From: an uncultured Bacteroidales bacterium
GTDB lineage: Bacteria > Bacteroidota > Bacteroidia > Bacteroidales > Bacteroidaceae
Reading direction: 5' to 3'
Assembly: GCA_902785075.1 (NCBI GenBank)
Contig: CACZXN010000001.1
Location: 62,001-126,000 of the forward strand
Length of the DNA: 64,000 bases
Below the pieces are notes generated by a model. It saw nothing but the letters and a program-made list of their open reading frames with translations. It did not search any database and was not told the origin of the DNA. Within the stretch, counting starts at the first letter, position 1; every line of letters begins with the position of its first letter. The translations under genes were made by a program, and so were the position numbers. This document shows positions 1 to 64,000 of this stretch, piece by piece.

Positions 1-310
1 AAGTGGTTAAATCGTTTCCCTTCATATAATAAAAAACACAGGAAACACGCAACCTGAAAAACTCAGGAATATGCATTCATAATGAACCTATCATTCAAAA
101 AAAACTTCATCGAAGTTATGTCGAACACACATTTAGGGGATGAGAGACGGAAGTGAAAAAGGGATGAAAAAGAGCAGAGATCAATAGGGGTAATAAAGGA
201 GATTAATAGTGGTGTTTAGGAATAATAGTTATTTATAGATTGAAGATTTGCAGACAATATCACCGAATAGAAATTAACACAGAGATTCGAACAAAAACCA
301 ACACACTTAT
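1..310. other. Intergenic left margin, no gene seen
   Basis: AT-rich stretch downstream of rplQ. I see no ORF with coding character, no tRNA-like fold and no repeat shared with the rest of the window. The neighbouring gene on the left is outside the window. Confidence 0.6.
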
Positions 311-357
311 CAATAAAAAACAACAAAAACAGCTGCACACAAATTGCACAGCTGTTT
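311..357 (-). terminator. Intrinsic terminator of the ribosomal protein operon
   Basis: Read on the minus strand, AAACAGCTG and CAGCTGTTT (327-356) form a 9-bp stem around a short loop, followed by a T-rich run. It lies about 30 bases beyond the rplQ stop codon and is the natural end of the long minus-strand operon. Confidence 0.85.
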
Positions 358-387
358 AGATGTAAGATATCGTTACTAAACGACTAA

Positions 388-942
388 TTATTCTGCAGCT
401 TTCTCTTCTGCTGGAGCTTCTGAAGAAACGTTTTCAGGTGCAACTTCAACAGCAGGAGCCTCTACTGGAGCTTCCTCAACTGGGGCCTCTTTTGCAGTTT
501 CAGCAACTGGAGCCTCAGCCTTAGTTGCAGACTTCTTAGAACGACGTGTACGAGTAGACTTCTTAGCAGTTTTTGCCATATTTTCATCAAAGTCTACTAA
601 CTCGATAAAGGCCATATCTGCATCATCTGAAGCACGTTTTCCGAGCTTGATAATACGAGTATATCCTCCTGGACGATTTCCGACCTTAGTTGCAACAGCG
701 CCAAAGAGCTCAGTAATAGCATATTTATTCTGCAAATAACTGAAAACCACACGACGAGATGCAGTCGTGTCATCTTTTGCCTTAGTTATTAATGGCTCCA
801 CATATACACGAAGAGCTTTTGCTTTCTGGAGAGTCGTAGTAATTCTTTTGTGCAGAATTAATGATGTTGCCATATTTGACAGCATAGCAGCTCTATGTGG
901 GGCTGTACGACTCAGATGATTGAATTTTTTATTGTGTCTCAT
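388..942 (-). CDS. rplQ: Ribosomal protein bL17
   Basis: Large-subunit protein near the exit tunnel; last gene of the alpha block, starting 6 bases after the rpoA stop. Residues 1 to about 125 are the normal L17 fold, beginning [13 protein letters not shown]. The protein is 184 residues, far longer than the usual 116-130. The extra tail is first very basic (a [11 protein letters not shown] stretch) and then a low-complexity acidic Ala/Pro/Val/Glu segment with repeats such as [12 protein letters not shown]. Extended L17 tails are known in Bacteroidota; the tail's role is not evident from sequence. Identity is certain from the core and the gene order. Confidence 0.97.
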
Positions 943-948
943 CTTTGC

Positions 949-1941
949 TTAATCTTTTTCCAATTTATACTTAGAAGTGTCTGTTCCAAATGACAATCCA
1001 TGGCGTTCAAGAAGATCATCCAACTCTGTAAGGGATTTCTTTCCGAAGTTACGGAACTTGAGCAAATCAGCCTTTTGATATCTAACCAAATCACCTAATG
1101 TATCCACTTCTGCTGCCTTCAAACAGTTAAGTGCGCGAACAGAAAGGTTCATATCAGTGAGTTTAGTCTTCAGAAGCTGACGCATCCGCAATATTTCTTC
1201 ATCGAATTCCTCATTAGCATCCAAGTCGTTATTATCTAAGGTAATCTTCTCGTCTGAGAAGAGCATGAAATGATAAATCAAGATTTTTGCTGCTTCCTTC
1301 AACGCATCCTTTGGATGTATCGAACCATCAGTTGTGATTTCTAATACCAATTTATCATAGTCAGTCTTCTGTTGAACACGATAAGGCTCAACAGAGAACT
1401 TGACATTACGGATTGGCGTATAGGTTGAATCTATAGCCAATTCGTTGATTTCCTTACAGTACTGTCGATTCTCTTCTGACGGAACATATCCACGACCTTT
1501 ATTGATGTTAAGTTCAATCTCTAAAGTAGCTTTTGGATCTAAATGACAAATTACCAATTCAGGATTTAACACTCCAAATCCAGTAAGATATTTATTAATA
1601 TCTCCAGCTTTAAACTCTGTTTCATTCTCGATAACTATAGAGACTTTTTCGGACTCTATACCATCGGCATTTTGCTTGAACCTTACTTTTTTAAGGTTCA
1701 AAATAATGTTGGTGACATCTTCTTTTACTCCAGGAACAGTAGAAAATTCATGTTCTACTCCAGCAATACGTATGGTATTGATGGCAAAGCCCTCTAAAGA
1801 AGACAAAAGAATGCGTCGAAGTGAATTACCAATAGTAATTCCAAAGCCTGGCTCCAAAGGACGGAATTCAAATTTTCCGCACTTGTCGTCAGATTCCAAC
1901 ATTATTACTTTTTCGGGTTTTTGAAATGCTAATACCGCCAT
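949..1941 (-). CDS. rpoA: RNA polymerase alpha subunit
   Basis: 330 residues. The N-terminal dimerisation domain (about 1-230) carries the [20 protein letters not shown] signature. A short acidic linker follows, and then a C-terminal domain (about 260-325) with the helix-hairpin-helix segment [20 protein letters not shown], which contacts promoter UP elements and activators. It sits between rpsD and rplQ, the usual alpha-operon order, with a 9-base gap to rpsD. Length and domains are complete and nothing is unusual. Confidence 0.98.
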
Positions 1942-1950
1942 TATTAATCT

Positions 1951-2556
1951 TTATTTAGAGTACAACTCAACTATCATCTGCTCTTTAATATTCTCAGGAA
2001 TATCTGCTCTCTCAGGCATGTGAAGGAGCTTTCCGCCCTTAGCAGTCTCATCCCACTCAATCCAAGGATACTTGCTGTGATTGAAACCTGCTAAAGAAGC
2101 AGCTATTACTTCGAGAGATTTAGACTTTTCACGAACAGCAACCAATTGACCTGGCTTTACAGAATATGATGGAATATTCACAACCTGACCGTCAACTGTA
2201 ATATGCTTATGACCAACCAACTGGCGAGCCGCAGCCCTTGTTGGAGCAATCCCAAGACGATATACTATATTATCAAGACGAGCTTCAAGACTCTGGAGCA
2301 GAACTTCACCTGTTACTCCATCAGTACGTGCAGCCTTTTCAAACAAATTACGGAACTGACGCTCAAGAACTCCATAAGTGTACTTAGCTTTCTGTTTCTC
2401 AGCGAGCATAAGTCCATATTCTGAAGATTTCTTGCGACGATTATTGCCATGTTGACCCGCTGGATAATTTCTCTTAGAAAGTACCTTGTCAGGTCCAAAT
2501 ATTGCCTCTCCGAAACGACGAGAGATTCTTGATTTAGGGCCAATATATCTTGCCAT
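1951..2556 (-). CDS. rpsD: Ribosomal protein uS4
   Basis: 201 residues with start [16 protein letters not shown]. The open frame runs 29 codons further upstream, but that extension is Cys-rich, unlike any S4, and falls in the 102-base rpsK-rpsD gap, so the internal ATG is chosen. The S4 RNA-binding domain is at about 92-155 ([24 protein letters not shown]). S4 is a primary 16S rRNA binder and, in other bacteria, the translational repressor of the alpha operon. The gap upstream is the longest inside this block and could hold a regulatory structure, but I could not show one. Confidence 0.97.
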
Positions 2557-2658
2557 ATTAAATCTATTTTGTTTTAAGCATTGACATTGTGTGCAGCCGC
2601 AACGGCAGAAAGGAAAGATGCCGTCTATTAACAACTCTGTCAAGCAGTTAACTAATTA

Positions 2659-3048
2659 TTAAACTCTTCTTCTCTTAGGAGGACGACAACCGTTATGTGG
2701 AAGTGGAGTAACGTCAACAATTTCTGTCACCTCGATTCCTACGCCACAACAACCACGAATAGCTGACTCACGTCCATTACCTGGACCTTTAACGTATGCG
2801 GTTACCTTTCTCAAACCAAGGTCGTATGCAACCTTTGCGCAATCCTGTGCTGCCATCTGAGCTGCATAAGGAGTGTTCTTCTTTGAGCCTCTGAAGCCCA
2901 TTTTACCTGCTGAAGACCAAGAGATGACCTGACCTTCGCTATTTGCCAAAGTAACAATGATATTGTTGAATGATGAGTGCACATGAAGCTGTCCCTGAGC
3001 ACTAACTTTGACATTTCTTTTCTTAGCAGAAGTTGTTTTCTTTGCCAT
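2659..3048 (-). CDS. rpsK: Ribosomal protein uS11
   Basis: 129 residues. The C-terminal [13 protein letters not shown] and [12 protein letters not shown] segments are the S11 signature. It lines the platform of the 30S subunit. It lies 9 bases after rpsM in the alpha block. A lysine-rich N-terminal arm ([14 protein letters not shown]) replaces the shorter arm seen elsewhere, as is common in this phylum. Confidence 0.97.
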
Positions 3049-3057
3049 ACTTGATTA

Positions 3058-3438
3058 TTATTTAGTAGCTTTTTTCTTATTTGCAACAGTCTTTTTCTTT
3101 CCCTTTCGCGTACGTGCATTATTCTTAGTACTCTGACCGCGTACAGGAAGTCCAATACGATGACGGATGCCACGATAGCAACCAATATCCATCAGTCGCT
3201 TAATGTTTAGCTGAATCTCTGAACGAAGATCACCTTCTACTTTATAGTCTGCACCTATAATCTCACGAATCTTTGCAGCCTGATCGTCAGTCCAGTCTTT
3301 AACTTTCAAATCTTTATCAACTCCAGCTTTTTCCAATATTTTTGCGGAGCTACTGCGTCCAATACCGAAAATGTATGTCAACGCAATTTCGCCTCTTTTG
3401 TTTTGTGGGAGGTCTACACCTACAATTCTTATTGCCAT
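3058..3438 (-). CDS. rpsM: Ribosomal protein uS13
   Basis: 126 residues. It starts [20 protein letters not shown], has the S13 helix-two-turn-helix segment (about 10-60) and a basic tail ending in [14 protein letters not shown]13 sits in the 30S head and contacts the P-site tRNA and the intersubunit bridge. The motif [20 protein letters not shown] near 90-110 is typical. It is followed by rpsK and preceded by rpmJ. Confidence 0.97.
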
Positions 3439-3473
3439 ATCTTAAATGTTTTTACTTATCTACTTGGCTTGAA

Positions 3474-3590
3474 TTATCCCTGACGCATCTTGTACTTAGG
3501 ATTCTTCTTGTTAATTACAAACAGACGACCCTTACGTCTTACTATAACGCAGTCAGGAGTACGTTTCTTTAAAGATGCTTTTGTTTTCAT
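3474..3590 (-). CDS. rpmJ: Ribosomal protein bL36, zinc-free form
   Basis: 38 residues, starting [14 protein letters not shown] and ending NPKYKMRQG, in the standard place between infA and rpsM. Of the Cys-Cys-Cys-His set that binds zinc in the common form (positions 11, 14, 27, 33) only Cys14 remains; the others are Thr, Asn and Tyr. This makes it a zinc-independent version, which is usual for Bacteroidota. The start lies 10 bases downstream of the infA stop. Confidence 0.95.
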
Positions 3591-3600
3591 ATGCAGTTTG

Positions 3601-3819
3601 TTATTTATATCTAAAAACTATTCTTCCTTTTGAAAGGTCATAAGGAGACATCTCGACCCTAATCTTATCTCCAGGCAGAATCTTAATATAGTGCATTCTC
3701 ATCTTACCTGAAATATGCGCTATAATCTCATGACCATTTTCCAATTCTACGCGGAACATTGCGTTTGACAATGCTTCGACGATTGTTCCATCTTGCTCGA
3801 TTGCTGATTGTTTCGCCAT
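3601..3819 (-). CDS. infA: Translation initiation factor IF-1
   Basis: 72 residues, a single OB-fold starting [17 protein letters not shown] and ending [11 protein letters not shown]-1 binds the ribosomal A site during initiation. The ORF begins one base after the map stop, so translation is probably coupled. The infA-rpmJ-rpsM order matches the spc/alpha junction in many bacteria. Confidence 0.97.
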
Positions 3820-3820
3820 A

Positions 3821-4618
3821 TTAAAATGATTCTTCTTTGATTATCTCTTCAATTTCTTTAAACGATGACAGGATATCCGCTTGGCCTTTGCGAACACAAA
3901 TGGTATGTTCAAAATGTGCCGCTACTTTAGAATCGCGAGTTACTATTCCCCATTTATCAGACTGCATGTATACCTCTTTGGATCCTAGTGTAATCATCGG
4001 CTCTATCGCAATACATAGTCCATTTTTCAAGAGAATACCATTTCCTCGTTTCCCGAAATTTGGGACCTGAGGGTCTTCATGCATTTCCTTGCCGATACCA
4101 TGACCCACAAATTCTCGGACAACACCATATCCATGGTTCTCACAATGACTTTGAATTGCACTTGAGATATCGCCTAGTCTGTGCCCTACTACAGCTTGTT
4201 CTATTCCTTTATATAATGCCTCCTTGGTTATTCTCAACAAATCACGAATATCATCAGAAACCTCACCTACAGAAAAGGTGTAGCATGAATCTCCACAAAA
4301 GCCATTCAACTTGGTACCACAATCAATCGACACAATATCACCATCTTGTAATGGTACGTCGTTAGGAATTCCATGTACAACTTGTTCATTAACAGAAGTA
4401 CAAATACTGGCAGGAAAAGGGTCGCCATAAGGGTTGGGAAAGTTCTTAAAAGTCGGTTCTGCCCCATGATCCCTAATAAATGTTTCCGCTAAAACATCCA
4501 ATTGGCGGGTTGTAACACCTGGTTTTATGATTTTGGCCAATTCTGCGAGAGTCTTACCGACTAAAAGGTTTGCCTCCCGCAGAAGCTCTACTTCGTCATC
4601 AGTTTTAAGATAAATCAT
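3821..4618 (-). CDS. map: Methionine aminopeptidase type I
   Basis: 265 residues. It removes the initiator Met from new proteins. All five metal ligands of the pita-bread fold are visible: Asp in [10 protein letters not shown], Asp in GDSCYTF, His in [11 protein letters not shown], Glu in IAIEPM and Glu in HFEHT. No N-terminal zinc-finger extension is present. It lies between secY and infA as in Gram-positives and other Bacteroidota, linking nascent-chain processing to translocon and ribosome synthesis. Confidence 0.97.
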
Positions 4619-4637
4619 CCTAAAATGAGTTTACAAA

Positions 4638-5993
4638 TCAATGTGCGCCACGGATACGTCCTGTATCCAGAAGACCATCATAGTGTCTCATCAGAAGATG
4701 GCTCTCAATATGCTGAAGAGTATCTAACACGACACCAACGAGGATGAGCAATGATGTTCCCCCAAAGAACTGGGCAAACTCTCGCTGCACATTAAACAAA
4801 CTAGCAAATGCAGGCAATACGGCAATTAACGCGAGGAATAAAGAGCCTGGGAAAGTTATACGTGACATAATGCCATCCAAATATTCTGCAGTACTCTTTC
4901 CTGGCTTTACTCCAGGGATAAATCCATTATTGCGTTTCATGTCTTCTGCCATCTGGGTAGGATTGATCGTAATAGCTGTATACAAATATGTAAATATGAT
5001 AATCAAAGCTGCGAAAATCACATTGTAAACAACGCTTGTGTTATCAACCAGCTGCATCATAAATGCATTTTGATTAGCTCCCATAAACTGTGCAATCGTA
5101 GGAGGAATAAACATTATAGCCTGCGCAAAAATGATAGGCATCACATTAGCTGCGTAAGGCTTTAATGGAATATATTGACGCGCACCTCCATATTGACGGT
5201 TTCCTGCAACGCGCTTTGCATATTGTACTGGAACTCTGCGTACACCTTGCACCAACAAAATTGCTGCTGCTATCACTGCCAACCATACTACAATTTCAAC
5301 GAGGAAACCAATCAAACCGCCTTGACTCAAAGACTCAAAACGATTTACGAATTCCTGAGAAACTGCAGTTGGGAATCGAGCAATGATACCTATCATAATG
5401 ATGAGTGAAACACCTTGACCAATACCCTTATCAGTAATCCTCTCGCCGAGCCACAAAATAAACATACTACCAGCTGCAAGAATGATGGTCGATGTAATGT
5501 AGAATGTCGTCCAATCAAGACTTGAGAAAATAGCAGTTCCATTAGTCGTTTTGTAGAGGTTCACCAAATATGTTGGAGCCTGGAGAAGAAGGATTGCAAC
5601 AGTAAGATAACGAGTATACTGATTCATCTTTCTTCTTCCACTTTCTCCTTCACGTTGCATCTTTTGGAAATATGGGACAGCAATACCTAACAACTGCATC
5701 ACAATAGATGCAGAGATATAAGGCATGATTCCAAGGGCAAAAATTGAAGCCTTAGAAAATGCACCACCTGAAAACATATCCAGCAAAGACATCAAACCAC
5801 CTTCTGTTTGGGCAGATAAATTTTCCAATGCGGCTGTATCAACTCCAGGAAGGACAATATACGAACCAAACCTATACACAGCCACAAAACCAATTGTAAT
5901 CAAGATACGCGTACGCAAATCTTCTATCTTACAAATGTTAGAAATTGTCTTTACCAACTTAATGTTTTTAAGTTTATCTATTGCTTTTCCCAT
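4638..5993 (-). CDS. secY: Protein translocase subunit SecY
   Basis: 451 residues with about ten hydrophobic helices. Recognisable pieces are YRFGSYIVLPGVD near the first helix, the plug region with GGAFSKASIFALGIMPYISA, and the RRVPVQYAKR loop that contacts the ribosome and SecA. It forms the core Sec channel with SecE and SecG. Gene order rplO-secY-map is the normal spc arrangement; only 4 bases separate it from rplO. Confidence 0.98.
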   Translation of the reverse strand: MGKAIDKLKNIKLVKTISNICKIEDLRTRILITIGFVAVYRFGSYIVLPGVDTAALENLSAQTEGGLMSLLDMFSGGAFSKASIFALGIMPYISASIVMQLLGIAVPYFQKMQREGESGRRKMNQYTRYLTVAILLLQAPTYLVNLYKTTNGTAIFSSLDWTTFYITSTIILAAGSMFILWLGERITDKGIGQGVSLIIMIGIIARFPTAVSQEFVNRFESLSQGGLIGFLVEIVVWLAVIAAAILLVQGVRRVPVQYAKRVAGNRQYGGARQYIPLKPYAANVMPIIFAQAIMFIPPTIAQFMGANQNAFMMQLVDNTSVVYNVIFAALIIIFTYLYTAITINPTQMAEDMKRNNGFIPGVKPGKSTAEYLDGIMSRITFPGSLFLALIAVLPAFASLFNVQREFAQFFGGTSLLILVGVVLDTLQHIESHLLMRHYDGLLDTGRIRGAH

Positions 5994-5997
5994 TTGT

Positions 5998-6444
5998 TCA
6001 GAGTTTTACAACATTACCACCTTTTTCAGTTATGATAGCCTCTGCTTTTTGAGAGAAGGCATGAGCCTCAACTTCCAACTTAGAAGTCAACTCTCCTTTT
6101 GCAAGAACCTTAACCAACTGTTTTGAATTCACGAAACCAGCCTCAATCAGTTCAGCAATTCCAACCTTAGTAAGGTTCTTGTCATCTGCCAACTTCTGAA
6201 TCGTTGACAAATTGATTGCCTTATACTCTACACGGTTGATATTCTTGAAACCGAACTTAGGCACACGACGCTGCAAAGGCATCTGACCTCCTTCGAAACC
6301 GATTTTCTTTTTGTAACCAGAGCGTGCTTTAGCACCTTTATGACCACGTGTTGAAGTACGTCCTTTACCTGATCCGTAACCACGTCCTACACGTTTGCCG
6401 GTATGGGTTGAGCCTTCTGCTGGTTTTAAATTATGTAATTCCAT
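5998..6444 (-). CDS. rplO: Ribosomal protein uL15
   Basis: 148 residues. The Gly/Arg-rich N-terminal arm with GKRVGRGYGSGKGRTSTRG and the following FEGGQMPLQRRVPKFGF identify L15, which threads deep into 23S rRNA. It lies between rpmD and secY. Length and start are standard. Confidence 0.97.
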   Translation of the reverse strand: MELHNLKPAEGSTHTGKRVGRGYGSGKGRTSTRGHKGAKARSGYKKKIGFEGGQMPLQRRVPKFGFKNINRVEYKAINLSTIQKLADDKNLTKVGIAELIEAGFVNSKQLVKVLAKGELTSKLEVEAHAFSQKAEAIITEKGGNVVKL

Positions 6445-6469
6445 TGTTTCAGTTTTTTGAAATAAATAA

Positions 6470-6646
6470 TTAATCTACAACCTTAACAAGGTGACTCACC
6501 TTATTGATCATTCCTCGTACTGCTGGAGTATCCTCATGCTCAACTACTTTGTTCATCTTCGTTAATCCGAGAGAATCCAAAGTACGCTTTTGATCTATTG
6601 GTCGGTTTGCACGACTCTTAATCTGCTTAATTTTTATCGTAGCCAT
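6470..6646 (-). CDS. rpmD: Ribosomal protein uL30
   Basis: 58 residues, starting MATIKIKQIKSRANRP and ending NKVSHLVKVVD. Its position between rpsE and rplO and the motif KRTLDSLGL give the assignment. A purine-rich GGAGG lies 7-11 bases upstream of the start, one of the few clear Shine-Dalgarno sequences in this operon. Its start lies 11 bases from the rpsE stop. Confidence 0.95.
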   Translation of the reverse strand: MATIKIKQIKSRANRPIDQKRTLDSLGLTKMNKVVEHEDTPAVRGMINKVSHLVKVVD

Positions 6647-6657
6647 GATATACCTCC

Positions 6658-7167
6658 TTATCCTCTAAACACCTTTGTTAAACTTACACCACGATTCATT
6701 GCTACCGTCTTAGGGTCACGAATACTTGTAAGAGCAGCAATTGTTGCTTTTACAAGGTTGTGAGGATTTGAAGAGCCCTTAGACTTAGCAAGAACGTCAG
6801 TAATACCAACACTTTCAAGAACGGCACGCATAGCGCCACCAGCAACAACTCCAGTACCTTCAGAAGCTGGCATAATCAAAACTCGAGCTCCACCAAACTT
6901 TGCATATGCTTCATGAGGCAATGTGCCGTTTAGCACAGGAACTTTTACTAAGTTCTTTTTTGCAGCTTCTACGCCTTTTGCAATAGCAGCTGTTACTTCG
7001 CCCGCCTTACCAAGACCGCATCCAATTACACCATTTTCGTTACCAACAACTACGATAGCAGCAAAAGTAAAAGTTCTACCACCCTTCGTTACCTTAGTAA
7101 CGCGATTAATAGCTACCAATCGATCCTTCAGTTCGACGTCGTTTCCTATTTTTACTCTATTAACCAT
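6658..7167 (-). CDS. rpsE: Ribosomal protein uS5
   Basis: 169 residues. The double-stranded RNA-binding-like N-terminal domain contains [20 protein letters not shown], and the C-terminal domain contains [17 protein letters not shown]5 shapes the mRNA entry site and affects accuracy. It is placed between rplR and rpmD with a 10-base gap to rplR. Confidence 0.97.
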
Positions 7168-7175
7168 AATCCTAA

Positions 7176-7517
7176 TTAAAAATTAAGTCCTGCTTTACGG
7201 GCAGCTTCTGCTACCTCTTTAATTCTACCATGATACAAGTAACCATTGCGGTCAAATACCACAGTTGAGATACCTGCTTCAATTGCTTTCTTAGCGATGA
7301 GTTCACCAACTTTGGCTGCCTGCTCACATTTATTACATTTCTCAAGTCCAAGTGATGATGCAGAAACAAGTGTCTTTGCTTCGTCATCATTGATTACTTG
7401 AACGTAAATCTGCTTGTTACTTCTGAATACAGACATACGTGGACGTGCAGCAGTACCAGAAACTTTATTACGTACTCTATATTTAATTTTGATACGTCTT
7501 TCTATCTTTGTTATCAT
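7176..7517 (-). CDS. rplR: Ribosomal protein uL18
   Basis: 113 residues; binds 5S rRNA. Signature segments are [20 protein letters not shown] and the C-terminal [20 protein letters not shown]. Slightly shorter at the N-terminus than E. coli L18, as usual. It follows rplF after 17 bases. Confidence 0.97.
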
Positions 7518-7534
7518 ATGCGTACAATTTAAAA

Positions 7535-8104
7535 TTATTTAGCACTTGCTGACTTACCAGACTTTCTTCTAACAACTTCGCCCTGGAAACGAATACCCTT
7601 ACCCTTATATGGTTCAGGCTTACGTAATGAACGAATCTTTGCACATACTTGACCAAGTAACTGTTTGTCACATGATTCAAGCATGATAAGAGGATCCTGA
7701 TTTCGCTCAGATTTTGTTTCAACCTTAATCTCCTTAGGAAGAGCGAACAAAATCGCATGTGAATAACCAATGGCGAACTCAAGCACATTACCAGTATTTG
7801 ACACACGATAACCAACACCTACCAACTGAAGAGTCTTCTTGTAACCCTCAGATACACCGATAACCATATTGTTCAAGAGTGCACGATAGAGACCATGGAA
7901 GGCATGACGCTGTTTGGTATTATCAGTCATCAACTCTGTATTTTCTTCCAATGTTATGTGGCCATCCTCTATACTAACTTTGATAGCTGGGTTCACATAC
8001 TGTGATAGTTCACCCTTAGGGCCTTTCACTGTTACAATGTCATCCTTATGAGTAATTGTTACTCCTGCAGGAATACTAATAGGCAACTTACCGATTCTAG
8101 ACAT
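7535..8104 (-). CDS. rplF: Ribosomal protein uL6
   Basis: 189 residues from [15 protein letters not shown]. An in-frame ATG ten codons upstream lies inside the spacer next to the rpsH stop and gives a non-conserved start, so the internal ATG is preferred; a GGAGG-like AGGAGG lies just before it. The two L6 repeats and the C-terminal signature [19 protein letters not shown] are present. Confidence 0.96.
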
Positions 8105-8118
8105 TATATTTCCTCCTA

Positions 8119-8514
8119 TTAATATACATAACAAAGCACTTCACCACCTATTTTAAGTTCTGAAGCTTCCTTGTCTGTCATTACACCTTTGGATGTAGAT
8201 ATAATAGCTATACCTAATCCGTTAATAACACTTGGCATGTCTTTATAGCCAGTGTACTTACGTAGACCGGGTCTTGACACGCGTTTCAAGCACTGTATTG
8301 CGCTTGTTTTTGTTGCAGCATCGTACTTAAGTGCAATTTTGATAGTTCCCTGAGGACCATCTTCAATAAACTTGTAGTTAAGCACATAGCCTTTGTCAAA
8401 GAGAATCTTTGTGATCTCTTTCTTCAAATTAGAGGCTGGAATATCCACGACATTATGCTTTGCCTGGATTGCATTCCGAAGTCTCGTTAGATAATCTGCA
8501 ATTGGATCTGTCAT
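8119..8514 (-). CDS. rpsH: Ribosomal protein uS8
   Basis: 131 residues, starting MTDPIADYLTRLRNA and ending with the S8 signature GIAIISTSKGVMTDKEA. S8 binds 16S helix 21 and in E. coli also represses the spc operon. It lies between rpsN and rplF. The 59-base gap to rpsN is larger than most gaps here. Confidence 0.97.
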   Translation of the reverse strand: MTDPIADYLTRLRNAIQAKHNVVDIPASNLKKEITKILFDKGYVLNYKFIEDGPQGTIKIALKYDAATKTSAIQCLKRVSRPGLRKYTGYKDMPSVINGLGIAIISTSKGVMTDKEASELKIGGEVLCYVY

Positions 8515-8573
8515 ACTACTTAAATTAATCGGGACTCCCCGACAATATTTAACAATAATTATAAAAATCTATA

Positions 8574-8873
8574 TTACCAGCTTGCTTTCTTAACACCTGG
8601 AATCAATCCTGCTGATGCCATCTCACGGAACTGAATACGTGAGATACCAAATTGACGGATATAACCCCTTGGACGACCTGTAAGCTTACAACGGTTGTGA
8701 AGGCGAATAGGATTTGCATTTGCTGGAATCTCCTGAAGTTTACGAGCTGCCTCATATGCTTCCATAGGTTCTCCTGTTGCAATAATCTTCTTCAAAGCCG
8801 CACGCTTAGCAGCATACTTAGCAACAAGTTTCGCACGTTTTACCTCACGTGCTTTCATTGATTCTTTTGCCAT
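8574..8873 (-). CDS. rpsN: Ribosomal protein uS14, zinc-free long form
   Basis: 99 residues. The C-terminal half [20 protein letters not shown] is diagnostic. The CxxC pairs of the short zinc form are absent, so this is the long C-minus type. It starts 5 bases after the rplE stop. No zinc-dependent paralogue is in the window. Confidence 0.96.
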
Positions 8874-8878
8874 ATCAA

Positions 8879-9433
8879 TTATTTATTAGCGTCTTTAAAT
8901 GGTAATCCAAATGCCTTGAGAAGAGCATAACCTTCTTCGTCAGTCTTGGCAGATGTTACAAATGTTATATTCATACCCATAATCTTATCAACCTGATCAA
9001 TGTTGATTTCTGGGAAGATAATTTGCTCCTGAATACCAAGAGTATAATTTCCACGACCATCAAACTTACTTTCTATACCTTTGAAGTCACGAATACGAGG
9101 CAGAGACACACGAATAAGCTTCTCGAGGAACTCATACATTCTCTGACGACGCAAAGTAACCATCACTCCAATTGGCATTTTCTTACGAAGGTGGAAGTTT
9201 GAAACGTCTTTCTTAGACATTGTTGCAACAGGCTTCTGACCAGTAATCTGGGCTATCTCAGTCATTGCAACTTCAATTACTTTCTTATCAGCAGTTGCCA
9301 AACCAAGACCTTGGTTGACGACTATCTTCTTCAATACAGGAATCTGCATAGGAGAAGAATAGTTAAACTGTTTCATCAAAGCTGGAGCAATCTGCTCAGC
9401 ATAAACATTCTTAAGATTTGCAGTAGTACTCAT
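8879..9433 (-). CDS. rplE: Ribosomal protein uL5
   Basis: 184 residues. [19 protein letters not shown] and [15 protein letters not shown] mark L5, which carries 5S rRNA and contacts the P-site tRNA. Its ATG overlaps the rplX stop codon by one base (TAATG), indicating translational coupling. Confidence 0.97.
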
Positions 9434-9750
9434 TAAATCTCCTCCCCTGATTTTTTAGCATAACGAACTAATTTGCCGTTAGCACCCATTCTTCTTCCTA
9501 TACGGGTAGCTTTTCCAGTCTTTGGGTCAACTACATTAAGATTAGAAATATGAATAGGGGCTTCCTGCTTAATAATACCTCCTTGTGGGTGCTGTGCTGT
9601 AGGCTTTGTGCTCTTTGACACCATGTTCACACCCTCGACTACGGCGCGCTGCTTCTCTACCAGAACAGACAATACTTTGCCTGTCTTTCCTTTAGAGTTA
9701 CCAGCATTTACGATAACCGTGTCACCTTTCTTAATATGTAATTTGCTCAT
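9433..9750 (-). CDS. rplX: Ribosomal protein uL24
   Basis: 105 residues. The KOW motif at the N-terminus ([20 protein letters not shown]) and the following [13 protein letters not shown] are typical. An assembly-initiating protein for the 50S subunit. Shares the stop/start overlap with rplE. Confidence 0.97.
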
Positions 9751-9768
9751 TACTTTATTAATCTAAAA

Positions 9769-10134
9769 TTAAAGAACTTCAGTAGCCAAAGAAACTACTT
9801 TCATATTAGCAGCACGGAGTTCACGAGCAACAGGGCCAAAAATACGACTACCTCTCATTTCACCTGTGTTACTCAAGAGAACGCATGCATTGTCATCAAA
9901 ACGGATATATGATCCGTCAGCACGACGTATCTCCTTCTTTGTACGAACAATCAAGGCCTTAGAAACTGTTCCTTTCTTAATTTCGCTTGAAGGAATTACG
10001 TTTTTTACCGTAACAACGATTACGTCACCTACAGTCGCATAGCGACGGCGAGTACCGCCAAGTACACGGATACAGAGTACCTCACGTGCACCACTGTTAT
10101 CAGCAACTGTCAATCTAGATTCTACCTGTATCAT
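9769..10134 (-). CDS. rplN: Ribosomal protein uL14
   Basis: 121 residues starting [19 protein letters not shown]. The segment [18 protein letters not shown] core (residues 50-70) and the C-terminal ARELR match L14, which forms an intersubunit bridge. It follows rpsQ after 2 bases. Confidence 0.97.
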
Positions 10135-10136
10135 AA

Positions 10137-10394
10137 TTACTTAGCTCTTTCTACGATGTTAACTAATCTCCATCTCTTTGTTTTACTCAATGGACGAGTT
10201 TCCATAATCAGTACTGTATCACCGATATTGCACTCATTATTCTCGTCATGTGCATGGTATTTCTTCGTTTTAGTTACGAACTTACCATAAATAGGGTGCT
10301 TCTCCTTGAACTTAGCGAGGACAACAATTGTTTTGTCCATCTTGTTGCTTACAACCACACCCTGTCTTTGCTTTCTTAAATTTCTATCTTCCAT
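10137..10394 (-). CDS. rpsQ: Ribosomal protein uS17
   Basis: 85 residues, one OB-fold. [17 protein letters not shown] at the start and [12 protein letters not shown] at the end are diagnostic. A primary 16S binder. It lies between rpmC and rplN. Confidence 0.97.
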
Positions 10395-10406
10395 GTAGAT
10401 TCAATT

Positions 10407-10601
10407 TTATTTGTTAAGTTCTCTCTGACGTAACTCGCCTTTCATACGAGCGATATCACGACGAAGTTTCTTAATTTGTGAATGATTCTCTACAGGAGAA
10501 ATATGGTGGTTGAACTTCATATTGGTGTAGTTCACTACCTCAGCCTCAACTCGTTCATTAAGTTCAGCTGTTGTCAATTCTCTTATTTCTGAAATTTTCA
10601 T
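10407..10601 (-). CDS. rpmC: Ribosomal protein uL29
   Basis: 64 residues, two helices. The start is MKISEIRELTTAELNER and the end LRRDIARMKGELRQRELNK. It sits at the exit tunnel near the trigger factor and SRP docking site. Five bases separate it from rplP. Confidence 0.96.
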   Translation of the reverse strand: MKISEIRELTTAELNERVEAEVVNYTNMKFNHHISPVENHSQIKKLRRDIARMKGELRQRELNK

Positions 10602-10606
10602 ACCTC

Positions 10607-11038
10607 TTAAGCGTTTTTGTCGTAGTCACGTCTTACAATAAACTTAGTTGTTGTTGGAAGCTTCTGTGCACCAAGACGGAGTGCTTCCTTTGCGATTTCA
10701 TAAGAAACTCCTTCTATTTCGAAGAGGATGCGCCCTGGCTTTGCAGGAAATACATACTTGTATGGATCTCCCTTTCCTTTACCCATTCGGACATCCGCAG
10801 GTTTCTTCGTGATTGGCTTATCAGGGAAGATGCGAATCCATACCTGACCTTGACGCTGCATATAACGTGTGATTGCCACACGGGCTGCCTCAATCTGTTG
10901 AGCAGATATCCAACGTGTCTGCAGAGCTTTAATGCCAAAGCTACCAAATGCAAGTTCTGTTCCTCTATGAGAAACTCCTTTCAAACGACCACGTCCTTTT
11001 TGCGGTCTTCTGTATTTTTGTCTTTTAGGCTGTAACAT
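10607..11038 (-). CDS. rplP: Ribosomal protein uL16
   Basis: 143 residues. [16 protein letters not shown] at the start and [20 protein letters not shown] in the middle are the L16 signatures. L16 organises the A-site side of the peptidyl transferase centre. It lies between rpsC and rpmC. Confidence 0.97.
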
Positions 11039-11049
11039 GTTTCAAGAAT

Positions 11050-11769
11050 TTAACGGTTAGACTTTCTGTTTCTGAATCTCCTACCGCCGTTATTGCTACG
11101 ACCTGTCTCTTTTGTCTGTGAGAAGTTTGGAGCCAAATCCTTCTTTCCAAACACTTCTCCGCGACAAATCCAAACCTTGATACCAAGAAGGCCTACCTTA
11201 GTAAGAGCCTCTGCAAGGCAATAGTCAATGTCAGCACGTAGTGTATGGAGAGGGGTTCTTCCTTCCTTATACATCTCTGAACGAGACATTTCCGCACCGT
11301 TGAGACGACCAGAAATCTGTACTTTAATACCTTCTGCACCTGAACGCATCGTATTAGCGATGGCTGTTTTAATAGCACGACGATAAGCAATTTTACCTTC
11401 AATCTGACGTGCTATATTGTTCGCAACAATAACAGCATCCAATTCAGGGCGTTTTACCTCAAAGATATTGATCTGAACATCTTTGTCCGTCAATTTCTTA
11501 AGTTCTTCTTTGAGTTTATCTACCTCTTGTCCACCCTTACCTATGATAATGCCTGGACGTGCAGTACAAACTGTAATTGTGACAAGTTTAAGTGTACGTT
11601 CAATGACAATCTTTGAAACACTAGCTTTTGCCAAACGAGCATTCAAATACTTGCGGATTTTACTATCTTCGAGGATATTATCACCGAAATCGTTGCCACC
11701 AAACCAGTTTGAGTCCCAGCCTCTTACAATACCGAGACGGTTGCTTATTGGATTACATTTCTGTCCCAT
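11050..11769 (-). CDS. rpsC: Ribosomal protein uS3
   Basis: 239 residues. The KH domain (about 60-110) has [20 protein letters not shown] and the C-terminal domain has [21 protein letters not shown]3 is part of the mRNA entry channel and its helicase activity. A short Asn/Arg/Gly tail (after about residue 222) is added. It begins 2 bases after the rplV stop. Confidence 0.97.
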
Positions 11770-11771
11770 AG

Positions 11772-12176
11772 TTAATTCTCCTCATTTTTTAAAGCGTCCA
11801 CAAATACTGTTACATGATTAGAACGCTTACGAATTCTATATCCTCTTCCCTGAGGAGCAGGTCTCATACGTTTAAGAGTTGCACCTTCATCAACGAAAAT
11901 TCTAGAGATATATAATTCTCCGTTTTCTGCCTTTCTATCGTTCTTCTGCTCCCAGTTAGCAATCGCTGAGCGAACTACTTTCTCGAGATCTTTTGAAGCG
12001 TCCTTAGAGCAGAACTTAAGCGTTGCTAAAGCCTTGCTTACTTCCATACCTCTTACAAGATCTACTACATAGCGCATCTTGCGTGGAGATGTTGGGATGT
12101 TGCGAAGACTAGCAAAGTAGGTAGTCTTTTTAGCCTCTTTTATCTTATCGGCCATTATTTTCTTTCTTGATCCCAT
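11772..12176 (-). CDS. rplV: Ribosomal protein uL22
   Basis: 134 residues from [17 protein letters not shown]. The start fits the extended N-terminus of Bacteroidota L22; the ATG at codon 8 is less likely. The beta-hairpin that lines the exit tunnel contains [20 protein letters not shown]. It lies between rpsS and rpsC. Confidence 0.96.
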
Positions 12177-12204
12177 TTTGATTTACTTAATTTCGTGATT
12201 CTGT

Positions 12205-12474
12205 TTACTTCTTTCTGTTACCAGCATGACCACGGAAAGTACGTGTGAGAGCAAACTCACCAAGTTTGTGACCAACCATGTTCTCTGTAACATAAACAGG
12301 GATGAATTTATTACCGTTATGAACTGCAATTGTATGTCCCACAAAGTCTGGGGAAATCATTGAAGCTCTAGCCCATGATTTAATAACGCTCTTCTTACCG
12401 CTCTCGTTCATTGCGAGTACCTTCTTTTCGAGCTTTACATTAATATATGGACCTTTTTTAAGTGATCGACTCAT
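12205..12474 (-). CDS. rpsS: Ribosomal protein uS19
   Basis: 89 residues. [19 protein letters not shown] and [16 protein letters not shown] are diagnostic. S19 partners S13 in the 30S head. Located between rplB and rplV. Confidence 0.97.
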
Positions 12475-12493
12475 AATTTACTTCGTTAACTAA

Positions 12494-13318
12494 TTACTTT
12501 TTACGTCTTTCAATAATGTACTTGGTTGATGCCTTCTTAGGAGCACGAGTCTTGAGACCCTTTGAATACAAACCATTACGTGAGCGTGGGTGTCCACCTG
12601 ACTGACGACCTTCACCACCACCCATTGGGTGATCATGTGGGTTCATTACAACACCACGGTTGTGAGGACGACGTCCTAACCAACGTGAACGACCAGCCTT
12701 TCCTGATGACTCAAGTGCATGGTCAGAATTACTTACGCTTCCAATTGTAGCACGACAAACTGAAAGGACTTTTCGTATTTCACCTGAAGGAAGTTTGATT
12801 ACGCAGTAGCGTCCTTCACGTGAAGTCAACTGAGCAAAATTACCAGCAGATCTTACCATCTTGGCACCCTGACCAGGACGCAGTTCGATATTGTGAATGA
12901 CAGTACCGACTGGAATGTTCTGGAGTGGCAGTGAGTTACCAAGATCTGGTGTTGCGTTTTCACCAGACATAATGGTTGAGCCTACTTGCAATCCGTTTGG
13001 AGCAACGATGTAACGTTTTTCACCATCTGCATAGAAAAGAAGTGCAATACGAGCAGAACGATTTGGATCATACTCGATTGTCTTCACTACAGCTGGGATT
13101 CCATCTTTCTCTCTCTTGAAATCGATGATACGAATCAGCTTTTTATGGCCTCCTCCTCTGTAACGTACGGTCATCCTACCATAGTTGTTACGACCGCCCG
13201 TACTCTTCTTTCCGAAAACAAGAGTTTTCTCTGGTACTGATGTAGTAACATCATCAAAAGTACCAATAGCTTTGTGTCTTTGACCTGGAGTAATTGGTCT
13301 GAATTTACGAATACCCAT
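12494..13318 (-). CDS. rplB: Ribosomal protein uL2
   Basis: 274 residues. [19 protein letters not shown] lies in the RNA-binding domain and [20 protein letters not shown] in the C-terminal loop, whose His is linked to peptidyl transfer and subunit joining. One of the most conserved 50S proteins. It starts 5 bases after the rplW stop. Confidence 0.98.
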
Positions 13319-13323
13319 GTTTA

Positions 13324-13617
13324 TTAAATGTTACTAAAGAAATCGATAGTTTCACCTTCCTTCAAAGTAACAATAGCTTTCTTGAAAGCATTTGTTTGAC
13401 CTTTGATAACACCTGAGCGAGTATAGCGGCTCTTACGCTTACCTGCATATTTGATGGTGTTTACAGAAACTACATTTACATTATACTTTTCTTCTACTTC
13501 TTTCTGAATCTCGATTTTATTGGCCTTAGGATGCACAATGAAGCCGAACTTATTGTTCTGCTTGTCTGACATAGCTGTCATCTTCTCCGTAACCAATGGT
13601 TTGATAATATATGCCAT
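13324..13617 (-). CDS. rplW: Ribosomal protein uL23
   Basis: 97 residues. The start is [16 protein letters not shown], and [20 protein letters not shown] holds the loop that reaches 23S rRNA. Docking site for trigger factor and SRP. A GGAGG sits 5-9 bases before the ATG. Confidence 0.97.
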
Positions 13618-13628
13618 ATTGTACCTCC

Positions 13629-14258
13629 TTACTTATTAAAAGTTTCGTCAACCAATTTAAGTGCATTCTCTGTAACAACCAGCACATTTGCGTTCATCAC
13701 CTGATAAGTGTTAATCGCATTTGCTGAAGCTATTTCGACACGCTGAATATTGCGAGCGGATAAGAATACATTTTTATTATTAGCAGGCAAGACAAGAAGT
13801 AACTTCTTTCCGTCTACGTTCAAACTCTTCTGCAAGTCTACAAATGCCTTTGTTTTTGGAGCCTCGAAGTCGAAGTCTTCTACAACAATTACAGCATTCT
13901 GCTGAGCTTTGTATGACAAAGCACTCTTACGAGCAAGAGCCTTAACTTTCTTATTAAGCTTGAACCAATAATCGCGTGGCTGAGGACCGAATACACGACC
14001 ACCACCTCTCAAAACTGGAGACTTAATGTCACCACGACGAGCGCCACCACCACCTTTCTGACGAATCAGTTTGCGGGTTGAGCCTGCGATTTCACTTCTT
14101 TCTTTTGACTTATGAGTACCTTGACGCTGAGCAGCCAAGTACTGCTTTACTGCAAGATAAATTACATGGTCGTTAGGTTCAATTCCGAAGATAGCATCAT
14201 TCAATTCAACCTTCTTACCAGTCTCTTGACCTTTTATGTTTAAAACTGATACTTCCAT
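13629..14258 (-). CDS. rplD: Ribosomal protein uL4
   Basis: 209 residues. The long internal loop with [18 protein letters not shown] lines the exit tunnel. In E. coli L4 represses the S10 operon; whether that holds here cannot be judged. The ATG overlaps the rplC stop by one base. Confidence 0.97.
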
Positions 14259-14872
14259 TACTTCATGATTGTTACGATTGAACCTTTACATCCTGGCACA
14301 GAACCCTTCAAAAGAAGAAGATTGTGCTCTGGAATTACCTTAATTACCTGAAGGTTATGTGTCGTTACCTGCACATTTCCCATCTGACCTCCCATCTTGA
14401 GGTTTTTGAATACACGAGATGGAGTGGCACAAGCACCGATTGAACCTGGCTTGCGAAGACGGTCATCTTGACCGTGTGTTGACTGACCAACTCCACCGAA
14501 ACCATGGCGCTTAACAACACCCTGGAATCCTTTACCCTTAGATGTTCCAATAACATCTACATAAGCAGCATCGTTGAAGAGTTCTACTGTTAAAACATCT
14601 CCAAGGTTATGCTCCTCTTCAAATGCGAACTCGGCCAAGTGTCTCTTTGGTGTTGTTCCGGCTTTCTTAAAGTGGCCCATCATTGGCTTTGGAGTGTTCT
14701 TCTCTTTAGCTTCCTCAAAACCAACCTGAACAGCTGCATAGCCGTCTTTCTCCACTGTCTTAACCTGGGTTACAACACAAGGACCTACTTCGATAACAGT
14801 GCATGGAAGATTTTTTCCCTCGGCACTGAATACGGATGTCATTCCGATTTTCTTTCCTAATAATCCTGGCAT
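14258..14872 (-). CDS. rplC: Ribosomal protein uL3
   Basis: 204 residues starting [40 protein letters not shown] and [19 protein letters not shown] form the loop approaching the peptidyl transferase centre. First large-subunit gene of the S10 block, preceded by rpsJ. Confidence 0.97.
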
Positions 14873-14902
14873 TTCTTAATTTGTTTAATTGTTCTCTGAA
14901 TT

Positions 14903-15208
14903 CTAGACTTTAATCTCAACTTCAACACCACTTGGCAATTCAAGTTTCATCAACGAATCCACTGTCTTAGGAGTTGCATTGTAAATGTCAATCAGTCGCT
15001 TGTAAGTGTTCAGTTCGAACTGCTCACGTGATTTCTTGTTTACGAATGTACTTCTGTTAACTGTAAAAATACGTTTGTGTGTTGGCAATGGAATTGGGCC
15101 ACTTACTGTAGCATCCGTTGCTTTCACGGTCTTCACGATTTTCTCTGCAGACTTGTCAACCAAGTTGTGATCGTAAGATTTGAGTTTAATTCTAATTTTC
15201 TGACTCAT
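14903..15208 (-). CDS. rpsJ: Ribosomal protein uS10
   Basis: 101 residues, starting [40 protein letters not shown] is the extended loop. S10 is also the NusB/NusE partner in antitermination. It follows fusA after an 86-base gap (15209-15294), in which I see no terminator. Confidence 0.97.
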
Positions 15209-15294
15209 GATTTGTTTCTTTTTAATTATGAATGAATTAGGCGGGTATGCAGATTAAGAGTCGTTTGCTAACCTGCACCTTGCCCATGTTTTCG

Positions 15295-17412
15295 TTACAC
15301 GAGGTCGGCTCTTCCACCGCACTCCTGCAGTACTGCCTTAGCAACTGTACTTGATACTGGAGCATGATGGTCGTATGTCATTGTTGACGTTGCGCGACCT
15401 GATGTGATGGTTCGAAGGGCGGTTACGTAACCAAACATTTCTGAAAGTGGAACCATTGCTTTAACGATTCTTGCTCCAGAACGGCTTGTATCCATTCCTT
15501 CTACTTGACCACGGCGCTTATTGAGGTCTCCGATTACATCACCCATGTTTTCTTCTGGAGTAACTACTTCCAATTTCATGATAGGCTCCATCAGAACAGG
15601 CTTAGCCTGTGTACATGCATTCTTGTAAGCCTGAAGGGCACATATTTCGAATGACAACTGGTCTGAATCCACTGGGTGGAACGAACCATCAATCAATCTC
15701 ACTTTCATCGAATCCATTGGGAAACCTCCCAAGACACCATTAGTCATTGCGTTAGTGAATCCTTTCTGTACCGCAGGGATGAACTCCTTAGGAATATTAC
15801 CTCCTTTCACTTCATCCACGAACTGAAGACCCCCTTCCTTAAAGTCGTCATCAACTGGACCAACTTCCACGATGATATCGGCAAACTTACCACGTCCACC
15901 TGATTGTTTCTTGTAAACCTCACGTAAGTTCACGGCTTTTGTGATAGCCTCTTTGTAGTTTACTTGTGGTTTACCTTGGTTACATTCAACCTTAAATTCA
16001 CGTTTTAGACGGTCGATGATGATGTCAAGATGGAGCTCACCCATACCAGAGATGACGGTCTGACCACTTTGTTCATCTGTACGAACAGTGAATGTTGGGT
16101 CTTCCTCTGCAAGTTTAGCCAAACCGACAGAAAGTTTGTCAAGATCTTTCTGTGTTTTTGGTTCTACTGCGATACCGATAACTGGTTCTGGGAAATCCAT
16201 CGACTCAAGTACGATTGGTGCATTCTCATCGCATAAGGTATCACCTGTATGAATGTCTTTCAAACCTACAACTGCGCCAATATCTCCAGCACAAATCTCC
16301 TCTACTGGGTTCTGATGATTTGAGTGCATCTGGAAGAGGCGTGATACACGCTCTTTCTTTCCCGAACGGCTGTTGTAGACATATGAACCTGCAACCACCT
16401 TACCTGAATAAACACGGATGAAAGTCAAACGACCCACATAAGGATCTGTAGCTATCTTGAAAGCAAGAGCAGCTGTCTTATCATCCTCGTCCGGTCTACG
16501 GTCCTCTTCCTCCTTAGTAGATGGGTTGGTACCGACTACATTAGGTGTATCGAGTGGTGATGGCAAAAATGCACAAACGTAATCCAGCAGGGTTTGAACG
16601 CCTTTGTTCTTGAATGACGAACCACAGAGCATTGGAGTCAACTCCATACTAACTGTAGCTTTACGAATCGCAGCGATGATTTCATCCTCTGTGATCGTAG
16701 AAGGATCGTCAAAGTACTTCTCCATCAGCGCCTCATCAGCTTCCGAAGCTTTCTCAAGCAGCTTATCTCTCCACTCTTCTGCCTCGGCCTGAAGGTCTGT
16801 GGGAATTTCCTCTACAGAGTAGTCAGCCCCCATTGTCTCATCATGCCAGTAAATCGCCTTCATCTTGATGAGGTCTACTACACCCTTGAAGTTTTCCTCT
16901 GCACCGATAGGGATAACGATCGGACATGGATTAGCGCCCAGCACCTCTTTCATTTGGCGAACCACTTCGAAGAAGTCTGCTCCGCTACGGTCCATCTTGT
17001 TCACGTATCCCATACGTGGCACATTATATTTATCTGCTTGACGCCACACTGTCTCCGACTGCGGTTCAACTCCACCTACAGCACAATAAGCAGCTACAGC
17101 ACCATCAAGAACACGAAGTGAACGTTCCACCTCTGCAGTGAAGTCCACGTGTCCCGGAGTATCAATCAAGTTAATCTTGTACTTGTTGTCGTTCCAGTTC
17201 CAATATGTTGTTGTAGCAGCTGATGTAATAGTGATACCACGCTCCTGCTCCTGTTCCATCCAGTCCATTGTTGCAGCACCATCATGAACTTCACCAATCT
17301 TGTGAGTCAATCCAGTGTAGAAAAGGATGCGCTCAGAAGTAGTCGTTTTACCCGCATCAATGTGGGCCATGATACCAATATTGCGCGTCAAATGCAAATC
17401 ACGTTTAGCCAT
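15295..17412 (-). CDS. fusA: Elongation factor G
   Basis: 705 residues. GTPase domain with the P-loop AHIDAGKTT near residue 17, DTPGHVDF and NKMD, followed by domains II-V; the C-terminal part contains [23 protein letters not shown] drives translocation and, with RRF, recycling. Ribosome recycling and elongation paralogues exist in Bacteroidota, but the location between rpsG and rpsJ and the strict motifs favour the main EF-G. Confidence 0.97.
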
Positions 17413-17465
17413 ATTCTTTCTTTACTTTACCTAAAAATAATAACCTAATTACCTTATTAATACTA

Positions 17466-17942
17466 TTAGAACCTGAAGTGTGCAAATGCACGGTTTGCTT
17501 CAGCCATACGGTGCATATCTTCCTTACGCTTGAACGCACCACCCTGCTCGTTATAAGCATCCATAATCTCTGAAGACAGCTTCTCAGCCATGTTTTTGCC
17601 AGAGCGCTTACGAGCGAACGAAATCATATTCTTCATAGAAATGGCTTCCTTACGGTCAGGACGAATCTCTGTTGGCACCTGGAATGTAGCACCACCGATT
17701 CGGCGAGACTTCACCTCCACTTGAGGAGTGATATTATCAAGAGCCTTCTTCCATATTTCGAGAGAAGGTTTGTCTGCATCTTTCATCTTGTTCTCAACGA
17801 TTGAAAGTGCGTTGTAGAAGATAGAGTATGCGATACTCTTCTTTCCATCATACATAAGGTGATTCACGAACTTCGTCACCTTTACATCACCATAAACTGG
17901 ATCTGGCAAGATCACACGTTTCTTTGGTTTAGCTTTTCTCAT
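17466..17942 (-). CDS. rpsG: Ribosomal protein uS7
   Basis: 158 residues from [19 protein letters not shown]. The frame is open 12 codons further, but that part is not conserved in S7, and MRKAKP is the usual start. S7 nucleates the 30S head. [20 protein letters not shown] is diagnostic. It is followed by fusA. Confidence 0.96.
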
Positions 17943-18061
17943 TGTCTTGTTTGTTTGAATTTTAGTCTGAGGTTGCAAATTGTGTTACTTCAATGCTCTC
18001 ACCCGAACATTTACTCAACCCTCCTTAGCGTCCCTTCAAACTCAACAGTTAATACTTTGAT

Positions 18062-18442
18062 TTACTTCTTAGCCTTAGGGCGCTTAGCTCCATACTTTGA
18101 ACGGCGCTGAGTACGGCTTTCTACACCAGCAGTGTCAAGTGCACCACGAATAATGTGGTAACGTACACCTGGAAGGTCCTTAACACGGCCACCACGTACT
18201 AGCACGATTGAGTGCTCTTGCAGGTTGTGACCCTCTCCTGGAATGTAGGAGTTTACTTCTTTCTTGTTTGTCAGGCGAACACGCGCTACTTTACGCATCG
18301 CCGAATTAGGTTTCTTTGGTGTTGTTGTATACACACGAACACATACACCACGACGCTGAGGACATGAGTCCAAAGCTGGCGACTTGCTCTTGTCTACCAA
18401 CACCTTTCTACCTTTTCTTACTAGTTGTTGAATAGTAGGCAT
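18062..18442 (-). CDS. rpsL: Ribosomal protein uS12
   Basis: 126 residues; decoding-centre protein. [20 protein letters not shown] and [18 protein letters not shown] are intact, with the wild-type lysines at the two positions where substitutions give streptomycin resistance in other bacteria. First gene of the translation operon. A 119-base gap separates it from rpsG. Confidence 0.98.
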
Positions 18443-18585
18443 TTTGTTTTTGTTTTTTATGATTTATATTTTATATAATTATACATTTCCTTCTGCCTCT
18501 CAGACACCCAATGTCACCCTTACGGGCGTACCTTTCCTCACCCCCAAAAGGGCATAATTTGGGCATAAAAGTCCAAAAAGCGGTG

Positions 18586-18593
18586 CAAAGTTA
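18586..18593 (-). promoter_or_regulatory. Probable promoter -7 box for the rpsL operon
   Basis: Minus-strand TAACTTTG matches the Bacteroidota TAnnTTTG box. The usual TTTG about 20 bases upstream is not exact. The implied 5' leader of about 130 bases before rpsL contains a small GC-rich inverted repeat (around 18505-18530). The box lies in the 251-base gap between rpsL and the DUF3467 gene, so rpsL probably has its own start site. Confidence 0.55.
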
Positions 18594-18693
18594 GTAAAAA
18601 AGTATGAAATAGACGCTTTTCTTTCAATTTTTTTACACGAAAAGGCCTATTTTTTGCAAAAAGTAGCAATTTTTAAGTTTATTTAACCCAAAA

Positions 18694-19005
18694 TCAAGCT
18701 TCTCCTGTGCCAAATGGTGCAATTGTCCGTCCTTTAGGATCCGGCTGATGCAGATCGATTGTTCCGAATTGACGCTCATACCCATTTACTCGCTCTTGAA
18801 GTGCATAAAGCAATCGCTTTGCATGTTCTGGTGTCATGATGACTCTTGAGCGGACTTCTGCTTTTGGTAGACCTGGCAACATTGCAATGAAATCCAATAC
18901 AAACTCTGATGGTGTGTTTGCAACTATTGCCAAATTAGAATAGACTCCCGAAGCCACTTCAGGCTTCAGTTCTATCTGCAACTGTTTTTGATTATCGTTC
19001 TCCAT
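18694..19005 (-). CDS. DUF3467 domain protein
   Basis: 103 residues, complete single-domain DUF3467 protein, cytosolic, with the conserved YSNLAIVANTPSEFVLDF and VRSRVIMTPEHAKRLL segments. Function is unknown. From general knowledge, this gene usually follows rpoC and precedes rpsL in Bacteroidota; here rpoBC are not upstream and the next gene on that side is a dsbD homologue. Its association with the transcription/translation genes suggests a household role, which is inference. Confidence 0.85.
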   Translation of the reverse strand: MENDNQKQLQIELKPEVASGVYSNLAIVANTPSEFVLDFIAMLPGLPKAEVRSRVIMTPEHAKRLLYALQERVNGYERQFGTIDLHQPDPKGRTIAPFGTGEA

Positions 19006-19120
19006 TATATGATATTTTTTATTAAATGCTGATATGTTGGAACTACAATTAACGATTGATAGCTTACTTAAAACCTCAACCCCTTAACCAAAATGTTCGT
19101 ACACCTAAGGATAATTACTG

Positions 19121-19223
19121 TTCCCTCTAGAGGGAATCTATGTTTCAAACTATGAAACGTACATTTCAAACTATGAAACATAAATTACCCTTAAGGGAAA
19201 ATTGATTTACCCCTAGGGGCTGC
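19121..19223. repeat. Cluster of short perfect palindromes
   Basis: Within the 325-base gap between the DUF3467 gene and dsbD lie, in order, TTCCCTCTAGAGGGAA (19121-19136), GTTTCA-5-TGAAAC (19142-19158) and a near copy, CCCTTAAGGG (19188-19197) and CCCCTAGGGG (19210-19219) followed by CTGCA. The last two, with the spacer between them, recur at 45284-45320. They could be transcript ends or protein sites. No ORF is seen in this gap. Confidence 0.7.
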
Positions 19224-19330
19224 ATCTTTTATAGTCAAGGTATTTATGCCAACTCATACATCATTGCCTTTAGTTATTATTCAATCCAAATCTTGCACGC
19301 ATACATTATATATAATAATAAGGTGTGACG

Positions 19331-21472
19331 TCAATCAGTTTGCCCAGCCTTAACGTGCAATTCTTTCTCGTTTCCATTCACCTCCACTTTGGCATCTATA
19401 GAAACGCCCAGTTCTACTAAGGGAGTCTTGTTTGTGTTTCTATACTGCTTCAAACCGTTCTTCAAGAATTCTAGATAATGCTCCACATTATCGTCAAAAG
19501 CATAGCTCTGTGAAAGCGGATTTCCTTGATGGTCAAGCAACACATAGAACGGCTGTGCATTTGCTCCGAACTTACTGCTTTGTAGATAGCTCCACTTATC
19601 GCCTATTGTCCGTAATTTCTGTTCTTGTCCATTAACGTTTACCACGATTGGTGCTGGAAGAGGTGTTTTATCGTCCACAAACAGCTGAATCAGAACGTAA
19701 TCATTTGTCATGATGCTCGCAACTTGTGGATCTGTCCATACAGCCGCTTCCATCTTTCGGCAATTCACACAGCCGAATCCAGTGAAATCAATTAACACTG
19801 GTTTGTCGTTAGCTCGAGCCATCTGCATACCCAAATCGTAATCATTGGAGCGTGCCTTCACCTCTTGCGATTGCAGATTGAAATCTTGAGTCGACATCGG
19901 TGGAGCAAAAGCGCTAACAGCTTTCAACGGGGCGCCCCATAGCCCTGGAATCATATAAATGGCGAATGCTAACGAAATCAACCCAAGGAAGAATCGCGTC
20001 ACACTGATATTACGCTCCTCAGCATCATCATGTGGAAACTTAATGAGCCCAAACTGATACATAGCCAAACAGATAGCCAAACCAATCCACAATGCAAGGA
20101 AGGTTTCACGATCCAATATGTGCCACCCATAAGCCAAATCTGCTACAGAGAGGAATTTCAGCGCAAAAGCCAACTCAATAAAACCAAGTACCACTTTAAC
20201 TGTATTCATCCACCCACCACTTTTTGGCATAGACTTCAGCCAACTTGGGAAAATAGCGAATATCGTGAAAGGTAATGCAAGTGCAATAGCAAATCCCAAC
20301 ATTCCTATAGCAGGAGACAAAATATCACCCGTAGTGGATACCTCTACAAGCAAGAATCCAATAATTGGGCCTGTACATGAGAAACTGACAAGAGTCAGAG
20401 TAAACGCCATCAGGAAGATGCCCAGCAGACCTCCAGTTTTTTCAGCCTTATTGTCAACTGCATTACTCCATGAAGAAGGGAGTTGCAGTTCAAAAGCGCC
20501 GAAGAATGATGCCGCAAACACTACCAACATCAGGAAGAAGAAGATATTGAAGATTGCATTTGTGGACAAAGCATTCAACGCACTCGCACCAAACAACGCT
20601 GTAACAATCAAACCCAAGGCCAGATAAATCACCACTATAGATACACCATAAATGATGGCATCACGTATTCCTTTCTTCTTGTCACCGGAACGTTTCAAAA
20701 AGAAACTTACAGTCATTGGAATAATCGGCCATACACATGGAGTCACCAATGCGACCAATCCTCCCAATAATCCAAGAAGAAATATCTGCCAAAGAGAATT
20801 ATTTGTTGTCGTATTCTCCTCGAATGCCTTGAGTTTATCTACGACAGGAGCCCAAAGGTCAGCATCGTCAGACAATTCTTCTAAAGAAGCTGTTGCCGTG
20901 GAATCCGTTTGTGTTGAAGCTTCAACATTTTCTGTATCCTCAACCGAGGATGGTTGATTCGTTTCTGGATTATTATCTGCTGTTTCAGTTATTTCAGGAG
21001 CTACCTGCTTTTCTTCTTTCTTTACTTCACCATCGTAGCTAAAATCCACCTTCGTCGGAGGAGTGCAGCTCTGATCATTACAAGCCCCATACTCTAAAAA
21101 GCCCTCCACATGGTATTTTCCTCCCTCGAGTGTTAATTTTTGGGAGAACGATGCTGTATGTTCGAAATAATAGACATCGGCTTCGAACATTTCTTCAAAC
21201 TTCTTAATTGGGGAATTCTTTGGTGTCAATGCCCCTTTAAGCTTTGCTCCGCTGATTTTCTCCACCGTAAGACTAGTTGGTGTAGGTCCGAACTCCACCA
21301 CTTCGGTGGAATACATGTGCCAACCAGCTTCTATCGTAGCATTAAAGATTAGCTCTGCTTCTGTGGCAGAGATTTCTTTTATTTGACTTTGTACTTTTAC
21401 GGGATTTGCCATCTGTGCATAAGCAACAGATATCGTTAGCAAAAAAACAATCAAAAACAATAGTTTTTTCAT
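19331..21472 (-). CDS. DsbD-type thiol:disulfide interchange protein
   Basis: 713 residues from MKKLLFLIVFLLTISVAYAQ, a clear signal peptide; the longer frame (17 codons) is rejected because the promoter box lies there. Domain order: periplasmic DsbD-alpha-like immunoglobulin domain (about 20-150) with the Cys pair in CNDQSCTPP; an acidic Thr/Ser linker (about 155-205); a membrane core of about eight helices starting LVALVTPCVWPIIPMTVSFF; and a C-terminal thioredoxin domain with CVNC in DFTGFGCVNCRKME. It passes electrons from cytosolic thioredoxin to periplasmic proteins. It stands alone and is read from its own promoter. Confidence 0.93.
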   Translation of the reverse strand: MKKLLFLIVFLLTISVAYAQMANPVKVQSQIKEISATEAELIFNATIEAGWHMYSTEVVEFGPTPTSLTVEKISGAKLKGALTPKNSPIKKFEEMFEADVYYFEHTASFSQKLTLEGGKYHVEGFLEYGACNDQSCTPPTKVDFSYDGEVKKEEKQVAPEITETADNNPETNQPSSVEDTENVEASTQTDSTATASLEELSDDADLWAPVVDKLKAFEENTTTNNSLWQIFLLGLLGGLVALVTPCVWPIIPMTVSFFLKRSGDKKKGIRDAIIYGVSIVVIYLALGLIVTALFGASALNALSTNAIFNIFFFLMLVVFAASFFGAFELQLPSSWSNAVDNKAEKTGGLLGIFLMAFTLTLVSFSCTGPIIGFLLVEVSTTGDILSPAIGMLGFAIALALPFTIFAIFPSWLKSMPKSGGWMNTVKVVLGFIELAFALKFLSVADLAYGWHILDRETFLALWIGLAICLAMYQFGLIKFPHDDAEERNISVTRFFLGLISLAFAIYMIPGLWGAPLKAVSAFAPPMSTQDFNLQSQEVKARSNDYDLGMQMARANDKPVLIDFTGFGCVNCRKMEAAVWTDPQVASIMTNDYVLIQLFVDDKTPLPAPIVVNVNGQEQKLRTIGDKWSYLQSSKFGANAQPFYVLLDHQGNPLSQSYAFDDNVEHYLEFLKNGLKQYRNTNKTPLVELGVSIDAKVEVNGNEKELHVKAGQTD

Positions 21473-21493
21473 AATCGGATTTCTTTTCAACTG

Positions 21494-21524
21494 CAAAGGT
21501 AACAAATTATTCCGAATCCACAAA
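21494..21524 (-). promoter_or_regulatory. Promoter of the dsbD homologue
   Basis: Minus-strand TTTG (21521-21524), 19 bases, then TACCTTTG (21494-21501). This matches the Bacteroidota housekeeping consensus TTTG-N19-21-TAnnTTTG and lies 22 bases before the ATG. Confidence 0.8.
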
Positions 21525-21578
21525 ATAAAACTTCAAAAAACGAGAATTTCACCCTTCAGCATTCGCATTCTAAATGTT

Positions 21579-22514
21579 CTAAGTAGTTGGAAGACTTTTT
21601 TTTCGATATAAAAAAGCAACGACTGCCCCAGAGATATTATGCCACACACTAAAAATGGCACCAGGAATAGTGGCCAATGGGTAAGCGGCAAAATGGATCG
21701 TAGCCAAGCTGCTAGCTAGCCCTGAATTCTGCATACCAACCTCAATAGAAATAGCACGCATCTTCGGCTCTGACAGACGAAGCATACGTCCTATCAGATA
21801 ACCTAAACCAAGACCACAAACATTATGGAGCACAACAACGATTACAATCAACAATCCACCTGCCAACAACTTCTCTGCATTTGCAGAAATCACAATCGCT
21901 ACAATCAACGCGATGGCTATCGACGAAAATGCAGGAAGATAATCAGTTGCCTTTTCAGTAAATTTCGGCCAAAGCCATTTAACAAAGAGTCCCACAACTA
22001 TAGGCAGAATCACTACCCATAGTATGCTTAAAAACATGCTGAGAACATCTACATCCACGCTTTTCCCTGCCAACATCCACGTTAACAGAGGAGTCAAAAA
22101 TGGTGCCAACAGAGTTGAAACGCCTGTCATACCAACAGAGAGAGCCAAATCGCCTTTAGCCAGATAAGTAATTACATTAGAAGCAGTACCACCTGGGCAA
22201 CAACCTACCAGAACTACACCCAATGCCAAAGCTTCGTCGAGTTGAAACGCTTGCGATAATCCCCATGCCAACAAAGGCATGATGGTGAATTGAGCCAAAC
22301 AGCCAATGATGACATCTTTAGGACGACTAAAAACAATTTTGAAATCCTCAAGCCGTAACGACATACCCATACCGAACATGATAACACCCAGCAGCGGATT
22401 GACGACAGCGGGTTTGATGGAACTGAACAAACCTGGCACAACCAATGCCAACACAGCAGTTGCCAGCACTAGCAAACCCATGTATTCAGAAATGTAATGA
22501 CAAAGTTTTTTCAC
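21579..22514 (-). CDS. Bile acid:sodium symporter family (BASS) transporter
   Basis: 311 residues with about nine to ten hydrophobic helices. The segments NPLLGVIMFGMGMSLRLEDF and GCCPGGTASNVITYLAKGD are typical of the BASS/SbtA-like family, as is EVGMQNSGLASSLA in the C-terminal half. Members move bile acids, pantoate, pyruvate or other organic anions with Na+. The substrate cannot be read from the sequence. It forms a single-gene unit with its own promoter. Confidence 0.9.
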   Translation of the reverse strand: MKKLCHYISEYMGLLVLATAVLALVVPGLFSSIKPAVVNPLLGVIMFGMGMSLRLEDFKIVFSRPKDVIIGCLAQFTIMPLLAWGLSQAFQLDEALALGVVLVGCCPGGTASNVITYLAKGDLALSVGMTGVSTLLAPFLTPLLTWMLAGKSVDVDVLSMFLSILWVVILPIVVGLFVKWLWPKFTEKATDYLPAFSSIAIALIVAIVISANAEKLLAGGLLIVIVVVLHNVCGLGLGYLIGRMLRLSEPKMRAISIEVGMQNSGLASSLATIHFAAYPLATIPGAIFSVWHNISGAVVAFLYRKKSLPTT

Positions 22515-22664
22515 GATTTAATACTTCTATTCTTTAACCAGTCCTTCCTCCATCAGAATGAGTAGGACAAAAGCAGCCAACTGGCGTGTTATCTTCTCTG
22601 ACGTTAATGTAACATTCCAACATCGTGGTTCACTAGCCAGCAGACCATTCTTCAATTACTACTG

Positions 22665-22696
22665 CAAAATTACTATAGTTCTTTCATTCCACCAAA
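22665..22696 (-). promoter_or_regulatory. Promoter of the BASS transporter gene
   Basis: Minus-strand TTTG (22693-22696), exactly 20 bases, TAATTTTG (22665-22672). It implies a 5' leader of about 145 bases, long enough to hold a regulatory element, though I recognise none. Confidence 0.7.
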
Positions 22697-22763
22697 TAAT
22701 TCGTCCAAAAACTACACTCTGATAAGAAAAATGAATTTTTCCCCCACATTCACAGCGTCAAAA

Positions 22764-22795
22764 TTTGCGCATTTAGGAAAAAGTTCGTATTTTTG
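22764..22795 (+). promoter_or_regulatory. Promoter of the GH98 gene
   Basis: TTTG (22764-22767), 20 bases, TATTTTTG (22788-22795): a perfect match to the Bacteroidota consensus. Transcription should start near 22802, about 50 bases before the ATG. Confidence 0.85.
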
Positions 22796-22852
22796 CAGCG
22801 ATAAAGCATTTATATGATGCAACCTATTACTATACTTTCAAATTCTTAACAC

Positions 22853-25800
22853 ATGAAACGATTACTGATTATTATCACGACAGCATTGATGACGCTGACT
22901 GTTTGTCAGCATGCGATGGCTCAGCAGCGCCGTCCAATCGACCGCGAACATCCTCTTTGGCTCATCCATATTGATGTATGGAACTCTGCCGATCCTCAGA
23001 AGATTATCGACCTCATCCCCGAGGACATCCGCCCATTTATTTGTATGAACCTCTCTCTCTCGTGCCAGTTCGATACCGAGACCAGCATGTATCGTATGCC
23101 ACGTAATGCCGTCCGTACCTATAAATCATGGGCTTCGGTATGTCAGCAGAATGGCATGTGGTTCTCGTGCCAACCTGCAAGTGGAGGTCACACCCACATT
23201 CAGGATTACGATTTAGAGACCTTTGAATACTTCTTCAAAACCTACCCTAACTTCCTTGGATGGAACTACGCTGAACAGTTCTGGGCATTTGGCGATGCTG
23301 GCGATTTAAGCTCTCAAACCAAGTCGAGCCGTTGGGCGTTATTTGCCAATTTGGTAGAAATGTCACATAAGTACGGCGGTTTCCTCACCGTCAGCTGGTG
23401 TGGAGGCATCTACCATTTCGACACCGACCCTATTGCCGAGCTGAAGACTGAGCCACGATTCTTAGAAGCGTGCAAGAAGTACCCCGAGGCAATGGTTTTT
23501 CTTTATAAGTACACACATGCCAGCAGCTTCTACAACAACGAAAGTGTCTGCTTCGGTCCATTCATCTCTGGTTTGACAAAGAACTATGGAGTGCGCTACG
23601 ACAACTGCGGTTGGAACGGAGCGATGGATGGTCTGGTAGGTAACGGCAAGTGCAAGTACCCGGGTAGCGCAGGCATCGGAACGGTGATGGAGCAGACATG
23701 CGTCAACGGAGGTGCAGTATGGGATGGTCCCGAACTGATTTGGAGTGGCGAATGCTTCCAGAATCAGGGGGATTCGAATGTCGATGGTTACACACGCCGC
23801 AATTGGACCACCTTCCCCAACTTCCGTGCTATCTGGATTGACATGTGGCGTCGTATCATTGATGGAACGATGTATATTCCTTCGCGTGAGGAGGTGGTTG
23901 AAAAGACCAAGATTGTCATCATCCACGATACGAACGACGACTTCCGTGTATGGGACAACCTCTACGATGGACTCTACAAACAGGCCGACCCTGCTAATCG
24001 CGGCAACGGTAATTGGGGCGACAACCTCTGCTATTTCAAGTCATCGGGCCGCTATGGTGCTATTCCTATGGTAACAGGCCTTTACGACGAAGCAGCTAAG
24101 GCCATTCCACTACAGATAAAGAAATCGAACTATTCATCACGCTGGAGTACGCAGACTCGTAAGGTCAGCGATTTCAACAGCCGCTATCCCGAGGTATCTA
24201 AGGGTGACCTCTATGTGAACCGCTATCGCAACCAGCTGGTGACTTACACTCCATACACCTATTTGAATAAAAAGAAGACAGCTTCGGCCGAAATCCCATT
24301 GCAGTACAACACCTGTGATACACTGCAACTCACCTACGGCAAACTCTCCAGTGGCATCATTCGCGAATATGCCGATCACATCGATATCTATCTGAATAAC
24401 TATCGTAATGACACCACTACCCAGCAGACCGACAAAATCGTCATCAAGGGAGTTACTGCCGAACCTACGACAAAGTTGACCAAAACAACGACCAATGCTC
24501 CTGACCATAATGCAAGTCTTACGGGCAGGGCTTACGATGCTGAGGCAAAGACCTTTACCGTCAGCGTCAAGCACATGGGACCTGCTATCCTGCGTATCAA
24601 CTGTACTGGAGAAGCCACAGAACGCCTCACGGATGTATTGCCTGCAGAAACGCTCTCACAGCCTAAGCAACCTGAACCATTCAGAGGTCCAATCCTCATC
24701 GAGGCGGAGAACATGGACCGCAAGGATGCCAACTGTTCACTCACCCACTCCGGATGGTGGGCACAGCAGTTGAAGGACTTTGCCGGCATGGGTTATATCG
24801 AAACGAAGGCAACTACCAACTGCGCCCTACGCCATCAGCTGAAACTTGCCGAAGGAGGCAACTACAACATACTTGTACGCTACTGCAACAGCAACAAAGC
24901 TGGCAACATGCGTGCCACAATTAACGGAACCGCCACGAATGTAGCCTTCGAAAAGGCTGGTATGAGCGACTGGCGCATGGCCGTCATTCCTGCGACACTG
25001 AAAGCTGGCAGCAACACCCTGATACTCCAGAACTCTGGTTCCATCACGATGATTATCGACCAGATTATCTACGAACCTGCTGACACACCTCGTGAGAAGT
25101 TCAAGGTACTGATTCGCCCATCCGACTTCGGTATGGTTACTGCAGATGTTGACTCTGCAGCTGCAGGCGACACAGTCACACTGACCATCACACCAGAAGA
25201 GGGTTACGGCATCAAGTCAATGGCCGTCGTCAACTCTATCTTCTTCTCGCAGGGCAAGACCATTCCGTTTAAAGCAGGAGCAACGACAACTACCTTCGTT
25301 ATGCCTGACGACAATGTGACCATCCAACCATCATTCTACGACACAGCAGCTATCTACGAGCTCGACTTCAGCGACGTAGCCAGCGGTGCCCTGCCTATGG
25401 GCTGGCGCACTACCGACGGTAACGATGTGCGCAACTATCCTGCTCAGAATGGTAGCGGTCCACGTACCTTCACAGGTATGACTGGCTATCAGGGAAAGTC
25501 TCTCTACTGGCGTACCACCAGTGCAGAATATGGGCGTCTATCCAATTACCAGTTGACCCTTGAGCCAGGCAACTATCAGCTTGTCTTTGCGATGGCAGCA
25601 TGGAAGGGCACACCGACCTATCAGGCACGCATTCTCAACAGCAGCGGTGCAAACGTCAAGACCTCTACCACGCTGACTGCCCGACCAAACGTTAACGGCA
25701 ACTACGCAGGAGACGTCTCATCGGCACAGCGTAACACCCTCGATTTCGAGATAACCAAACAAGGTAAATACATCATTCAGTTCCGCGAATCAGGAAGCGG

Positions 25801-25996
25801 CATGCAAGAGTTCCTCCTTGTCGAATGCCGTCTGCGCTATTTAGGTGACGATACGGGCATCAGTCAGCCTACTGTTGACCGCCGTCCTCAGCAGGGCATC
25901 TACAGCCCAACAGGAGCACGCCGAGATGGTCTACAGCCTGGCATCAACATTATTGTCGATGCTGATGGAAACACCCGCAAGGTACTCGTAAGATAA
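22853..25996 (+). CDS. Secreted GH98 family glycoside hydrolase, multidomain
   Basis: 1047 residues. Signal peptide 1-23 (MKRLLIIITTALMTLTVCQH), then the GH98 catalytic module (about 28-350) with HPLWLIHIDVWNSADPQKII and the conserved Glu141 in LGWNYAEQFWAFG, and the GH98 C-terminal module (about 350-600). A carbohydrate-binding module-like jelly roll (about 620-755) starts ILIEAENMDRKDAN. A small beta domain (about 760-835) and a second jelly-roll-like domain (about 845-985) follow, then a C-terminal IYSPTGARRDGL segment resembling sorting or anchoring tails. Known GH98 enzymes are endo-beta-galactosidases on blood-group glycans or endo-xylanases; the specificity here is open. No SusC/SusD pair is adjacent. 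Confidence 0.88.
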   Translation: MKRLLIIITTALMTLTVCQHAMAQQRRPIDREHPLWLIHIDVWNSADPQKIIDLIPEDIRPFICMNLSLSCQFDTETSMYRMPRNAVRTYKSWASVCQQNGMWFSCQPASGGHTHIQDYDLETFEYFFKTYPNFLGWNYAEQFWAFGDAGDLSSQTKSSRWALFANLVEMSHKYGGFLTVSWCGGIYHFDTDPIAELKTEPRFLEACKKYPEAMVFLYKYTHASSFYNNESVCFGPFISGLTKNYGVRYDNCGWNGAMDGLVGNGKCKYPGSAGIGTVMEQTCVNGGAVWDGPELIWSGECFQNQGDSNVDGYTRRNWTTFPNFRAIWIDMWRRIIDGTMYIPSREEVVEKTKIVIIHDTNDDFRVWDNLYDGLYKQADPANRGNGNWGDNLCYFKSSGRYGAIPMVTGLYDEAAKAIPLQIKKSNYSSRWSTQTRKVSDFNSRYPEVSKGDLYVNRYRNQLVTYTPYTYLNKKKTASAEIPLQYNTCDTLQLTYGKLSSGIIREYADHIDIYLNNYRNDTTTQQTDKIVIKGVTAEPTTKLTKTTTNAPDHNASLTGRAYDAEAKTFTVSVKHMGPAILRINCTGEATERLTDVLPAETLSQPKQPEPFRGPILIEAENMDRKDANCSLTHSGWWAQQLKDFAGMGYIETKATTNCALRHQLKLAEGGNYNILVRYCNSNKAGNMRATINGTATNVAFEKAGMSDWRMAVIPATLKAGSNTLILQNSGSITMIIDQIIYEPADTPREKFKVLIRPSDFGMVTADVDSAAAGDTVTLTITPEEGYGIKSMAVVNSIFFSQGKTIPFKAGATTTTFVMPDDNVTIQPSFYDTAAIYELDFSDVASGALPMGWRTTDGNDVRNYPAQNGSGPRTFTGMTGYQGKSLYWRTTSAEYGRLSNYQLTLEPGNYQLVFAMAAWKGTPTYQARILNSSGANVKTSTTLTARPNVNGNYAGDVSSAQRNTLDFEITKQGKYIIQFRESGSGMQEFLLVECRLRYLGDDTGISQPTVDRRPQQGIYSPTGARRDGLQPGINIIVDADGNTRKVLVR

Positions 25997-26018
25997 GATA
26001 AGATAAGATAAGACAAGA
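25989..26018 (+). repeat. TAAGA pentamer array over a stop codon
   Basis: Five tandem TAAGA units plus one CAAGA variant. The GH98 stop codon lies in the second unit. Unit gain would not change the protein; loss to a single unit would extend it. Confidence 0.8.
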
Positions 26019-26110
26019 CACTAGAGCCTCCACCCTCCCAACACAACGTAGTGAGCGGTGGAACAAGCTCACTATCAATGAGAAGCTTGAGCTTCTGAAA
26101 TAATTTCAAC

Positions 26111-27790
26111 ATGAAGACAGACATACAGATTGCACGCGAATGCGAGCTAAAGCACATCAGTGAAATTGCCTCTCAGTTAGGTATCGACCCAGAAAAAATT
26201 GACCCCTACGGACGCTACATGGCGAAGGTGCCCATCGGCCTTATTGACGAAGAAAAGGTGAAGAAGAGCCGGCTCATCCTCGTAACAGCCATCAGCCCAA
26301 CGAAAGCGGGTATCGGAAAGACTACCGTCAGCATCGGACTTACATTGGGGTTGAACAAGATTGGAAAGCGAGCTGCAGTAGCTCTGCGCGAGCCTTCGCT
26401 CGGTCCGTGCTTCGGCATGAAGGGTGGTGCTGCAGGTGGAGGCTACGCACAGGTGTTACCGATGGAGAAAATCAATTTGCATTTCACGGGCGACTTCCAT
26501 GCAGTGACCTCAGCCCACAACACCATCAGTGCCTTGCTCGACAACTATCTGTACCAGCACCGCAAGGAAGGGTTTTCGCTGCGCGAGATATTCTGGAAAC
26601 GTGTACTCGATGTGAACGACCGTGCCCTGCGCAATGTGGTGACAGGTCTGCGTGGCGATGGTGTGGTGTCCGAGACGGGATTCGACATTACCCCTGCATC
26701 AGAATTGATGGCCATCCTTTGCCTTGCTACTAGCGAGGAAGACTTGCAACGCCGTATCGAGAACATCGTGCTGGGCATTACAGCCGATGGAAAACTCTTC
26801 AAAGTGAAGGACTTGGGTGTTGCTGGAGCTATCACGGTTCTGTTGCGTGACGCCCTCAACCCCAACCTCGTACAAACTACGGAAAATACGCCGGCCTACA
26901 TTCATGGCGGTCCATTTGCTAACATTGCACACGGCTGTTCGAGTGTGGTAGCCACGAAGATGGCTATGACGTTCAGCGACTATGTGGTGACCGAGGCAGG
27001 TTTCGGTGCCGACCTAGGTGCCGAGAAATTCTTCGACATCAAGTGCCGCAAGACAGGTTTGCAGCCACGTCTGGTGGTCATCGTAGCCACTACCCAGGGA
27101 CTGAAGATGCATGGTGGAGTGGACCTTGAACACATCAAGGAACCTAACGCCAAGGGACTGACGGAAGGTCTGAAGAACCTCAACCGCCACATCCGCAACA
27201 TGCAGGGTTTCGGGCAACCTGTTGTAGTCACTTTGAACCGCCACGACAGCGATGTGGAGGAAGAGATAGACATCGTTCGCAAGAACTGCGAGGATATCGG
27301 TGTGGGATTTGCAATCAACGAAGCCTTCCTAAAAGGTGGCGAGGGAGCTGCCGAACTGGCACAACTCGTTGTCGACACCATTGAGCGTCAACAGCCGCTT
27401 CCTATCCGATTCACCTACAAGGAAGCCGACCAGTTGGAGGACAAGATTGAGAAAGTGTGCAAGCGTATTTATGGCGCATCGGCTGTGGAATACAGCAAGA
27501 CGGCAAAGAAGAAGCTGGAGGCACTGCGTGCCACATTCACTGATGAGGACGGTGCTATCGCCCACTACCCCGTCTGCATTGCCAAGACTCAGTTTTCGTT
27601 CTCAGCCGATTCCACCCGCTACGGCTCCCCAGAAGGTTTCACCATCCGCATCCGCGACATCATTCTCAACTGCGGTAGCGAGATGATTGTGGCCATCGCT
27701 GGCGACATGCTCCGCATGCCAGGTCTGCCCAAGAACCCACAGGCAGAGCATATCACCATCGTGAATGGCGAAATCGAAGGACTCTCATAA
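26111..27790 (+). CDS. fhs: Formate-tetrahydrofolate ligase
   Basis: 559 residues. ATP-dependent formation of 10-formyl-THF from formate, feeding purine and initiator-tRNA formylation. The nucleotide loop is in [17 protein letters not shown], the [20 protein letters not shown] signature is intact, and [13 protein letters not shown] follows. Length is normal. The 114-base gap after the GH98 gene shows no promoter match, so cotranscription is possible, but functions are unrelated. A strong terminator follows. Confidence 0.97.
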
Positions 27791-27852
27791 CGGTATTTCG
27801 CATATTACGAAATAGCGGAAAAAGCGGAAGAACGAAGATAACGGATTAACTT

Positions 27853-27884
27853 AGATTCCCCTCGATGAGGGGGATCTTTTTTTA
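27853..27884 (+). terminator. Intrinsic terminator after fhs
   Basis: AGATTCCCCTC and GAGGGGGATCT form an 11-bp stem with one G-U pair and a 3-base loop, followed by seven T. It sits between the convergent fhs and DUF4832-like genes; its T-run overlaps the stop of the minus-strand gene. Confidence 0.9.
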
Positions 27885-29201
27885 AAACCTTCGAGCACTG
27901 AATTCTATCTTCTGTTGCGGCAGGATGCAATCACTCACGATGTTTACATTGCCGCCATCAGCATCGGCTCCAGCAGCAATCTCTATCGTGCACTCCTCGC
28001 CAGGAAGCAGACCTCGGAGGGATGTCGTCGAGCGGACATCACCCACAGCGAACCACGCATCGCGATAGAGCGGTGCAACTCCCTCATTGACAACCACCAT
28101 GCGAGTGTGACTACCATTCGTTTCGCACCGCTTGACAACAAAACGGTAACCTGTTGCCATCGAACCTTCACGGAATCGCTCGGCAGTAGCTATGCCGCCA
28201 CGAGGCGCATCATTGGCAATCATAAACGTGATATGATACTTACGCGCCTGCTCCTCCCATGTATGACCATAAAGCCCGTCAGGACTGAGAAACTCCTTCT
28301 GGTCTTTCGGCGAGTAATAACTAATCTCTCCACCACAAACACCAGTTTGCCAACGTACTCCACGACCGATGGCATTCCAACACCTCTCATTGAAGCCGCC
28401 CTCATGGCTCTTGTGCATGAACGAATCGTCAAACAATCCGAACGTCAGCGCCATCAGTTCGCCTTCGTCCATCACAGGCGAATACTTGCGGTCGCTGGCA
28501 TCTACAGACACCAGCCAAGGAAGCCCGTCAGCCACCTTGTTCATGTGCAAAAAGAACTGCCGTTGGAAAGCTTTTGTAGGGAAGTTTACCCCAAATTGCA
28601 ATTCATTGCCATAAAGATGATACTCCGACCAATGGCCAAAACCCACTTCGAGGAAAGCTAGACGAGCATCATGGCTATACCTCTTACAAAAGTCGGTATA
28701 GAACTGAAGGGTAAAACGCTGTAATTCCGTATTGCTCCAGTCGGCATAATACGTCGGACCGTCGCCACCTGGGTTCGAGGCATAGGTCTCATGATAGTCC
28801 GATCGTTGTTTGATATACTGAGGTACAGCAGTCGTTCCTCTCTTTCCGTCAACATCCGTACCCGATGGATACTCATAACGGAACCTTGCCACAAGTTGAT
28901 GACCACGGCTCGCCACATCGTCCAGCAACCGTTCGAACCAACTCCAATCATACAGAATCGTACCATCGTCCCTGCACCCCATCACCACCTTACAAGGCAA
29001 GCAATACGAAAACTCCAGTTGGATGCTCTTGCCATACGAGATGTTACGACCTCGAGCCTCATCGGGCCAAAGCACCAGACCAGTCATCGGCTGCGGACCT
29101 GTTATCTCCCGATTCATTTCTACCATTGTCCACGTCTGAGTATGACCAACCATCAGCCCTGCCACCCAAAACACAATCATTAGACAACCCTTTAGTTCCA
29201 T
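27882..29201 (-). CDS. Secreted DUF4832/DUF4874-like glycoside-hydrolase-type protein
   Basis: 439 residues with a signal peptide (about 1-21, ending VGHT). The middle part reads like a TIM-barrel glycosidase: SWFERLLDDVASRGHQLVAR, a helix with FYTDFCKRYSHDARLAFLEVGFGHWSEYH, and a C-terminal beta-sandwich (about 345-439) with VVKRCETNGSHTRMVVVNEG. These features resemble DUF4832 proteins (often with an N-terminal DUF4874), whose activity is not defined. Nearby GH98 and GH30 genes suggest a shared glycan context, but this is weak. Family call by memory only. Confidence 0.6.
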   Translation of the reverse strand: MELKGCLMIVFWVAGLMVGHTQTWTMVEMNREITGPQPMTGLVLWPDEARGRNISYGKSIQLEFSYCLPCKVVMGCRDDGTILYDWSWFERLLDDVASRGHQLVARFRYEYPSGTDVDGKRGTTAVPQYIKQRSDYHETYASNPGGDGPTYYADWSNTELQRFTLQFYTDFCKRYSHDARLAFLEVGFGHWSEYHLYGNELQFGVNFPTKAFQRQFFLHMNKVADGLPWLVSVDASDRKYSPVMDEGELMALTFGLFDDSFMHKSHEGGFNERCWNAIGRGVRWQTGVCGGEISYYSPKDQKEFLSPDGLYGHTWEEQARKYHITFMIANDAPRGGIATAERFREGSMATGYRFVVKRCETNGSHTRMVVVNEGVAPLYRDAWFAVGDVRSTTSLRGLLPGEECTIEIAAGADADGGNVNIVSDCILPQQKIEFSARRF

Positions 29202-29228
29202 ATTCTATCCATTGATATGATTCGACTA

Positions 29229-29260
29229 CAAAGATAGCCTATTTCAGCGAACTCACCAAA
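29229..29260 (-). promoter_or_regulatory. Promoter of the DUF4832-like gene
   Basis: Minus-strand TTTG (29257-29260), exactly 20 bases, TATCTTTG (29229-29236). It lies 27 bases before the ATG; full consensus match. Confidence 0.85.
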
Positions 29261-29678
29261 TAAAAACGAAAAAAACTGTAACTCATAGTTGGTAGGCAGG
29301 GCGAAGACTGATGACAATCATTTCTCATTTTAATTGCAAAAGCATGCGAAATACGCGAAATACGCGAAAACTTGTTCTTACTGATGACAATCATTTGATG
29401 ATTGCTTTGTTGAAGAACAAAAGTTGAATTGATTGTGAAGTATCTTGAAAGTGAACTTTCAGAAGTACTTCATAACATATACAACTCTTCATTAGTAAGA
29501 ATATTCAATATTAATTTTCGCATTGGTTTCGTATTTTCGCACTTTTTCGCAATCCATAAATCCGTGTGAATCCGTGCGATTCGTGTTCAAATAAATTATA
29601 TGGATAAAATTAAATGATAATTATATGTCTGAATCTTGAACTTTGAACCATCTTAGCTGGAAAAGTTTTTTTAATGTA
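29261..29678. other. Intergenic region with short repeats, no gene
   Basis: Contains two copies of ACTGATGACAATCATTT (29307 and 29379 regions) flanking a small GCGAAATAC tandem (29348-29371). It also has a degenerate AATCCGTG/ATTCGTG repeat (29560-29590) of a type scattered through Bacteroidales intergenic DNA. No ORF with coding character. Confidence 0.6.
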
Positions 29679-29892
29679 TTTTTCTAAATCTACACACAGT
29701 GTTATGCAAGTGATCCCTATAGTCTCTTTATATTCTATCAGGTTATTTCAATAAAACTCCATACTTTTTACACATCATATCTCTAGTTCTTCTCTAGTTC
29801 TTCTCTAGTTCTTCTCTAATTTGAAACTAGAGATGAATTGGAGATAAAGTAGAGTAGAACATAGCATAAATATAAGAATCACTATAGCAGCA

Positions 29893-30018
29893 ATGGTGAA
29901 AGACATGTATGGTGCTATCGGAAGAGTAGGGAGGATTACGAGGACGATTGATTCGCAGTGTGGGACTAAAATTAACAACCTTTATGAAAAAGGAATGTTA
30001 AAGGAGATTAAAGGGTAG
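29893..30018 (+). CDS. Putative 41-residue small protein (copy 1)
   Basis: ATG to TAG, starting MVKDMYGAIGRVGRITRTID and ending KEIKG; basic, no membrane segment. The other repeat copy (55915-56040) keeps the frame without indels. Of eight base differences four are silent third-position changes and four change residues. This favours translation only weakly, since flanking DNA is also conserved. It lies upstream of the leader promoter and could equally be a conserved regulatory DNA. No family recognised. Confidence 0.4.
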   Translation: MVKDMYGAIGRVGRITRTIDSQCGTKINNLYEKGMLKEIKG

Positions 30019-30050
30019 TTATAGTTTGTTTTGCAAAGAATGATTGATAT

Positions 30051-30089
30051 TTGTCAATTTATTAGGGATTTCTAGAAAAAATTTGACAA
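30051..30089 (+). promoter_or_regulatory. TTGTCAA/TTGACAA inverted repeat upstream of the gltB leader
   Basis: Half-sites at 30051-30057 and 30083-30089, about 32 bases centre to centre and just upstream of the promoter. Both half-sites and spacing are conserved in the partner repeat (55843-55881). A candidate activator or repressor site. Confidence 0.5.
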
Positions 30090-30117
30090 ATTGTTTTTCG
30101 GTTCGGAGAAATGGTCG

Positions 30118-30125
30118 TAAATTTG
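30118..30125 (+). promoter_or_regulatory. Promoter -7 box of the gltB operon leader
   Basis: TAAATTTG fits TAnnTTTG exactly; 20 bases upstream is TTTT in place of TTTG. The box and the bases around it (GGTCGTAAATTTGCACCCGA) are identical in the second copy. Start of transcription is expected near 30132, about 20 bases before the leader ATG. Confidence 0.75.
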
Positions 30126-30152
30126 CACCCGAATTTAAGAAAACGCGACAAA

Positions 30153-30314
30153 ATGATATTCGGACAAGTGTTTCAAAACACATTTGACATACTGAGCCAG
30201 TTTGGTAATCAGTCATGGAATAATAAGAAGAACTCGAATTATAATTGGGTTCTCTCTAATGTGTTGTGTCCATTCACCAGTCCGATGGACTTACAAGAAA
30301 AGATTAGAGTATGA
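30153..30314 (+). CDS. Asn/Gln-rich leader peptide of the glt operon (53 aa)
   Basis: 53 codons, of which 13 are Asn or Gln (Gln 5, 8, 16, 20, 48; Asn 9, 19, 23, 24, 27, 29, 31, 36), densest over residues 16-36. After the rich stretch comes VLSNVLCPFTSPM, which aligns with VLCCSLCESTSRM of the second leader, so the two are homologous. It is followed after 26 bases by a terminator and then gltB. This is the layout of amino-acid operon attenuators: uncharged tRNA-Gln or tRNA-Asn would stall the ribosome here. An ATG at 30111 opens the same frame but overlaps the promoter and is rejected. Confidence 0.75.
   Translation: MIFGQVFQNTFDILSQFGNQSWNNKKNSNYNWVLSNVLCPFTSPMDLQEKIRV
30268..30290 (+). promoter_or_regulatory. 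Leader hairpin and antiterminator segment
   Basis: GTCCAT (30268-30273) and ATGGAC (30285-30290) form a 6-bp hairpin. Its loop contains ACCAGTCC (30276-30283), which is the exact complement of GGACTGGT in the terminator's 5' arm (30342-30349). Pairing of the two would block the terminator. Confidence 0.6.
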
Positions 30315-30340
30315 TAAAGATTATAAATGTTTATGAGAAG

Positions 30341-30375
30341 GGACTGGTTCTTTTACGGAATCAGTCCCTTTTTTA
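30341..30375 (+). terminator. Attenuator terminator before gltB
   Basis: GGGACTGGTTC (30341-30351) pairs with GAATCAGTCCC (30359-30369) around a short loop, followed by six T. It lies 26 bases after the leader stop codon and about 90 bases before the gltB ATG, so without antitermination the operon would be cut off. Confidence 0.85.
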
Positions 30376-30463
30376 ATATTTTATTGTTTGAGGTTTCTGG
30401 ATTCAAGGTTCAAAGATAACAATAGACAGCAGATAGTAAACAAACACAAAATAAAACACGATT

Positions 30464-33400
30464 ATGGTAACATTGTATGAGAAGAGTAATGAACACGATG
30501 CTTGTGGCATCGGTTTATTGGCGGATTTGAAGCGTACCAAAACTCATCAGTTGGTCGATGAGGCCCTAACGGTTCTTGAAAACATGAAACACAGGGGGGC
30601 TGAATCGGAAACTTCGACGCTGAAGGGGGGTAAAGCATCGGGCGACGGTGCTGGTATCTTGTTGCAGATTCCGCATGAGTTTATCTTGTTGCAGGGAATT
30701 CCTGTGCCTGAACGTGGTAGATATGGTACGGGATTGGTATTTCTACCTAAGGACAAGAATTTGCAGGATGCGTATGTGGAGCTGATTCATCGTGAGGTAG
30801 AGGGTGCAGGACTGACATTGTCGCATGTACGTAACGTCCCTGTCAACTCTGACATTCTAGGTGAGGCTTCTGCAGCTACGGAGCCTGATATCATTCAGTT
30901 GTTTATCACGGGTGTGAATGACGTGGAGCGGTTCGAGACCGACCTGTATCTGCTTCGCAAGCATATCGAGCAGAAGATTCAAGACAAGGATTTTTATATT
31001 GTATCGTTGTCGAGTCGGGTGATTATCTACAAGGGCATGCTGACTTCCACTCAGCTTCGCGAGTATTATCCCGACTTGAGCAATCCGTTCTTTACAAGTG
31101 GAATGGCGATTGTCCATTCGCGTTTCAGCACGAACACATTCCCAACTTGGTCGCTTGCCCAGCCGTTCCGTATGTTGTCACACAATGGTGAAATCAACAC
31201 TATTCGTGGCAATCGTGGTTGGATGGCAGCACGTGAGAGTGTGCTCTCATCGCCGGCTTTGGGCGACGTGAAGGGTATTCATCCGATTATTCAGCCCGAC
31301 ATGAGCGACAGTGCTTCGTTCGATAATGCTCTGGAGTTCTTTGTCCGTTCAGGAATGTCTTTGCCTCATGCCATTTCGATGATGGTACCTGAGTCGTTCA
31401 ACGACTTGAATCCTATCAGCGACGAGTTGAAGGCTTACTATGAATATCACTCCATCTTGATGGAACCTTGGGACGGTCCGGCTGCCCTGTTGTTCTCGGA
31501 TGGTCGATATGCTGGCGGAATGCTCGACCGAAACGGTCTGCGCCCATGTCGCTATCTTATTACCGAGGATGGTATGCTCATCGTGGCTTCAGAAACCGGT
31601 TGCCTGAAGGTTGATCCAGGACTGATAAAAGAAAAGGGTAAGTTGCAGCCTGGCAAGATCATGATGGTCGATACGGAGGATGGAACCATCTACACGAACG
31701 ATGAAATCAAGCTGAAACTGACTCAGCAATGTGAATACAGCCGTTGGTTGCATACAAACCGCATCGAGTTGGGTAAGTTACATAGCGGAAGGAAGGTGGA
31801 GAACGGTGTGGACGACTTCACACGCAAACTGCGTGGCTTTGACTTCACGCGTGAGGATGTAGATAAGGTGATTGTACCGATGTGTGTAAATGCTCAGGAG
31901 CCGCTCACCTCAATGGGAAACGACACTCAGTTGGCCGTACTTTCCGACCGTCCGCAGCTACTCTTCAACTATTTCCGTCAACAGTTTGCACAGGTGACCA
32001 ACCCACCTATCGACCCTATCCGCGAGGAGTTGGTGATGTCGCTCACAGAGTATATCGGAGCTGTAGGTATGAACATACTGACACCCAACGAGTCGCATTG
32101 CAAGATGGTGCGTCTGCCACAACCTGTTTTGACAAATACAGAGTTGGATATCCTTTGCAACATTCGCTACAAGGGTTTTAATACAGAGAAACTATCCATC
32201 CTGTTCGATGCCGACAAAGGTGAAGAGGGAATGCGTCAAAGACTCGAAGAGCTATGTAGTGAGGCGGAGAAATCGGTTGATAAGGGTATCAACTACATCA
32301 TCCTTTCCGATCGCGGCATTGACGGCGAGCATGCTGCCATTCCTTCATTGTTGGCCGTAAGCACCATTCATCATTATCTGATTTCCGTACAGAAACGTGT
32401 CCAGACAGCTCTTATTGTTGAGAGTGGTGAGATACGTGAGGTGATGCATGCAGCCCTTCTGTTGGGTTACGGAGCAAGTGCCATCAACCCTTATATGGCC
32501 TTTGCAGTCATCGATGATTTGGTAAAGCGTGGCGAGGTTCAGCTCGACTATGCTACAGCAGAACGCAACTACATCAAAGCCATCGATAAGGGTTTGCTGA
32601 AGATTATGAGCAAGATGGGTATCTCAACCATACGTTCATATCGTGGAGCCAAGATTTTCGAACCGGTAGGACTGAGCGAGTCCTTACTTCGCAACTATTT
32701 CGGAACAGCCTCATCGACTATCGGAGGAATAGACCTGAAGCAGATTGCAACTGATGCCGTACGCATGCACCAGCAGGGCTATGCATCCGAGCCAGACGAT
32801 GTATTGCCCTTCATCGGACAATATTCGTTCCGTAAGGATGGTATTCTGCATGCCTGGACACCCGATGCGATTGCTACGCTACAGTTGGCAACCCGTCTGG
32901 GCAGTTATAAGAAATTCAAGGAGTTCACCCATATCATCGACGATGTCGAGCAACCTTTGTTCCTGCGTCAGTTCTTCCGTTTCAAGTCCAACCCCATCCC
33001 GTTAGAGGAAGTGGAACCAGAGGAGCAAATCATGCATCGTTTCATCGGAGCAGCCATGTCGTTCGGAGCAATCAGCAAGGAGGCTCATGAGGCGATTGCC
33101 TTAGCGTTGAACAAGATAGGCAGTCGAAGCAACACAGGCGAAGGAGGCGAAGACGAAAGCCGTTTCAAGGGTGAGGTCGAAGGAGTGTCGCTCTCGAGTG
33201 CCGTGAAACAGGTTGCATCAGGACGATTTGGCGTAACGACTGAATATCTGGTGAACGCCAAAGAGATACAAATAAAAGTGGCACAAGGAGCCAAGCCTGG
33301 CGAGGGAGGACAATTGCCTGGCTTCAAGGTCAACGAAATCATAGCGAAGACTCGTCACAGCATACCAGGTATCTCACTCATCTCGCCTCCACCTCATCAC

Positions 33401-34942
33401 GACATCTACTCCATCGAGGACCTTGCACAGCTGATTTTCGACCTCAAGAACGTAAATCCCGAAGCCCAGATCAGTGTGAAACTCGTAGCAGAGAGCGGTG
33501 TGGGCACCATTGCTGCAGGAGTAGCAAAAGCAAAAGCCGACATCGTAGTCATTTCGGGTGCCGAAGGAGGCACAGGCGCATCACCTGCCTCATCAGTACG
33601 CTATGCAGGCGTTTCGCCCGAGATTGGTTTGGCTGAGACACAGCAGACCCTTGTGCTCAACGGTTTGCGCGACAAGATAGAGATTCAGACCGACGGGCAA
33701 TTGAAGACCGGACGCGACATCGTCAGCATGGCACTTCTCGGAGCAGGTCAGTTCGGCTTCGGAACCATCCAACTCATCGTGCTCGGCTGTGTGCTCATGC
33801 GTAAGTGTCACACCAACAGCTGTCCCGTCGGGGTAGCCACTCAAGACCCACGTCTGCGTGCCCACTTCCTCGGACGGTCGGAATACCTCGTAAACTACTA
33901 CACCTTCCTCGCACGCGAGGTACGTGAGTATATGGCAGAGATGGGATTCCGACACTTCGACGATATGATAGGACGTACCGACATGATCGAAATCGACCAG
34001 TCACGATGTACAGAGAAAACCCGCACACTCGACTTCACACGTCTGCTCTCGCTCATCGACAACGGGCATCCGCTTCATGCCGTTTCACACCCTATACATA
34101 AAATCTACGACGTACTCGACCGCGATATGATGATGGCAAGTCAGGAAGCCCTCAACGCACATCAGAACGTAACACTCCATTACGACATCGTCAACACCAA
34201 CCGAGCTGTCGGAGCCATGATTTCCGGTCAGATAGCAAAAACATACGGAGGTGAGGGACTGCCCGAAGGTACCATCAACATACACTTCAAGGGGTCGGCA
34301 GGTCAGTCGTTCGGAGCGTTCCTCATGCGAGGCATCTCGTTCACCCTCGAAGGCGAGACCAACGACTACATGGGCAAGGGTCTCTCGGGAGGATGCATCA
34401 GCCTCTATCCGCCTCGACACTCCAAGTTCCAGGCAGCTGACAACATCATCGCCGGCAACACACTACTCTACGGAGCAACTAGCGGAGAGGTGTATATCAA
34501 CGGCAGGGTAGGCGAACGATTTGCCGTCCGCAACTCAGGAGCCACAGCTGTTGTCGAAGGTGCAGGCGACCATTGCTGCGAATACATGACAGGCGGACGA
34601 GTCGTCGTGCTGGGCACCACAGGTCGCAACTTCGCAGCCGGTATGTCGGGCGGACTCGCATACGTGTGGGACCGAAACCACGACTTCGACTACTATTGCA
34701 ACATGGACATGATCGAACTCAGTCTCATCGAGGAGAAAGCACGACGCGACGAACTCCACGAACTCATCCGACGTCATTACCTGCGTACAGGCTCACCGCT
34801 CGCCAAACAGATGCTCGACGACTGGAACCACTATGTCGAACAGTTCATACAAGTCACTCCTATCGAATACAAACGAGTGCTGCACGAAGAAGCGATGCGA
34901 CAACTCGACCAGAAAATCAACCACATACAGAGAGACTATTAA
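30464..34942 (+). CDS. gltB: Glutamate synthase large subunit
   Basis: 1492 residues. It moves the amide of glutamine to 2-oxoglutarate, giving two glutamates. N-terminal class II glutaminase with the nucleophile Cys14 exposed after removal of a 13-residue propeptide (NEHDACGIG). The central domain follows, then the FMN synthase domain (about 850-1200) with GEGGEDESRFKG, and the 3Fe-4S cysteines in CVLMRKCHTNSCPVG. The GXGXG C-terminal helix domain holds GSAGQSFGAFLMRG. First gene of the plus-strand operon behind the Asn/Gln leader. Confidence 0.98.
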   Translation: MVTLYEKSNEHDACGIGLLADLKRTKTHQLVDEALTVLENMKHRGAESETSTLKGGKASGDGAGILLQIPHEFILLQGIPVPERGRYGTGLVFLPKDKNLQDAYVELIHREVEGAGLTLSHVRNVPVNSDILGEASAATEPDIIQLFITGVNDVERFETDLYLLRKHIEQKIQDKDFYIVSLSSRVIIYKGMLTSTQLREYYPDLSNPFFTSGMAIVHSRFSTNTFPTWSLAQPFRMLSHNGEINTIRGNRGWMAARESVLSSPALGDVKGIHPIIQPDMSDSASFDNALEFFVRSGMSLPHAISMMVPESFNDLNPISDELKAYYEYHSILMEPWDGPAALLFSDGRYAGGMLDRNGLRPCRYLITEDGMLIVASETGCLKVDPGLIKEKGKLQPGKIMMVDTEDGTIYTNDEIKLKLTQQCEYSRWLHTNRIELGKLHSGRKVENGVDDFTRKLRGFDFTREDVDKVIVPMCVNAQEPLTSMGNDTQLAVLSDRPQLLFNYFRQQFAQVTNPPIDPIREELVMSLTEYIGAVGMNILTPNESHCKMVRLPQPVLTNTELDILCNIRYKGFNTEKLSILFDADKGEEGMRQRLEELCSEAEKSVDKGINYIILSDRGIDGEHAAIPSLLAVSTIHHYLISVQKRVQTALIVESGEIREVMHAALLLGYGASAINPYMAFAVIDDLVKRGEVQLDYATAERNYIKAIDKGLLKIMSKMGISTIRSYRGAKIFEPVGLSESLLRNYFGTASSTIGGIDLKQIATDAVRMHQQGYASEPDDVLPFIGQYSFRKDGILHAWTPDAIATLQLATRLGSYKKFKEFTHIIDDVEQPLFLRQFFRFKSNPIPLEEVEPEEQIMHRFIGAAMSFGAISKEAHEAIALALNKIGSRSNTGEGGEDESRFKGEVEGVSLSSAVKQVASGRFGVTTEYLVNAKEIQIKVAQGAKPGEGGQLPGFKVNEIIAKTRHSIPGISLISPPPHHDIYSIEDLAQLIFDLKNVNPEAQISVKLVAESGVGTIAAGVAKAKADIVVISGAEGGTGASPASSVRYAGVSPEIGLAETQQTLVLNGLRDKIEIQTDGQLKTGRDIVSMALLGAGQFGFGTIQLIVLGCVLMRKCHTNSCPVGVATQDPRLRAHFLGRSEYLVNYYTFLAREVREYMAEMGFRHFDDMIGRTDMIEIDQSRCTEKTRTLDFTRLLSLIDNGHPLHAVSHPIHKIYDVLDRDMMMASQEALNAHQNVTLHYDIVNTNRAVGAMISGQIAKTYGGEGLPEGTINIHFKGSAGQSFGAFLMRGISFTLEGETNDYMGKGLSGGCISLYPPRHSKFQAADNIIAGNTLLYGATSGEVYINGRVGERFAVRNSGATAVVEGAGDHCCEYMTGGRVVVLGTTGRNFAAGMSGGLAYVWDRNHDFDYYCNMDMIELSLIEEKARRDELHELIRRHYLRTGSPLAKQMLDDWNHYVEQFIQVTPIEYKRVLHEEAMRQLDQKINHIQRDY

Positions 34943-35078
34943 CGGTTAACGGTTAAGGGTTAAGGGTTAGAGGTTAGAGGTTAGAGGTTAGAGGTTAAAG
35001 GTTAGAGGTTAGAGGTTCAAGGTTCAAGGTTCAAGGTTTCAACTATTAAACTTTTAAACTATTAAACTTTTAAACTAT
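34943..35078 (+). repeat. GGTTAGA/GGTTCAA short tandem array between gltB and gltD
   Basis: Starts at the gltB stop with about fifteen 6-7-base units (GGTTAA, GGTTAGA, GGTTCAA), then AACTATTAAACTTTT repeats. It fills the whole spacer to gltD. Similar units recur at 36470-36560, 39703-39757, 48762-48850 and 53730-53780, and inside carAB and dapF. Confidence 0.85.
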
Positions 35079-35084
35079 TCAAAA

Positions 35085-36431
35085 ATGGGAAATCCAAAAG
35101 CATTCATTTCTGTGCCCCGTCAGGAAGCCGGACACAGACCAGTATATGAGAGAATCAAAGACTTTGCAGAAGTGGAGCAGACACTCAACGAGAACGACCG
35201 TCGACTACAAGCTTCACGATGCATGGAGTGTGGTGTACCCTTCTGTCATTGGGCTTGTCCGTTAGGCAACAAACAACCCGAATGGCAGGATGCCGTCTAT
35301 CGAGGCAAATGGGAGTTGGCCTACAAGCTGCTTGCAGCCACCAACCCATTCCCCGAATTCACAGGCCGCATCTGTCCTGCACTCTGCGAGAAAGGCTGTG
35401 TGCTGAACCACAGCATTGATGCGCCCGTCACCATTCGCGAAAACGAATGCTCAATCATCGAGCGAGCATTCAGCGAAGGGTATGTACAGCCTAAGACCTA
35501 CACGTCGAACGGCAAGAAAGTAGCCGTCATAGGTGCAGGACCGGCAGGAATGGCAGCAGCAGTCGCACTCAACACGAAAGGATACCAGGTCACCCTCTAC
35601 GACCGTCGTAACGCCATAGGAGGACTTGTACGTTATGGCATTCCAAACTTTAAACTCAATAAATACGTCATCAATCGGCGGGCTGAACTCATGCAAGCAG
35701 AAGGAATACGATTCGTGATGAATACCGAAGTCGATACAACGAAACTGCCTGAGGGTTACGATGCCTATATTGTCGCTACAGGTACCCCTACTGCACGCGA
35801 CCTTAATGTGCCTGGACGAGAACTCGAAGGAGTATATTTCGCGCTCCAACTCCTCAGCCAGCAAAACAAGCTATTGACAGGTGAAGACCTCGATGGTGAG
35901 TCGCCAGTAAATGCGAAAGACAAAAAGGTGCTTGTCATCGGTGGAGGAGATACAGGAAGTGACTGCATCGGAACGGCTCATCGTCAAGGAGCCAAGAGTG
36001 TCACCCAGATAGAGATCATGCCGAAACCTCCTGTAGGTCACAACCCCGACACTCCTTGGCCTTGGTGGCCGGTTGTTCTCAAAACCACCACCAGTCACGA
36101 AGAGGGTTGCGAACGTCGTTGGTGCTTGACAACCAACCGTTTCATCGATGACGGGAACGGTCATGTGAAAGGAGCCGAGGTTGAAGAGGTTGAATGGATA
36201 GCTCCCAAGGACGGAGGTCGTCCACAGATGCGCCCTACAGGCAAGACCGAGACGATCGACTGCGACATGGTGCTCCTTGCTATGGGCTTCTTACGTCCCG
36301 AACATCCCGAATACCCCTCAAACGTATTCGTTGCAGGAGATGCAAAGTCGGGTGCCAGCCTTGTAGTTCGAGCTATTGCAAGCGGTCTTCAAGTAGCAGA
36401 TGATGTGGATAAATTTCTTGCTAAGAACTAA
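35085..36431 (+). CDS. gltD: Glutamate synthase small subunit
   Basis: 448 residues. Supplies electrons from NAD(P)H to GltB. Cysteine clusters CMECGVPFCHWACPLG and CPALCEKGCVLN bind 4Fe-4S centres; VAVIGAGPAGMAAAVALN binds FAD and VLVIGGGDTGSDCIG binds NAD(P)H. Start MGNPKAFISVPR is normal. The gene is separated from gltB only by a repeat array, and the pair should be cotranscribed. Confidence 0.97.
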   Translation: MGNPKAFISVPRQEAGHRPVYERIKDFAEVEQTLNENDRRLQASRCMECGVPFCHWACPLGNKQPEWQDAVYRGKWELAYKLLAATNPFPEFTGRICPALCEKGCVLNHSIDAPVTIRENECSIIERAFSEGYVQPKTYTSNGKKVAVIGAGPAGMAAAVALNTKGYQVTLYDRRNAIGGLVRYGIPNFKLNKYVINRRAELMQAEGIRFVMNTEVDTTKLPEGYDAYIVATGTPTARDLNVPGRELEGVYFALQLLSQQNKLLTGEDLDGESPVNAKDKKVLVIGGGDTGSDCIGTAHRQGAKSVTQIEIMPKPPVGHNPDTPWPWWPVVLKTTTSHEEGCERRWCLTTNRFIDDGNGHVKGAEVEEVEWIAPKDGGRPQMRPTGKTETIDCDMVLLAMGFLRPEHPEYPSNVFVAGDAKSGASLVVRAIASGLQVADDVDKFLAKN

Positions 36432-36436
36432 GAACG

Positions 36437-36573
36437 GACCCCCCACCCCCCTTTAGGGGGAGATAAGAAGGTTCAAGAGTTCAAGAGTTCAAAGTTCAAG
36501 GTTCAAGAGTTCAAAGTTCAAGAACTGTAAACTATAAACTGTAAACTAAATCGTAAATTAACTAGGATCGTAA
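36437..36573 (+). repeat. C/G palindrome plus GTTCAA array between gltD and dapL
   Basis: ACCCCCCTTTAGGGGG (36444-36460 region) is followed by GTTCAAG/GTTCAAA units and two CTGTAAACTATAAA-like units. No gene in this 142-base spacer. Confidence 0.75.
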
Positions 36574-37755
36574 ATGCGAATCAACACAAACTACCTCCAG
36601 CTCTCAGGTCGCTATCTCTTTGCCGAGATAGCCCGACAGGTGAGCGCATATAAGAGCGCACACCCCGAGGCCGACATCATCAGACTTGGAATCGGTGATG
36701 TGACCCGTCCTCTCCCCCCGACAGCTATCCGTGCTATGCGTCAAGCAGTTGAAGAATATGCCGACACACGCACCTTTCGCGGCTACGGACCGGAGCAGGG
36801 TTACGACTTCCTCATCGATGCCATCATCGCTCACGACTTCGCCCCCCGAGGCATCCGTCTCGACCGCGATGAGGTCTTCGTCAGCGATGGAGCGAAAAGC
36901 GATACAGGCAACATTGGCGACATATTAGCTACCGACAACATCGTAGGCATCACCGACCCCGTCTATCCTGTATATGTCGATACGAACATCATGGCAGGAC
37001 GTAACCTTTGCTACATTCCCTGTCATGCCCAAAATGATTTCACGGGCAACATCCCCACGCAGCACCTCGACATCATCTATCTCTGCTATCCCAACAATCC
37101 TACCGGAGCCGTCATCACACGCGAGAAACTCACAGCATGGGTCGATTACGCCCTACGCCATCAGTCGGTTATCCTCTACGATGCCGCCTACGAAGCGTTT
37201 ATACGCGACGACACACTTCCCCACTCCATCTACGAAATCGAGGGAGCAAAGCGTTGTGCCATAGAGTTCCGCAGTTTCTCCAAGACTGCAGGTTTCACGG
37301 GTGTACGATGTGGCTACACGGTCATTCCCAAGGAGTTGAAGTCAGAAGATGGAACGAGTGTCAATACGTTATGGAACCGTCGTCAGTGTAGCAAGTTTAA
37401 TGGAGCAAGCTACATAGCCCAACGAGGAGCCGAAGCCGTCTATTCGCCCGAAGGAGCGCGTGAGGTTCGCTCCATCATCGACTACTACATGTCGAATGCA
37501 GCCTTTATCCGTAGCAGTCTTGCCAACATGGGACTTACCGTTTATGGAGGAGAGCATTCGCCCTACATCTGGGTATCCACTCCCGACGGTGAGGACTCCT
37601 GGCACTTCTTTCGTCGCCTGCTCACCGATGCCCATGTAGTAGTCACCCCAGGCGAAGGGTTCGGCTCGCATGGTGAGGGATATGTCCGCATCACAGCCTT
37701 CGGAACATGTGACGACAGCCATGCAGCCATTGAGCGAATACGGAAAATCGTTTAA
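36574..37755 (+). CDS. dapL: LL-diaminopimelate aminotransferase
   Basis: 393 residues, PLP fold type I. It converts tetrahydrodipicolinate to LL-diaminopimelate with glutamate as amino donor, the short DAP route. The PLP lysine lies in [17 protein letters not shown], and [18 protein letters not shown] and [14 protein letters not shown] are typical of DapL. Placing a glutamate user right behind gltBD makes metabolic sense, and dapF closes the same operon. It lies 15 bases before purF. Confidence 0.94.
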
Positions 37756-37770
37756 AAGTAGAAAAGAAAT

Positions 37771-39708
37771 ATGGAACCACTCAAACACGAATGTGGTGTG
37801 GCAATGATACGTCTGCTCAAGCCCATCCGACACTATCAGGAGAAGTACGGCACATCGTCGTATGCCCTCAACAAACTCTATCTGATGATGGAGAAGCAGC
37901 ACAACCGAGGGCAGGAAGGAGCGGGCATAGCCTGTACCAACCTCAATGCCCAACCAGGCGAGGAATACATGTTTCGTGAACGTGCCCTCGGCAAGGATGC
38001 CATCGCTGAGGTGTTCGAGCATATCGATATCGACCTTTGGAACGAGGCAGAGATCTTCATGGGTCACCTCCGCTATTCCACTACAGGCAGGAGCGGACTC
38101 GCACATGTCCATCCCTTCATGCGTAGAAACAACTGGCGCGCAAAAAATCTCTGTCTATGCGGCAATTTCAACCTCACGAACGTGGATGAGGTGTTCAGAG
38201 AAATCACGGCAAAGGGACAACACCCTCGCATCTACAACGACACCTACATCATGCTCGAACTCATGGGGCATCGACTCGACCGCGAGAGCGAGCGCCTCTA
38301 TAACATCGCTGTGCTGCAAGGACTTGAGGGAATGGAACTGACAAGGTACATCGAGGATAACATCGACATCACGAACGTACTCCGCTCCTCCACCCCCCTT
38401 TTCGACGGAGGGTATGTGCTGTGTGGTTTCACGGGTAGCGGAGAGATGTTCTCCATGCGCGACCCTTGGGGCATCCGCCCTGCTTTCTGGTATCGTGACG
38501 ACGAAGTGTTGGTTGTTGCCTCCGAACGTCCTGTCATCCAGACCACCTTCGACCTCCCCACCGACAGCATACACGAACTCCTTCCCGGTCAGGCACTTAC
38601 CGTCCGCAAGAACGGCAATGTGGCGCTCACACAAATCCTTCCCCCCCGAGGCAATCATGCCTGCTCCTTCGAGCGCATCTATTTCAGCCGTGGGAGCGAT
38701 CGTGACATCTATCGCGAACGTAAAGCACTTGGCGAGCAACTCACATCCCAAATCGACCGAGCCATCGATGGCGACTTAGAACATACCGTGTTCAGCTATA
38801 TTCCCAACACAGCCGAGGTAGCCTTCTACGGAATGCTCGACGGGTTCAAGAAACAACTCAACGAACAGAAAGTCGAACAGCTCTATCGACTCACTCAGCA
38901 GGGAAAACCTTCGCGAGCAGAACTGCGTGCCATTCTCCACAACTATGTCCGCAGCGAGAAGGTTGCCATCAAGGACATCAAGCTCCGCACATTCATCTCT
39001 CCTTCCCTCACCCTCAGTCCCCCAGAGGAGGGAAGACTGGAGGGGAACGCCAAAGAGGAAACGTCGGTATTGTCGGCCGACAACACTTCAAAGGGGACCA
39101 TATGGGGACATCAACGTAACGACCTTGCCGCTCACGTTTACGACATCACATACGGATCGTTAGAGCCGCAGGTCGATAATCTGGTTATCATCGACGACTC
39201 AATCGTTCGCGGGACAACCCTCCGCGAGAGCATCATTCGCATCCTCGACCGCCTGCATCCCAAGAAGATGGTGCTGGTGAGTTCGTGCCCTCAGGTGCGC
39301 TATCCCGACTATTACGGTATCGATATGTCCCACCTCGACGAGTTTATCGCCTTCCGAGCAGCTGTCAGCCTACACCTCGAACGCGGCAGCTGGCAAACCC
39401 TTCACGACATCTACATCAAATGTGTCGAGCAGCAAAGCCTTCAGCCCGCTCAGATGCGAAACTATGTGAAACTCGTCTATGAGCCGTTCGACGCAGACGA
39501 GCTGTCGGCAAAGATGCTGGAACTGCTTCGTCCCGACGGAGTTACCACCCCCATCCGACTGGTCTTCCAATCACTCGAAGGATTGCATCGTGCCTGTCCC
39601 CATCACCCAGGCGACTGGTACTTCAGCGGCGACTATCCCACTCCCGGAGGCATACGCATGATTAATCGGGCGTATATTGATTGGTACGAAAAGAATGATA
39701 AAGGTTAA
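37771..39708 (+). CDS. purF: Amidophosphoribosyltransferase (PurF-type), with repeat-derived insert
   Basis: 645 residues, against about 480-510 for E. coli or Bacillus PurF. Class II glutaminase with Cys8 after a 7-residue propeptide (MEPLKHECG), and the PRPP loop VIIDDSIVRGTT. First committed step of purine synthesis, using glutamine. Between the two domains, residues about 409-429 (SPSLTLSPPEEGRLEGNAKE) are encoded by a C/G palindromic repeat unit (38996-39055) read in frame. A C-terminal extension of about 100 residues follows the transferase domain. A close paralogue with another acceptor cannot be excluded, since a second PurF may exist elsewhere. Confidence 0.87.
   Translation: MEPLKHECGVAMIRLLKPIRHYQEKYGTSSYALNKLYLMMEKQHNRGQEGAGIACTNLNAQPGEEYMFRERALGKDAIAEVFEHIDIDLWNEAEIFMGHLRYSTTGRSGLAHVHPFMRRNNWRAKNLCLCGNFNLTNVDEVFREITAKGQHPRIYNDTYIMLELMGHRLDRESERLYNIAVLQGLEGMELTRYIEDNIDITNVLRSSTPLFDGGYVLCGFTGSGEMFSMRDPWGIRPAFWYRDDEVLVVASERPVIQTTFDLPTDSIHELLPGQALTVRKNGNVALTQILPPRGNHACSFERIYFSRGSDRDIYRERKALGEQLTSQIDRAIDGDLEHTVFSYIPNTAEVAFYGMLDGFKKQLNEQKVEQLYRLTQQGKPSRAELRAILHNYVRSEKVAIKDIKLRTFISPSLTLSPPEEGRLEGNAKEETSVLSADNTSKGTIWGHQRNDLAAHVYDITYGSLEPQVDNLVIIDDSIVRGTTLRESIIRILDRLHPKKMVLVSSCPQVRYPDYYGIDMSHLDEFIAFRAAVSLHLERGSWQTLHDIYIKCVEQQSLQPAQMRNYVKLVYEPFDADELSAKMLELLRPDGVTTPIRLVFQSLEGLHRACPHHPGDWYFSGDYPTPGGIRMINRAYIDWYEKNDKG
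38996..39055 (+). repeat. C/G palindromic repeat inside purF
   Basis: CAGTCCCCCAGAGGAGGGAA followed by GACTGGAGGGGAA, like the intergenic units at 51205, 55133 and 56419. Frame is kept through it. Confidence 0.7.
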
Positions 39709-39714
39709 AGGTTA

Positions 39715-39768
39715 AAGACCTTATCTAAACTCTAAACGCTAAACTCTAAACTTTACAATATGGACACA
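39715..39768 (+). repeat. 54-base inverted repeat over the pyrG start, copy 1
   Basis: 53 of 54 bases match the reverse complement of 48747-48800. It covers the CTCTAAACGCTAAACTCTAA repeat units, the pyrG ATG and its next two codons. Confidence 0.9.
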
Positions 39769-41364
39769 AAATACATCTTTGTCACAGGCGGTGTGGTTTC
39801 CTCGTTAGGGAAAGGCATCATTTCGGCAAGCATAGGCAAGCTGCTGCAAGCACGCGGCTACAAAGTGACCATTCAGAAGTTCGACCCCTACATCAACATC
39901 GATCCAGGCACACTCAACCCCTATGAGCATGGCGAATGCTATGTGACATGTGACGGCATGGAGACAGACTTAGACCTCGGCCATTACGAACGGTTCACAG
40001 ATATCCAAACCACACGAAACAACAGTTTCACGACAGGTCGAATCTATCAGGCTGTAATCGAGAAAGAGCGTCGAGGCGACTATCTTGGCAAGACCATTCA
40101 AGTGGTTCCGCATATCACCGACGAAATAAAGCGAAGCATCCAGGCAAGTGCCGAACACGAGCATTTCGACTTTGTCATCTCAGAGATTGGCGGCACCATC
40201 GGTGATATCGAGAGTGCACCTTTCATGGAAGCAATCCGTCAACTTCGTTGGGAGATGGGACATAATGCCGTGAACATCCACCTTACCTACGTGCCCTACC
40301 TCCATGCAGCAGGCGAGTTCAAAACCAAACCCACACAACACTCCGTGAAGGAACTGCAGCGTATGGGTATTCAGCCCGATATCCTCATTCTCCGAACCGA
40401 GCATCATCTGGACGAAAGCATTCTGCACAAAGTAGCCTCGTTCTGCAACGTGGAGCCGACGTGTGTGGTGCAAAGCGAGGATATGCCAAGCATCTACGAG
40501 GTACCCGTCAACATGCAGCAACAGGGACTCGACATCGCCATATTGCGAAAGCTCGGAGCACCCCTTCAGCTCGAATCAGGAGGACTCGTGTCATGGTATC
40601 ATTTCCTGCATCTTCAGCAGGAAGCCAAGGAGGAAGTGTCAATAGGCCTGATAGGCAAGTACAACCTTCAGGATGCCTATAAGAGCATCCGCGAGAGCCT
40701 CAGTCTGGCAGCCATCTATCATGGACGGAAGGCAAACATCCGGTTCGTCAACAGCGAAACGCTAACAGCAGCGAATGTGGGGCGGCAGCTCGAAGGCATG
40801 GCAGGAATCGTCATCTGTCCAGGATTCGGCAGTCGTGGCATCGAGGGGAAAATTATCGCAGCCGAATACAGTCGCACCCACGACATCCCCACCTTCGGCA
40901 TCTGCTTGGGAATGCAGATGATGGTAATCGAATTTGCCCGTAACGTACTCGGCTATAAGGATGCGAACACCACCGAGATAGACACCAACACACGCCACAA
41001 TGTCATCGACATGATGGAAGACCAGAAAAGCATCTCGCAAAAGGGAGGAACCATGCGACTGGGAGCCTACGATTGTGAACTCATCGCAGGCAGTCGTGCC
41101 CGTGAAGCATACGAAGATCGCCCTATAATCACCGAGCGTCATCGACATCGTTATGAGTTCAATAATAAATATAAGGAAGAATATGAGGCGAGTGGCATGA
41201 AATGTTCAGGCGTTAATCCCGCAACCCATCTGGTCGAGATCGTAGAGATACCCGTCCTGAAGTGGTATATCGGCACCCAGTTCCATCCCGAGTACACCTC
41301 AACAGTGCTGCATCCCCACCCCCTGTTCATGAGTTTCATCAGCGCCTGTGTCGGAAAACAATAA
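39760..41364 (+). CDS. pyrG: CTP synthase
   Basis: 534 residues. Glutamine-dependent amination of UTP to CTP. The N-terminal synthetase domain starts YIFVTGGVVSSLGKGIISAS; the C-terminal class I glutaminase has Cys in FGICLGMQMM and the His/Glu pair in GTQFHPEY. Complete and normal in length. Follows purF after a 51-base repeat spacer; its stop is 10 bases before the carAB start. Confidence 0.98.
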   Translation: MDTKYIFVTGGVVSSLGKGIISASIGKLLQARGYKVTIQKFDPYINIDPGTLNPYEHGECYVTCDGMETDLDLGHYERFTDIQTTRNNSFTTGRIYQAVIEKERRGDYLGKTIQVVPHITDEIKRSIQASAEHEHFDFVISEIGGTIGDIESAPFMEAIRQLRWEMGHNAVNIHLTYVPYLHAAGEFKTKPTQHSVKELQRMGIQPDILILRTEHHLDESILHKVASFCNVEPTCVVQSEDMPSIYEVPVNMQQQGLDIAILRKLGAPLQLESGGLVSWYHFLHLQQEAKEEVSIGLIGKYNLQDAYKSIRESLSLAAIYHGRKANIRFVNSETLTAANVGRQLEGMAGIVICPGFGSRGIEGKIIAAEYSRTHDIPTFGICLGMQMMVIEFARNVLGYKDANTTEIDTNTRHNVIDMMEDQKSISQKGGTMRLGAYDCELIAGSRAREAYEDRPIITERHRHRYEFNNKYKEEYEASGMKCSGVNPATHLVEIVEIPVLKWYIGTQFHPEYTSTVLHPHPLFMSFISACVGKQ

Positions 41365-41374
41365 TAAAAACACT

Positions 41375-44311
41375 ATGAAGAAAGAAGCAATACTGATATT
41401 GGAAGACGGAACCACAATGCGTGGGTGGTCGTTCGGGGCAGAAAGAAATACGGAGGGCGAAGTGGTGTTCAACACCGCAATGATGGGCTATCCCGAAAGC
41501 CTGACCGACCCCAGCTATGCAGGACAGATACTAGTGACTACCTTTCCCCTGATTGGCAACTATGGCGTACCCGATATAGGTGGAACACCATTACCCCAGT
41601 TCATGGAGAGCGAACGGATACATGTGAAAGGACTCGTTGTAGCAGACTATAGCGAACACTATTCACATTGGAACGCAAGGCAATCGCTCAGCAATTGGCT
41701 CAAGCGCGAGGGCATCCCAGCCATCTCGGGAATCGATACACGACGACTTACCAAACTACTGCGCGAACACGGAGTGATGCGAGGTCGATTTGAAATGGAA
41801 GAAGGTAGAGGGAAGATGGAAGAGGAAGGAAGTATGTGTTTTGATTATAGCTCTACTAACTGGGTTGAAACCGTCAGTTGCAAAGATGTGATTACCTACA
41901 AATCCGAAAACTGTCAACTGTCAACTCCCAAACGTGTCGTTCTCGTTGATTGTGGTGTGAAGGCCAATATCATTCGTTGTCTGCTCAAACGAGGAGTGGA
42001 GGTGATTCGTGTGCCTTGGGATTACGACTTCAACCAATTAGAGTTCGACGGACTCTTCTTAGGAAACGGACCGGGCGACCCTGAGCAATGCGGAAAAACA
42101 ATTGAACACATTCGTACTTTCTTAAGTAACAAGGAGGTAAAACCTCTGATGGGTATCTGCTTGGGAAACCAACTGCTGGCTCGAGCCGCAGGTGCTAAGA
42201 CATACAAGTTGAAATACGGTCATCGCTCGCACAACCAACCAGTAATGATGGTGAACGGTTCTGGGTTCAGGGTTCATGACTCCTCAACCGTGAACAGTGA
42301 ACCATTAACCATGAACCATAGATGCTTCATCACTTCTCAGAATCATGGGTATGCTGTCGATGCTTCGACGCTGCCAGACGACTGGGAGCAGTTGTTTGTG
42401 AATATGAACGACGGATCGAACGAAGGTATTCGCCACAAGACTCATCCTTGGTTCTCTGCACAGTTCCATCCCGAGGCTTGTTCCGGTCCTACGGATACTG
42501 AGTGGTTGTTCGACGAATTTGTAAAGCCCCTCTCCCCGCTCCCCCTTTATGGGGAGAGCCTCGCTTCGCTCGAAAACAACGTGCATCTTTCCCCCTCCAT
42601 AGAGGGAGGGGTGCCCATAGGGCGGGGTGGGTCTGTCCTCATCCTTGGTTCCGGAGCCTTGAAAATAGGGCAGGCGGGAGAGTTCGACTATAGTGGCGCA
42701 CAAGCGCTGAAGGCGTTGAAAGAGGAGGGGGTGAAATCGGTGCTTATCAATCCTAACATCGCAACCGTTCAGACCTCAGAAGGGGTGGCTGACAAAGTGT
42801 ATTTCCAACCTGTAACTCCTGAGTTTGTGGAACGTGTCATCAAGAAAGAAAGGCCCGACGGCATCTTGCTGAGTTTTGGCGGACAGACGGCTCTCAACTG
42901 CGGTGTAGAGCTTTATCGGAATGGGACGTTAGAGAAATATGGAGTCAAAGTATTGGGTACGCCTATTCAGGCTATCATCGACACGGAAGACCGTGATAGG
43001 TTTGTGAAACGGCTCGACGAGATTGGCGTGAAGACCATCAGAAGCCAAGCATGCTGTTCAAAGGACGAGGTGCGTAGGGCTGCTGCCGAACTGGGCTACC
43101 CCGTCATCTTGCGTGCTGCATATGCGCTCGGTGGGTTAGGATCTGGGTTCTGCGAGCACGATGCTGAGCTGGAGGTTCAGGCTGAGGAAGCGTTCGCTTT
43201 CTCTCCGCAGGTATTGGTAGAGAAGAGTCTCAGGGGATGGAAGGAAATAGAATATGAAGTGGTGCGCGACCAATACGACAACTGCATCACGGTCTGCAAT
43301 ATGGAAAACTTCGACCCACTTGGCATCCATACGGGAGAGAGTATTGTGGTGGCTCCAAGCCAGACACTCACCAACAGCGAGTATCATAAGCTTCGAGCCT
43401 TGGCCATCAAAATTATCCGCCACATCGGTATCGTAGGCGAATGTAATGTACAATATGCTCTCGACCCCAATAGCGAGGACTATCGAGTGATCGAGGTAAA
43501 TGCCCGACTGAGCCGTTCGTCGGCTTTGGCTAGCAAGGCTACGGGCTATCCTCTTGCATTCGTAGCAGCCAAACTGGGATTGGGATACGGACTGTTCGAG
43601 TTGAAGAACTCTGTGACGAAGACCACCAGCGCCTTCTTCGAACCTGCACTCGACTATGTGGTGTGTAAGATTCCGCGCTGGGACCTTTCGAAGTTCCACG
43701 GAGTGAACCACGAACTAGGCTCAAGCATGAAGAGTGTGGGCGAGGTGATGGCGATTGGTCGCACTTTCGAGGAAGCCATTCAGAAAGGTCTTCGTATGAT
43801 CGGACAAGGCATGCACGGCTTTGTAGATAACAAGGCTCAGCATGTGAACGATGTTCCCGCAGCCTTGCAGCATGCTACCGATACGCGTATCTTCGTGATT
43901 GCGAAGGCTATGATGATGGGCTACTCGGTGGAGCAGATTCACACCCTAACAAAGATTGACGCTTGGTTCCTTCAGAAGCTCAAACACATCATGAACATCA
44001 ACGACCGACTCGGTGAGTACAAGTGGCTATCAGAGTATGCCTTAAATGCAGAACCTTCAGAACTGCTTGAATTCATCGAAGAGCCTGCCTTTGCTACATT
44101 GCTTCATGAGGCTAAAGTGTACGGATTCTCCGACTTCCAGATAGCACGAGCAATCGGACTCGAAAAAACAGACAACAACATGGAACGTGCCAGCCTTCGC
44201 ATCCGTAAGTGGCGTGAGGAATTGGGCATCAAACCATCAGTCAACCAAATCGACACGCTCGCAGCTGAATATCCTGCACAAACCAACTATCTCTATCTCA
44301 CCTATTTATAA
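41375..44311 (+). CDS. Fused carbamoyl-phosphate synthase: CarA plus only the first half of CarB
   Basis: 978 residues from [18 protein letters not shown] (an ATG nine codons upstream overlaps pyrG and is less likely). Residues 1 to about 383 are CarA, with nucleophile Cys262 in [10 protein letters not shown] and HPEACSGP. A linker of about 35 residues (384-420) is encoded by C/G palindromic repeats. Residues about 420-978 match the carboxyphosphate half of CarB ([59 protein letters not shown]) plus the oligomerisation domain, ending LTYL where E. coli CarB continues into its second ATP-grasp half. The carbamate-kinase half and allosteric domain are absent. A further repeat-derived insert lies at about 295-318. 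Confidence 0.9.
42256..42325 (+). repeat. GGTTCA/GAACCATT repeat segment inside carA part
   Basis: GGTTCTGGGTTCAGGGTTCA and GTGAACAGTGAACCATTAAC units read in frame as about 24 extra residues between HRSHNQPV and the [13 protein letters not shown] strand. A second small unit (TGTCAACTGTCAACTCCC) is at 41908-41926. Confidence 0.75.
42526..42632 (+). repeat. C/G palindromic repeats forming the CarA-CarB linker
   Basis: CCCCTCTCCCCGCTCCCCC, TATGGGGAGAG, then CCCCCTCCATAGAGGGAGGGG and GGGCGGGGTGGG. The unit CTCCATAGAGGGAGGGG also occurs at 55139-55160 in intergenic DNA. Confidence 0.85.
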
Positions 44312-44316
44312 TACGA

Positions 44317-45162
44317 ATGGATATGAACAAGATGATACGATTTACGAAAATGCATGGAGCTGGCAACGATTATATCTATGTCAACACACTCGAATACGAC
44401 ATTCCCAACCCATCAGCAGCCGCTATCACTTGGAGCCGTACGCATTTCGGCATAGGAAGCGACGGATTGATACTGATAGGAAAGTCGTCAACCCCCGATG
44501 CCGACTTCTCTATGCGAATCTTCAACAACGACGGATCAGAGGCCATGATGTGTGGAAACGGAACCCGCTGTGTGGCTAAATTCCTGCACGACAAGGGATT
44601 AACCGACAAAAATCCCATTCGTCTTGAAACCCTTTCTGGCATCAAGATACTCACACTCCATCTCGATGAGGAAAGTAAAGTAGCGAGCGTTACAGTCGAT
44701 ATGGGAGAACCCACACTCGAGGATTCCAACCTGTTCAATCCCACACAACTCTCAACTATCAACTCTCAACTCCCAACCGGCACTTTCGTCTCGATGGGAA
44801 ATCCGCATTTCGTCATCTTTACCGATGAAGACGTGGAGAAACTACCCATCGAAACATACGGACCCTTGCTCGAGCATCACGAAGCCTTTCCACAGCGGTG
44901 TAACATCGAATTTGCACAACTGAGAGCGGATGGAAGCATACGAATGCGCGTATGGGAACGAGGATCAGGCATCACGCTGGCATGTGGTACAGGTGCTTGT
45001 GCTACAGCTGTAGCAGCTACGCTTACAGGCAGGACAGGTCGGCAGAGCATCATTGAAATGGACGGAGGAACTCTCTCTATTCATTGGGACGAACTCTCCA
45101 ACCACGTCATGATGACTGGAGGTGCAACCTTCGCATTCGAAGGAAAAATTGAACTTCCCTAA
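44317..45162 (+). CDS. dapF: Diaminopimelate epimerase
   Basis: 281 residues. Converts LL- to meso-DAP for peptidoglycan and lysine. The two catalytic cysteines lie in [10 protein letters not shown] and LACGTGACA. The start may be at codon 6 ([14 protein letters not shown]), the usual N-terminus. Residues about 144-155 ([12 protein letters not shown]) come from an in-frame CTCAACTATCAACTCTCAAC repeat (44748-44781). Last gene of the plus-strand operon, completing the DapL-DapF branch. Confidence 0.95.
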
Positions 45163-45416
45163 CCCCTACTCCCAACAATCACTAAGTTAACAATTTGTTA
45201 AGTTATTCAGGAGATTCAGAGTTATTTGTTCTGAGTTAGTCAATCTAAATTCGCTCACCAACATTAACTCTTATTTTTGTTTCCCCCAAGGGAAAATTTT
45301 ATTACCCTTAAGGGCTGCAAAAATTACACTTGATTTTTGACACGAAATAGATACTAGATAGTTTGAGCGATTTACTAATCATTCTTTAACTTTTTTACAC
45401 AAAATAAAAAGCTTTA
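45163..45416. other. Intergenic region between dapF and the LRR lipoprotein gene
   Basis: Convergent ends. Contains a palindrome element (45284-45320) and otherwise AT-rich DNA. No clear T-run hairpin for dapF was found. Confidence 0.5.
45284..45320. repeat. Palindrome pair, second copy of the 19188-19224 element
   Basis: CCCCCAAGGGAAAATT followed by ATTACCCTTAAGGGCTGCA. About 30 of 37 bases match 19188-19224, including the CCCYTARGGGCTGCA end. Confidence 0.7.
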
Positions 45417-46181
45417 CTAGTCTTGTAACGACTCTAAGGGAAGGACTGTACCTGAGTACACTTTCTTAAACTTCTCTATCTCTGATTGCTGAACATAGAT
45501 GATTGTTGCAGCATCCACACCCTCAAAAGATTCTTTATGCAAGCCTTTAGGGAATGTCCCTCTAATGATGATTGCCTTTAAATGTGTGCACATGAACGCA
45601 GAACTCCCTATATGTTGTACACTCTTAGGGATATCAAGAATCTGCAGGCTCTCGCAAAAAGCAAAGGCACTGTTACCAATAGATGTGGTACCCTCTGGAA
45701 TCGTGTAGTTTTCTTGCTTTGCTCCTGCAGGATAGGAATATAAATGTGTCCTATCTTTATTGAAAAGCACACCATCAACAGATGACAGAATAGAATTAGC
45801 CTTGTCAACTTCTATTGATTCAAGGGCTGTGCATCCTCCGAAAAGATTCGTTTCATCAGAAGATACAGCTCCATTCATCCCATTAAGAGCATGGAAAATG
45901 ATACGGTCTATCGTCTCAGGAATCCTCACCTTTGTTAACCCAGTACAACCATTGAAAGAGAAAACCATAATTCCTTTAACTGTGTATGATTCCCCTTTGT
46001 CTTCGATTGTTTCTGGGATGTTTAACTCACCTTCCCACGTCTTATTTGAATCAATAATCGCCATGTTACCATGGAACAAACAATAACTCAACCCGTCAAT
46101 CGTAACAAGGAGTCCTGTGTCCTCTTTTTCGCATGAAAATAAAATGCAGGATAAAACTGCAAATACTAATAATTTTTTCAT
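45417..46181 (-). CDS. BspA-like leucine-rich-repeat lipoprotein
   Basis: 254 residues from MKKLLVFAVLSCILFSCEKE, a lipoprotein signal with lipobox LFSC; the ATG three codons upstream is also possible. LRR_5-type repeats are visible, for example VFSFNGCTGLTKVRIPETID and SAFAFCESLQILDIPKSVQH. Surface-exposed BspA-like repeats bind host proteins or other ligands in known cases; the ligand here is unknown. It lies 75 bases after the beta-barrel/anti-sigma-like gene and may belong to the same ECF-controlled unit. Confidence 0.85.
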   Translation of the reverse strand: MKKLLVFAVLSCILFSCEKEDTGLLVTIDGLSYCLFHGNMAIIDSNKTWEGELNIPETIEDKGESYTVKGIMVFSFNGCTGLTKVRIPETIDRIIFHALNGMNGAVSSDETNLFGGCTALESIEVDKANSILSSVDGVLFNKDRTHLYSYPAGAKQENYTIPEGTTSIGNSAFAFCESLQILDIPKSVQHIGSSAFMCTHLKAIIIRGTFPKGLHKESFEGVDAATIIYVQQSEIEKFKKVYSGTVLPLESLQD

Positions 46182-46255
46182 ATAAATCATTATTTAGTGT
46201 TATAATAAGTACATGATTGGGTATACATATATTATTTGGGATGATTACAATACAA

Positions 46256-47383
46256 TTATTTCAAATTGAAACGTAAACCTATGTTGAGGTTGAAGTTGAA
46301 TGGATGGTCTTGATAGATTGTGGGGATACTGCTCTTGTTTGAGAAATAATAGCCTCCGCCAGGTTCTGCATAAAGACAGAAGCGTTCTGACAGTTTGTAC
46401 TCTACCCCTAAGGCAAAATTCAGAGACAATTGCCAAGGATTTGCATCGAGCATCTTTTCTATCACGCCACCAGCCGATAGGTATAATCCAAAGTGACGCC
46501 TTTCCAATAGTTGGTAGCCGATATTAATAGGAACACCGATATAGCTATGGCGCTGCTCAATATTGTTAACATCAGCTACGAGAAGGGTATACAGTAAACC
46601 GCTTTCTATGCTCCAATTATCGTTGAGTTGGTAGCGAAGTGAAATGCCGAGTCGAACAGGCTGATGGTAGTGAATGTTTTGATTATTTGGAGATACTCTA
46701 CGTGTGTGAATGGTATCGATGAAATCTGAGTCGGATGGGTTGGGATCAACAATTTGAGCATGTCCATTACTATTATTATTGGCATCACCTAACTCTGTGT
46801 TGGCATGAAGAATGCTGGACAGATTATTTGTAAAATACACCTTGGCTACCAAGCGGTTATCAGGGAGTTTTAGTGATCGTCCTCGTGCTCTTTGAATGAA
46901 GGGAATTATATTGTCTTCTTTTGTCGGAGATGTACTAAAAGTATCTAAAGAGGTTTCAGTTGTTTCTATAATAGCTATAGAGTCTGTTTTTTCTAAATCT
47001 CCTGCCTGGGTAGTAACAATAGTATCCTGCAATTGTACTTTACTGCTGGATATCGTGTTCCTGAAAGGTATTGGCCTAATGGTATCTATGGGAGCAATGG
47101 GAGTTAAAGGAGCTTCAGCCTCTACAGCTTTCACGGACCTATCGGTGTTTTCCGTTTTAGCTGTCAAAGGAGGCCGTTTTGTTTCCGATTGTTGATTTAT
47201 CCAATAACCTACACCTGTTATTATCAGCACTACGGCCACTGCAGCGGCTATATGCCACAACCAAGGTTTACGGGCTTTACGGGCATCGAGTATCTGGTCG
47301 ATTTTTTCCCACGACACATCTGGAGCAGGCCGTCTGTAGTCTGCCATTATTTCTTTTAGCTGTTGTCTCCATTGTTCGTTCAT
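46256..47383 (-). CDS. Membrane-anchored protein with C-terminal beta-barrel-like domain, partner of the ECF sigma factor
   Basis: 375 residues. Cytosolic N-terminus (1-42) with RPAPDVSWEKIDQILDARKA, one transmembrane helix (about 43-62, HIAAAVAVVLIITGVGYWI), a Ser/Thr/Glu-rich linker (about 65-170), and a C-terminal domain (about 230-375) of alternating strands such as GISLRYQLNDNWSIESGLLY that resembles outer-membrane beta-barrel proteins. Its start overlaps the sigma gene stop by 4 bases, so it is probably the cognate anti-sigma or regulator. No zinc-binding anti-sigma motif is seen. Function inferred from context. Confidence 0.6.
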   Translation of the reverse strand: MNEQWRQQLKEIMADYRRPAPDVSWEKIDQILDARKARKPWLWHIAAAVAVVLIITGVGYWINQQSETKRPPLTAKTENTDRSVKAVEAEAPLTPIAPIDTIRPIPFRNTISSSKVQLQDTIVTTQAGDLEKTDSIAIIETTETSLDTFSTSPTKEDNIIPFIQRARGRSLKLPDNRLVAKVYFTNNLSSILHANTELGDANNNSNGHAQIVDPNPSDSDFIDTIHTRRVSPNNQNIHYHQPVRLGISLRYQLNDNWSIESGLLYTLLVADVNNIEQRHSYIGVPINIGYQLLERRHFGLYLSAGGVIEKMLDANPWQLSLNFALGVEYKLSERFCLYAEPGGGYYFSNKSSIPTIYQDHPFNFNLNIGLRFNLK

Positions 47384-47949
47384 AATCGTGGGCTATTATA
47401 GTCATTATAATCTTTGATCATCTTGGCGAGTTGATGTTTCGCCCTATGCAACTGTGATGCTGAGCTGTTTTCCTTTATTCCAAGCATTTGAGCGATTTCC
47501 CGATGACTCTTGCCTTCGAAGACATAAAGGTTTAGCACTGTGCGATAACCAACAGGAAGGCGATTCAGCATTTGCTGTATCACATTGGGTGGTATATCGT
47601 TGATAGGCAGCTCTTCATCTTCAACCTCTTCAGATATACCCTCGTCCAATTGTACGAACTCGTGTCGTTGTTTCGTCCGTAGGTACTTCAGCGATTGATT
47701 AACCATCACTTTCGATACCCATGCCTGCAAGGAACCTGCTCCGCGATACTGGAAATCGCCTATGTGAGTAAAAATATGGATTAATGCGTCTTGGAAAACA
47801 TCTTTGAGGTCGTCCTCATCGTCGATGTATCGCGAACAGATTCCCGCAAGATAGTCTGCGTAATGGGAATAGAACTCGCGGGCAGCTGACTTTTCGCCGT
47901 CCTGCATACGCTTTACCAAGCGCTGTTCAACGTTCCCAGAGATAATCAC
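47380..47949 (-). CDS. ECF-type RNA polymerase sigma-70 factor
   Basis: 189 residues. Region 2 (about 20-90) with DDEDDLKDVFQDALIHIF and region 4 (about 125-180) with LPVGYRTVLNLYVFEGKSHREI. The linker is acidic (DEGISEEVEDEELP). It overlaps the downstream regulator gene by 4 bases (ATGA). Likely autoregulated and controlling the adjacent membrane and lipoprotein genes, which is inference. It sits inside the nitrogen island between the two convergent operons. Confidence 0.93.
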   Translation of the reverse strand: MIISGNVEQRLVKRMQDGEKSAAREFYSHYADYLAGICSRYIDDEDDLKDVFQDALIHIFTHIGDFQYRGAGSLQAWVSKVMVNQSLKYLRTKQRHEFVQLDEGISEEVEDEELPINDIPPNVIQQMLNRLPVGYRTVLNLYVFEGKSHREIAQMLGIKENSSASQLHRAKHQLAKMIKDYNDYNSPRL

Positions 47950-47980
47950 GTGTATCTGTAATTACTATATCTTTAAATGG

Positions 47981-48562
47981 TTAATAATACTTTTCAACTT
48001 GATCGTATGGCGTATGAGAATTCCTTACTTGTTCCAGTTCAGAAGCACTCAACCTCTTTAATATCACATAGTGATAAACCGGCCTCAACTTATTACTGTC
48101 TCTGTCAGCTTTTACCCCCGCTCTCTTTATGATTGTCACTTCAGAGGGACTTGAATAGACGATACTGAACCAGAAGTAGCCGTTCGCATAATAGACAGAG
48201 TTTGTTGCTTCGTCATAAGTATAAGTATAAGGGACAGACACGCGGGCAGGAATAGCATCTGCAAAAAAATAGTCAATAATTCGCGTGTCAGTGAATTCAT
48301 ATGTGGAGGGGCCTCCACCGCACATATCCTCCCAGTAATCTTTCTTATCGATGGTACCATCAGTATTGATTATGTGAGTTTCTGCTTCCTTCCATCCATA
48401 ACCAATAAGTAGATTTTTGAATTCTGTGGTTGATAACTTGTCGTATCTCGTTGGAACAGGACGTGTGTCTTCTACCATCTGAAACACAAGTTCATCTTCA
48501 TCCTTGCTACAGGATGTTATCATCAGGCATAATGCCGAAACAATTAGCAATTGGCTCTTCAT
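47981..48562 (-). CDS. Hypothetical lipoprotein
   Basis: 193 residues. Signal peptide with lipobox ITSC (Cys18), then a soluble domain with repeated Tyr/Trp strands (YWEDMCGGGPSTYEFTDTRI, YYANGYFWFSIVYSSPSEV). No family recognised. It lies 31 bases upstream of the sigma factor on the same strand, so may be cotranscribed with it. A TAAATTTG box (48589-48596, minus) lies 27 bases before the ATG. Confidence 0.75.
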   Translation of the reverse strand: MKSQLLIVSALCLMITSCSKDEDELVFQMVEDTRPVPTRYDKLSTTEFKNLLIGYGWKEAETHIINTDGTIDKKDYWEDMCGGGPSTYEFTDTRIIDYFFADAIPARVSVPYTYTYDEATNSVYYANGYFWFSIVYSSPSEVTIIKRAGVKADRDSNKLRPVYHYVILKRLSASELEQVRNSHTPYDQVEKYY

Positions 48563-48704
48563 ATTCGATTCGAATCTTTTTTCTCCTGCAAATTTAACAA
48601 ATTCTACGACAATAAAATCCCGTTAGGTTGAGATTCTTGCATGATTTTCTCTAAATATCTTGGTTTCCCCCCAAAAAAAGACAGAATAGACGTTTCAAAA
48701 TAAA

Positions 48705-48738
48705 GAAGGACAGACGCTCGTACTCGAGCCTGTCCTTC
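48705..48738 (-). terminator. Terminator of the glnK-glnN operon
   Basis: On the minus strand GAAGGACAGGCTCGAG pairs with CTCG and CTGTCCTTC to form a long stem with a small internal mismatch, followed by a TTTATTTT run. It lies about 120 bases after the glnN stop. Confidence 0.75.
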
Positions 48739-48746
48739 TCCCCTAA

Positions 48747-48800
48747 TGTGTCCATATTGTAAAGTTTAGAGTTTAGCGTTTAGAGTTTAGAGAAGGTCTT
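48747..48800 (-). repeat. 54-base inverted repeat, copy 2 with a displaced pyrG start
   Basis: Reverse complement of 39715-39768 with one mismatch. It includes ATGGACACA, the first three codons of pyrG, but no pyrG continuation. More GTTAAAG/GTTCAAG units follow to 48850. Confidence 0.9.
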
Positions 48801-48859
48801 GAACCTTAAACTTTGAACCTTGAACTCTTTAACCTTTAACCTTTAACCTTTCTTCGCTC

Positions 48860-51046
48860 TTAGTTGATAAACAGCAGCTCACGATACTTCGGTAGCGGCC
48901 ACAGGTCGTTATCAACCACCTCTTCGAGCTTGTCGATGGGGCGACGGATGGCGAAGAGCGACTCGGCTATGTCGTAGTAGGCTAGGGCTTTCGCGCGTTC
49001 GTCCTCTATCTTGTTGGCTGCCTTACGGGCTTCGACCATCGCTGCACACTTGGTGCGGATGTCCTCAATGAGTTTGGTGACTCGCTGGAGCAACGCCAGT
49101 TCGGTCTGAGCCATCGATTCGAAGTCGTCGGGATAGAGTGTCTTGAGTTGGGTGATGATGGTGAGCAGACGATTCTTATAAGCAAGGGCTGCAGGGATGA
49201 TGTGGTTCTGCGCCATACGTCCCATCACGCGTGCCTCGATCTGCACTTTCTTCGTGTAAGTCTCCCACTTCACTTCGTTGCGAGCTTCAAGTTCAGGACG
49301 GGTATAGACTCCTGTCTGCTCGAACATCTCGACAGATGACGGTTTGGTGAACTCATCGAACATCAGCGGCACGCAGGTCTCGGTGTCCAGTCCGCGACGC
49401 TTTGCCTCTTCCTTCCATTCATCGGTATAGCCGTTTCCGTCGAAGCAAACGGTGTCGATGATGCTGGCGATAAGGGGCTTGAGTACATCCATGAAGGCGA
49501 TATTCATAGGTTTGCCTGCTGCCATTTCTTTATCAACCTCTACCTTGAATGCTGTAAGCTGTTCGGCTACGGCGGCATTCAGCGTAGTCATGGCTCCTGC
49601 ACAGTTGGCACTCGAACCTACGGCTCGGAACTCAAAGCGGTTGCCCGTGAAGGCAAACGGAGAGGTGCGGTTGCGGTCGGTGTTGTCGATGAATATCTCG
49701 GGTATCTCAACCAGTCCTACTGATGCTCCTTTCTTGCCTGCTATCTCGATCGGTGTGTCTGACGGTACTTCGAGCAACTTACGCAGCACGTTCGTCATGG
49801 TGTGTCCCAAGAAGGAAGATATGATGGCTGGAGGGGCCTCGTTGGCTCCCAAGCGGTGAGCGTTGGTTGCGGTAGCAATAGATGCCTTAAGCAGGGCGTG
49901 ATGCTTCTGAACGGCTACAAGCACATTGACGAAGAAGGTGACGAACTGGAGGTTGCCCATCGCGTCCTTACCTGGAGCGAGCAGCAGGGTTCCGGTATCG
50001 GTACCGAGCGACCAGTTGTTGTGCTTTCCGCTTCCGTTGATGCCTGCAAAGGGTTTCTCGTGGAGCAGAAGTACAAAGCCGTGCTTGCGAGCGATCTGCT
50101 GCATGAGATTCATAATCATCTGGTTCTGGTCGTTCGACAGATTGGTCTCTCCATAGATAGGTGCCAGCTCAAACTGGTTGGGTGCGACCTCGTTGTGACG
50201 GGTCTTGAGAGGAATGCCGTGACGATAGCCAGCTATCTCAACATCCTTCATGAACTCCATAACACGCGAAGGGATGGCTCCGAAGTAGTGGTCGTCCAGC
50301 TGCTGATTCTTCGACGACTCGTGTCCCATAAGGGTACGTCCTGTAAGCATGAGGTCAGGACGTGCTGCATAGAGGTCTTCATCGACAAGGAAATACTCTT
50401 GTTCCCATCCGAGATATGAAAAGACCTTACGCACCTTCGGGTCGAACATCTGACAGATGGGCACAGCTGCATCGCTGACTGCCTTGAGCGACTTCTTCAG
50501 CGGAGTCTTGTAGTCGAGCGCCTCACCCGTGTAGGAGATGAACACGGTAGGGATGCAGAGGGTGTCGTCCTGAATGAATACGGGCGAGGTAGGGTCCCAA
50601 GCCGTATAACCTCGTGCCTCGAAAGTGGCACGTATGCCTCCACTGGGGAATGAGCTGGCATCAGGCTCCTGCTGACTGAGCGACTTACCGTCGAACTGTT
50701 CGAGCATACCACCCTTACCGTCGTACTCCATCAGGGAGTCGTGCTTCTCGGCTGTACCCTCAGTAAGCGGCTGGAACCAGTGAGTGACATGAGTGACTCC
50801 ATGTTCCATAGCCCAGGTCTTCATCCCTTCGGCCACCTCGTCAGCAATAGCGCGAGTGAGCGGATGACCGTTGTCGATGCAGTCGATGAGTGCCTCATAG
50901 GTCTTTGAGTCGAGATACTTGTGCATGTTCTCGCGGTTGAACACCAATTCTCCGAAATACTTCGAAGTCCTTTCGGTCGGACTTTCGGCAGGAACTGCTT
51001 TCTTCTTGAACGCATCCTGAACCACGTCAAATCTCAGTTTGCTCAT
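48860..51046 (-). CDS. glnN: Glutamine synthetase type III
   Basis: 728 residues, the GSIII size (GSI is about 470). The N-terminal GSIII domain starts MSKLRFDVVQDAFKKKAVP; the catalytic part has LHEKPFAGINGSGKHNNWSL, holding the ATP/glutamate site, and EVAPNQFELAPIYGE. A long C-terminal helical region (about 600-728) is GSIII-specific. Makes glutamine from glutamate and ammonia. Last gene of the P-II/amtB/asnB operon; the 223-base gap to asnB contains C/G repeats and TATTGACTATTGAC units. No adenylylation motif, as expected for GSIII. Confidence 0.96.
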   Translation of the reverse strand: MSKLRFDVVQDAFKKKAVPAESPTERTSKYFGELVFNRENMHKYLDSKTYEALIDCIDNGHPLTRAIADEVAEGMKTWAMEHGVTHVTHWFQPLTEGTAEKHDSLMEYDGKGGMLEQFDGKSLSQQEPDASSFPSGGIRATFEARGYTAWDPTSPVFIQDDTLCIPTVFISYTGEALDYKTPLKKSLKAVSDAAVPICQMFDPKVRKVFSYLGWEQEYFLVDEDLYAARPDLMLTGRTLMGHESSKNQQLDDHYFGAIPSRVMEFMKDVEIAGYRHGIPLKTRHNEVAPNQFELAPIYGETNLSNDQNQMIMNLMQQIARKHGFVLLLHEKPFAGINGSGKHNNWSLGTDTGTLLLAPGKDAMGNLQFVTFFVNVLVAVQKHHALLKASIATATNAHRLGANEAPPAIISSFLGHTMTNVLRKLLEVPSDTPIEIAGKKGASVGLVEIPEIFIDNTDRNRTSPFAFTGNRFEFRAVGSSANCAGAMTTLNAAVAEQLTAFKVEVDKEMAAGKPMNIAFMDVLKPLIASIIDTVCFDGNGYTDEWKEEAKRRGLDTETCVPLMFDEFTKPSSVEMFEQTGVYTRPELEARNEVKWETYTKKVQIEARVMGRMAQNHIIPAALAYKNRLLTIITQLKTLYPDDFESMAQTELALLQRVTKLIEDIRTKCAAMVEARKAANKIEDERAKALAYYDIAESLFAIRRPIDKLEEVVDNDLWPLPKYRELLFIN

Positions 51047-51049
51047 AAT

Positions 51050-51262
51050 CTTAAAGCCCCCCTCTTATCCCCCGAGGGGGAAGACCGTTACAGGGGCTTG
51101 GGTCTGGATTATTGTATTTGTGTTGGGGTTAAGTTGAAAATCCTAGTTAATTTACTATTTGACGATTTACTATTTACTATTGACTATTGACCATTGATTA
51201 TTGACTCCCCGCCCTAGAGGGAGGGGCAAGGGGGAGGGTCTGCTAGTGGGTCTGCTAGAGGG
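51050..51262 (-). repeat. C/G palindromes and TATTGAC units between asnB and glnN
   Basis: CCCCCCTCTTATCCCCCGAGGGGG-like unit (given in parts) at 51056-51085, several ACTATTTACTATTGACTATT units at 51160-51203, and CCCCGCCCTAGAGGGAGGGG at 51207-51226. No ORF or promoter match. Confidence 0.75.
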
Positions 51263-51269
51263 GCTCTTT

Positions 51270-52949
51270 CTAATACGCCTGCTCGTGTACTCCTTTCACG
51301 GCTCGTCCACTTGGATCGTTCATATTCTTGAACGCTTCGTCCCATTCCAAAGCGATTGCCGTGCTGCATGCTACGGATGCTTCCTGGTTCACACTTCGGG
51401 CAGCTGAGTCGCTTGGGAAATGCTCGGCAAAGATGGAGCGGTAGTAGTATTCCTCCTTGTTCAGGGGTGGGTTGATGGGGAATCGCTCGGAGGCATGCGC
51501 CATCTGTTCGTCTGTCACAGCCTCGGATGTGATGCGCTTCAGCGTGTCAATCCAACTATAGCCTACCCCATCGCTGAACTGCTCCTTCTGTCGCCATGCT
51601 ACACTTCGAGGCAGCATATCAGCGAAACCTTCACGAACCACACCTTTTTCGATGGTCGAACCTGGACACATCTTCAGTTCGGGGTTGACGGACATGGCTA
51701 TGTCAAGGAATTCCTTGTCGAGGAAGGGAACTCGTCCTTCGATGCCCCAAGCCATGAGTGACTTGTTGGCTCGCAGGCAGTCATAGAAGTGAAGCTTGGA
51801 GAGTTTACGTACGGTTTCCTCATGAAAGGCCTTTGAGTCGGGCGCCTTGTGGAAATACAGATAGCCTCCGAATATCTCGTCAGCTCCTTCGCCCGACAGC
51901 ACCATCTTGATGCCCATCGAACGAATGACGCGAGCCAGCAGGTACATGGGTGTGGATGCACGAACCGTAGTGACATCATACGTCTCAGTATAGTAAATCA
52001 CATCGCGGATAGCATCGAGGCCTTCTTGGATGGTGTAGTTCACCTCGTGGTGTACGGTTCCGATATAATCGGCAACCTCGCGTGCCTTAGCCAAATCGGG
52101 TGCACCCTTCAACCCTACAGCGAAGCTATGCAGGCGTGGCCACCAAGCATCGTGCTCGTCGTTCGTCTCTATACGCTTAGCAGCATAGAGCTTTGCGATG
52201 GCCGACACGACAGAACTGTCTAATCCGCCCGAGAGGAGTACCCCGTAAGGCACATCGCTCATCAACTGACGCTTCACAGCTGCCATCAGACCCTGCCGGA
52301 CTTGACTGACTGCCTCAGTACGGTCGGAAGTGGCCCAATGCATGCCTTCGTACTTCATCCAAGGACGTTTGTACCAACGCTCAATTCGGCAACCCGACTT
52401 GCTCGAACAGTAGTGGCCTGGAGGAAACGGTTCGTAATGCTCACACTGACCCTCCAAGGCTTTTAGCTCAGAGGCCACATAGACGGTTCCCTCACTGTCG
52501 TGTCCGATATACAAAGGGATAACACCTATTGCATCGCGAGCCACAAGAAAGTCGTCTGTCTCAGCATCGTAGAGCACGAAGGCGAAGATGCCGTTCAACT
52601 TGTCGAGGAAGTCAACCCCATACTGCTCATAGAGTGCCAGGATGACTTCGCAATCCGACCCCGTCCTGTACTGATACTGAATGTCGGTCTCCATCCTCAG
52701 CAGCTGGTGATTGTAGATCTCGCCATTCACTGCCAGCACTTTCTTCCCGTCGGGCGAATAGAGGGGCTGACCGCCTGAAAGGGGATCGACGATTGCCAAA
52801 CGTTCGTGTGAGATGACTGCATGGTCGCAGCTGTACATTCCACTCCAATCCGGACCACGATGACGAATCTTTGCCGACATCTTCAGCGCCTGCTCACGCT
52901 TCTGATGAGCATCACCCTTGATTTTTAATATTCCTACAAAACCACACAT
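51270..52949 (-). CDS. asnB: Asparagine synthase B (glutamine-hydrolysing)
   Basis: 559 residues. Class II glutaminase with catalytic Cys2 (MCGFVGILKIKG) and NGEIYNH, and the synthetase domain with the pyrophosphate loop GVLLSGGLDSSVVSA. Makes asparagine from aspartate, ATP and glutamine. Length matches E. coli AsnB. Its product and that of glnN are the two residues enriched in the leader peptide of this operon. Starts 66 bases after the stop of the outer-membrane protein gene. Confidence 0.97.
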   Translation of the reverse strand: MCGFVGILKIKGDAHQKREQALKMSAKIRHRGPDWSGMYSCDHAVISHERLAIVDPLSGGQPLYSPDGKKVLAVNGEIYNHQLLRMETDIQYQYRTGSDCEVILALYEQYGVDFLDKLNGIFAFVLYDAETDDFLVARDAIGVIPLYIGHDSEGTVYVASELKALEGQCEHYEPFPPGHYCSSKSGCRIERWYKRPWMKYEGMHWATSDRTEAVSQVRQGLMAAVKRQLMSDVPYGVLLSGGLDSSVVSAIAKLYAAKRIETNDEHDAWWPRLHSFAVGLKGAPDLAKAREVADYIGTVHHEVNYTIQEGLDAIRDVIYYTETYDVTTVRASTPMYLLARVIRSMGIKMVLSGEGADEIFGGYLYFHKAPDSKAFHEETVRKLSKLHFYDCLRANKSLMAWGIEGRVPFLDKEFLDIAMSVNPELKMCPGSTIEKGVVREGFADMLPRSVAWRQKEQFSDGVGYSWIDTLKRITSEAVTDEQMAHASERFPINPPLNKEEYYYRSIFAEHFPSDSAARSVNQEASVACSTAIALEWDEAFKNMNDPSGRAVKGVHEQAY

Positions 52950-53015
52950 AGTCTGAATTACTATTTACGATTGATTATCTATTTGTTTATTTACTATTTT
53001 TCTATTCAGGAAGTC

Positions 53016-53717
53016 CTACAACCCGAAGCTCATTCCTACGACCAGATAGGCTTTCTGACTACAAGGATTGGCCGAGACTTCTCCGAAGATGGGGATGGAG
53101 AAAGAGTCTGTCACCTTTATGTCCTTCGATGCACGAACTGCCAGGTTGGTTACTGCAAAGCCGTTTGTGCCATAGAAATCAGTGGCATAAGGAACTGCTC
53201 CAACGGTAGCTGTCCAGTCACAAGTAGCGAGTTTGAAGGGGGCGGCAACCTCAAAATAACTGCTATAGGCGCGCTTGCCATCCTTGTTCACTCCATCGTT
53301 GCCTGAAATATTCGTGTACCACTGTGCACTTACCACTCCGAAATCGTAGCCGATGTTTGCTTCGAACACATGGTTTGTACCATGGGCATCATACTTGAAG
53401 TAGCGATCCTGTGGATCAAGCCCTGCATTGAACCAATAGTCAGTAATGCCTATGTTCAGGCCTCCGATGGTATACCCGAGTGTGATATCAAACTCTTTCG
53501 TATCGGCAGGATCGGCAAGTCCTACACTTCCCCAAGCCGAGAGCGAAATGCCTTTATACTCCAAACCAAGTGTCGGTTGCAGGCTCACTCCTCCCAGATC
53601 TTGACCACGCCAAATATAACTACTTACGATGTCACTACCAATCGTTGTACTAATCTCTTGTGCCTCTACGGCCATTGTTGCTCCGCAGAGCAATATCATT
53701 GCAAATATCTTTTTCAT
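53016..53717 (-). CDS. Putative outer-membrane beta-barrel protein of the amtB operon
   Basis: 233 residues. Signal peptide (about 1-19, MKKIFAMILLCGATMAVEAQ), then alternating amphipathic strands such as SSYIWRGQDLGGVSLQPTLG and ISLSAWGSVGLADPADTKEF, ending in an aromatic-terminated strand (VVGMSFGL), typical of outer-membrane barrels. No precise family recognised. Its place between amtB and asnB suggests an outer-membrane entry route for a nitrogen source, which is inference. The spacer to amtB is a TAAACTTTAAACT repeat array. Confidence 0.7.
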   Translation of the reverse strand: MKKIFAMILLCGATMAVEAQEISTTIGSDIVSSYIWRGQDLGGVSLQPTLGLEYKGISLSAWGSVGLADPADTKEFDITLGYTIGGLNIGITDYWFNAGLDPQDRYFKYDAHGTNHVFEANIGYDFGVVSAQWYTNISGNDGVNKDGKRAYSSYFEVAAPFKLATCDWTATVGAVPYATDFYGTNGFAVTNLAVRASKDIKVTDSFSIPIFGEVSANPCSQKAYLVVGMSFGL

Positions 53718-53779
53718 AATCTTTTTACTTTTAACTTATTAACTGACTATAAACTTTAAACTATAAACTCTCAACTTTA

Positions 53780-55036
53780 TTAGTTATAACAACTCTCTCC
53801 ATGTTCATAAATATCAAGACCTTCTTCCTCGATACGGGCATCCACACGGAGTCCATGCAGTTTCTTGATGCCGTAGAACAGGATGAATCCACAACCTGCT
53901 GCCCAGAGGTCAATCATGAGGATACCGAAACACTCAGCTCCGAAGAAGCCCCAACCGCCGCCGTAGAAAGCTCCGTTCTCTGTAGCCAACAAACCTGTCA
54001 TCAGGGTGCCAAGGATACCGCATACACCATGTACTGAGCTTGCACCTACAGGGTCGTCAATGTGGAGCTTGTGGTCGATGAACTCAATGGCGAAGACCAA
54101 GACAGTACCGCAGACCAGACCGATGATAACGGCTCCAACAGGTGAAACAAGGTCGCAACCAGCTGTGATACCTACAAGTCCTGCCAAGATGCCGTTCAAG
54201 GTCAGAGAAAGTGATGGCTTACCGTATTTCAACCAAGTGACGAACATTGTTGCCACACCGCCAGCTACTGCTGCGAGGTTGGTTGTCAGGAATACATGGC
54301 TGATGGCCGTACGGTTCACCTCACCGCTTGCAGCCAACTGACTACCTGGGTTGAAGCCGAACCAACCTAACCAGAGAATGAATACGCCAAGAGCTGCAAG
54401 TGCCAGGTTGTGTCCAGGAATAGCACGGCTCTTACCGTCCTTACTATACTTACCAAGACGTGGACCCAATGCCATTGCACCGACAAAAGCCAAGACGCCA
54501 CCTACGCTGTGCACAATAGCAGAACCTGCAAAATCGTGGAACACATCGCCAAACGTCGACATCATGAATCCGTCGGCTGCATCGTTGCAGAGCCAACCGC
54601 CGCCCCAAGTCCAATGGCCTTCTACAGGATAGATAATCAGTGAGATAAAGGCGCTATAGACCAAATACATAGAGAACTTAGTGCGTTCGGCCATGGCTCC
54701 GCTCACGATGGTAGCAGCTGTGGCACAGAAAACTGTCTCGAAAATCAAGAAACCCTCTACTGGCAGGTCGCCCGAATAAAAGCTCAGGTCGCCCCAATTA
54801 GGTATACCGACGAATCCGCCGAGAATATCGCCTCCGAACATAAATCCGAAGCCTATAAAGAAGAACAACAGACTACCGAACATAAAGTCCACAAAGTTCT
54901 TCATCAAAATGTTTGCCGCATTCTTACGACGAGTGAAACCTGCTTCGCACAATGCAAAACCTGGTTGCATCCAGAAAACTAACATGGCTGCCAATAGCAT
55001 CCAAACTGTATCGAGTGATAAACCTATTTCGTTCAT
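53780..55036 (-). CDS. amtB: Ammonium transporter AmtB
   Basis: 418 residues, about eleven helices. FWMQPGFALCEAGFTRRKN begins the protein, and the two pore histidines are expected in FAGSAIVHSVGGV and SSVHGVCGILGT. Brings ammonium into the cell. There is no N-terminal signal extension. It follows the P-II gene, the classical glnK-amtB pairing, in which P-II plugs the channel when nitrogen is plentiful. The C-terminal cytosolic tail (IKKLHGLRVDARIEEEGLD) that P-II touches is present. Confidence 0.97.
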   Translation of the reverse strand: MNEIGLSLDTVWMLLAAMLVFWMQPGFALCEAGFTRRKNAANILMKNFVDFMFGSLLFFFIGFGFMFGGDILGGFVGIPNWGDLSFYSGDLPVEGFLIFETVFCATAATIVSGAMAERTKFSMYLVYSAFISLIIYPVEGHWTWGGGWLCNDAADGFMMSTFGDVFHDFAGSAIVHSVGGVLAFVGAMALGPRLGKYSKDGKSRAIPGHNLALAALGVFILWLGWFGFNPGSQLAASGEVNRTAISHVFLTTNLAAVAGGVATMFVTWLKYGKPSLSLTLNGILAGLVGITAGCDLVSPVGAVIIGLVCGTVLVFAIEFIDHKLHIDDPVGASSVHGVCGILGTLMTGLLATENGAFYGGGWGFFGAECFGILMIDLWAAGCGFILFYGIKKLHGLRVDARIEEEGLDIYEHGESCYN

Positions 55037-55043
55037 ATTATTA

Positions 55044-55174
55044 AGCCTCCCCCTAACCCCCTACTCTAAGAGGGGGAACCCGAACGGAGGTGCGGGGTTT
55101 GTGTTTGTGTTGTGTTGTTACATTTTTGGGGTCCCTAACTCCCCTCCATAGAGGGAGGGGTTGGGGGTGGCTCT
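55044..55174 (-). repeat. C/G palindromic repeats between the P-II gene and amtB
   Basis: CCCCCTACTCTAAGAGGGGG (55059-55078) and CCCCTCCATAGAGGGAGGGG (55142-55161), separated by T/G-rich sequence. The spacer is 138 bases with no ORF. Confidence 0.8.
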
Positions 55175-55522
55175 TTACTTCTTGTCCCTTAAAACTGTGT
55201 CGCCGTGCTCACCCGTTCGGATGCTCCATGTGTCGATCATATCGCTCACGAAAATACGGCCGTCGCCTACCTCGCCAGTATGAGCCACTTTCAATATGAC
55301 GTTGACTGTAGGTTCTACAAACTGGTCGCGGCACACAATTGTGATGGCCACACGCTCAATCACGTCAGTCGAATACTGCACGCCGCGGTAGATTCTCTCC
55401 TCACGGCTCTGACCGATACCATGAACGTTATGATACTCAAACCAGTTGATGTCCGACTCCAAAAGAGCCTCCTTCACATCCTCGAACCTCGTCTTTCGGA
55501 TAATTGCTTCAATCTTTTTCAT
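55175..55522 (-). CDS. glnK: P-II nitrogen regulatory protein
   Basis: 115 residues. MKKIEAIIRKTRFEDVKEAL at the start, the C-loop signature VGDGRIFVSDMIDTWSIRTG, and a T-loop GIGQSREERIYRGVQY that keeps both tyrosines but is one residue shorter than in E. coli GlnB/GlnK. P-II proteins bind ATP/ADP and 2-oxoglutarate and control AmtB and glutamine synthetase. First structural gene of the minus-strand operon, 67 bases after the attenuator terminator. The symbol follows its linkage to amtB; glnB is equally defensible. Confidence 0.93.
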   Translation of the reverse strand: MKKIEAIIRKTRFEDVKEALLESDINWFEYHNVHGIGQSREERIYRGVQYSTDVIERVAITIVCRDQFVEPTVNVILKVAHTGEVGDGRIFVSDMIDTWSIRTGEHGDTVLRDKK

Positions 55523-55588
55523 GTTTTACCTTGTGTTTGTGTTGTGTTAATACTTAATGATTTTTCTCTGTGTTTGTGTTGTAGCTAC

Positions 55589-55624
55589 AAAAAAAAGGCT
55601 GATTCTCTCGGAACCAGCCTTTAC
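55589..55624 (-). terminator. Attenuator terminator before the P-II gene
   Basis: Minus strand: AAAGGCTGGTTC pairs with GAATCAGCCTTT around CGAGA, followed by a run of T. It lies about 30 bases after the leader stop. Shape and the GGTTC...GAATC core match the gltB-side terminator. Confidence 0.88.
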
Positions 55625-55656
55625 TTAATATTTAAATACTCTATTGTTCAGTCTTA

Positions 55657-55779
55657 CTATATGTTCATCCGACTGGTAGATTCACACAACGAACAACAGA
55701 GAACCTGATTATTATTCTGGTTCTGCTGATTATTCTGATTATTATTCAGACCTACGTTGTATGTTCTTACGAATGACAT
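55657..55779 (-). CDS. Asn/Gln-rich leader peptide of the P-II/amtB/asnB/glnN operon (40 aa)
   Basis: 40 codons starting MSFVRTYNVGL. Residues 12-25 are an unbroken run of 14 Asn/Gln (NNNQNNQQNQNNNQ: nine Asn, five Gln). Then comes VLCCSLCESTSRM, homologous to the other leader. Codons 35-37 contain ACCAGTC, which can pair with GGCTGGT in the terminator (7 bp, one G-U). A ribosome stalled in the run would leave this segment free; one reaching the stop four codons later would cover it. This is the geometry expected of a transcription attenuator sensing charged tRNA-Asn/Gln. Confidence 0.85.
   Translation of the reverse strand: MSFVRTYNVGLNNNQNNQQNQNNNQVLCCSLCESTSRMNI
55671..55677 (-). promoter_or_regulatory. 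Antiterminator segment inside the leader
   Basis: Minus-strand ACCAGTC, complementary to GGCTGGT in the terminator 5' arm (55612-55618). Equivalent in position to ACCAGTCC at 30276-30283. Confidence 0.6.
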
Positions 55780-55806
55780 TTTGTCGTGTTTGTTTGATTT
55801 CGGGTG

Positions 55807-55814
55807 CAAATTTA
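55807..55814 (-). promoter_or_regulatory. Promoter -7 box of the P-II operon leader
   Basis: Minus-strand TAAATTTG, in the same context (GTCGTAAATTTGCACCCGA) as the gltB leader promoter. About 28 bases before the leader ATG. Confidence 0.75.
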
Positions 55815-55842
55815 CGACCATTTCCCGAAACAGAAAAACATT

Positions 55843-55881
55843 TTGTCAACTTTTTTCAAGAAATCCCTAATAAATTGACAA
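55843..55881 (-). promoter_or_regulatory. TTGTCAA/TTGACAA inverted repeat upstream of the P-II leader
   Basis: Half-sites at 55843-55849 and 55875-55881, same spacing as at 30051-30089. Located just upstream of the promoter. Confidence 0.5.
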
Positions 55882-55914
55882 ATATCAATAGTTCTTTTAC
55901 AAAATAAGCGATAA

Positions 55915-56040
55915 CTACCCTTTAATCACCTTTAACATTCCTGTTTCATAAAGGTTGTTTATTTTAGTCCCACACTGCGAATCAACCGTCCTTGTAATCC
56001 TCCCGACTCTTCCGATAGCTCCATACACGTCTTTCACCAT
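55915..56040 (-). CDS. Putative 41-residue small protein (copy 2)
   Basis: Starts MVKDVYGAIGRVGRITRTVD and ends KVIKG. It differs from copy 1 at four residues (Met/Val, Ile/Val, Lys/Thr, Glu/Val) with no indel. Same distance to the promoter as copy 1. No family recognised; coding status is uncertain. Confidence 0.4.
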   Translation of the reverse strand: MVKDVYGAIGRVGRITRTVDSQCGTKINNLYETGMLKVIKG

Positions 56041-56233
56041 TGGTGCTATAATGATTCTTATATTTATGCTATGTTCAACTCTACTTCATCTCTACTATAT
56101 CTCTAATTATAGAATTGGAGATGAATTGGAGATATGATGTGTAAAAAGTAAGGAGTTTTATTGAAATAACCTGATAGAATATAAAGAGACTTTAGGGATC
56201 ACTTGCATAACACTGTGTGTAGATTTAGAAAAA

Positions 56234-56496
56234 ACATCAAAAACAGATATTACCATTGTTTTTATTAGCCCCCCCCCTTACCTTCAATGGTCTTTGCACC
56301 CCCTTCGGTTCCCCCGTTATCGGGGGACAGAAACCCTCTAGGGCGGGGAGAAAATCGTAAATAAATCAAATGGTAAATAAATAGTCAATCGGAACATCTT
56401 GGAGCAGCGAGAACAGAAAGTCCCCCTCTATCTCCCCCCCTCTATGGGGAGGAAGGAAAGAGGAAAGAACGATAACGATAACGAATTGCTAATCTG
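56234..56496. other. Intergenic region with C/G repeats, no gene
   Basis: Holds a C9 tract (56270-56278), CCCCCGTTATCGGGGG (56311-56326), GGTAAATAAATAGTCAAT-like units and CCCCCCTCTATGGGG (56434-56450). Downstream of the GH30 gene; no T-run terminator was identified. Confidence 0.6.
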
Positions 56497-58914
56497 TCAC
56501 TTCATCATGACCTTTTGTCCATTCACGATATACAGGCCCTTGGTCGGCCGGGTGGCTTTCCTGCCTTGCAAGTCGTAGATGGCGTCAAGATGGGATGATG
56601 GTTGGATGGCGAGTTCATCGATGCCTGTATCTTCGCCCAGAGCAGTCAGCGGACAAAGCATCCATTGCCGATGAGTGGGTGTATCGGTGTCTGCCGAGTA
56701 TTGCCAAGTGCAGACAGAGGTGCCTGTTGAACTGTTGGCATTGTTGAGGTCGAGTGCATAGCTGCGTGAACGTGCAAGCGTAATCTTGTAGTATGGCAGG
56801 TCGATGGCTTCGATATAGAACTGCTGTTCGGACGAGGTGGTTGTCTGTGCTTTCAGGTTGGAAGAGCCTGAGGAACGAAGCGAAGTGAGTCGCTGCCCGC
56901 GTGCATTCTCGAGGATGAAGGCATTGCCCGATGCCACGAGTTTCCATCGCTGACCTTCACCGTAGTTGGTATTCTCGATAGTCACAGCACCTGTCTCGGA
57001 AGCTGTGAGGGCTGCGGTGAGATTATGACGAGGCACGATGATGTATTCGCAGTCGGCAACAGGTTGGGGTTGGGTCGTTACTCCACCAACAGGCACGATG
57101 ATGGTTGTGATGCTTTGTGAAGGGAGTTTGACAAGCATCGTGGTGCTGTCCATTGTGAAGGGTCGCACACTCTTCAGGTCTTCGGATGATGAGGTACGGT
57201 AGCACTTGATAGCGCTGACGGCTGGCAGATTGGTGAGCTGCGAAAGGTCGATACGGTGATAGGTGAGGCTTCCTTCGTTGAGCAGAACGAGCACAAGGGT
57301 GTCCTGAGCCTCGTTCATGGCTGCCAAAGACTGATCGTTGAGCGATGCCACGATGTTGTAGCCACGCTTGATGAATCGCGAGCATTGCTGACGCACATAG
57401 AAATTCTTGACCTTCGAGTAGGTCTGGTCGGCAAAACTGCCGCGGATGGTACACCACTGGTCGTTAGCTTCCTCCATATACTGCCAGTCAATCCATGTCT
57501 CGGGCTGTAGGTAGCGCATGTCGTCGAACAGCTTCTGTGTAAGGCTCAAGTTGCCGCCAATGCCATTTCCACCTGCTCCAACCTCGCTCATCCATAGCGG
57601 AACATTGTCCTGATGGGCAAGGAATGCCATGTGAACACGGTCGGCATTGTTGCCCGAATAGGTGTGGGTGTTCCATTGTCCCAACATCCGAAGCGCTCCA
57701 CCCTGCTTAAAGGCTTTGTAGCCATTGACAGCCAAGCCCACGTTGGTTTCGTCGGAGGCAGAGATGACGGTGTTGAGTCCCGCCTTGTCGAGAATAGGTT
57801 TCAGCACCTTCACAAACTTCACCTGAGAGGCATAGTCGAAGTGACAGCCTTCCTGCGGACCGTTGGCGTACCAGAAATTGGTAACTGACTCGTTGAACGG
57901 CTCCAAGGTCTTGAACTCGATGCCGTACTCGTCCTTATAGTGCTTGCAGACATCGACCAGATAGTGGGCAAACTCCTCGTAGTATTCCGGCTTGAGATTG
58001 TCTTTACCTCCATCTGTATTGCCGCTACAGCAACCGCTGTAGGTCATATAGTAAGGGCACGAGTTGCTGAACGCCTCGAACACAGCATCAGGACGCTTCT
58101 CACGAATCTTCAGCATAATCTTACGCTGAGCCTCATCACGATCCCAATGATACTCGTCGCCAGAGAAATCCTTGAAACCCTCCATCTCAGCTCGAAGTCC
58201 CTTGCCCCGACCCATGTGATGAAGGTCACAATGTGCGTTTTCAGGGTCATCACCTCCACCTATATTATAACGGAAATGGCTGTAGTTAAGACCTGTAGGG
58301 CTGGTAAGCCAAGTCACAATCTCATCTATCTTCTTATCATTCCATTTACCGCATTGACCTGCCCACCAGCAGAGCGAAACGCCCCATCCATCGAACTTCT
58401 GACGTACAATCGAAGGGAACACAGCATAGGAAACGGTATCGGTAGGTAACGTTCCGTTGACCTTATCACTGAAGTACCAGAAATGTTTCATGTCCGAACC
58501 GTTCTTGTCGGAATAGACCTTCGCATCGGCATCGTTGCTGTCGGTACCCAGACACTGCCCGTTGCCCTTGCAGCGAATGCGGATGTATGCCCCTTGTGCC
58601 TGCTCGAACGTGAAGCGTGCATCATCACTGGTAGAGTCTGTCACGAAAGAGGTGTTCCACGAATTAATCTTTGAGAGATAGCGTTTCTTTCCCTCCTGTT
58701 TGATATAGTAATATCCTTGACCATCGGGCACAATGGTCATCTTCTGAGGATTCGAAACTGTTGCAGACTCCAAAAAGCCACCATTATCACTGCCCATCTT
58801 CAAATGAAGTTCACTGCTGTGCATCACAAACACCGTTGTAGGTACAGCGAAATCGGTCTGGCCGTAAGATGTCATAGCCAGCAAAGAAGTAAATAGAATG
58901 AAGATTCGTTTCAT
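56497..58914 (-). CDS. Secreted GH30 family glycoside hydrolase with flanking trefoil-like domains
   Basis: 805 residues. Signal peptide 1-18. Residues about 25-150 look like a beta-trefoil/ricin-like domain (YYYIKQEGKKRYLSKINSWN, IRIRCKGNGQCLGTDS). The catalytic TIM barrel spans about 165-530, with acid/base Glu342 in KTLEPFNES and nucleophile Glu444 in PLWMSEVG, and a beta side domain to about 615. A second trefoil-like domain (about 625-770) precedes a C-terminal IYDLQGRKATRPTKGLYIVN tail common in secreted Prevotella proteins. The closest fit is the endo-beta-1,6-galactanase-like branch of GH30; exact substrate unproven. Confidence 0.82.
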   Translation of the reverse strand: MKRIFILFTSLLAMTSYGQTDFAVPTTVFVMHSSELHLKMGSDNGGFLESATVSNPQKMTIVPDGQGYYYIKQEGKKRYLSKINSWNTSFVTDSTSDDARFTFEQAQGAYIRIRCKGNGQCLGTDSNDADAKVYSDKNGSDMKHFWYFSDKVNGTLPTDTVSYAVFPSIVRQKFDGWGVSLCWWAGQCGKWNDKKIDEIVTWLTSPTGLNYSHFRYNIGGGDDPENAHCDLHHMGRGKGLRAEMEGFKDFSGDEYHWDRDEAQRKIMLKIREKRPDAVFEAFSNSCPYYMTYSGCCSGNTDGGKDNLKPEYYEEFAHYLVDVCKHYKDEYGIEFKTLEPFNESVTNFWYANGPQEGCHFDYASQVKFVKVLKPILDKAGLNTVISASDETNVGLAVNGYKAFKQGGALRMLGQWNTHTYSGNNADRVHMAFLAHQDNVPLWMSEVGAGGNGIGGNLSLTQKLFDDMRYLQPETWIDWQYMEEANDQWCTIRGSFADQTYSKVKNFYVRQQCSRFIKRGYNIVASLNDQSLAAMNEAQDTLVLVLLNEGSLTYHRIDLSQLTNLPAVSAIKCYRTSSSEDLKSVRPFTMDSTTMLVKLPSQSITTIIVPVGGVTTQPQPVADCEYIIVPRHNLTAALTASETGAVTIENTNYGEGQRWKLVASGNAFILENARGQRLTSLRSSGSSNLKAQTTTSSEQQFYIEAIDLPYYKITLARSRSYALDLNNANSSTGTSVCTWQYSADTDTPTHRQWMLCPLTALGEDTGIDELAIQPSSHLDAIYDLQGRKATRPTKGLYIVNGQKVMMK

Positions 58915-58948
58915 AAGATGTTTATTTTTGACGATTTAATTGCTTGTC

Positions 58949-59272
58949 TTACATGGTCCGCTTCCTATCTTTCTTGTTGCTGGTTCCTGCGCCATAGGCA
59001 CAATAACCCATATAGGTATGGAAGATGAGGAGGAGCCACCACCAAATCATATAAGCAGCGGTGTGATGAGGTGCCTGACAGAGGATGTGCTTGTCGAGCA
59101 CCAGCGACATCGCCCAGTTGGGGACAATGAAGATACCGTGCCAAATGCCCATATACCAGTCGTATTCAACGCTAGGGCTGATATGACACCACTTGTTTGC
59201 AATGAAACAGCCAATGAGCGTTACGACAATCAGAATGGCTGCTGCTTTCAATAGTTTAAGTATTACGTTCAT
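58949..59272 (-). CDS. Small membrane protein of unknown function
   Basis: 107 residues from MNVILKLLKAAAILIVVTLI. The frame is open 30 codons further, but that part overlaps priA, so the internal ATG is chosen. Two to three hydrophobic segments (about 4-22, 41-60, 73-95) and a basic tail NKKDRKRTM. Trp- and His-rich (SVEYDWYMGIWHGIFIVPNW). Not recognised. It follows priA by 52 bases and precedes the GH30 gene by 34, so is likely cotranscribed. Confidence 0.7.
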   Translation of the reverse strand: MNVILKLLKAAAILIVVTLIGCFIANKWCHISPSVEYDWYMGIWHGIFIVPNWAMSLVLDKHILCQAPHHTAAYMIWWWLLLIFHTYMGYCAYGAGTSNKKDRKRTM

Positions 59273-59324
59273 AAATCTTGTTGTGAAAGTTTTAAGTTCA
59301 GTTGAAAGTTGGGTAATCATTTCT

Positions 59325-61574
59325 TTACATTGGATCCACATCATAATAGACCTGCAGACCATTAGCAGAGGGTTGCTGCATGAGGCGCGACTGGATGTCG
59401 AAGAGGATGTTGCGCACCTTATCGACCGAGGCTGTCTTCTCGATCTTGAGCATCAGCTTGCGGATATACATCGAATGAACACGCGACACCGCAGGACGAT
59501 CGGGACCAAGCAGCCGTTCGCCAAAGGTGTGACGCATCATCGAAGCCATATCGTTTGCGAGCAACTCGACACGAGCGGCATCGTGATGGCGCAGGTAGAT
59601 GTTAATGAGCCGATAGTATGGTGGATAGTGAAAGGCTTTGCGTTCCTCCATCTGGGTGCGGAACATCGAGGCATAGTCGTTGGTGACTACATAGGAGATG
59701 ATGTCGGCATCGGCACTACGCGTCTGCACCACCACCCTTCCCTTGTTGTGTTTACGTCCTGCACGTCCAGCCACTTGAGCCAGCACCTGATAGGTGCGCT
59801 CGTGACTGCGGAAATCGGGGATGTTGAGCATTGTGTCGGCATCGAGCACTCCCACCACGCTCACATTATCGAAATCGAGTCCTTTGGTCACCATCTGGGT
59901 ACCAACCAAAATGTCATAGCGATGTTGGGAGAAGTCGGTAATGATCTGTTCGTAAGCAGTACGAGTATGAGCAGTGTCGATATCCATACGAATGGTAGTA
60001 GCGTTAGGGAAGTCGCGATGAAGCTGTGCTTCGACCTTCTCTGTTCCTATACCGACATCCGTGAAGGTGGATTCCTCACACTGAGGACACTTGTCGGGCA
60101 CCTCGAAGGAAGTGCCGCAATAATGGCATACTAGACGACCTGACTTCTTGTGATAGGTGAGACTGACATCGCAATGGGGACAGCGAGGCACCCATCCGCA
60201 AGTCTTGCACGAAAGGAAATTGGCATAACCACGACGGTTAAGAAAAAGGATGACCTGCTCATGATGAGCCAACGCTTCGCCTATCAGGTCGTGGAGAACT
60301 GGCGAAAACACTCCCTTCATTCGCTTCTGGAACCTCAGACGCTTGATGTCAACCACTTCAACCTCAGGCAACTGCATATCACGATAGCGTGTGGTGAGAC
60401 TCACATAACCATACTTACCTGTCTTGGCCAGATGGTATGACTCCAGACTCGGAGTAGCCGTACCAAGGAGAGTCTTGGCATGCGCCTGATGAGCCAACAT
60501 GATGGCAGCATTGCGCGCATGATAGCGAGGAGCTGGTTCTTGCTGCTTGTACGACACCTCATGTTCCTCATCAACAATGACTAATCCCAATCGATGAAAA
60601 GGGAGAAAGACAGACGAGCGAACCCCCAAAATAAGGTTGAAAGGGTGGTCGGAAAGCTGTTTCTGATAAACCTCAACTCGCTCAGCATCGGAGAATTTCG
60701 AGTGATAAACGCCCATTTCATCGCCAAAAACACTACGCAGACGTTCAGTAATCTGGGTGGTCAACGCAATCTCAGGCAGGAGGTACAACACCTGTTTACC
60801 CTCTGCGATAGCCTTACGGATGAGATGAATGTATATTTCGGTCTTACCGCTCGAAGTAACTCCATGAAGCAAAGTGACATCGTGGGTTAGATACAAGCTA
60901 TTAATTTCCTCATAAGCCGCCTGCTGTGCCTCGTTGAGAGGATGCACATCACGTAGTGACACAGGTGTATGCAGAATACGCCCCACCTCATGTTCATAGG
61001 TCGTCAAAAGTTTCTTGCTAACCAATCCGTTGAAGATGGTTGTCGAAGCACCGCACACCTGTAACAACTCTTGCTTGGAAACAGGACGGGGTTGTTCAAA
61101 CCGACCATAGCCCGCCATCTCCAGATAGGTCTCGAACACGATTTGCTGCTTCTTGGAGTTCTTCAGGAAGTTCAGGACGATGTCTTTCTTATTGATGTCG
61201 AAATCGCCTGCCAGACAAACTCGAGTCTCTGTTTTAGGACGAAACTTATCGTCCTTCAGTCCTGCTGGCAAAGCAGCATTCATCACATCACCCAACGGGC
61301 ATACATAATAGCTCGCTATCCACTGCCAGAAAGTCAATTGGACAGGAGTAACGACTGGTTGTTCATCAAGGCAACGAACGATAGGCTTAACCTGATAGCC
61401 CTGCGGTTGTTTCTTGTGCACATCCCGAACGATGCCCACATACGATTTGTTCTTTCCAAAGGGAACAACAACACGACAACCCTTCCTGACAGATAACTCC
61501 ATCGAGGAAGGGATGCTGTAAGTATAGCTGTCCTGCAGCGGAAGTGGAACAATTACATCAGCAAATGTGGACAT
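59325..61574 (-). CDS. priA: Primosomal protein N' (replication restart helicase)
   Basis: 749 residues. N-terminal 3'-DNA-binding domain (1-110), helicase core with Walker A in LLHGVTSSGKTEIY and the DEEH box in VIVDEEHEVSYKQQ, and a zinc-binding insertion with cysteine pairs (CKTCGWVPRCPHC, CHYCG, CPQC). The C-terminal helicase motifs include VGTQMVTKGLDFDNV and QVAGRAGR. Restarts stalled replication forks. It begins 19 bases after the beta-barrel gene. Confidence 0.97.
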   Translation of the reverse strand: MSTFADVIVPLPLQDSYTYSIPSSMELSVRKGCRVVVPFGKNKSYVGIVRDVHKKQPQGYQVKPIVRCLDEQPVVTPVQLTFWQWIASYYVCPLGDVMNAALPAGLKDDKFRPKTETRVCLAGDFDINKKDIVLNFLKNSKKQQIVFETYLEMAGYGRFEQPRPVSKQELLQVCGASTTIFNGLVSKKLLTTYEHEVGRILHTPVSLRDVHPLNEAQQAAYEEINSLYLTHDVTLLHGVTSSGKTEIYIHLIRKAIAEGKQVLYLLPEIALTTQITERLRSVFGDEMGVYHSKFSDAERVEVYQKQLSDHPFNLILGVRSSVFLPFHRLGLVIVDEEHEVSYKQQEPAPRYHARNAAIMLAHQAHAKTLLGTATPSLESYHLAKTGKYGYVSLTTRYRDMQLPEVEVVDIKRLRFQKRMKGVFSPVLHDLIGEALAHHEQVILFLNRRGYANFLSCKTCGWVPRCPHCDVSLTYHKKSGRLVCHYCGTSFEVPDKCPQCEESTFTDVGIGTEKVEAQLHRDFPNATTIRMDIDTAHTRTAYEQIITDFSQHRYDILVGTQMVTKGLDFDNVSVVGVLDADTMLNIPDFRSHERTYQVLAQVAGRAGRKHNKGRVVVQTRSADADIISYVVTNDYASMFRTQMEERKAFHYPPYYRLINIYLRHHDAARVELLANDMASMMRHTFGERLLGPDRPAVSRVHSMYIRKLMLKIEKTASVDKVRNILFDIQSRLMQQPSANGLQVYYDVDPM

Positions 61575-61593
61575 AGTGAGCGTAGAAAAATCA

Positions 61594-62232
61594 TCAGAAG
61601 AAATAGGTCAGGGAAATCTGATGGGTATTATCTTTCAGCTGTCCCTCCACAATGTCACCACTTAATTTCTTGACGGTGAACTCGTTGGTGTGACCCAGCA
61701 TGATGTTATAGTTATAGCCAAGACGGAAATGGCCGAAAAACGAAATACCTCCACCTACGTTCCAAGAGAGGTCGGACCTGTTCAGTTCCCATCCGTTGGT
61801 CCAATTGTCAACAACATAATCGTTCAGTGCCCAACTACGATCGCCAATGTTGTACGACACCTGAGGTCCTGTTGCAGCATAGATGCTTAAGATACGTCCC
61901 AAACCCACAGAATAGCGCAGGTTGACAGGCACAATGATATATTGCATTGTCTGATTTTGCAGTTCTTCGGATAAGGGTAAAGAAACCACACGATTGTCGT
62001 AGAGGACAGAAAAATCAACCCCCATTCCAGGCACAGGAAGCGACACATCCAACGTGGCTCCAACAAAGAAACCATTGCGGTTGTCACTGCGGACGTTGTT
62101 CTCAAGCTGCTTCCATTTCCATGTCACCTTGTTCACATTAAAGCCACCTCTGATACCCAAGCGGACTTGCGCTTGAGCAGGTAATGCACAAACGAAGGTG
62201 AAAAACGCAATATAGACAATGTATCTCTTCAT
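61594..62232 (-). CDS. PorT-like outer-membrane beta-barrel protein
   Basis: 212 residues with a signal peptide (about 1-21, ending ALPAQA). Strands alternate as in the outer-membrane beta-barrel family (VRLGIRGGFNVNKVTWKWKQ, VDFSVLYDNRVVSLPLS), ending LKDNTHQISLTYFF with a terminal aromatic. PorT of the type IX secretion system is a distant relative, but this is a generic member of the family and function is not assigned. It lies 16 bases after the aldo/keto reductase gene, in an apparent operon. Confidence 0.75.
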   Translation of the reverse strand: MKRYIVYIAFFTFVCALPAQAQVRLGIRGGFNVNKVTWKWKQLENNVRSDNRNGFFVGATLDVSLPVPGMGVDFSVLYDNRVVSLPLSEELQNQTMQYIIVPVNLRYSVGLGRILSIYAATGPQVSYNIGDRSWALNDYVVDNWTNGWELNRSDLSWNVGGGISFFGHFRLGYNYNIMLGHTNEFTVKKLSGDIVEGQLKDNTHQISLTYFF

Positions 62233-62248
62233 ATTTTGATGATAAAAC

Positions 62249-63595
62249 CTATGCTTTTCTCAGAGTCTCAACAATTCGTGCCATCTGATTCGGAATACGA
62301 ATCTGCTGTGGACACTTCGACAGACACTCCTCGCAATCCTGACAAGCCTCAGCCCATTTCTTCTTGTCAGGTAGTGCCTTCTTATAGGCATCAGAGAATG
62401 TCTTAAAGGCTGCTGCATACCCAGCAGAACTCTTGTCGGGTAATGGCAAGATGTGCTTGGTCACTGCATCATTGTAAGTAGCAAAGTTTGTTGGAATGTC
62501 GACCCCAAACGGACAAGGCATACAATAAGAGCAAGTGGTACAAGGGATGTTGGGGAATCCAGACATCTGGTCAGCTATCTCTGCAAGGAGGTTGTTCTCT
62601 GCATCTGTGCAAGGATCAAGCGGCGAAAAGGTTTGAACATTCTCCTCGAGATGGTCCATGCGGTTCATACCGCTCAACGTGGTGAGAATATTGGTATGAG
62701 AGCCCACCCAACGGAATGCCCAACGAGCCGAACTATCGTCGGGATGAACGGCTTTCAGCTTTTCAGTAATTTCTTGTGACATGCGTCCGAAGGTACCTCC
62801 ACGAAGCGGCTCCATCACAACACACTGTACACCCAATTTGTCACATTTGTTATAGAGATATTCTGCATCAGCATCACTTCGACGACCTCCACGCATGGAT
62901 GCATGACGCCAATCGAGGAAGTTCATCTGAATCTGAACGAAGTCCCAATGGTACTCACTCTGATGATCTAATAGCCAGTCGAAATCACGCACATCACCAT
63001 GATAGGAGAATCCAAGATGCTTGATACGACCAGCCTTGCGTTCAGCAAGCAAGAAATCGAGCACTCCATTATCAAGGAAACGTCCCTTAAGAGTATTCAT
63101 ACCGCCGCCGATACCATGTAGCAGATAATAGTCGATGACATCTACCTTCAGCTTTTCGCGAGACTGCTCATACATACGTTTTGAGACATCAAAAGACCAT
63201 TGATTCTGACTCATGTTCGACATCTTTGTAGCCACATAATACTTACTACGCGGATGACGAGATAGCGCATTACCCATCAACACCTCAGACTGTCCTCCCA
63301 TATACATTGGAGCGGTGTCGAAATAATTCACTCCGTGCTCGATAGCATAATCGACCAACTTGTTCACCTCTTCCTGATTGTTGGGCAAACGCATCATACC
63401 GAACCCAAGCAAAGAAATCTGCTCTCCGCTACCATGCTGAACACGATAGGTCATTCGATTCGCTACTGGTTTCTCTGGCTTCTCCTTCGCGATTACATTC
63501 AAAGGCTCCAACGCCATAATGGCCATTGCAGAACCAGCTCCTACTCCCATGCGACGCAAAAATTCGCGACGACTCATGCTTTTATTTTCGTCCAT
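62249..63595 (-). CDS. Aldo/keto reductase with Tat signal and ferredoxin-like domain
   Basis: 448 residues. Tat-type N-terminus SRREFLRRMGVGAGSAMAIM, an aldo/keto reductase barrel (about 48-345) with the Asp-Tyr part in YFDTAPMYMGGQSE, and a C-terminal 4Fe-4S region with CTTCSYCMPCPFGVDIP (about 355-371) and CQDCEECLSKCPQQIRIP (about 419-436). Two such clusters imply electron transfer, possibly to a membrane donor. Substrate unknown. A TAACTTTG box (63624-63631, minus) lies 28 bases before the ATG. Confidence 0.88.
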   Translation of the reverse strand: MDENKSMSRREFLRRMGVGAGSAMAIMALEPLNVIAKEKPEKPVANRMTYRVQHGSGEQISLLGFGMMRLPNNQEEVNKLVDYAIEHGVNYFDTAPMYMGGQSEVLMGNALSRHPRSKYYVATKMSNMSQNQWSFDVSKRMYEQSREKLKVDVIDYYLLHGIGGGMNTLKGRFLDNGVLDFLLAERKAGRIKHLGFSYHGDVRDFDWLLDHQSEYHWDFVQIQMNFLDWRHASMRGGRRSDADAEYLYNKCDKLGVQCVVMEPLRGGTFGRMSQEITEKLKAVHPDDSSARWAFRWVGSHTNILTTLSGMNRMDHLEENVQTFSPLDPCTDAENNLLAEIADQMSGFPNIPCTTCSYCMPCPFGVDIPTNFATYNDAVTKHILPLPDKSSAGYAAAFKTFSDAYKKALPDKKKWAEACQDCEECLSKCPQQIRIPNQMARIVETLRKA

Positions 63596-63631
63596 ATTTG
63601 ATTAAGTTTTTAGTTAGTCGCCACAAAGTTA

Positions 63632-63789
63632 CAAACATTTTTTAGATTAAACACAAGTTTTTTCCTTTTTTTTATTTGCACATTAGATTTTTCGCACTTA
63701 TCCCCCACCATTTTTCGGTCAAAATAGTGCGGTTCTAGGGCATTTTATGGGGAAAATGCAAAAAAAACAAACTTTTTATTAAAAAAATG
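63632..63789. other. Divergent intergenic region before mraZ
   Basis: AT-rich with many A/T tracts; contains one extra TGGGG (63748 area). No gene seen. Confidence 0.5.
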
Positions 63790-63814
63790 TGGGGAAATGT
63801 GGTGGAGTGTGGAG
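63790..63814 (+). promoter_or_regulatory. MraZ-box-like operator
   Basis: TGGGG (63790-63794), TGGTG (63800-63804) and TGGAG (63810-63814) repeat with an exact 10-base period. MraZ is known in E. coli to bind direct TGGGN repeats of this spacing before its own gene, so this should be the autoregulatory site. Confidence 0.65.
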
Positions 63815-63823
63815 AAAAATGTT

Positions 63824-63831
63824 TATATTTG
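63824..63831 (+). promoter_or_regulatory. Promoter -7 box of the dcw cluster
   Basis: TATATTTG fits TAnnTTTG, 26 bases before the mraZ ATG. No exact upstream TTTG; the MraZ box sits where it would be, consistent with repression. Confidence 0.7.
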
Positions 63832-63857
63832 CAATCGAATTCAAAAAGTAAGGATTG

Positions 63858-64000
63858 ATGCGATTCATCGGAGACTATTCAGCTAAAGCAGATGCAAAAG
63901 GCAGAGTTTTTTTGCCAGCACCTTTCAGGAAAGTTCTCGATGCAGAAAAAGAGACACGACTCATTCTGCGGGGAGACCTCTTCCAAAAGTGCCTTGTGCT
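63858..64000 (+). CDS. mraZ: MraZ transcriptional regulator, partial
   Basis: First 47 codons, cut by the window end. It starts MRFIGDYSAKADAKGRVFLP and has the conserved DAKGRVFLPAPFR AbrB-like segment. MraZ regulates the division and cell-wall (dcw) cluster and is its first gene; mraW would be expected next. The aldo/keto reductase gene is divergent. Confidence 0.93.
   Translation, partial: MRFIGDYSAKADAKGRVFLPAPFRKVLDAEKETRLILRGDLFQKCLV

Follow-up and report, generated by a model that had tools for sequence, protein, structure and literature searches.

A predicted asparagine- and glutamine-sensing attenuator with a pseudoknot step in the leaders of nitrogen operons of Bacteroidaceae

The window, by which we mean the whole stretch of 64,000 nucleotides that was analyzed, carries on its reverse strand an operon in which the gene for a glnK-type P-II protein is followed by amtB, the gene of a predicted outer-membrane protein (OMP), asnB and glnN (Table 1). 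The class of the OMP is presumed by us from the appearance of the product. Part of the leader ahead of the P-II gene spans positions 55814 to 55588 (reverse strand) and comprises a −7 promoter box, an open reading frame (ORF) rich in Asn and Gln (N/Q) codons, the word ACCAGTC near the end of this ORF and an intrinsic terminator. On the forward strand, gltB is preceded by a sister leader. An earlier note on this DNA had described the 40-codon ORF with its 14 unbroken Asn/Gln residues and the terminator behind it, as well as the pairing of ACCAGTC with GGCTGGT over 7 bp with one U·G and a counterpart of this pairing on the gltB side; our reading agrees on each of these points, and the gltB counterpart, ACCAGTCC with GGACTGGT (plus strand), comprises 8 bp.

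Table 1. Positions in the window of the two leaders, their parts and the genes behind them
Feature	Position	Strand	Description	Basis
Dyad	55875..55888	-	TTGATATTTGTCAA; its start lies 74 nt 5' of that of the −7 box; gltB copy at 30044-30057, also at 74 nt	
−7 promoter element	55806..55814	-	TAAATTTGC, Bacteroidota type	
P-II leader ORF	55657..55779	-	40 codons + TAG, MSFVRTYNVGLNNNQNNQQNQNNNQVLCCSLCESTSRMNI	read from sequence
Control codons	55705..55746	-	14 consecutive Asn/Gln, codons 12-25 of the leader ORF	sequence
Hairpin P1	55701..55723	-	GAACC..GGTTC within the control codons	predicted fold
Hairpin S1	55660..55688	-	TGTGTGAATCT-ACCAGTC-GGATGAACATA, antiterminator word in the loop	predicted
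Loop word ACCAGTC	55671..55677	-	codons 35, 36 and first base of 37; 5' strand of predicted antiterminator helix S2	
GGCTGGT	55613..55619	-	S2 3' strand, within the 5' arm of the terminator	
Terminator hairpin	55594..55622	-	intrinsic, 12 pairs, then T tract	
Terminator T tract	55588..55596	-	TTTTTTTTG	
P-II gene	55175..55522	-	glnK-type, first gene of the operon	PF00543
amtB	53780..55036	-	ammonium transporter	PF00909
OMP gene	53016..53717	-	predicted outer-membrane protein; heads the operon in several relatives	no Pfam/NCBIfam match
asnB	51270..52949	-	asparagine synthase B	NF006949
glnN	48860..51046	-	type III glutamine synthetase	PF12437
gltB leader ORF	30153..30314	+	53 codons, including 13 Asn/Gln	end of ORF and number of N/Q taken from sequence
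gltB hairpin S1	30264..30296	+	GTCCAT/ATGGAC core, ACCAGTCC (30276-30283) in the loop	predicted
gltB terminator	30340..30368	+	GGGACTGGTTC..GAATCAGTCCC	
gltB	30464..34942	+	glutamate synthase large subunit	

The control codons of the P-II leader form the sole run of at least five N/Q in the six frames of the window, and the terminator is the single terminator-like site within positions 55400 to 56100, where shuffled sequences lead to an expectation of 0.2. The fold of this leader is more stable than all of 200 dinucleotide shuffles (z = −5.3). On the basis of the Bacteroidota consensus TAnnTTTG, we take the element at 55814 to 55806 to be the −7 box; the consensus was found upstream in each of the 39 members of the leader family described below. 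A longer in-frame ORF of 54 amino acids could start from the ATG at 55821, but this ATG lies upstream of the −7 box and the longer form is therefore probably not transcribed. Over a stretch of about 435 bp that includes promoter and upstream DNA, the leaders of P-II and gltB share 79% identity, and judged by this they are partly a duplication, so that the two do not count as independent evidence; independence comes from other genomes. Within the duplicated stretch, a similar 41-amino-acid ORF (MVKD(V/M)YGAIGRVGRITRT..) without a Pfam match precedes both leaders, at 55915 to 56040 (reverse strand) and at about 29890 to 30017 (forward strand).

The pattern from which the family was built required CTGGTTC, GAATCAG and ACCAGTC. 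The terminator core alone matched in 18 of 301 genomes of the bacterial family and nowhere in the backward control; 13 of its 22 sites are N/Q leaders with ACCAG, and the other nine (L042 to L050) were dropped, as ACCAG is absent nearby and their ORFs have at most 23 codons with five N/Q. A stricter RNA-only pattern, consisting of the terminator core and ACCAGTC with no coding requirement, was run on one genome per species for 84,980 species and gave 21 matches, of which 20 lie in Bacteroidaceae, Prevotellaceae or Bacteroidales MAGs (a herbivore appears in the titles of 10) and one, in Paraburkholderia, was rejected as chance. An N/Q-rich leader ORF is present at all 20 Bacteroidales sites, always ahead of nitrogen genes: P-II (6), an OMP/P-II operon (4), gltB (4) and glmS (6). 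The P-II gene of L084 is visible in L126, and the ORF of L038, below the first ORF cut-off, was found as L086, which is the same site. These matches overlap with the 301-genome set, several records being seemingly the same genomes. A comparison of the leader across Bacteroidales had been put forward in the earlier note as a check on its proposal; the ORF at all 20 sites and its joint presence or absence with the motif in the 54 loci surveyed below bear the proposal out.

A covariance model matched in 63 of 399 genomes of the bacterial family, and ORF and motif were both found in 41 of the 50 loci inspected, the other nine (L158, L163, L164, L166 to L168, L170, L171 and L173) being discarded. 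In the alignment of 39 members, the next gene encodes P-II in 17 cases, GlmS in 8, GltB in 5, an OMP in 4, AsnB in 2, and PyrG, GlnN and an ATP-grasp protein in one case each. The asnB and glnN genes start about 200 nt past the terminator, some terminators ahead of glmS have weak T tracts, and the products of glmS and pyrG consume glutamine rather than make it. The ATP-grasp gene, which is circularly permuted (PF14403), stands at locus L153 (85-1437, reverse strand) and has no obvious link to Gln or Asn. Members occur in four of 30 sampled genera (g1, g31, g40 and g46), presumably all of Bacteroidaceae, to judge by the named MAG records. Model R2, run across the order, matched in 82 of 393 genomes, and in the 27 loci inspected outside the window genome (L181 and L195, cut by contig ends, are excluded from this count) an N/Q-rich ORF and the motif were never found together; these loci resemble generic terminators and were rejected as members. 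In the window genome itself (85.5% complete), R2 at E ≤ 1 returned the two leaders and two weak reverse-strand echoes of them. By these searches the leader family appears solely in the window's own family, presumably Bacteroidaceae, in four genera.

The distribution of the leader was further surveyed from the protein side, by reading 420 nt upstream of 24 glmS loci (leaving out L228, which matched at 59% identity, and whatever matched at 30% or below) and of 30 P-II loci, out of 43 P-II protein matches. Stray matches aside (L252, with a TTG frame containing N/Q and no motif, and L246 and L212, with motif-like words distant from any terminator), ORF and motif are both present in 28 and both missing in 26 of these 54 loci. 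The 26 include four (L258, L259, L261 and L262) in which P-II stands behind an OMP gene and only the 420 nt before P-II were covered; likewise, six glmS loci have another gene preceding glmS and were covered for 420 nt before glmS. Of the 30 P-II loci, which belong to g31, half (15) show the complete set of ORF, motif and terminator, and the other 15 have no leader within 420 nt. Among the latter, the promoters of L237, L243, L244, L246, L250 and others carry a short word like ATTCATTGCAATG right after the −7 box. The 24 glmS loci, from g40, divide into 13 with all three parts, five with the terminator alone and six with none. Loci that keep the terminator without the ORF had been named in the earlier note as an outcome that would count against an attenuator; such loci do occur, in these five glmS cases (L212, L214, L216, L219 and L220), in which the motif is lost as well, and were not seen among the P-II loci examined. 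In L216, remnants of the ORF start are still present, which suggests that its leader was lost by deletion. In g1, the leader was found in five of 10 gltB loci, the five without it being at 67 to 68% protein identity, and at the 10 P-II loci it lies directly upstream in two, before an OMP gene heading the operon in three and nowhere in five, one of which is truncated by a contig end. Since half of the examined P-II and gltB loci are without it, the leader is dispensable. A survey anchored on the OMP gene found an N/Q leader with the motif in none of 30 loci within 600 nt of that gene; P-II, not the OMP, heads the operon in the window genome and in genomes G010 and G046. Upstream of P-II in other species of the genus, tandem units were seen that are GACTGCGCACTCGC-like in L007 and L008 and GAGGATATCCTCAA-like in L005.

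Each of the 39 members has an ORF with at least eight N/Q; ten window genes average 7.2% N+Q. Asn is encoded by AAT and AAC 253 and 74 times in the leader ORFs, as these were chosen by the script, and 73 and 202 times in ten window genes, and the corresponding counts of CAG and CAA for Gln are 188 and 15 in the leaders and 178 and 78 in the genes. The motif ACCAGTC, or a variant of it, is read in frame 0 in 24 members, in frame 1 in four and in frame 2 in four, and follows the stop codon in seven. Since it is kept in all three frames or just past the stop, the word is, by this comparison, conserved as RNA. The last clustered N/Q codon lies 12 to 46 nt ahead of the motif (15 to 30 nt in 37 of 39 members), and, measured from the start of the motif, the end of the stop codon falls at −4 to +39 nt; the offset is −4 to +21 nt in 34 members, which is compatible with the size of a ribosome footprint, and +39 nt in five gltB leaders. 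The earlier note had proposed that the distances suit a stalled ribosome that frees the segment and a terminating ribosome that covers it. The P-II leader, where 21 nt separate the start of the motif from the end of the stop, is compatible with such covering, but this part of the proposal does not extend to the five gltB leaders.

When the motif is held unpaired, a constraint that imposes the open loop, the stem enclosing it outdoes flank shuffles in all 36 distinct members (z from −0.31 to −4.64, mean −2.05, with 21 below −1.5). In unconstrained folds, six or seven of the seven motif bases are open in an enclosed loop in 23 of the 36; the other 13 mostly place a motif CC/GG pair inside the same outer stem, and other pairs win in L074, L079, L087 and L088. 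The stem sequences of S1 differ between groups, being GTCCAT/ATGGAC in gltB leaders, CCTGCC/GGCAGG in one OMP operon, TGTGT..ATC/GAT..ACACA in P-II leaders, TATCAG/CTGATA in the glnN leader and TACCT/AGGTA in the P-II leaders of g40. Within an alignment that was fitted to the hairpin and the terminator, which favors both, and not to the loop-terminator helix S2, 99.1% of the terminator cells are paired, and S1 and S2 together are paired in 87.2% of 624 cells, compared with 30 to 43% when slid. Cells of S1 and S2 in which both sides have changed number 24, against 7.3 in shuffles, none of 500 of which reached 24. The fold of the control-codon region also surpasses those of synonymous-codon shuffles in 32 of the 36 distinct members (mean z = −1.29), with P1 as the predicted hairpin.

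The loop word is complementary to the 5' arm of the terminator in all 39 members, the complementarity spanning 7 bp in 37 of them and 6 bp in the remaining two. It is the best complement of this arm in 31, and in the other eight another CCAG/TCAG copy, 47 to 82 nt upstream, outscores it. The terminator arm has a further complement in members with a word RACCAG/GCCAG; in the window this word is the AAC CAG of the N/Q run (55717-55723), about 46 nt before the loop motif. Helix S2 is partly fixed by the founding pattern and the members are related; relative to the commonest pairs, S2 shows no change on both sides among the 39 members. Its variable positions are A-U/G·U, twice, and U·G/U-A/C-G. 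At the last of these, the pairing had been said in the earlier note to survive a base change between the two leaders, and it is kept, by a change on one side only (U·G to U-A); over the 39 members the pair is U·G in 30, U-A in five and C-G in four, and U-A (gltB) against C-G (L148, L152, L155 and L156) is a difference on both sides. The CUGGU of the terminator 5' arm is invariant in all members, and its two partners, loop and 3' arm, differ between members by wobble changes; CTGGTTC, GAATCAG and ACCAGTC had all been required by the founding pattern. An invariant strand with wobbling partners is the pattern that would be expected of a strand common to two alternative helices. Four of the five gltB terminators have an A·C mismatch at the position where the loop helix has A-U. 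Taken across all members, the complementarity of loop word and terminator arm suggests a pseudoknot antiterminator, in which the coexistence of S1 and S2 is a prediction.

We consider it probable that the leader ORF, the ACCAGUC loop and the terminator act as a ribosome-controlled transcription attenuator with a pseudoknot step. The parts and their arrangement, conservation and complementarity were observed, as was the co-occurrence of ORF and motif; from these we infer steps of stalling, pseudoknot formation and masking that would proceed as follows. When charged tRNA-Asn or tRNA-Gln is scarce, the ribosome would stall in the N/Q run, 12 to 46 nt before the motif and, in the P-II leader of the window, 16 nt before S1. 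S1 would then persist and, as the 5' arm of the terminator emerges, pair through its loop with GGCUGGU. This pairing would make an H-type pseudoknot, its helix flanked by about 1 nt at each end, and would delay the terminator until RNA polymerase has passed. With ample Asn and Gln, the ribosome would read on to the stop codon, unfolding S1 and hiding its loop, and the terminator would form. In the gltB leaders the stop is probably too distant for simple masking, and a well-timed passage of the ribosome through S1 would be needed instead. The predicted energies are −8.3 to −12.0 kcal/mol for S2 and −14.5 to −25.3 kcal/mol for the terminators; since the terminator is the more stable structure, the choice between the two would be kinetic. 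In these gut bacteria, relatives of Bacteroides and Prevotella, the parts likely make up a switch by which the genes for ammonia uptake and for the synthesis or use of Gln and Asn would be on only as long as the two amino acids are scarce. The reading as an Asn/Gln attenuator advanced in the earlier note is thus supported by the comparison, with the amendment that a hairpin loop is the predicted place of the antiterminator segment, so that plain competition of nested hairpins is probably not how it works.

Plain competition is also the strongest of the alternatives that we weighed, though we deem it unlikely. In a plain attenuator of the trp/his type, ACCAGUC:GGCUGGU would be a nested antiterminator formed once S1 opens, and S1 would guard against read-through or pace RNA polymerase, comparable to the extra hairpin known in his (Elf and Ehrenberg, PMC1183508). 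P1 sits in the control codons, as expected of a pause hairpin, a 7-bp helix has little room in a loop of 7 to 9 nt, and no open loop is kept in 13 of the 36 unconstrained folds. Yet the his-type pairing between the tail of the control region and the 5' arm of the middle hairpin (the B:C pairing), here the tail of the run with the 5' arm of S1, was not found (mean duplex z = +0.21; 13 of 36 negative), and stems enclosing an unpaired motif are favored over shuffles in every distinct member. It is far less likely that the ACCAGUC hairpin is the site of an RNA-binding protein or another trans factor that blocks termination, with the ORF as a minor or secondary input. The co-occurrence of ORF and motif, the match of the loop word to the terminator arm throughout the family and the agreement of the control codons with the operon products all argue against such a site, although its loop would be conserved over a variable stem as here, five glmS loci keep the terminator without the ORF, and the LEU element of Actinobacteria was taken as a protein site by its discoverers, as described in PMC1262725. 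Least credible of all is an Asn/Gln-rich small peptide acting in trans, with the terminator merely as its premature stop: leader peptides can act in trans, as in the described case of peTrpL, but those of this family have little in common beyond N/Q, and their C-terminal end is read in three frames or missing over the same RNA.

Amino-acid attenuation is textbook biology. The proposed attenuator shares with the trp and his attenuators of enteric bacteria, as these are generally understood and in part described in PMC1183508, a leader ORF with control codons, an antiterminator segment near the stop codon, a terminator before the first gene and one strand common to two pairings that exclude each other, as is predicted for the present leaders. 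It differs from them in having a single run that mixes Asn and Gln codons, in the predicted position of the antiterminator word within a hairpin loop, in the use of the same loop word by several operons of a pathway, and in its phylum, Bacteroidota. A search of titles and abstract openings found no Asn/Gln leader of nitrogen genes, and the nearest cases were those of Pseudomonas aeruginosa and Flavobacterium. In the former, the leader PA5471.1 of armZ is described as an attenuator in which stalling at a Gln codon, and at a Phe codon, matters for read-through; unlike the Asn/Gln family, it is described with single Gln and Phe codons and no Asn, responds to ribosome-targeting antibiotics and tRNA end repair, and governs an efflux regulator, not a biosynthetic end-product circuit (PMC13041342). 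In the same phylum as the window, the transcriptome of Flavobacterium psychrophilum gave “strong clues” of leader-peptide attenuation ahead of amino-acid biosynthesis operons, but no Asn/Gln leader is named in the parts considered here, and the main text of that paper contains no asparagine and has glutamine once, in an unrelated context (PMC9723704). In the LEU element, a leader peptide goes together with a predicted pseudoknot ahead of an amino-acid gene; as described, the leucine-codon run pairs with the ribosome-binding site and there is no terminator, whereas in the Asn/Gln family a loop pairs with a terminator arm (PMC1262725). Naville and Gautheret (2010) stated that the leader-peptide systems known to them were confined to Actinobacteria and Proteobacteria, and reported a further one, a His leader, from Firmicutes; their systems have the same short ORF and premature terminator, and the main text has no glutamine, asparagine or “Bacteroid-” (PMC2965389). 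The map of B. thetaiotaomicron, in the part considered here, mentions sORFs reminiscent of leader peptides (PMC7366714). For Prevotella ruminicola 23, related clusters of P-II, amtB, an unknown protein and asnB, and of GSIII-2 with gltBD, are reported with large ammonium-dependent changes, the direction of which is stated inconsistently in the parts considered, and we draw no support for the leaders from them (PMC5552732).

Rfam had no match in the window at the gathering threshold and none that was credible in seven member loci at E ≤ 1; L20_leader, at 26 to 29 bits against a cut-off of 58.7, was dismissed in these loci as noise. T-box leaders and glutamine riboswitches were set aside, neither giving an Rfam match; both share with the present leaders the RNA-level control of tRNA- or glutamine-related genes, which here would act via a translated ORF.

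A second layer of control may lie upstream of the promoter. The dyad of Table 1, which we assume to be a candidate site for an FNR/CRP-type regulator, recurs as TTGAYNNNNRTCAA in 20 of the 39 members, 74 nt (19 members) or 75 nt (one member) 5' of the −7 box. The members that bear it are P-II or OMP operons of g1 and g31, the gltB of the window genome and the ATP-grasp locus. Among the g31 P-II loci, it stands at 74 nt in all 15 with a leader and at 64 to 75 nt in four of the 15 without. Since a dyad at a fixed spacing is common to many members, a DNA-level regulator, presumably of nitrogen, probably acts on the same operons.

An aromatic leader (e.g., MKTVNAYFYYFWFTRQYAG) with GCCGGG and a GCCCGG terminator was observed before DAHP synthase in 23 of 24 g40 loci (L166 1391-1489; L266-L288); as in the N/Q family, its stop shifts and GCCGGG stays. 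The display of the loop is weak in this leader, with z of −0.5 to −1.5 in 16 and positive values in two of the 18 loci tested of the 24.

One loop word, ACCAGUC, and a pseudoknot decided by the ribosome may define a new attenuator class of Bacteroidota, in which operons of seven or more kinds (P-II/amtB, OMP/P-II, gltB, glmS, asnB, pyrG and glnN) form a Gln/Asn regulon tied to the charging of Asn and Gln tRNAs; we put this forward tentatively, as a possibility somewhat short of an even chance, and the aromatic leader with GCCGGG hints that this design may be widespread in the group. If true, tRNA charging would be the gauge of nitrogen state in a major group of bacteria from rumen and gut, one common signal would govern ammonium uptake, GS-GOGAT and the synthesis of asparagine, amino sugars and CTP, and a compact pseudoknot switch would be at hand that is testable in Bacteroides.
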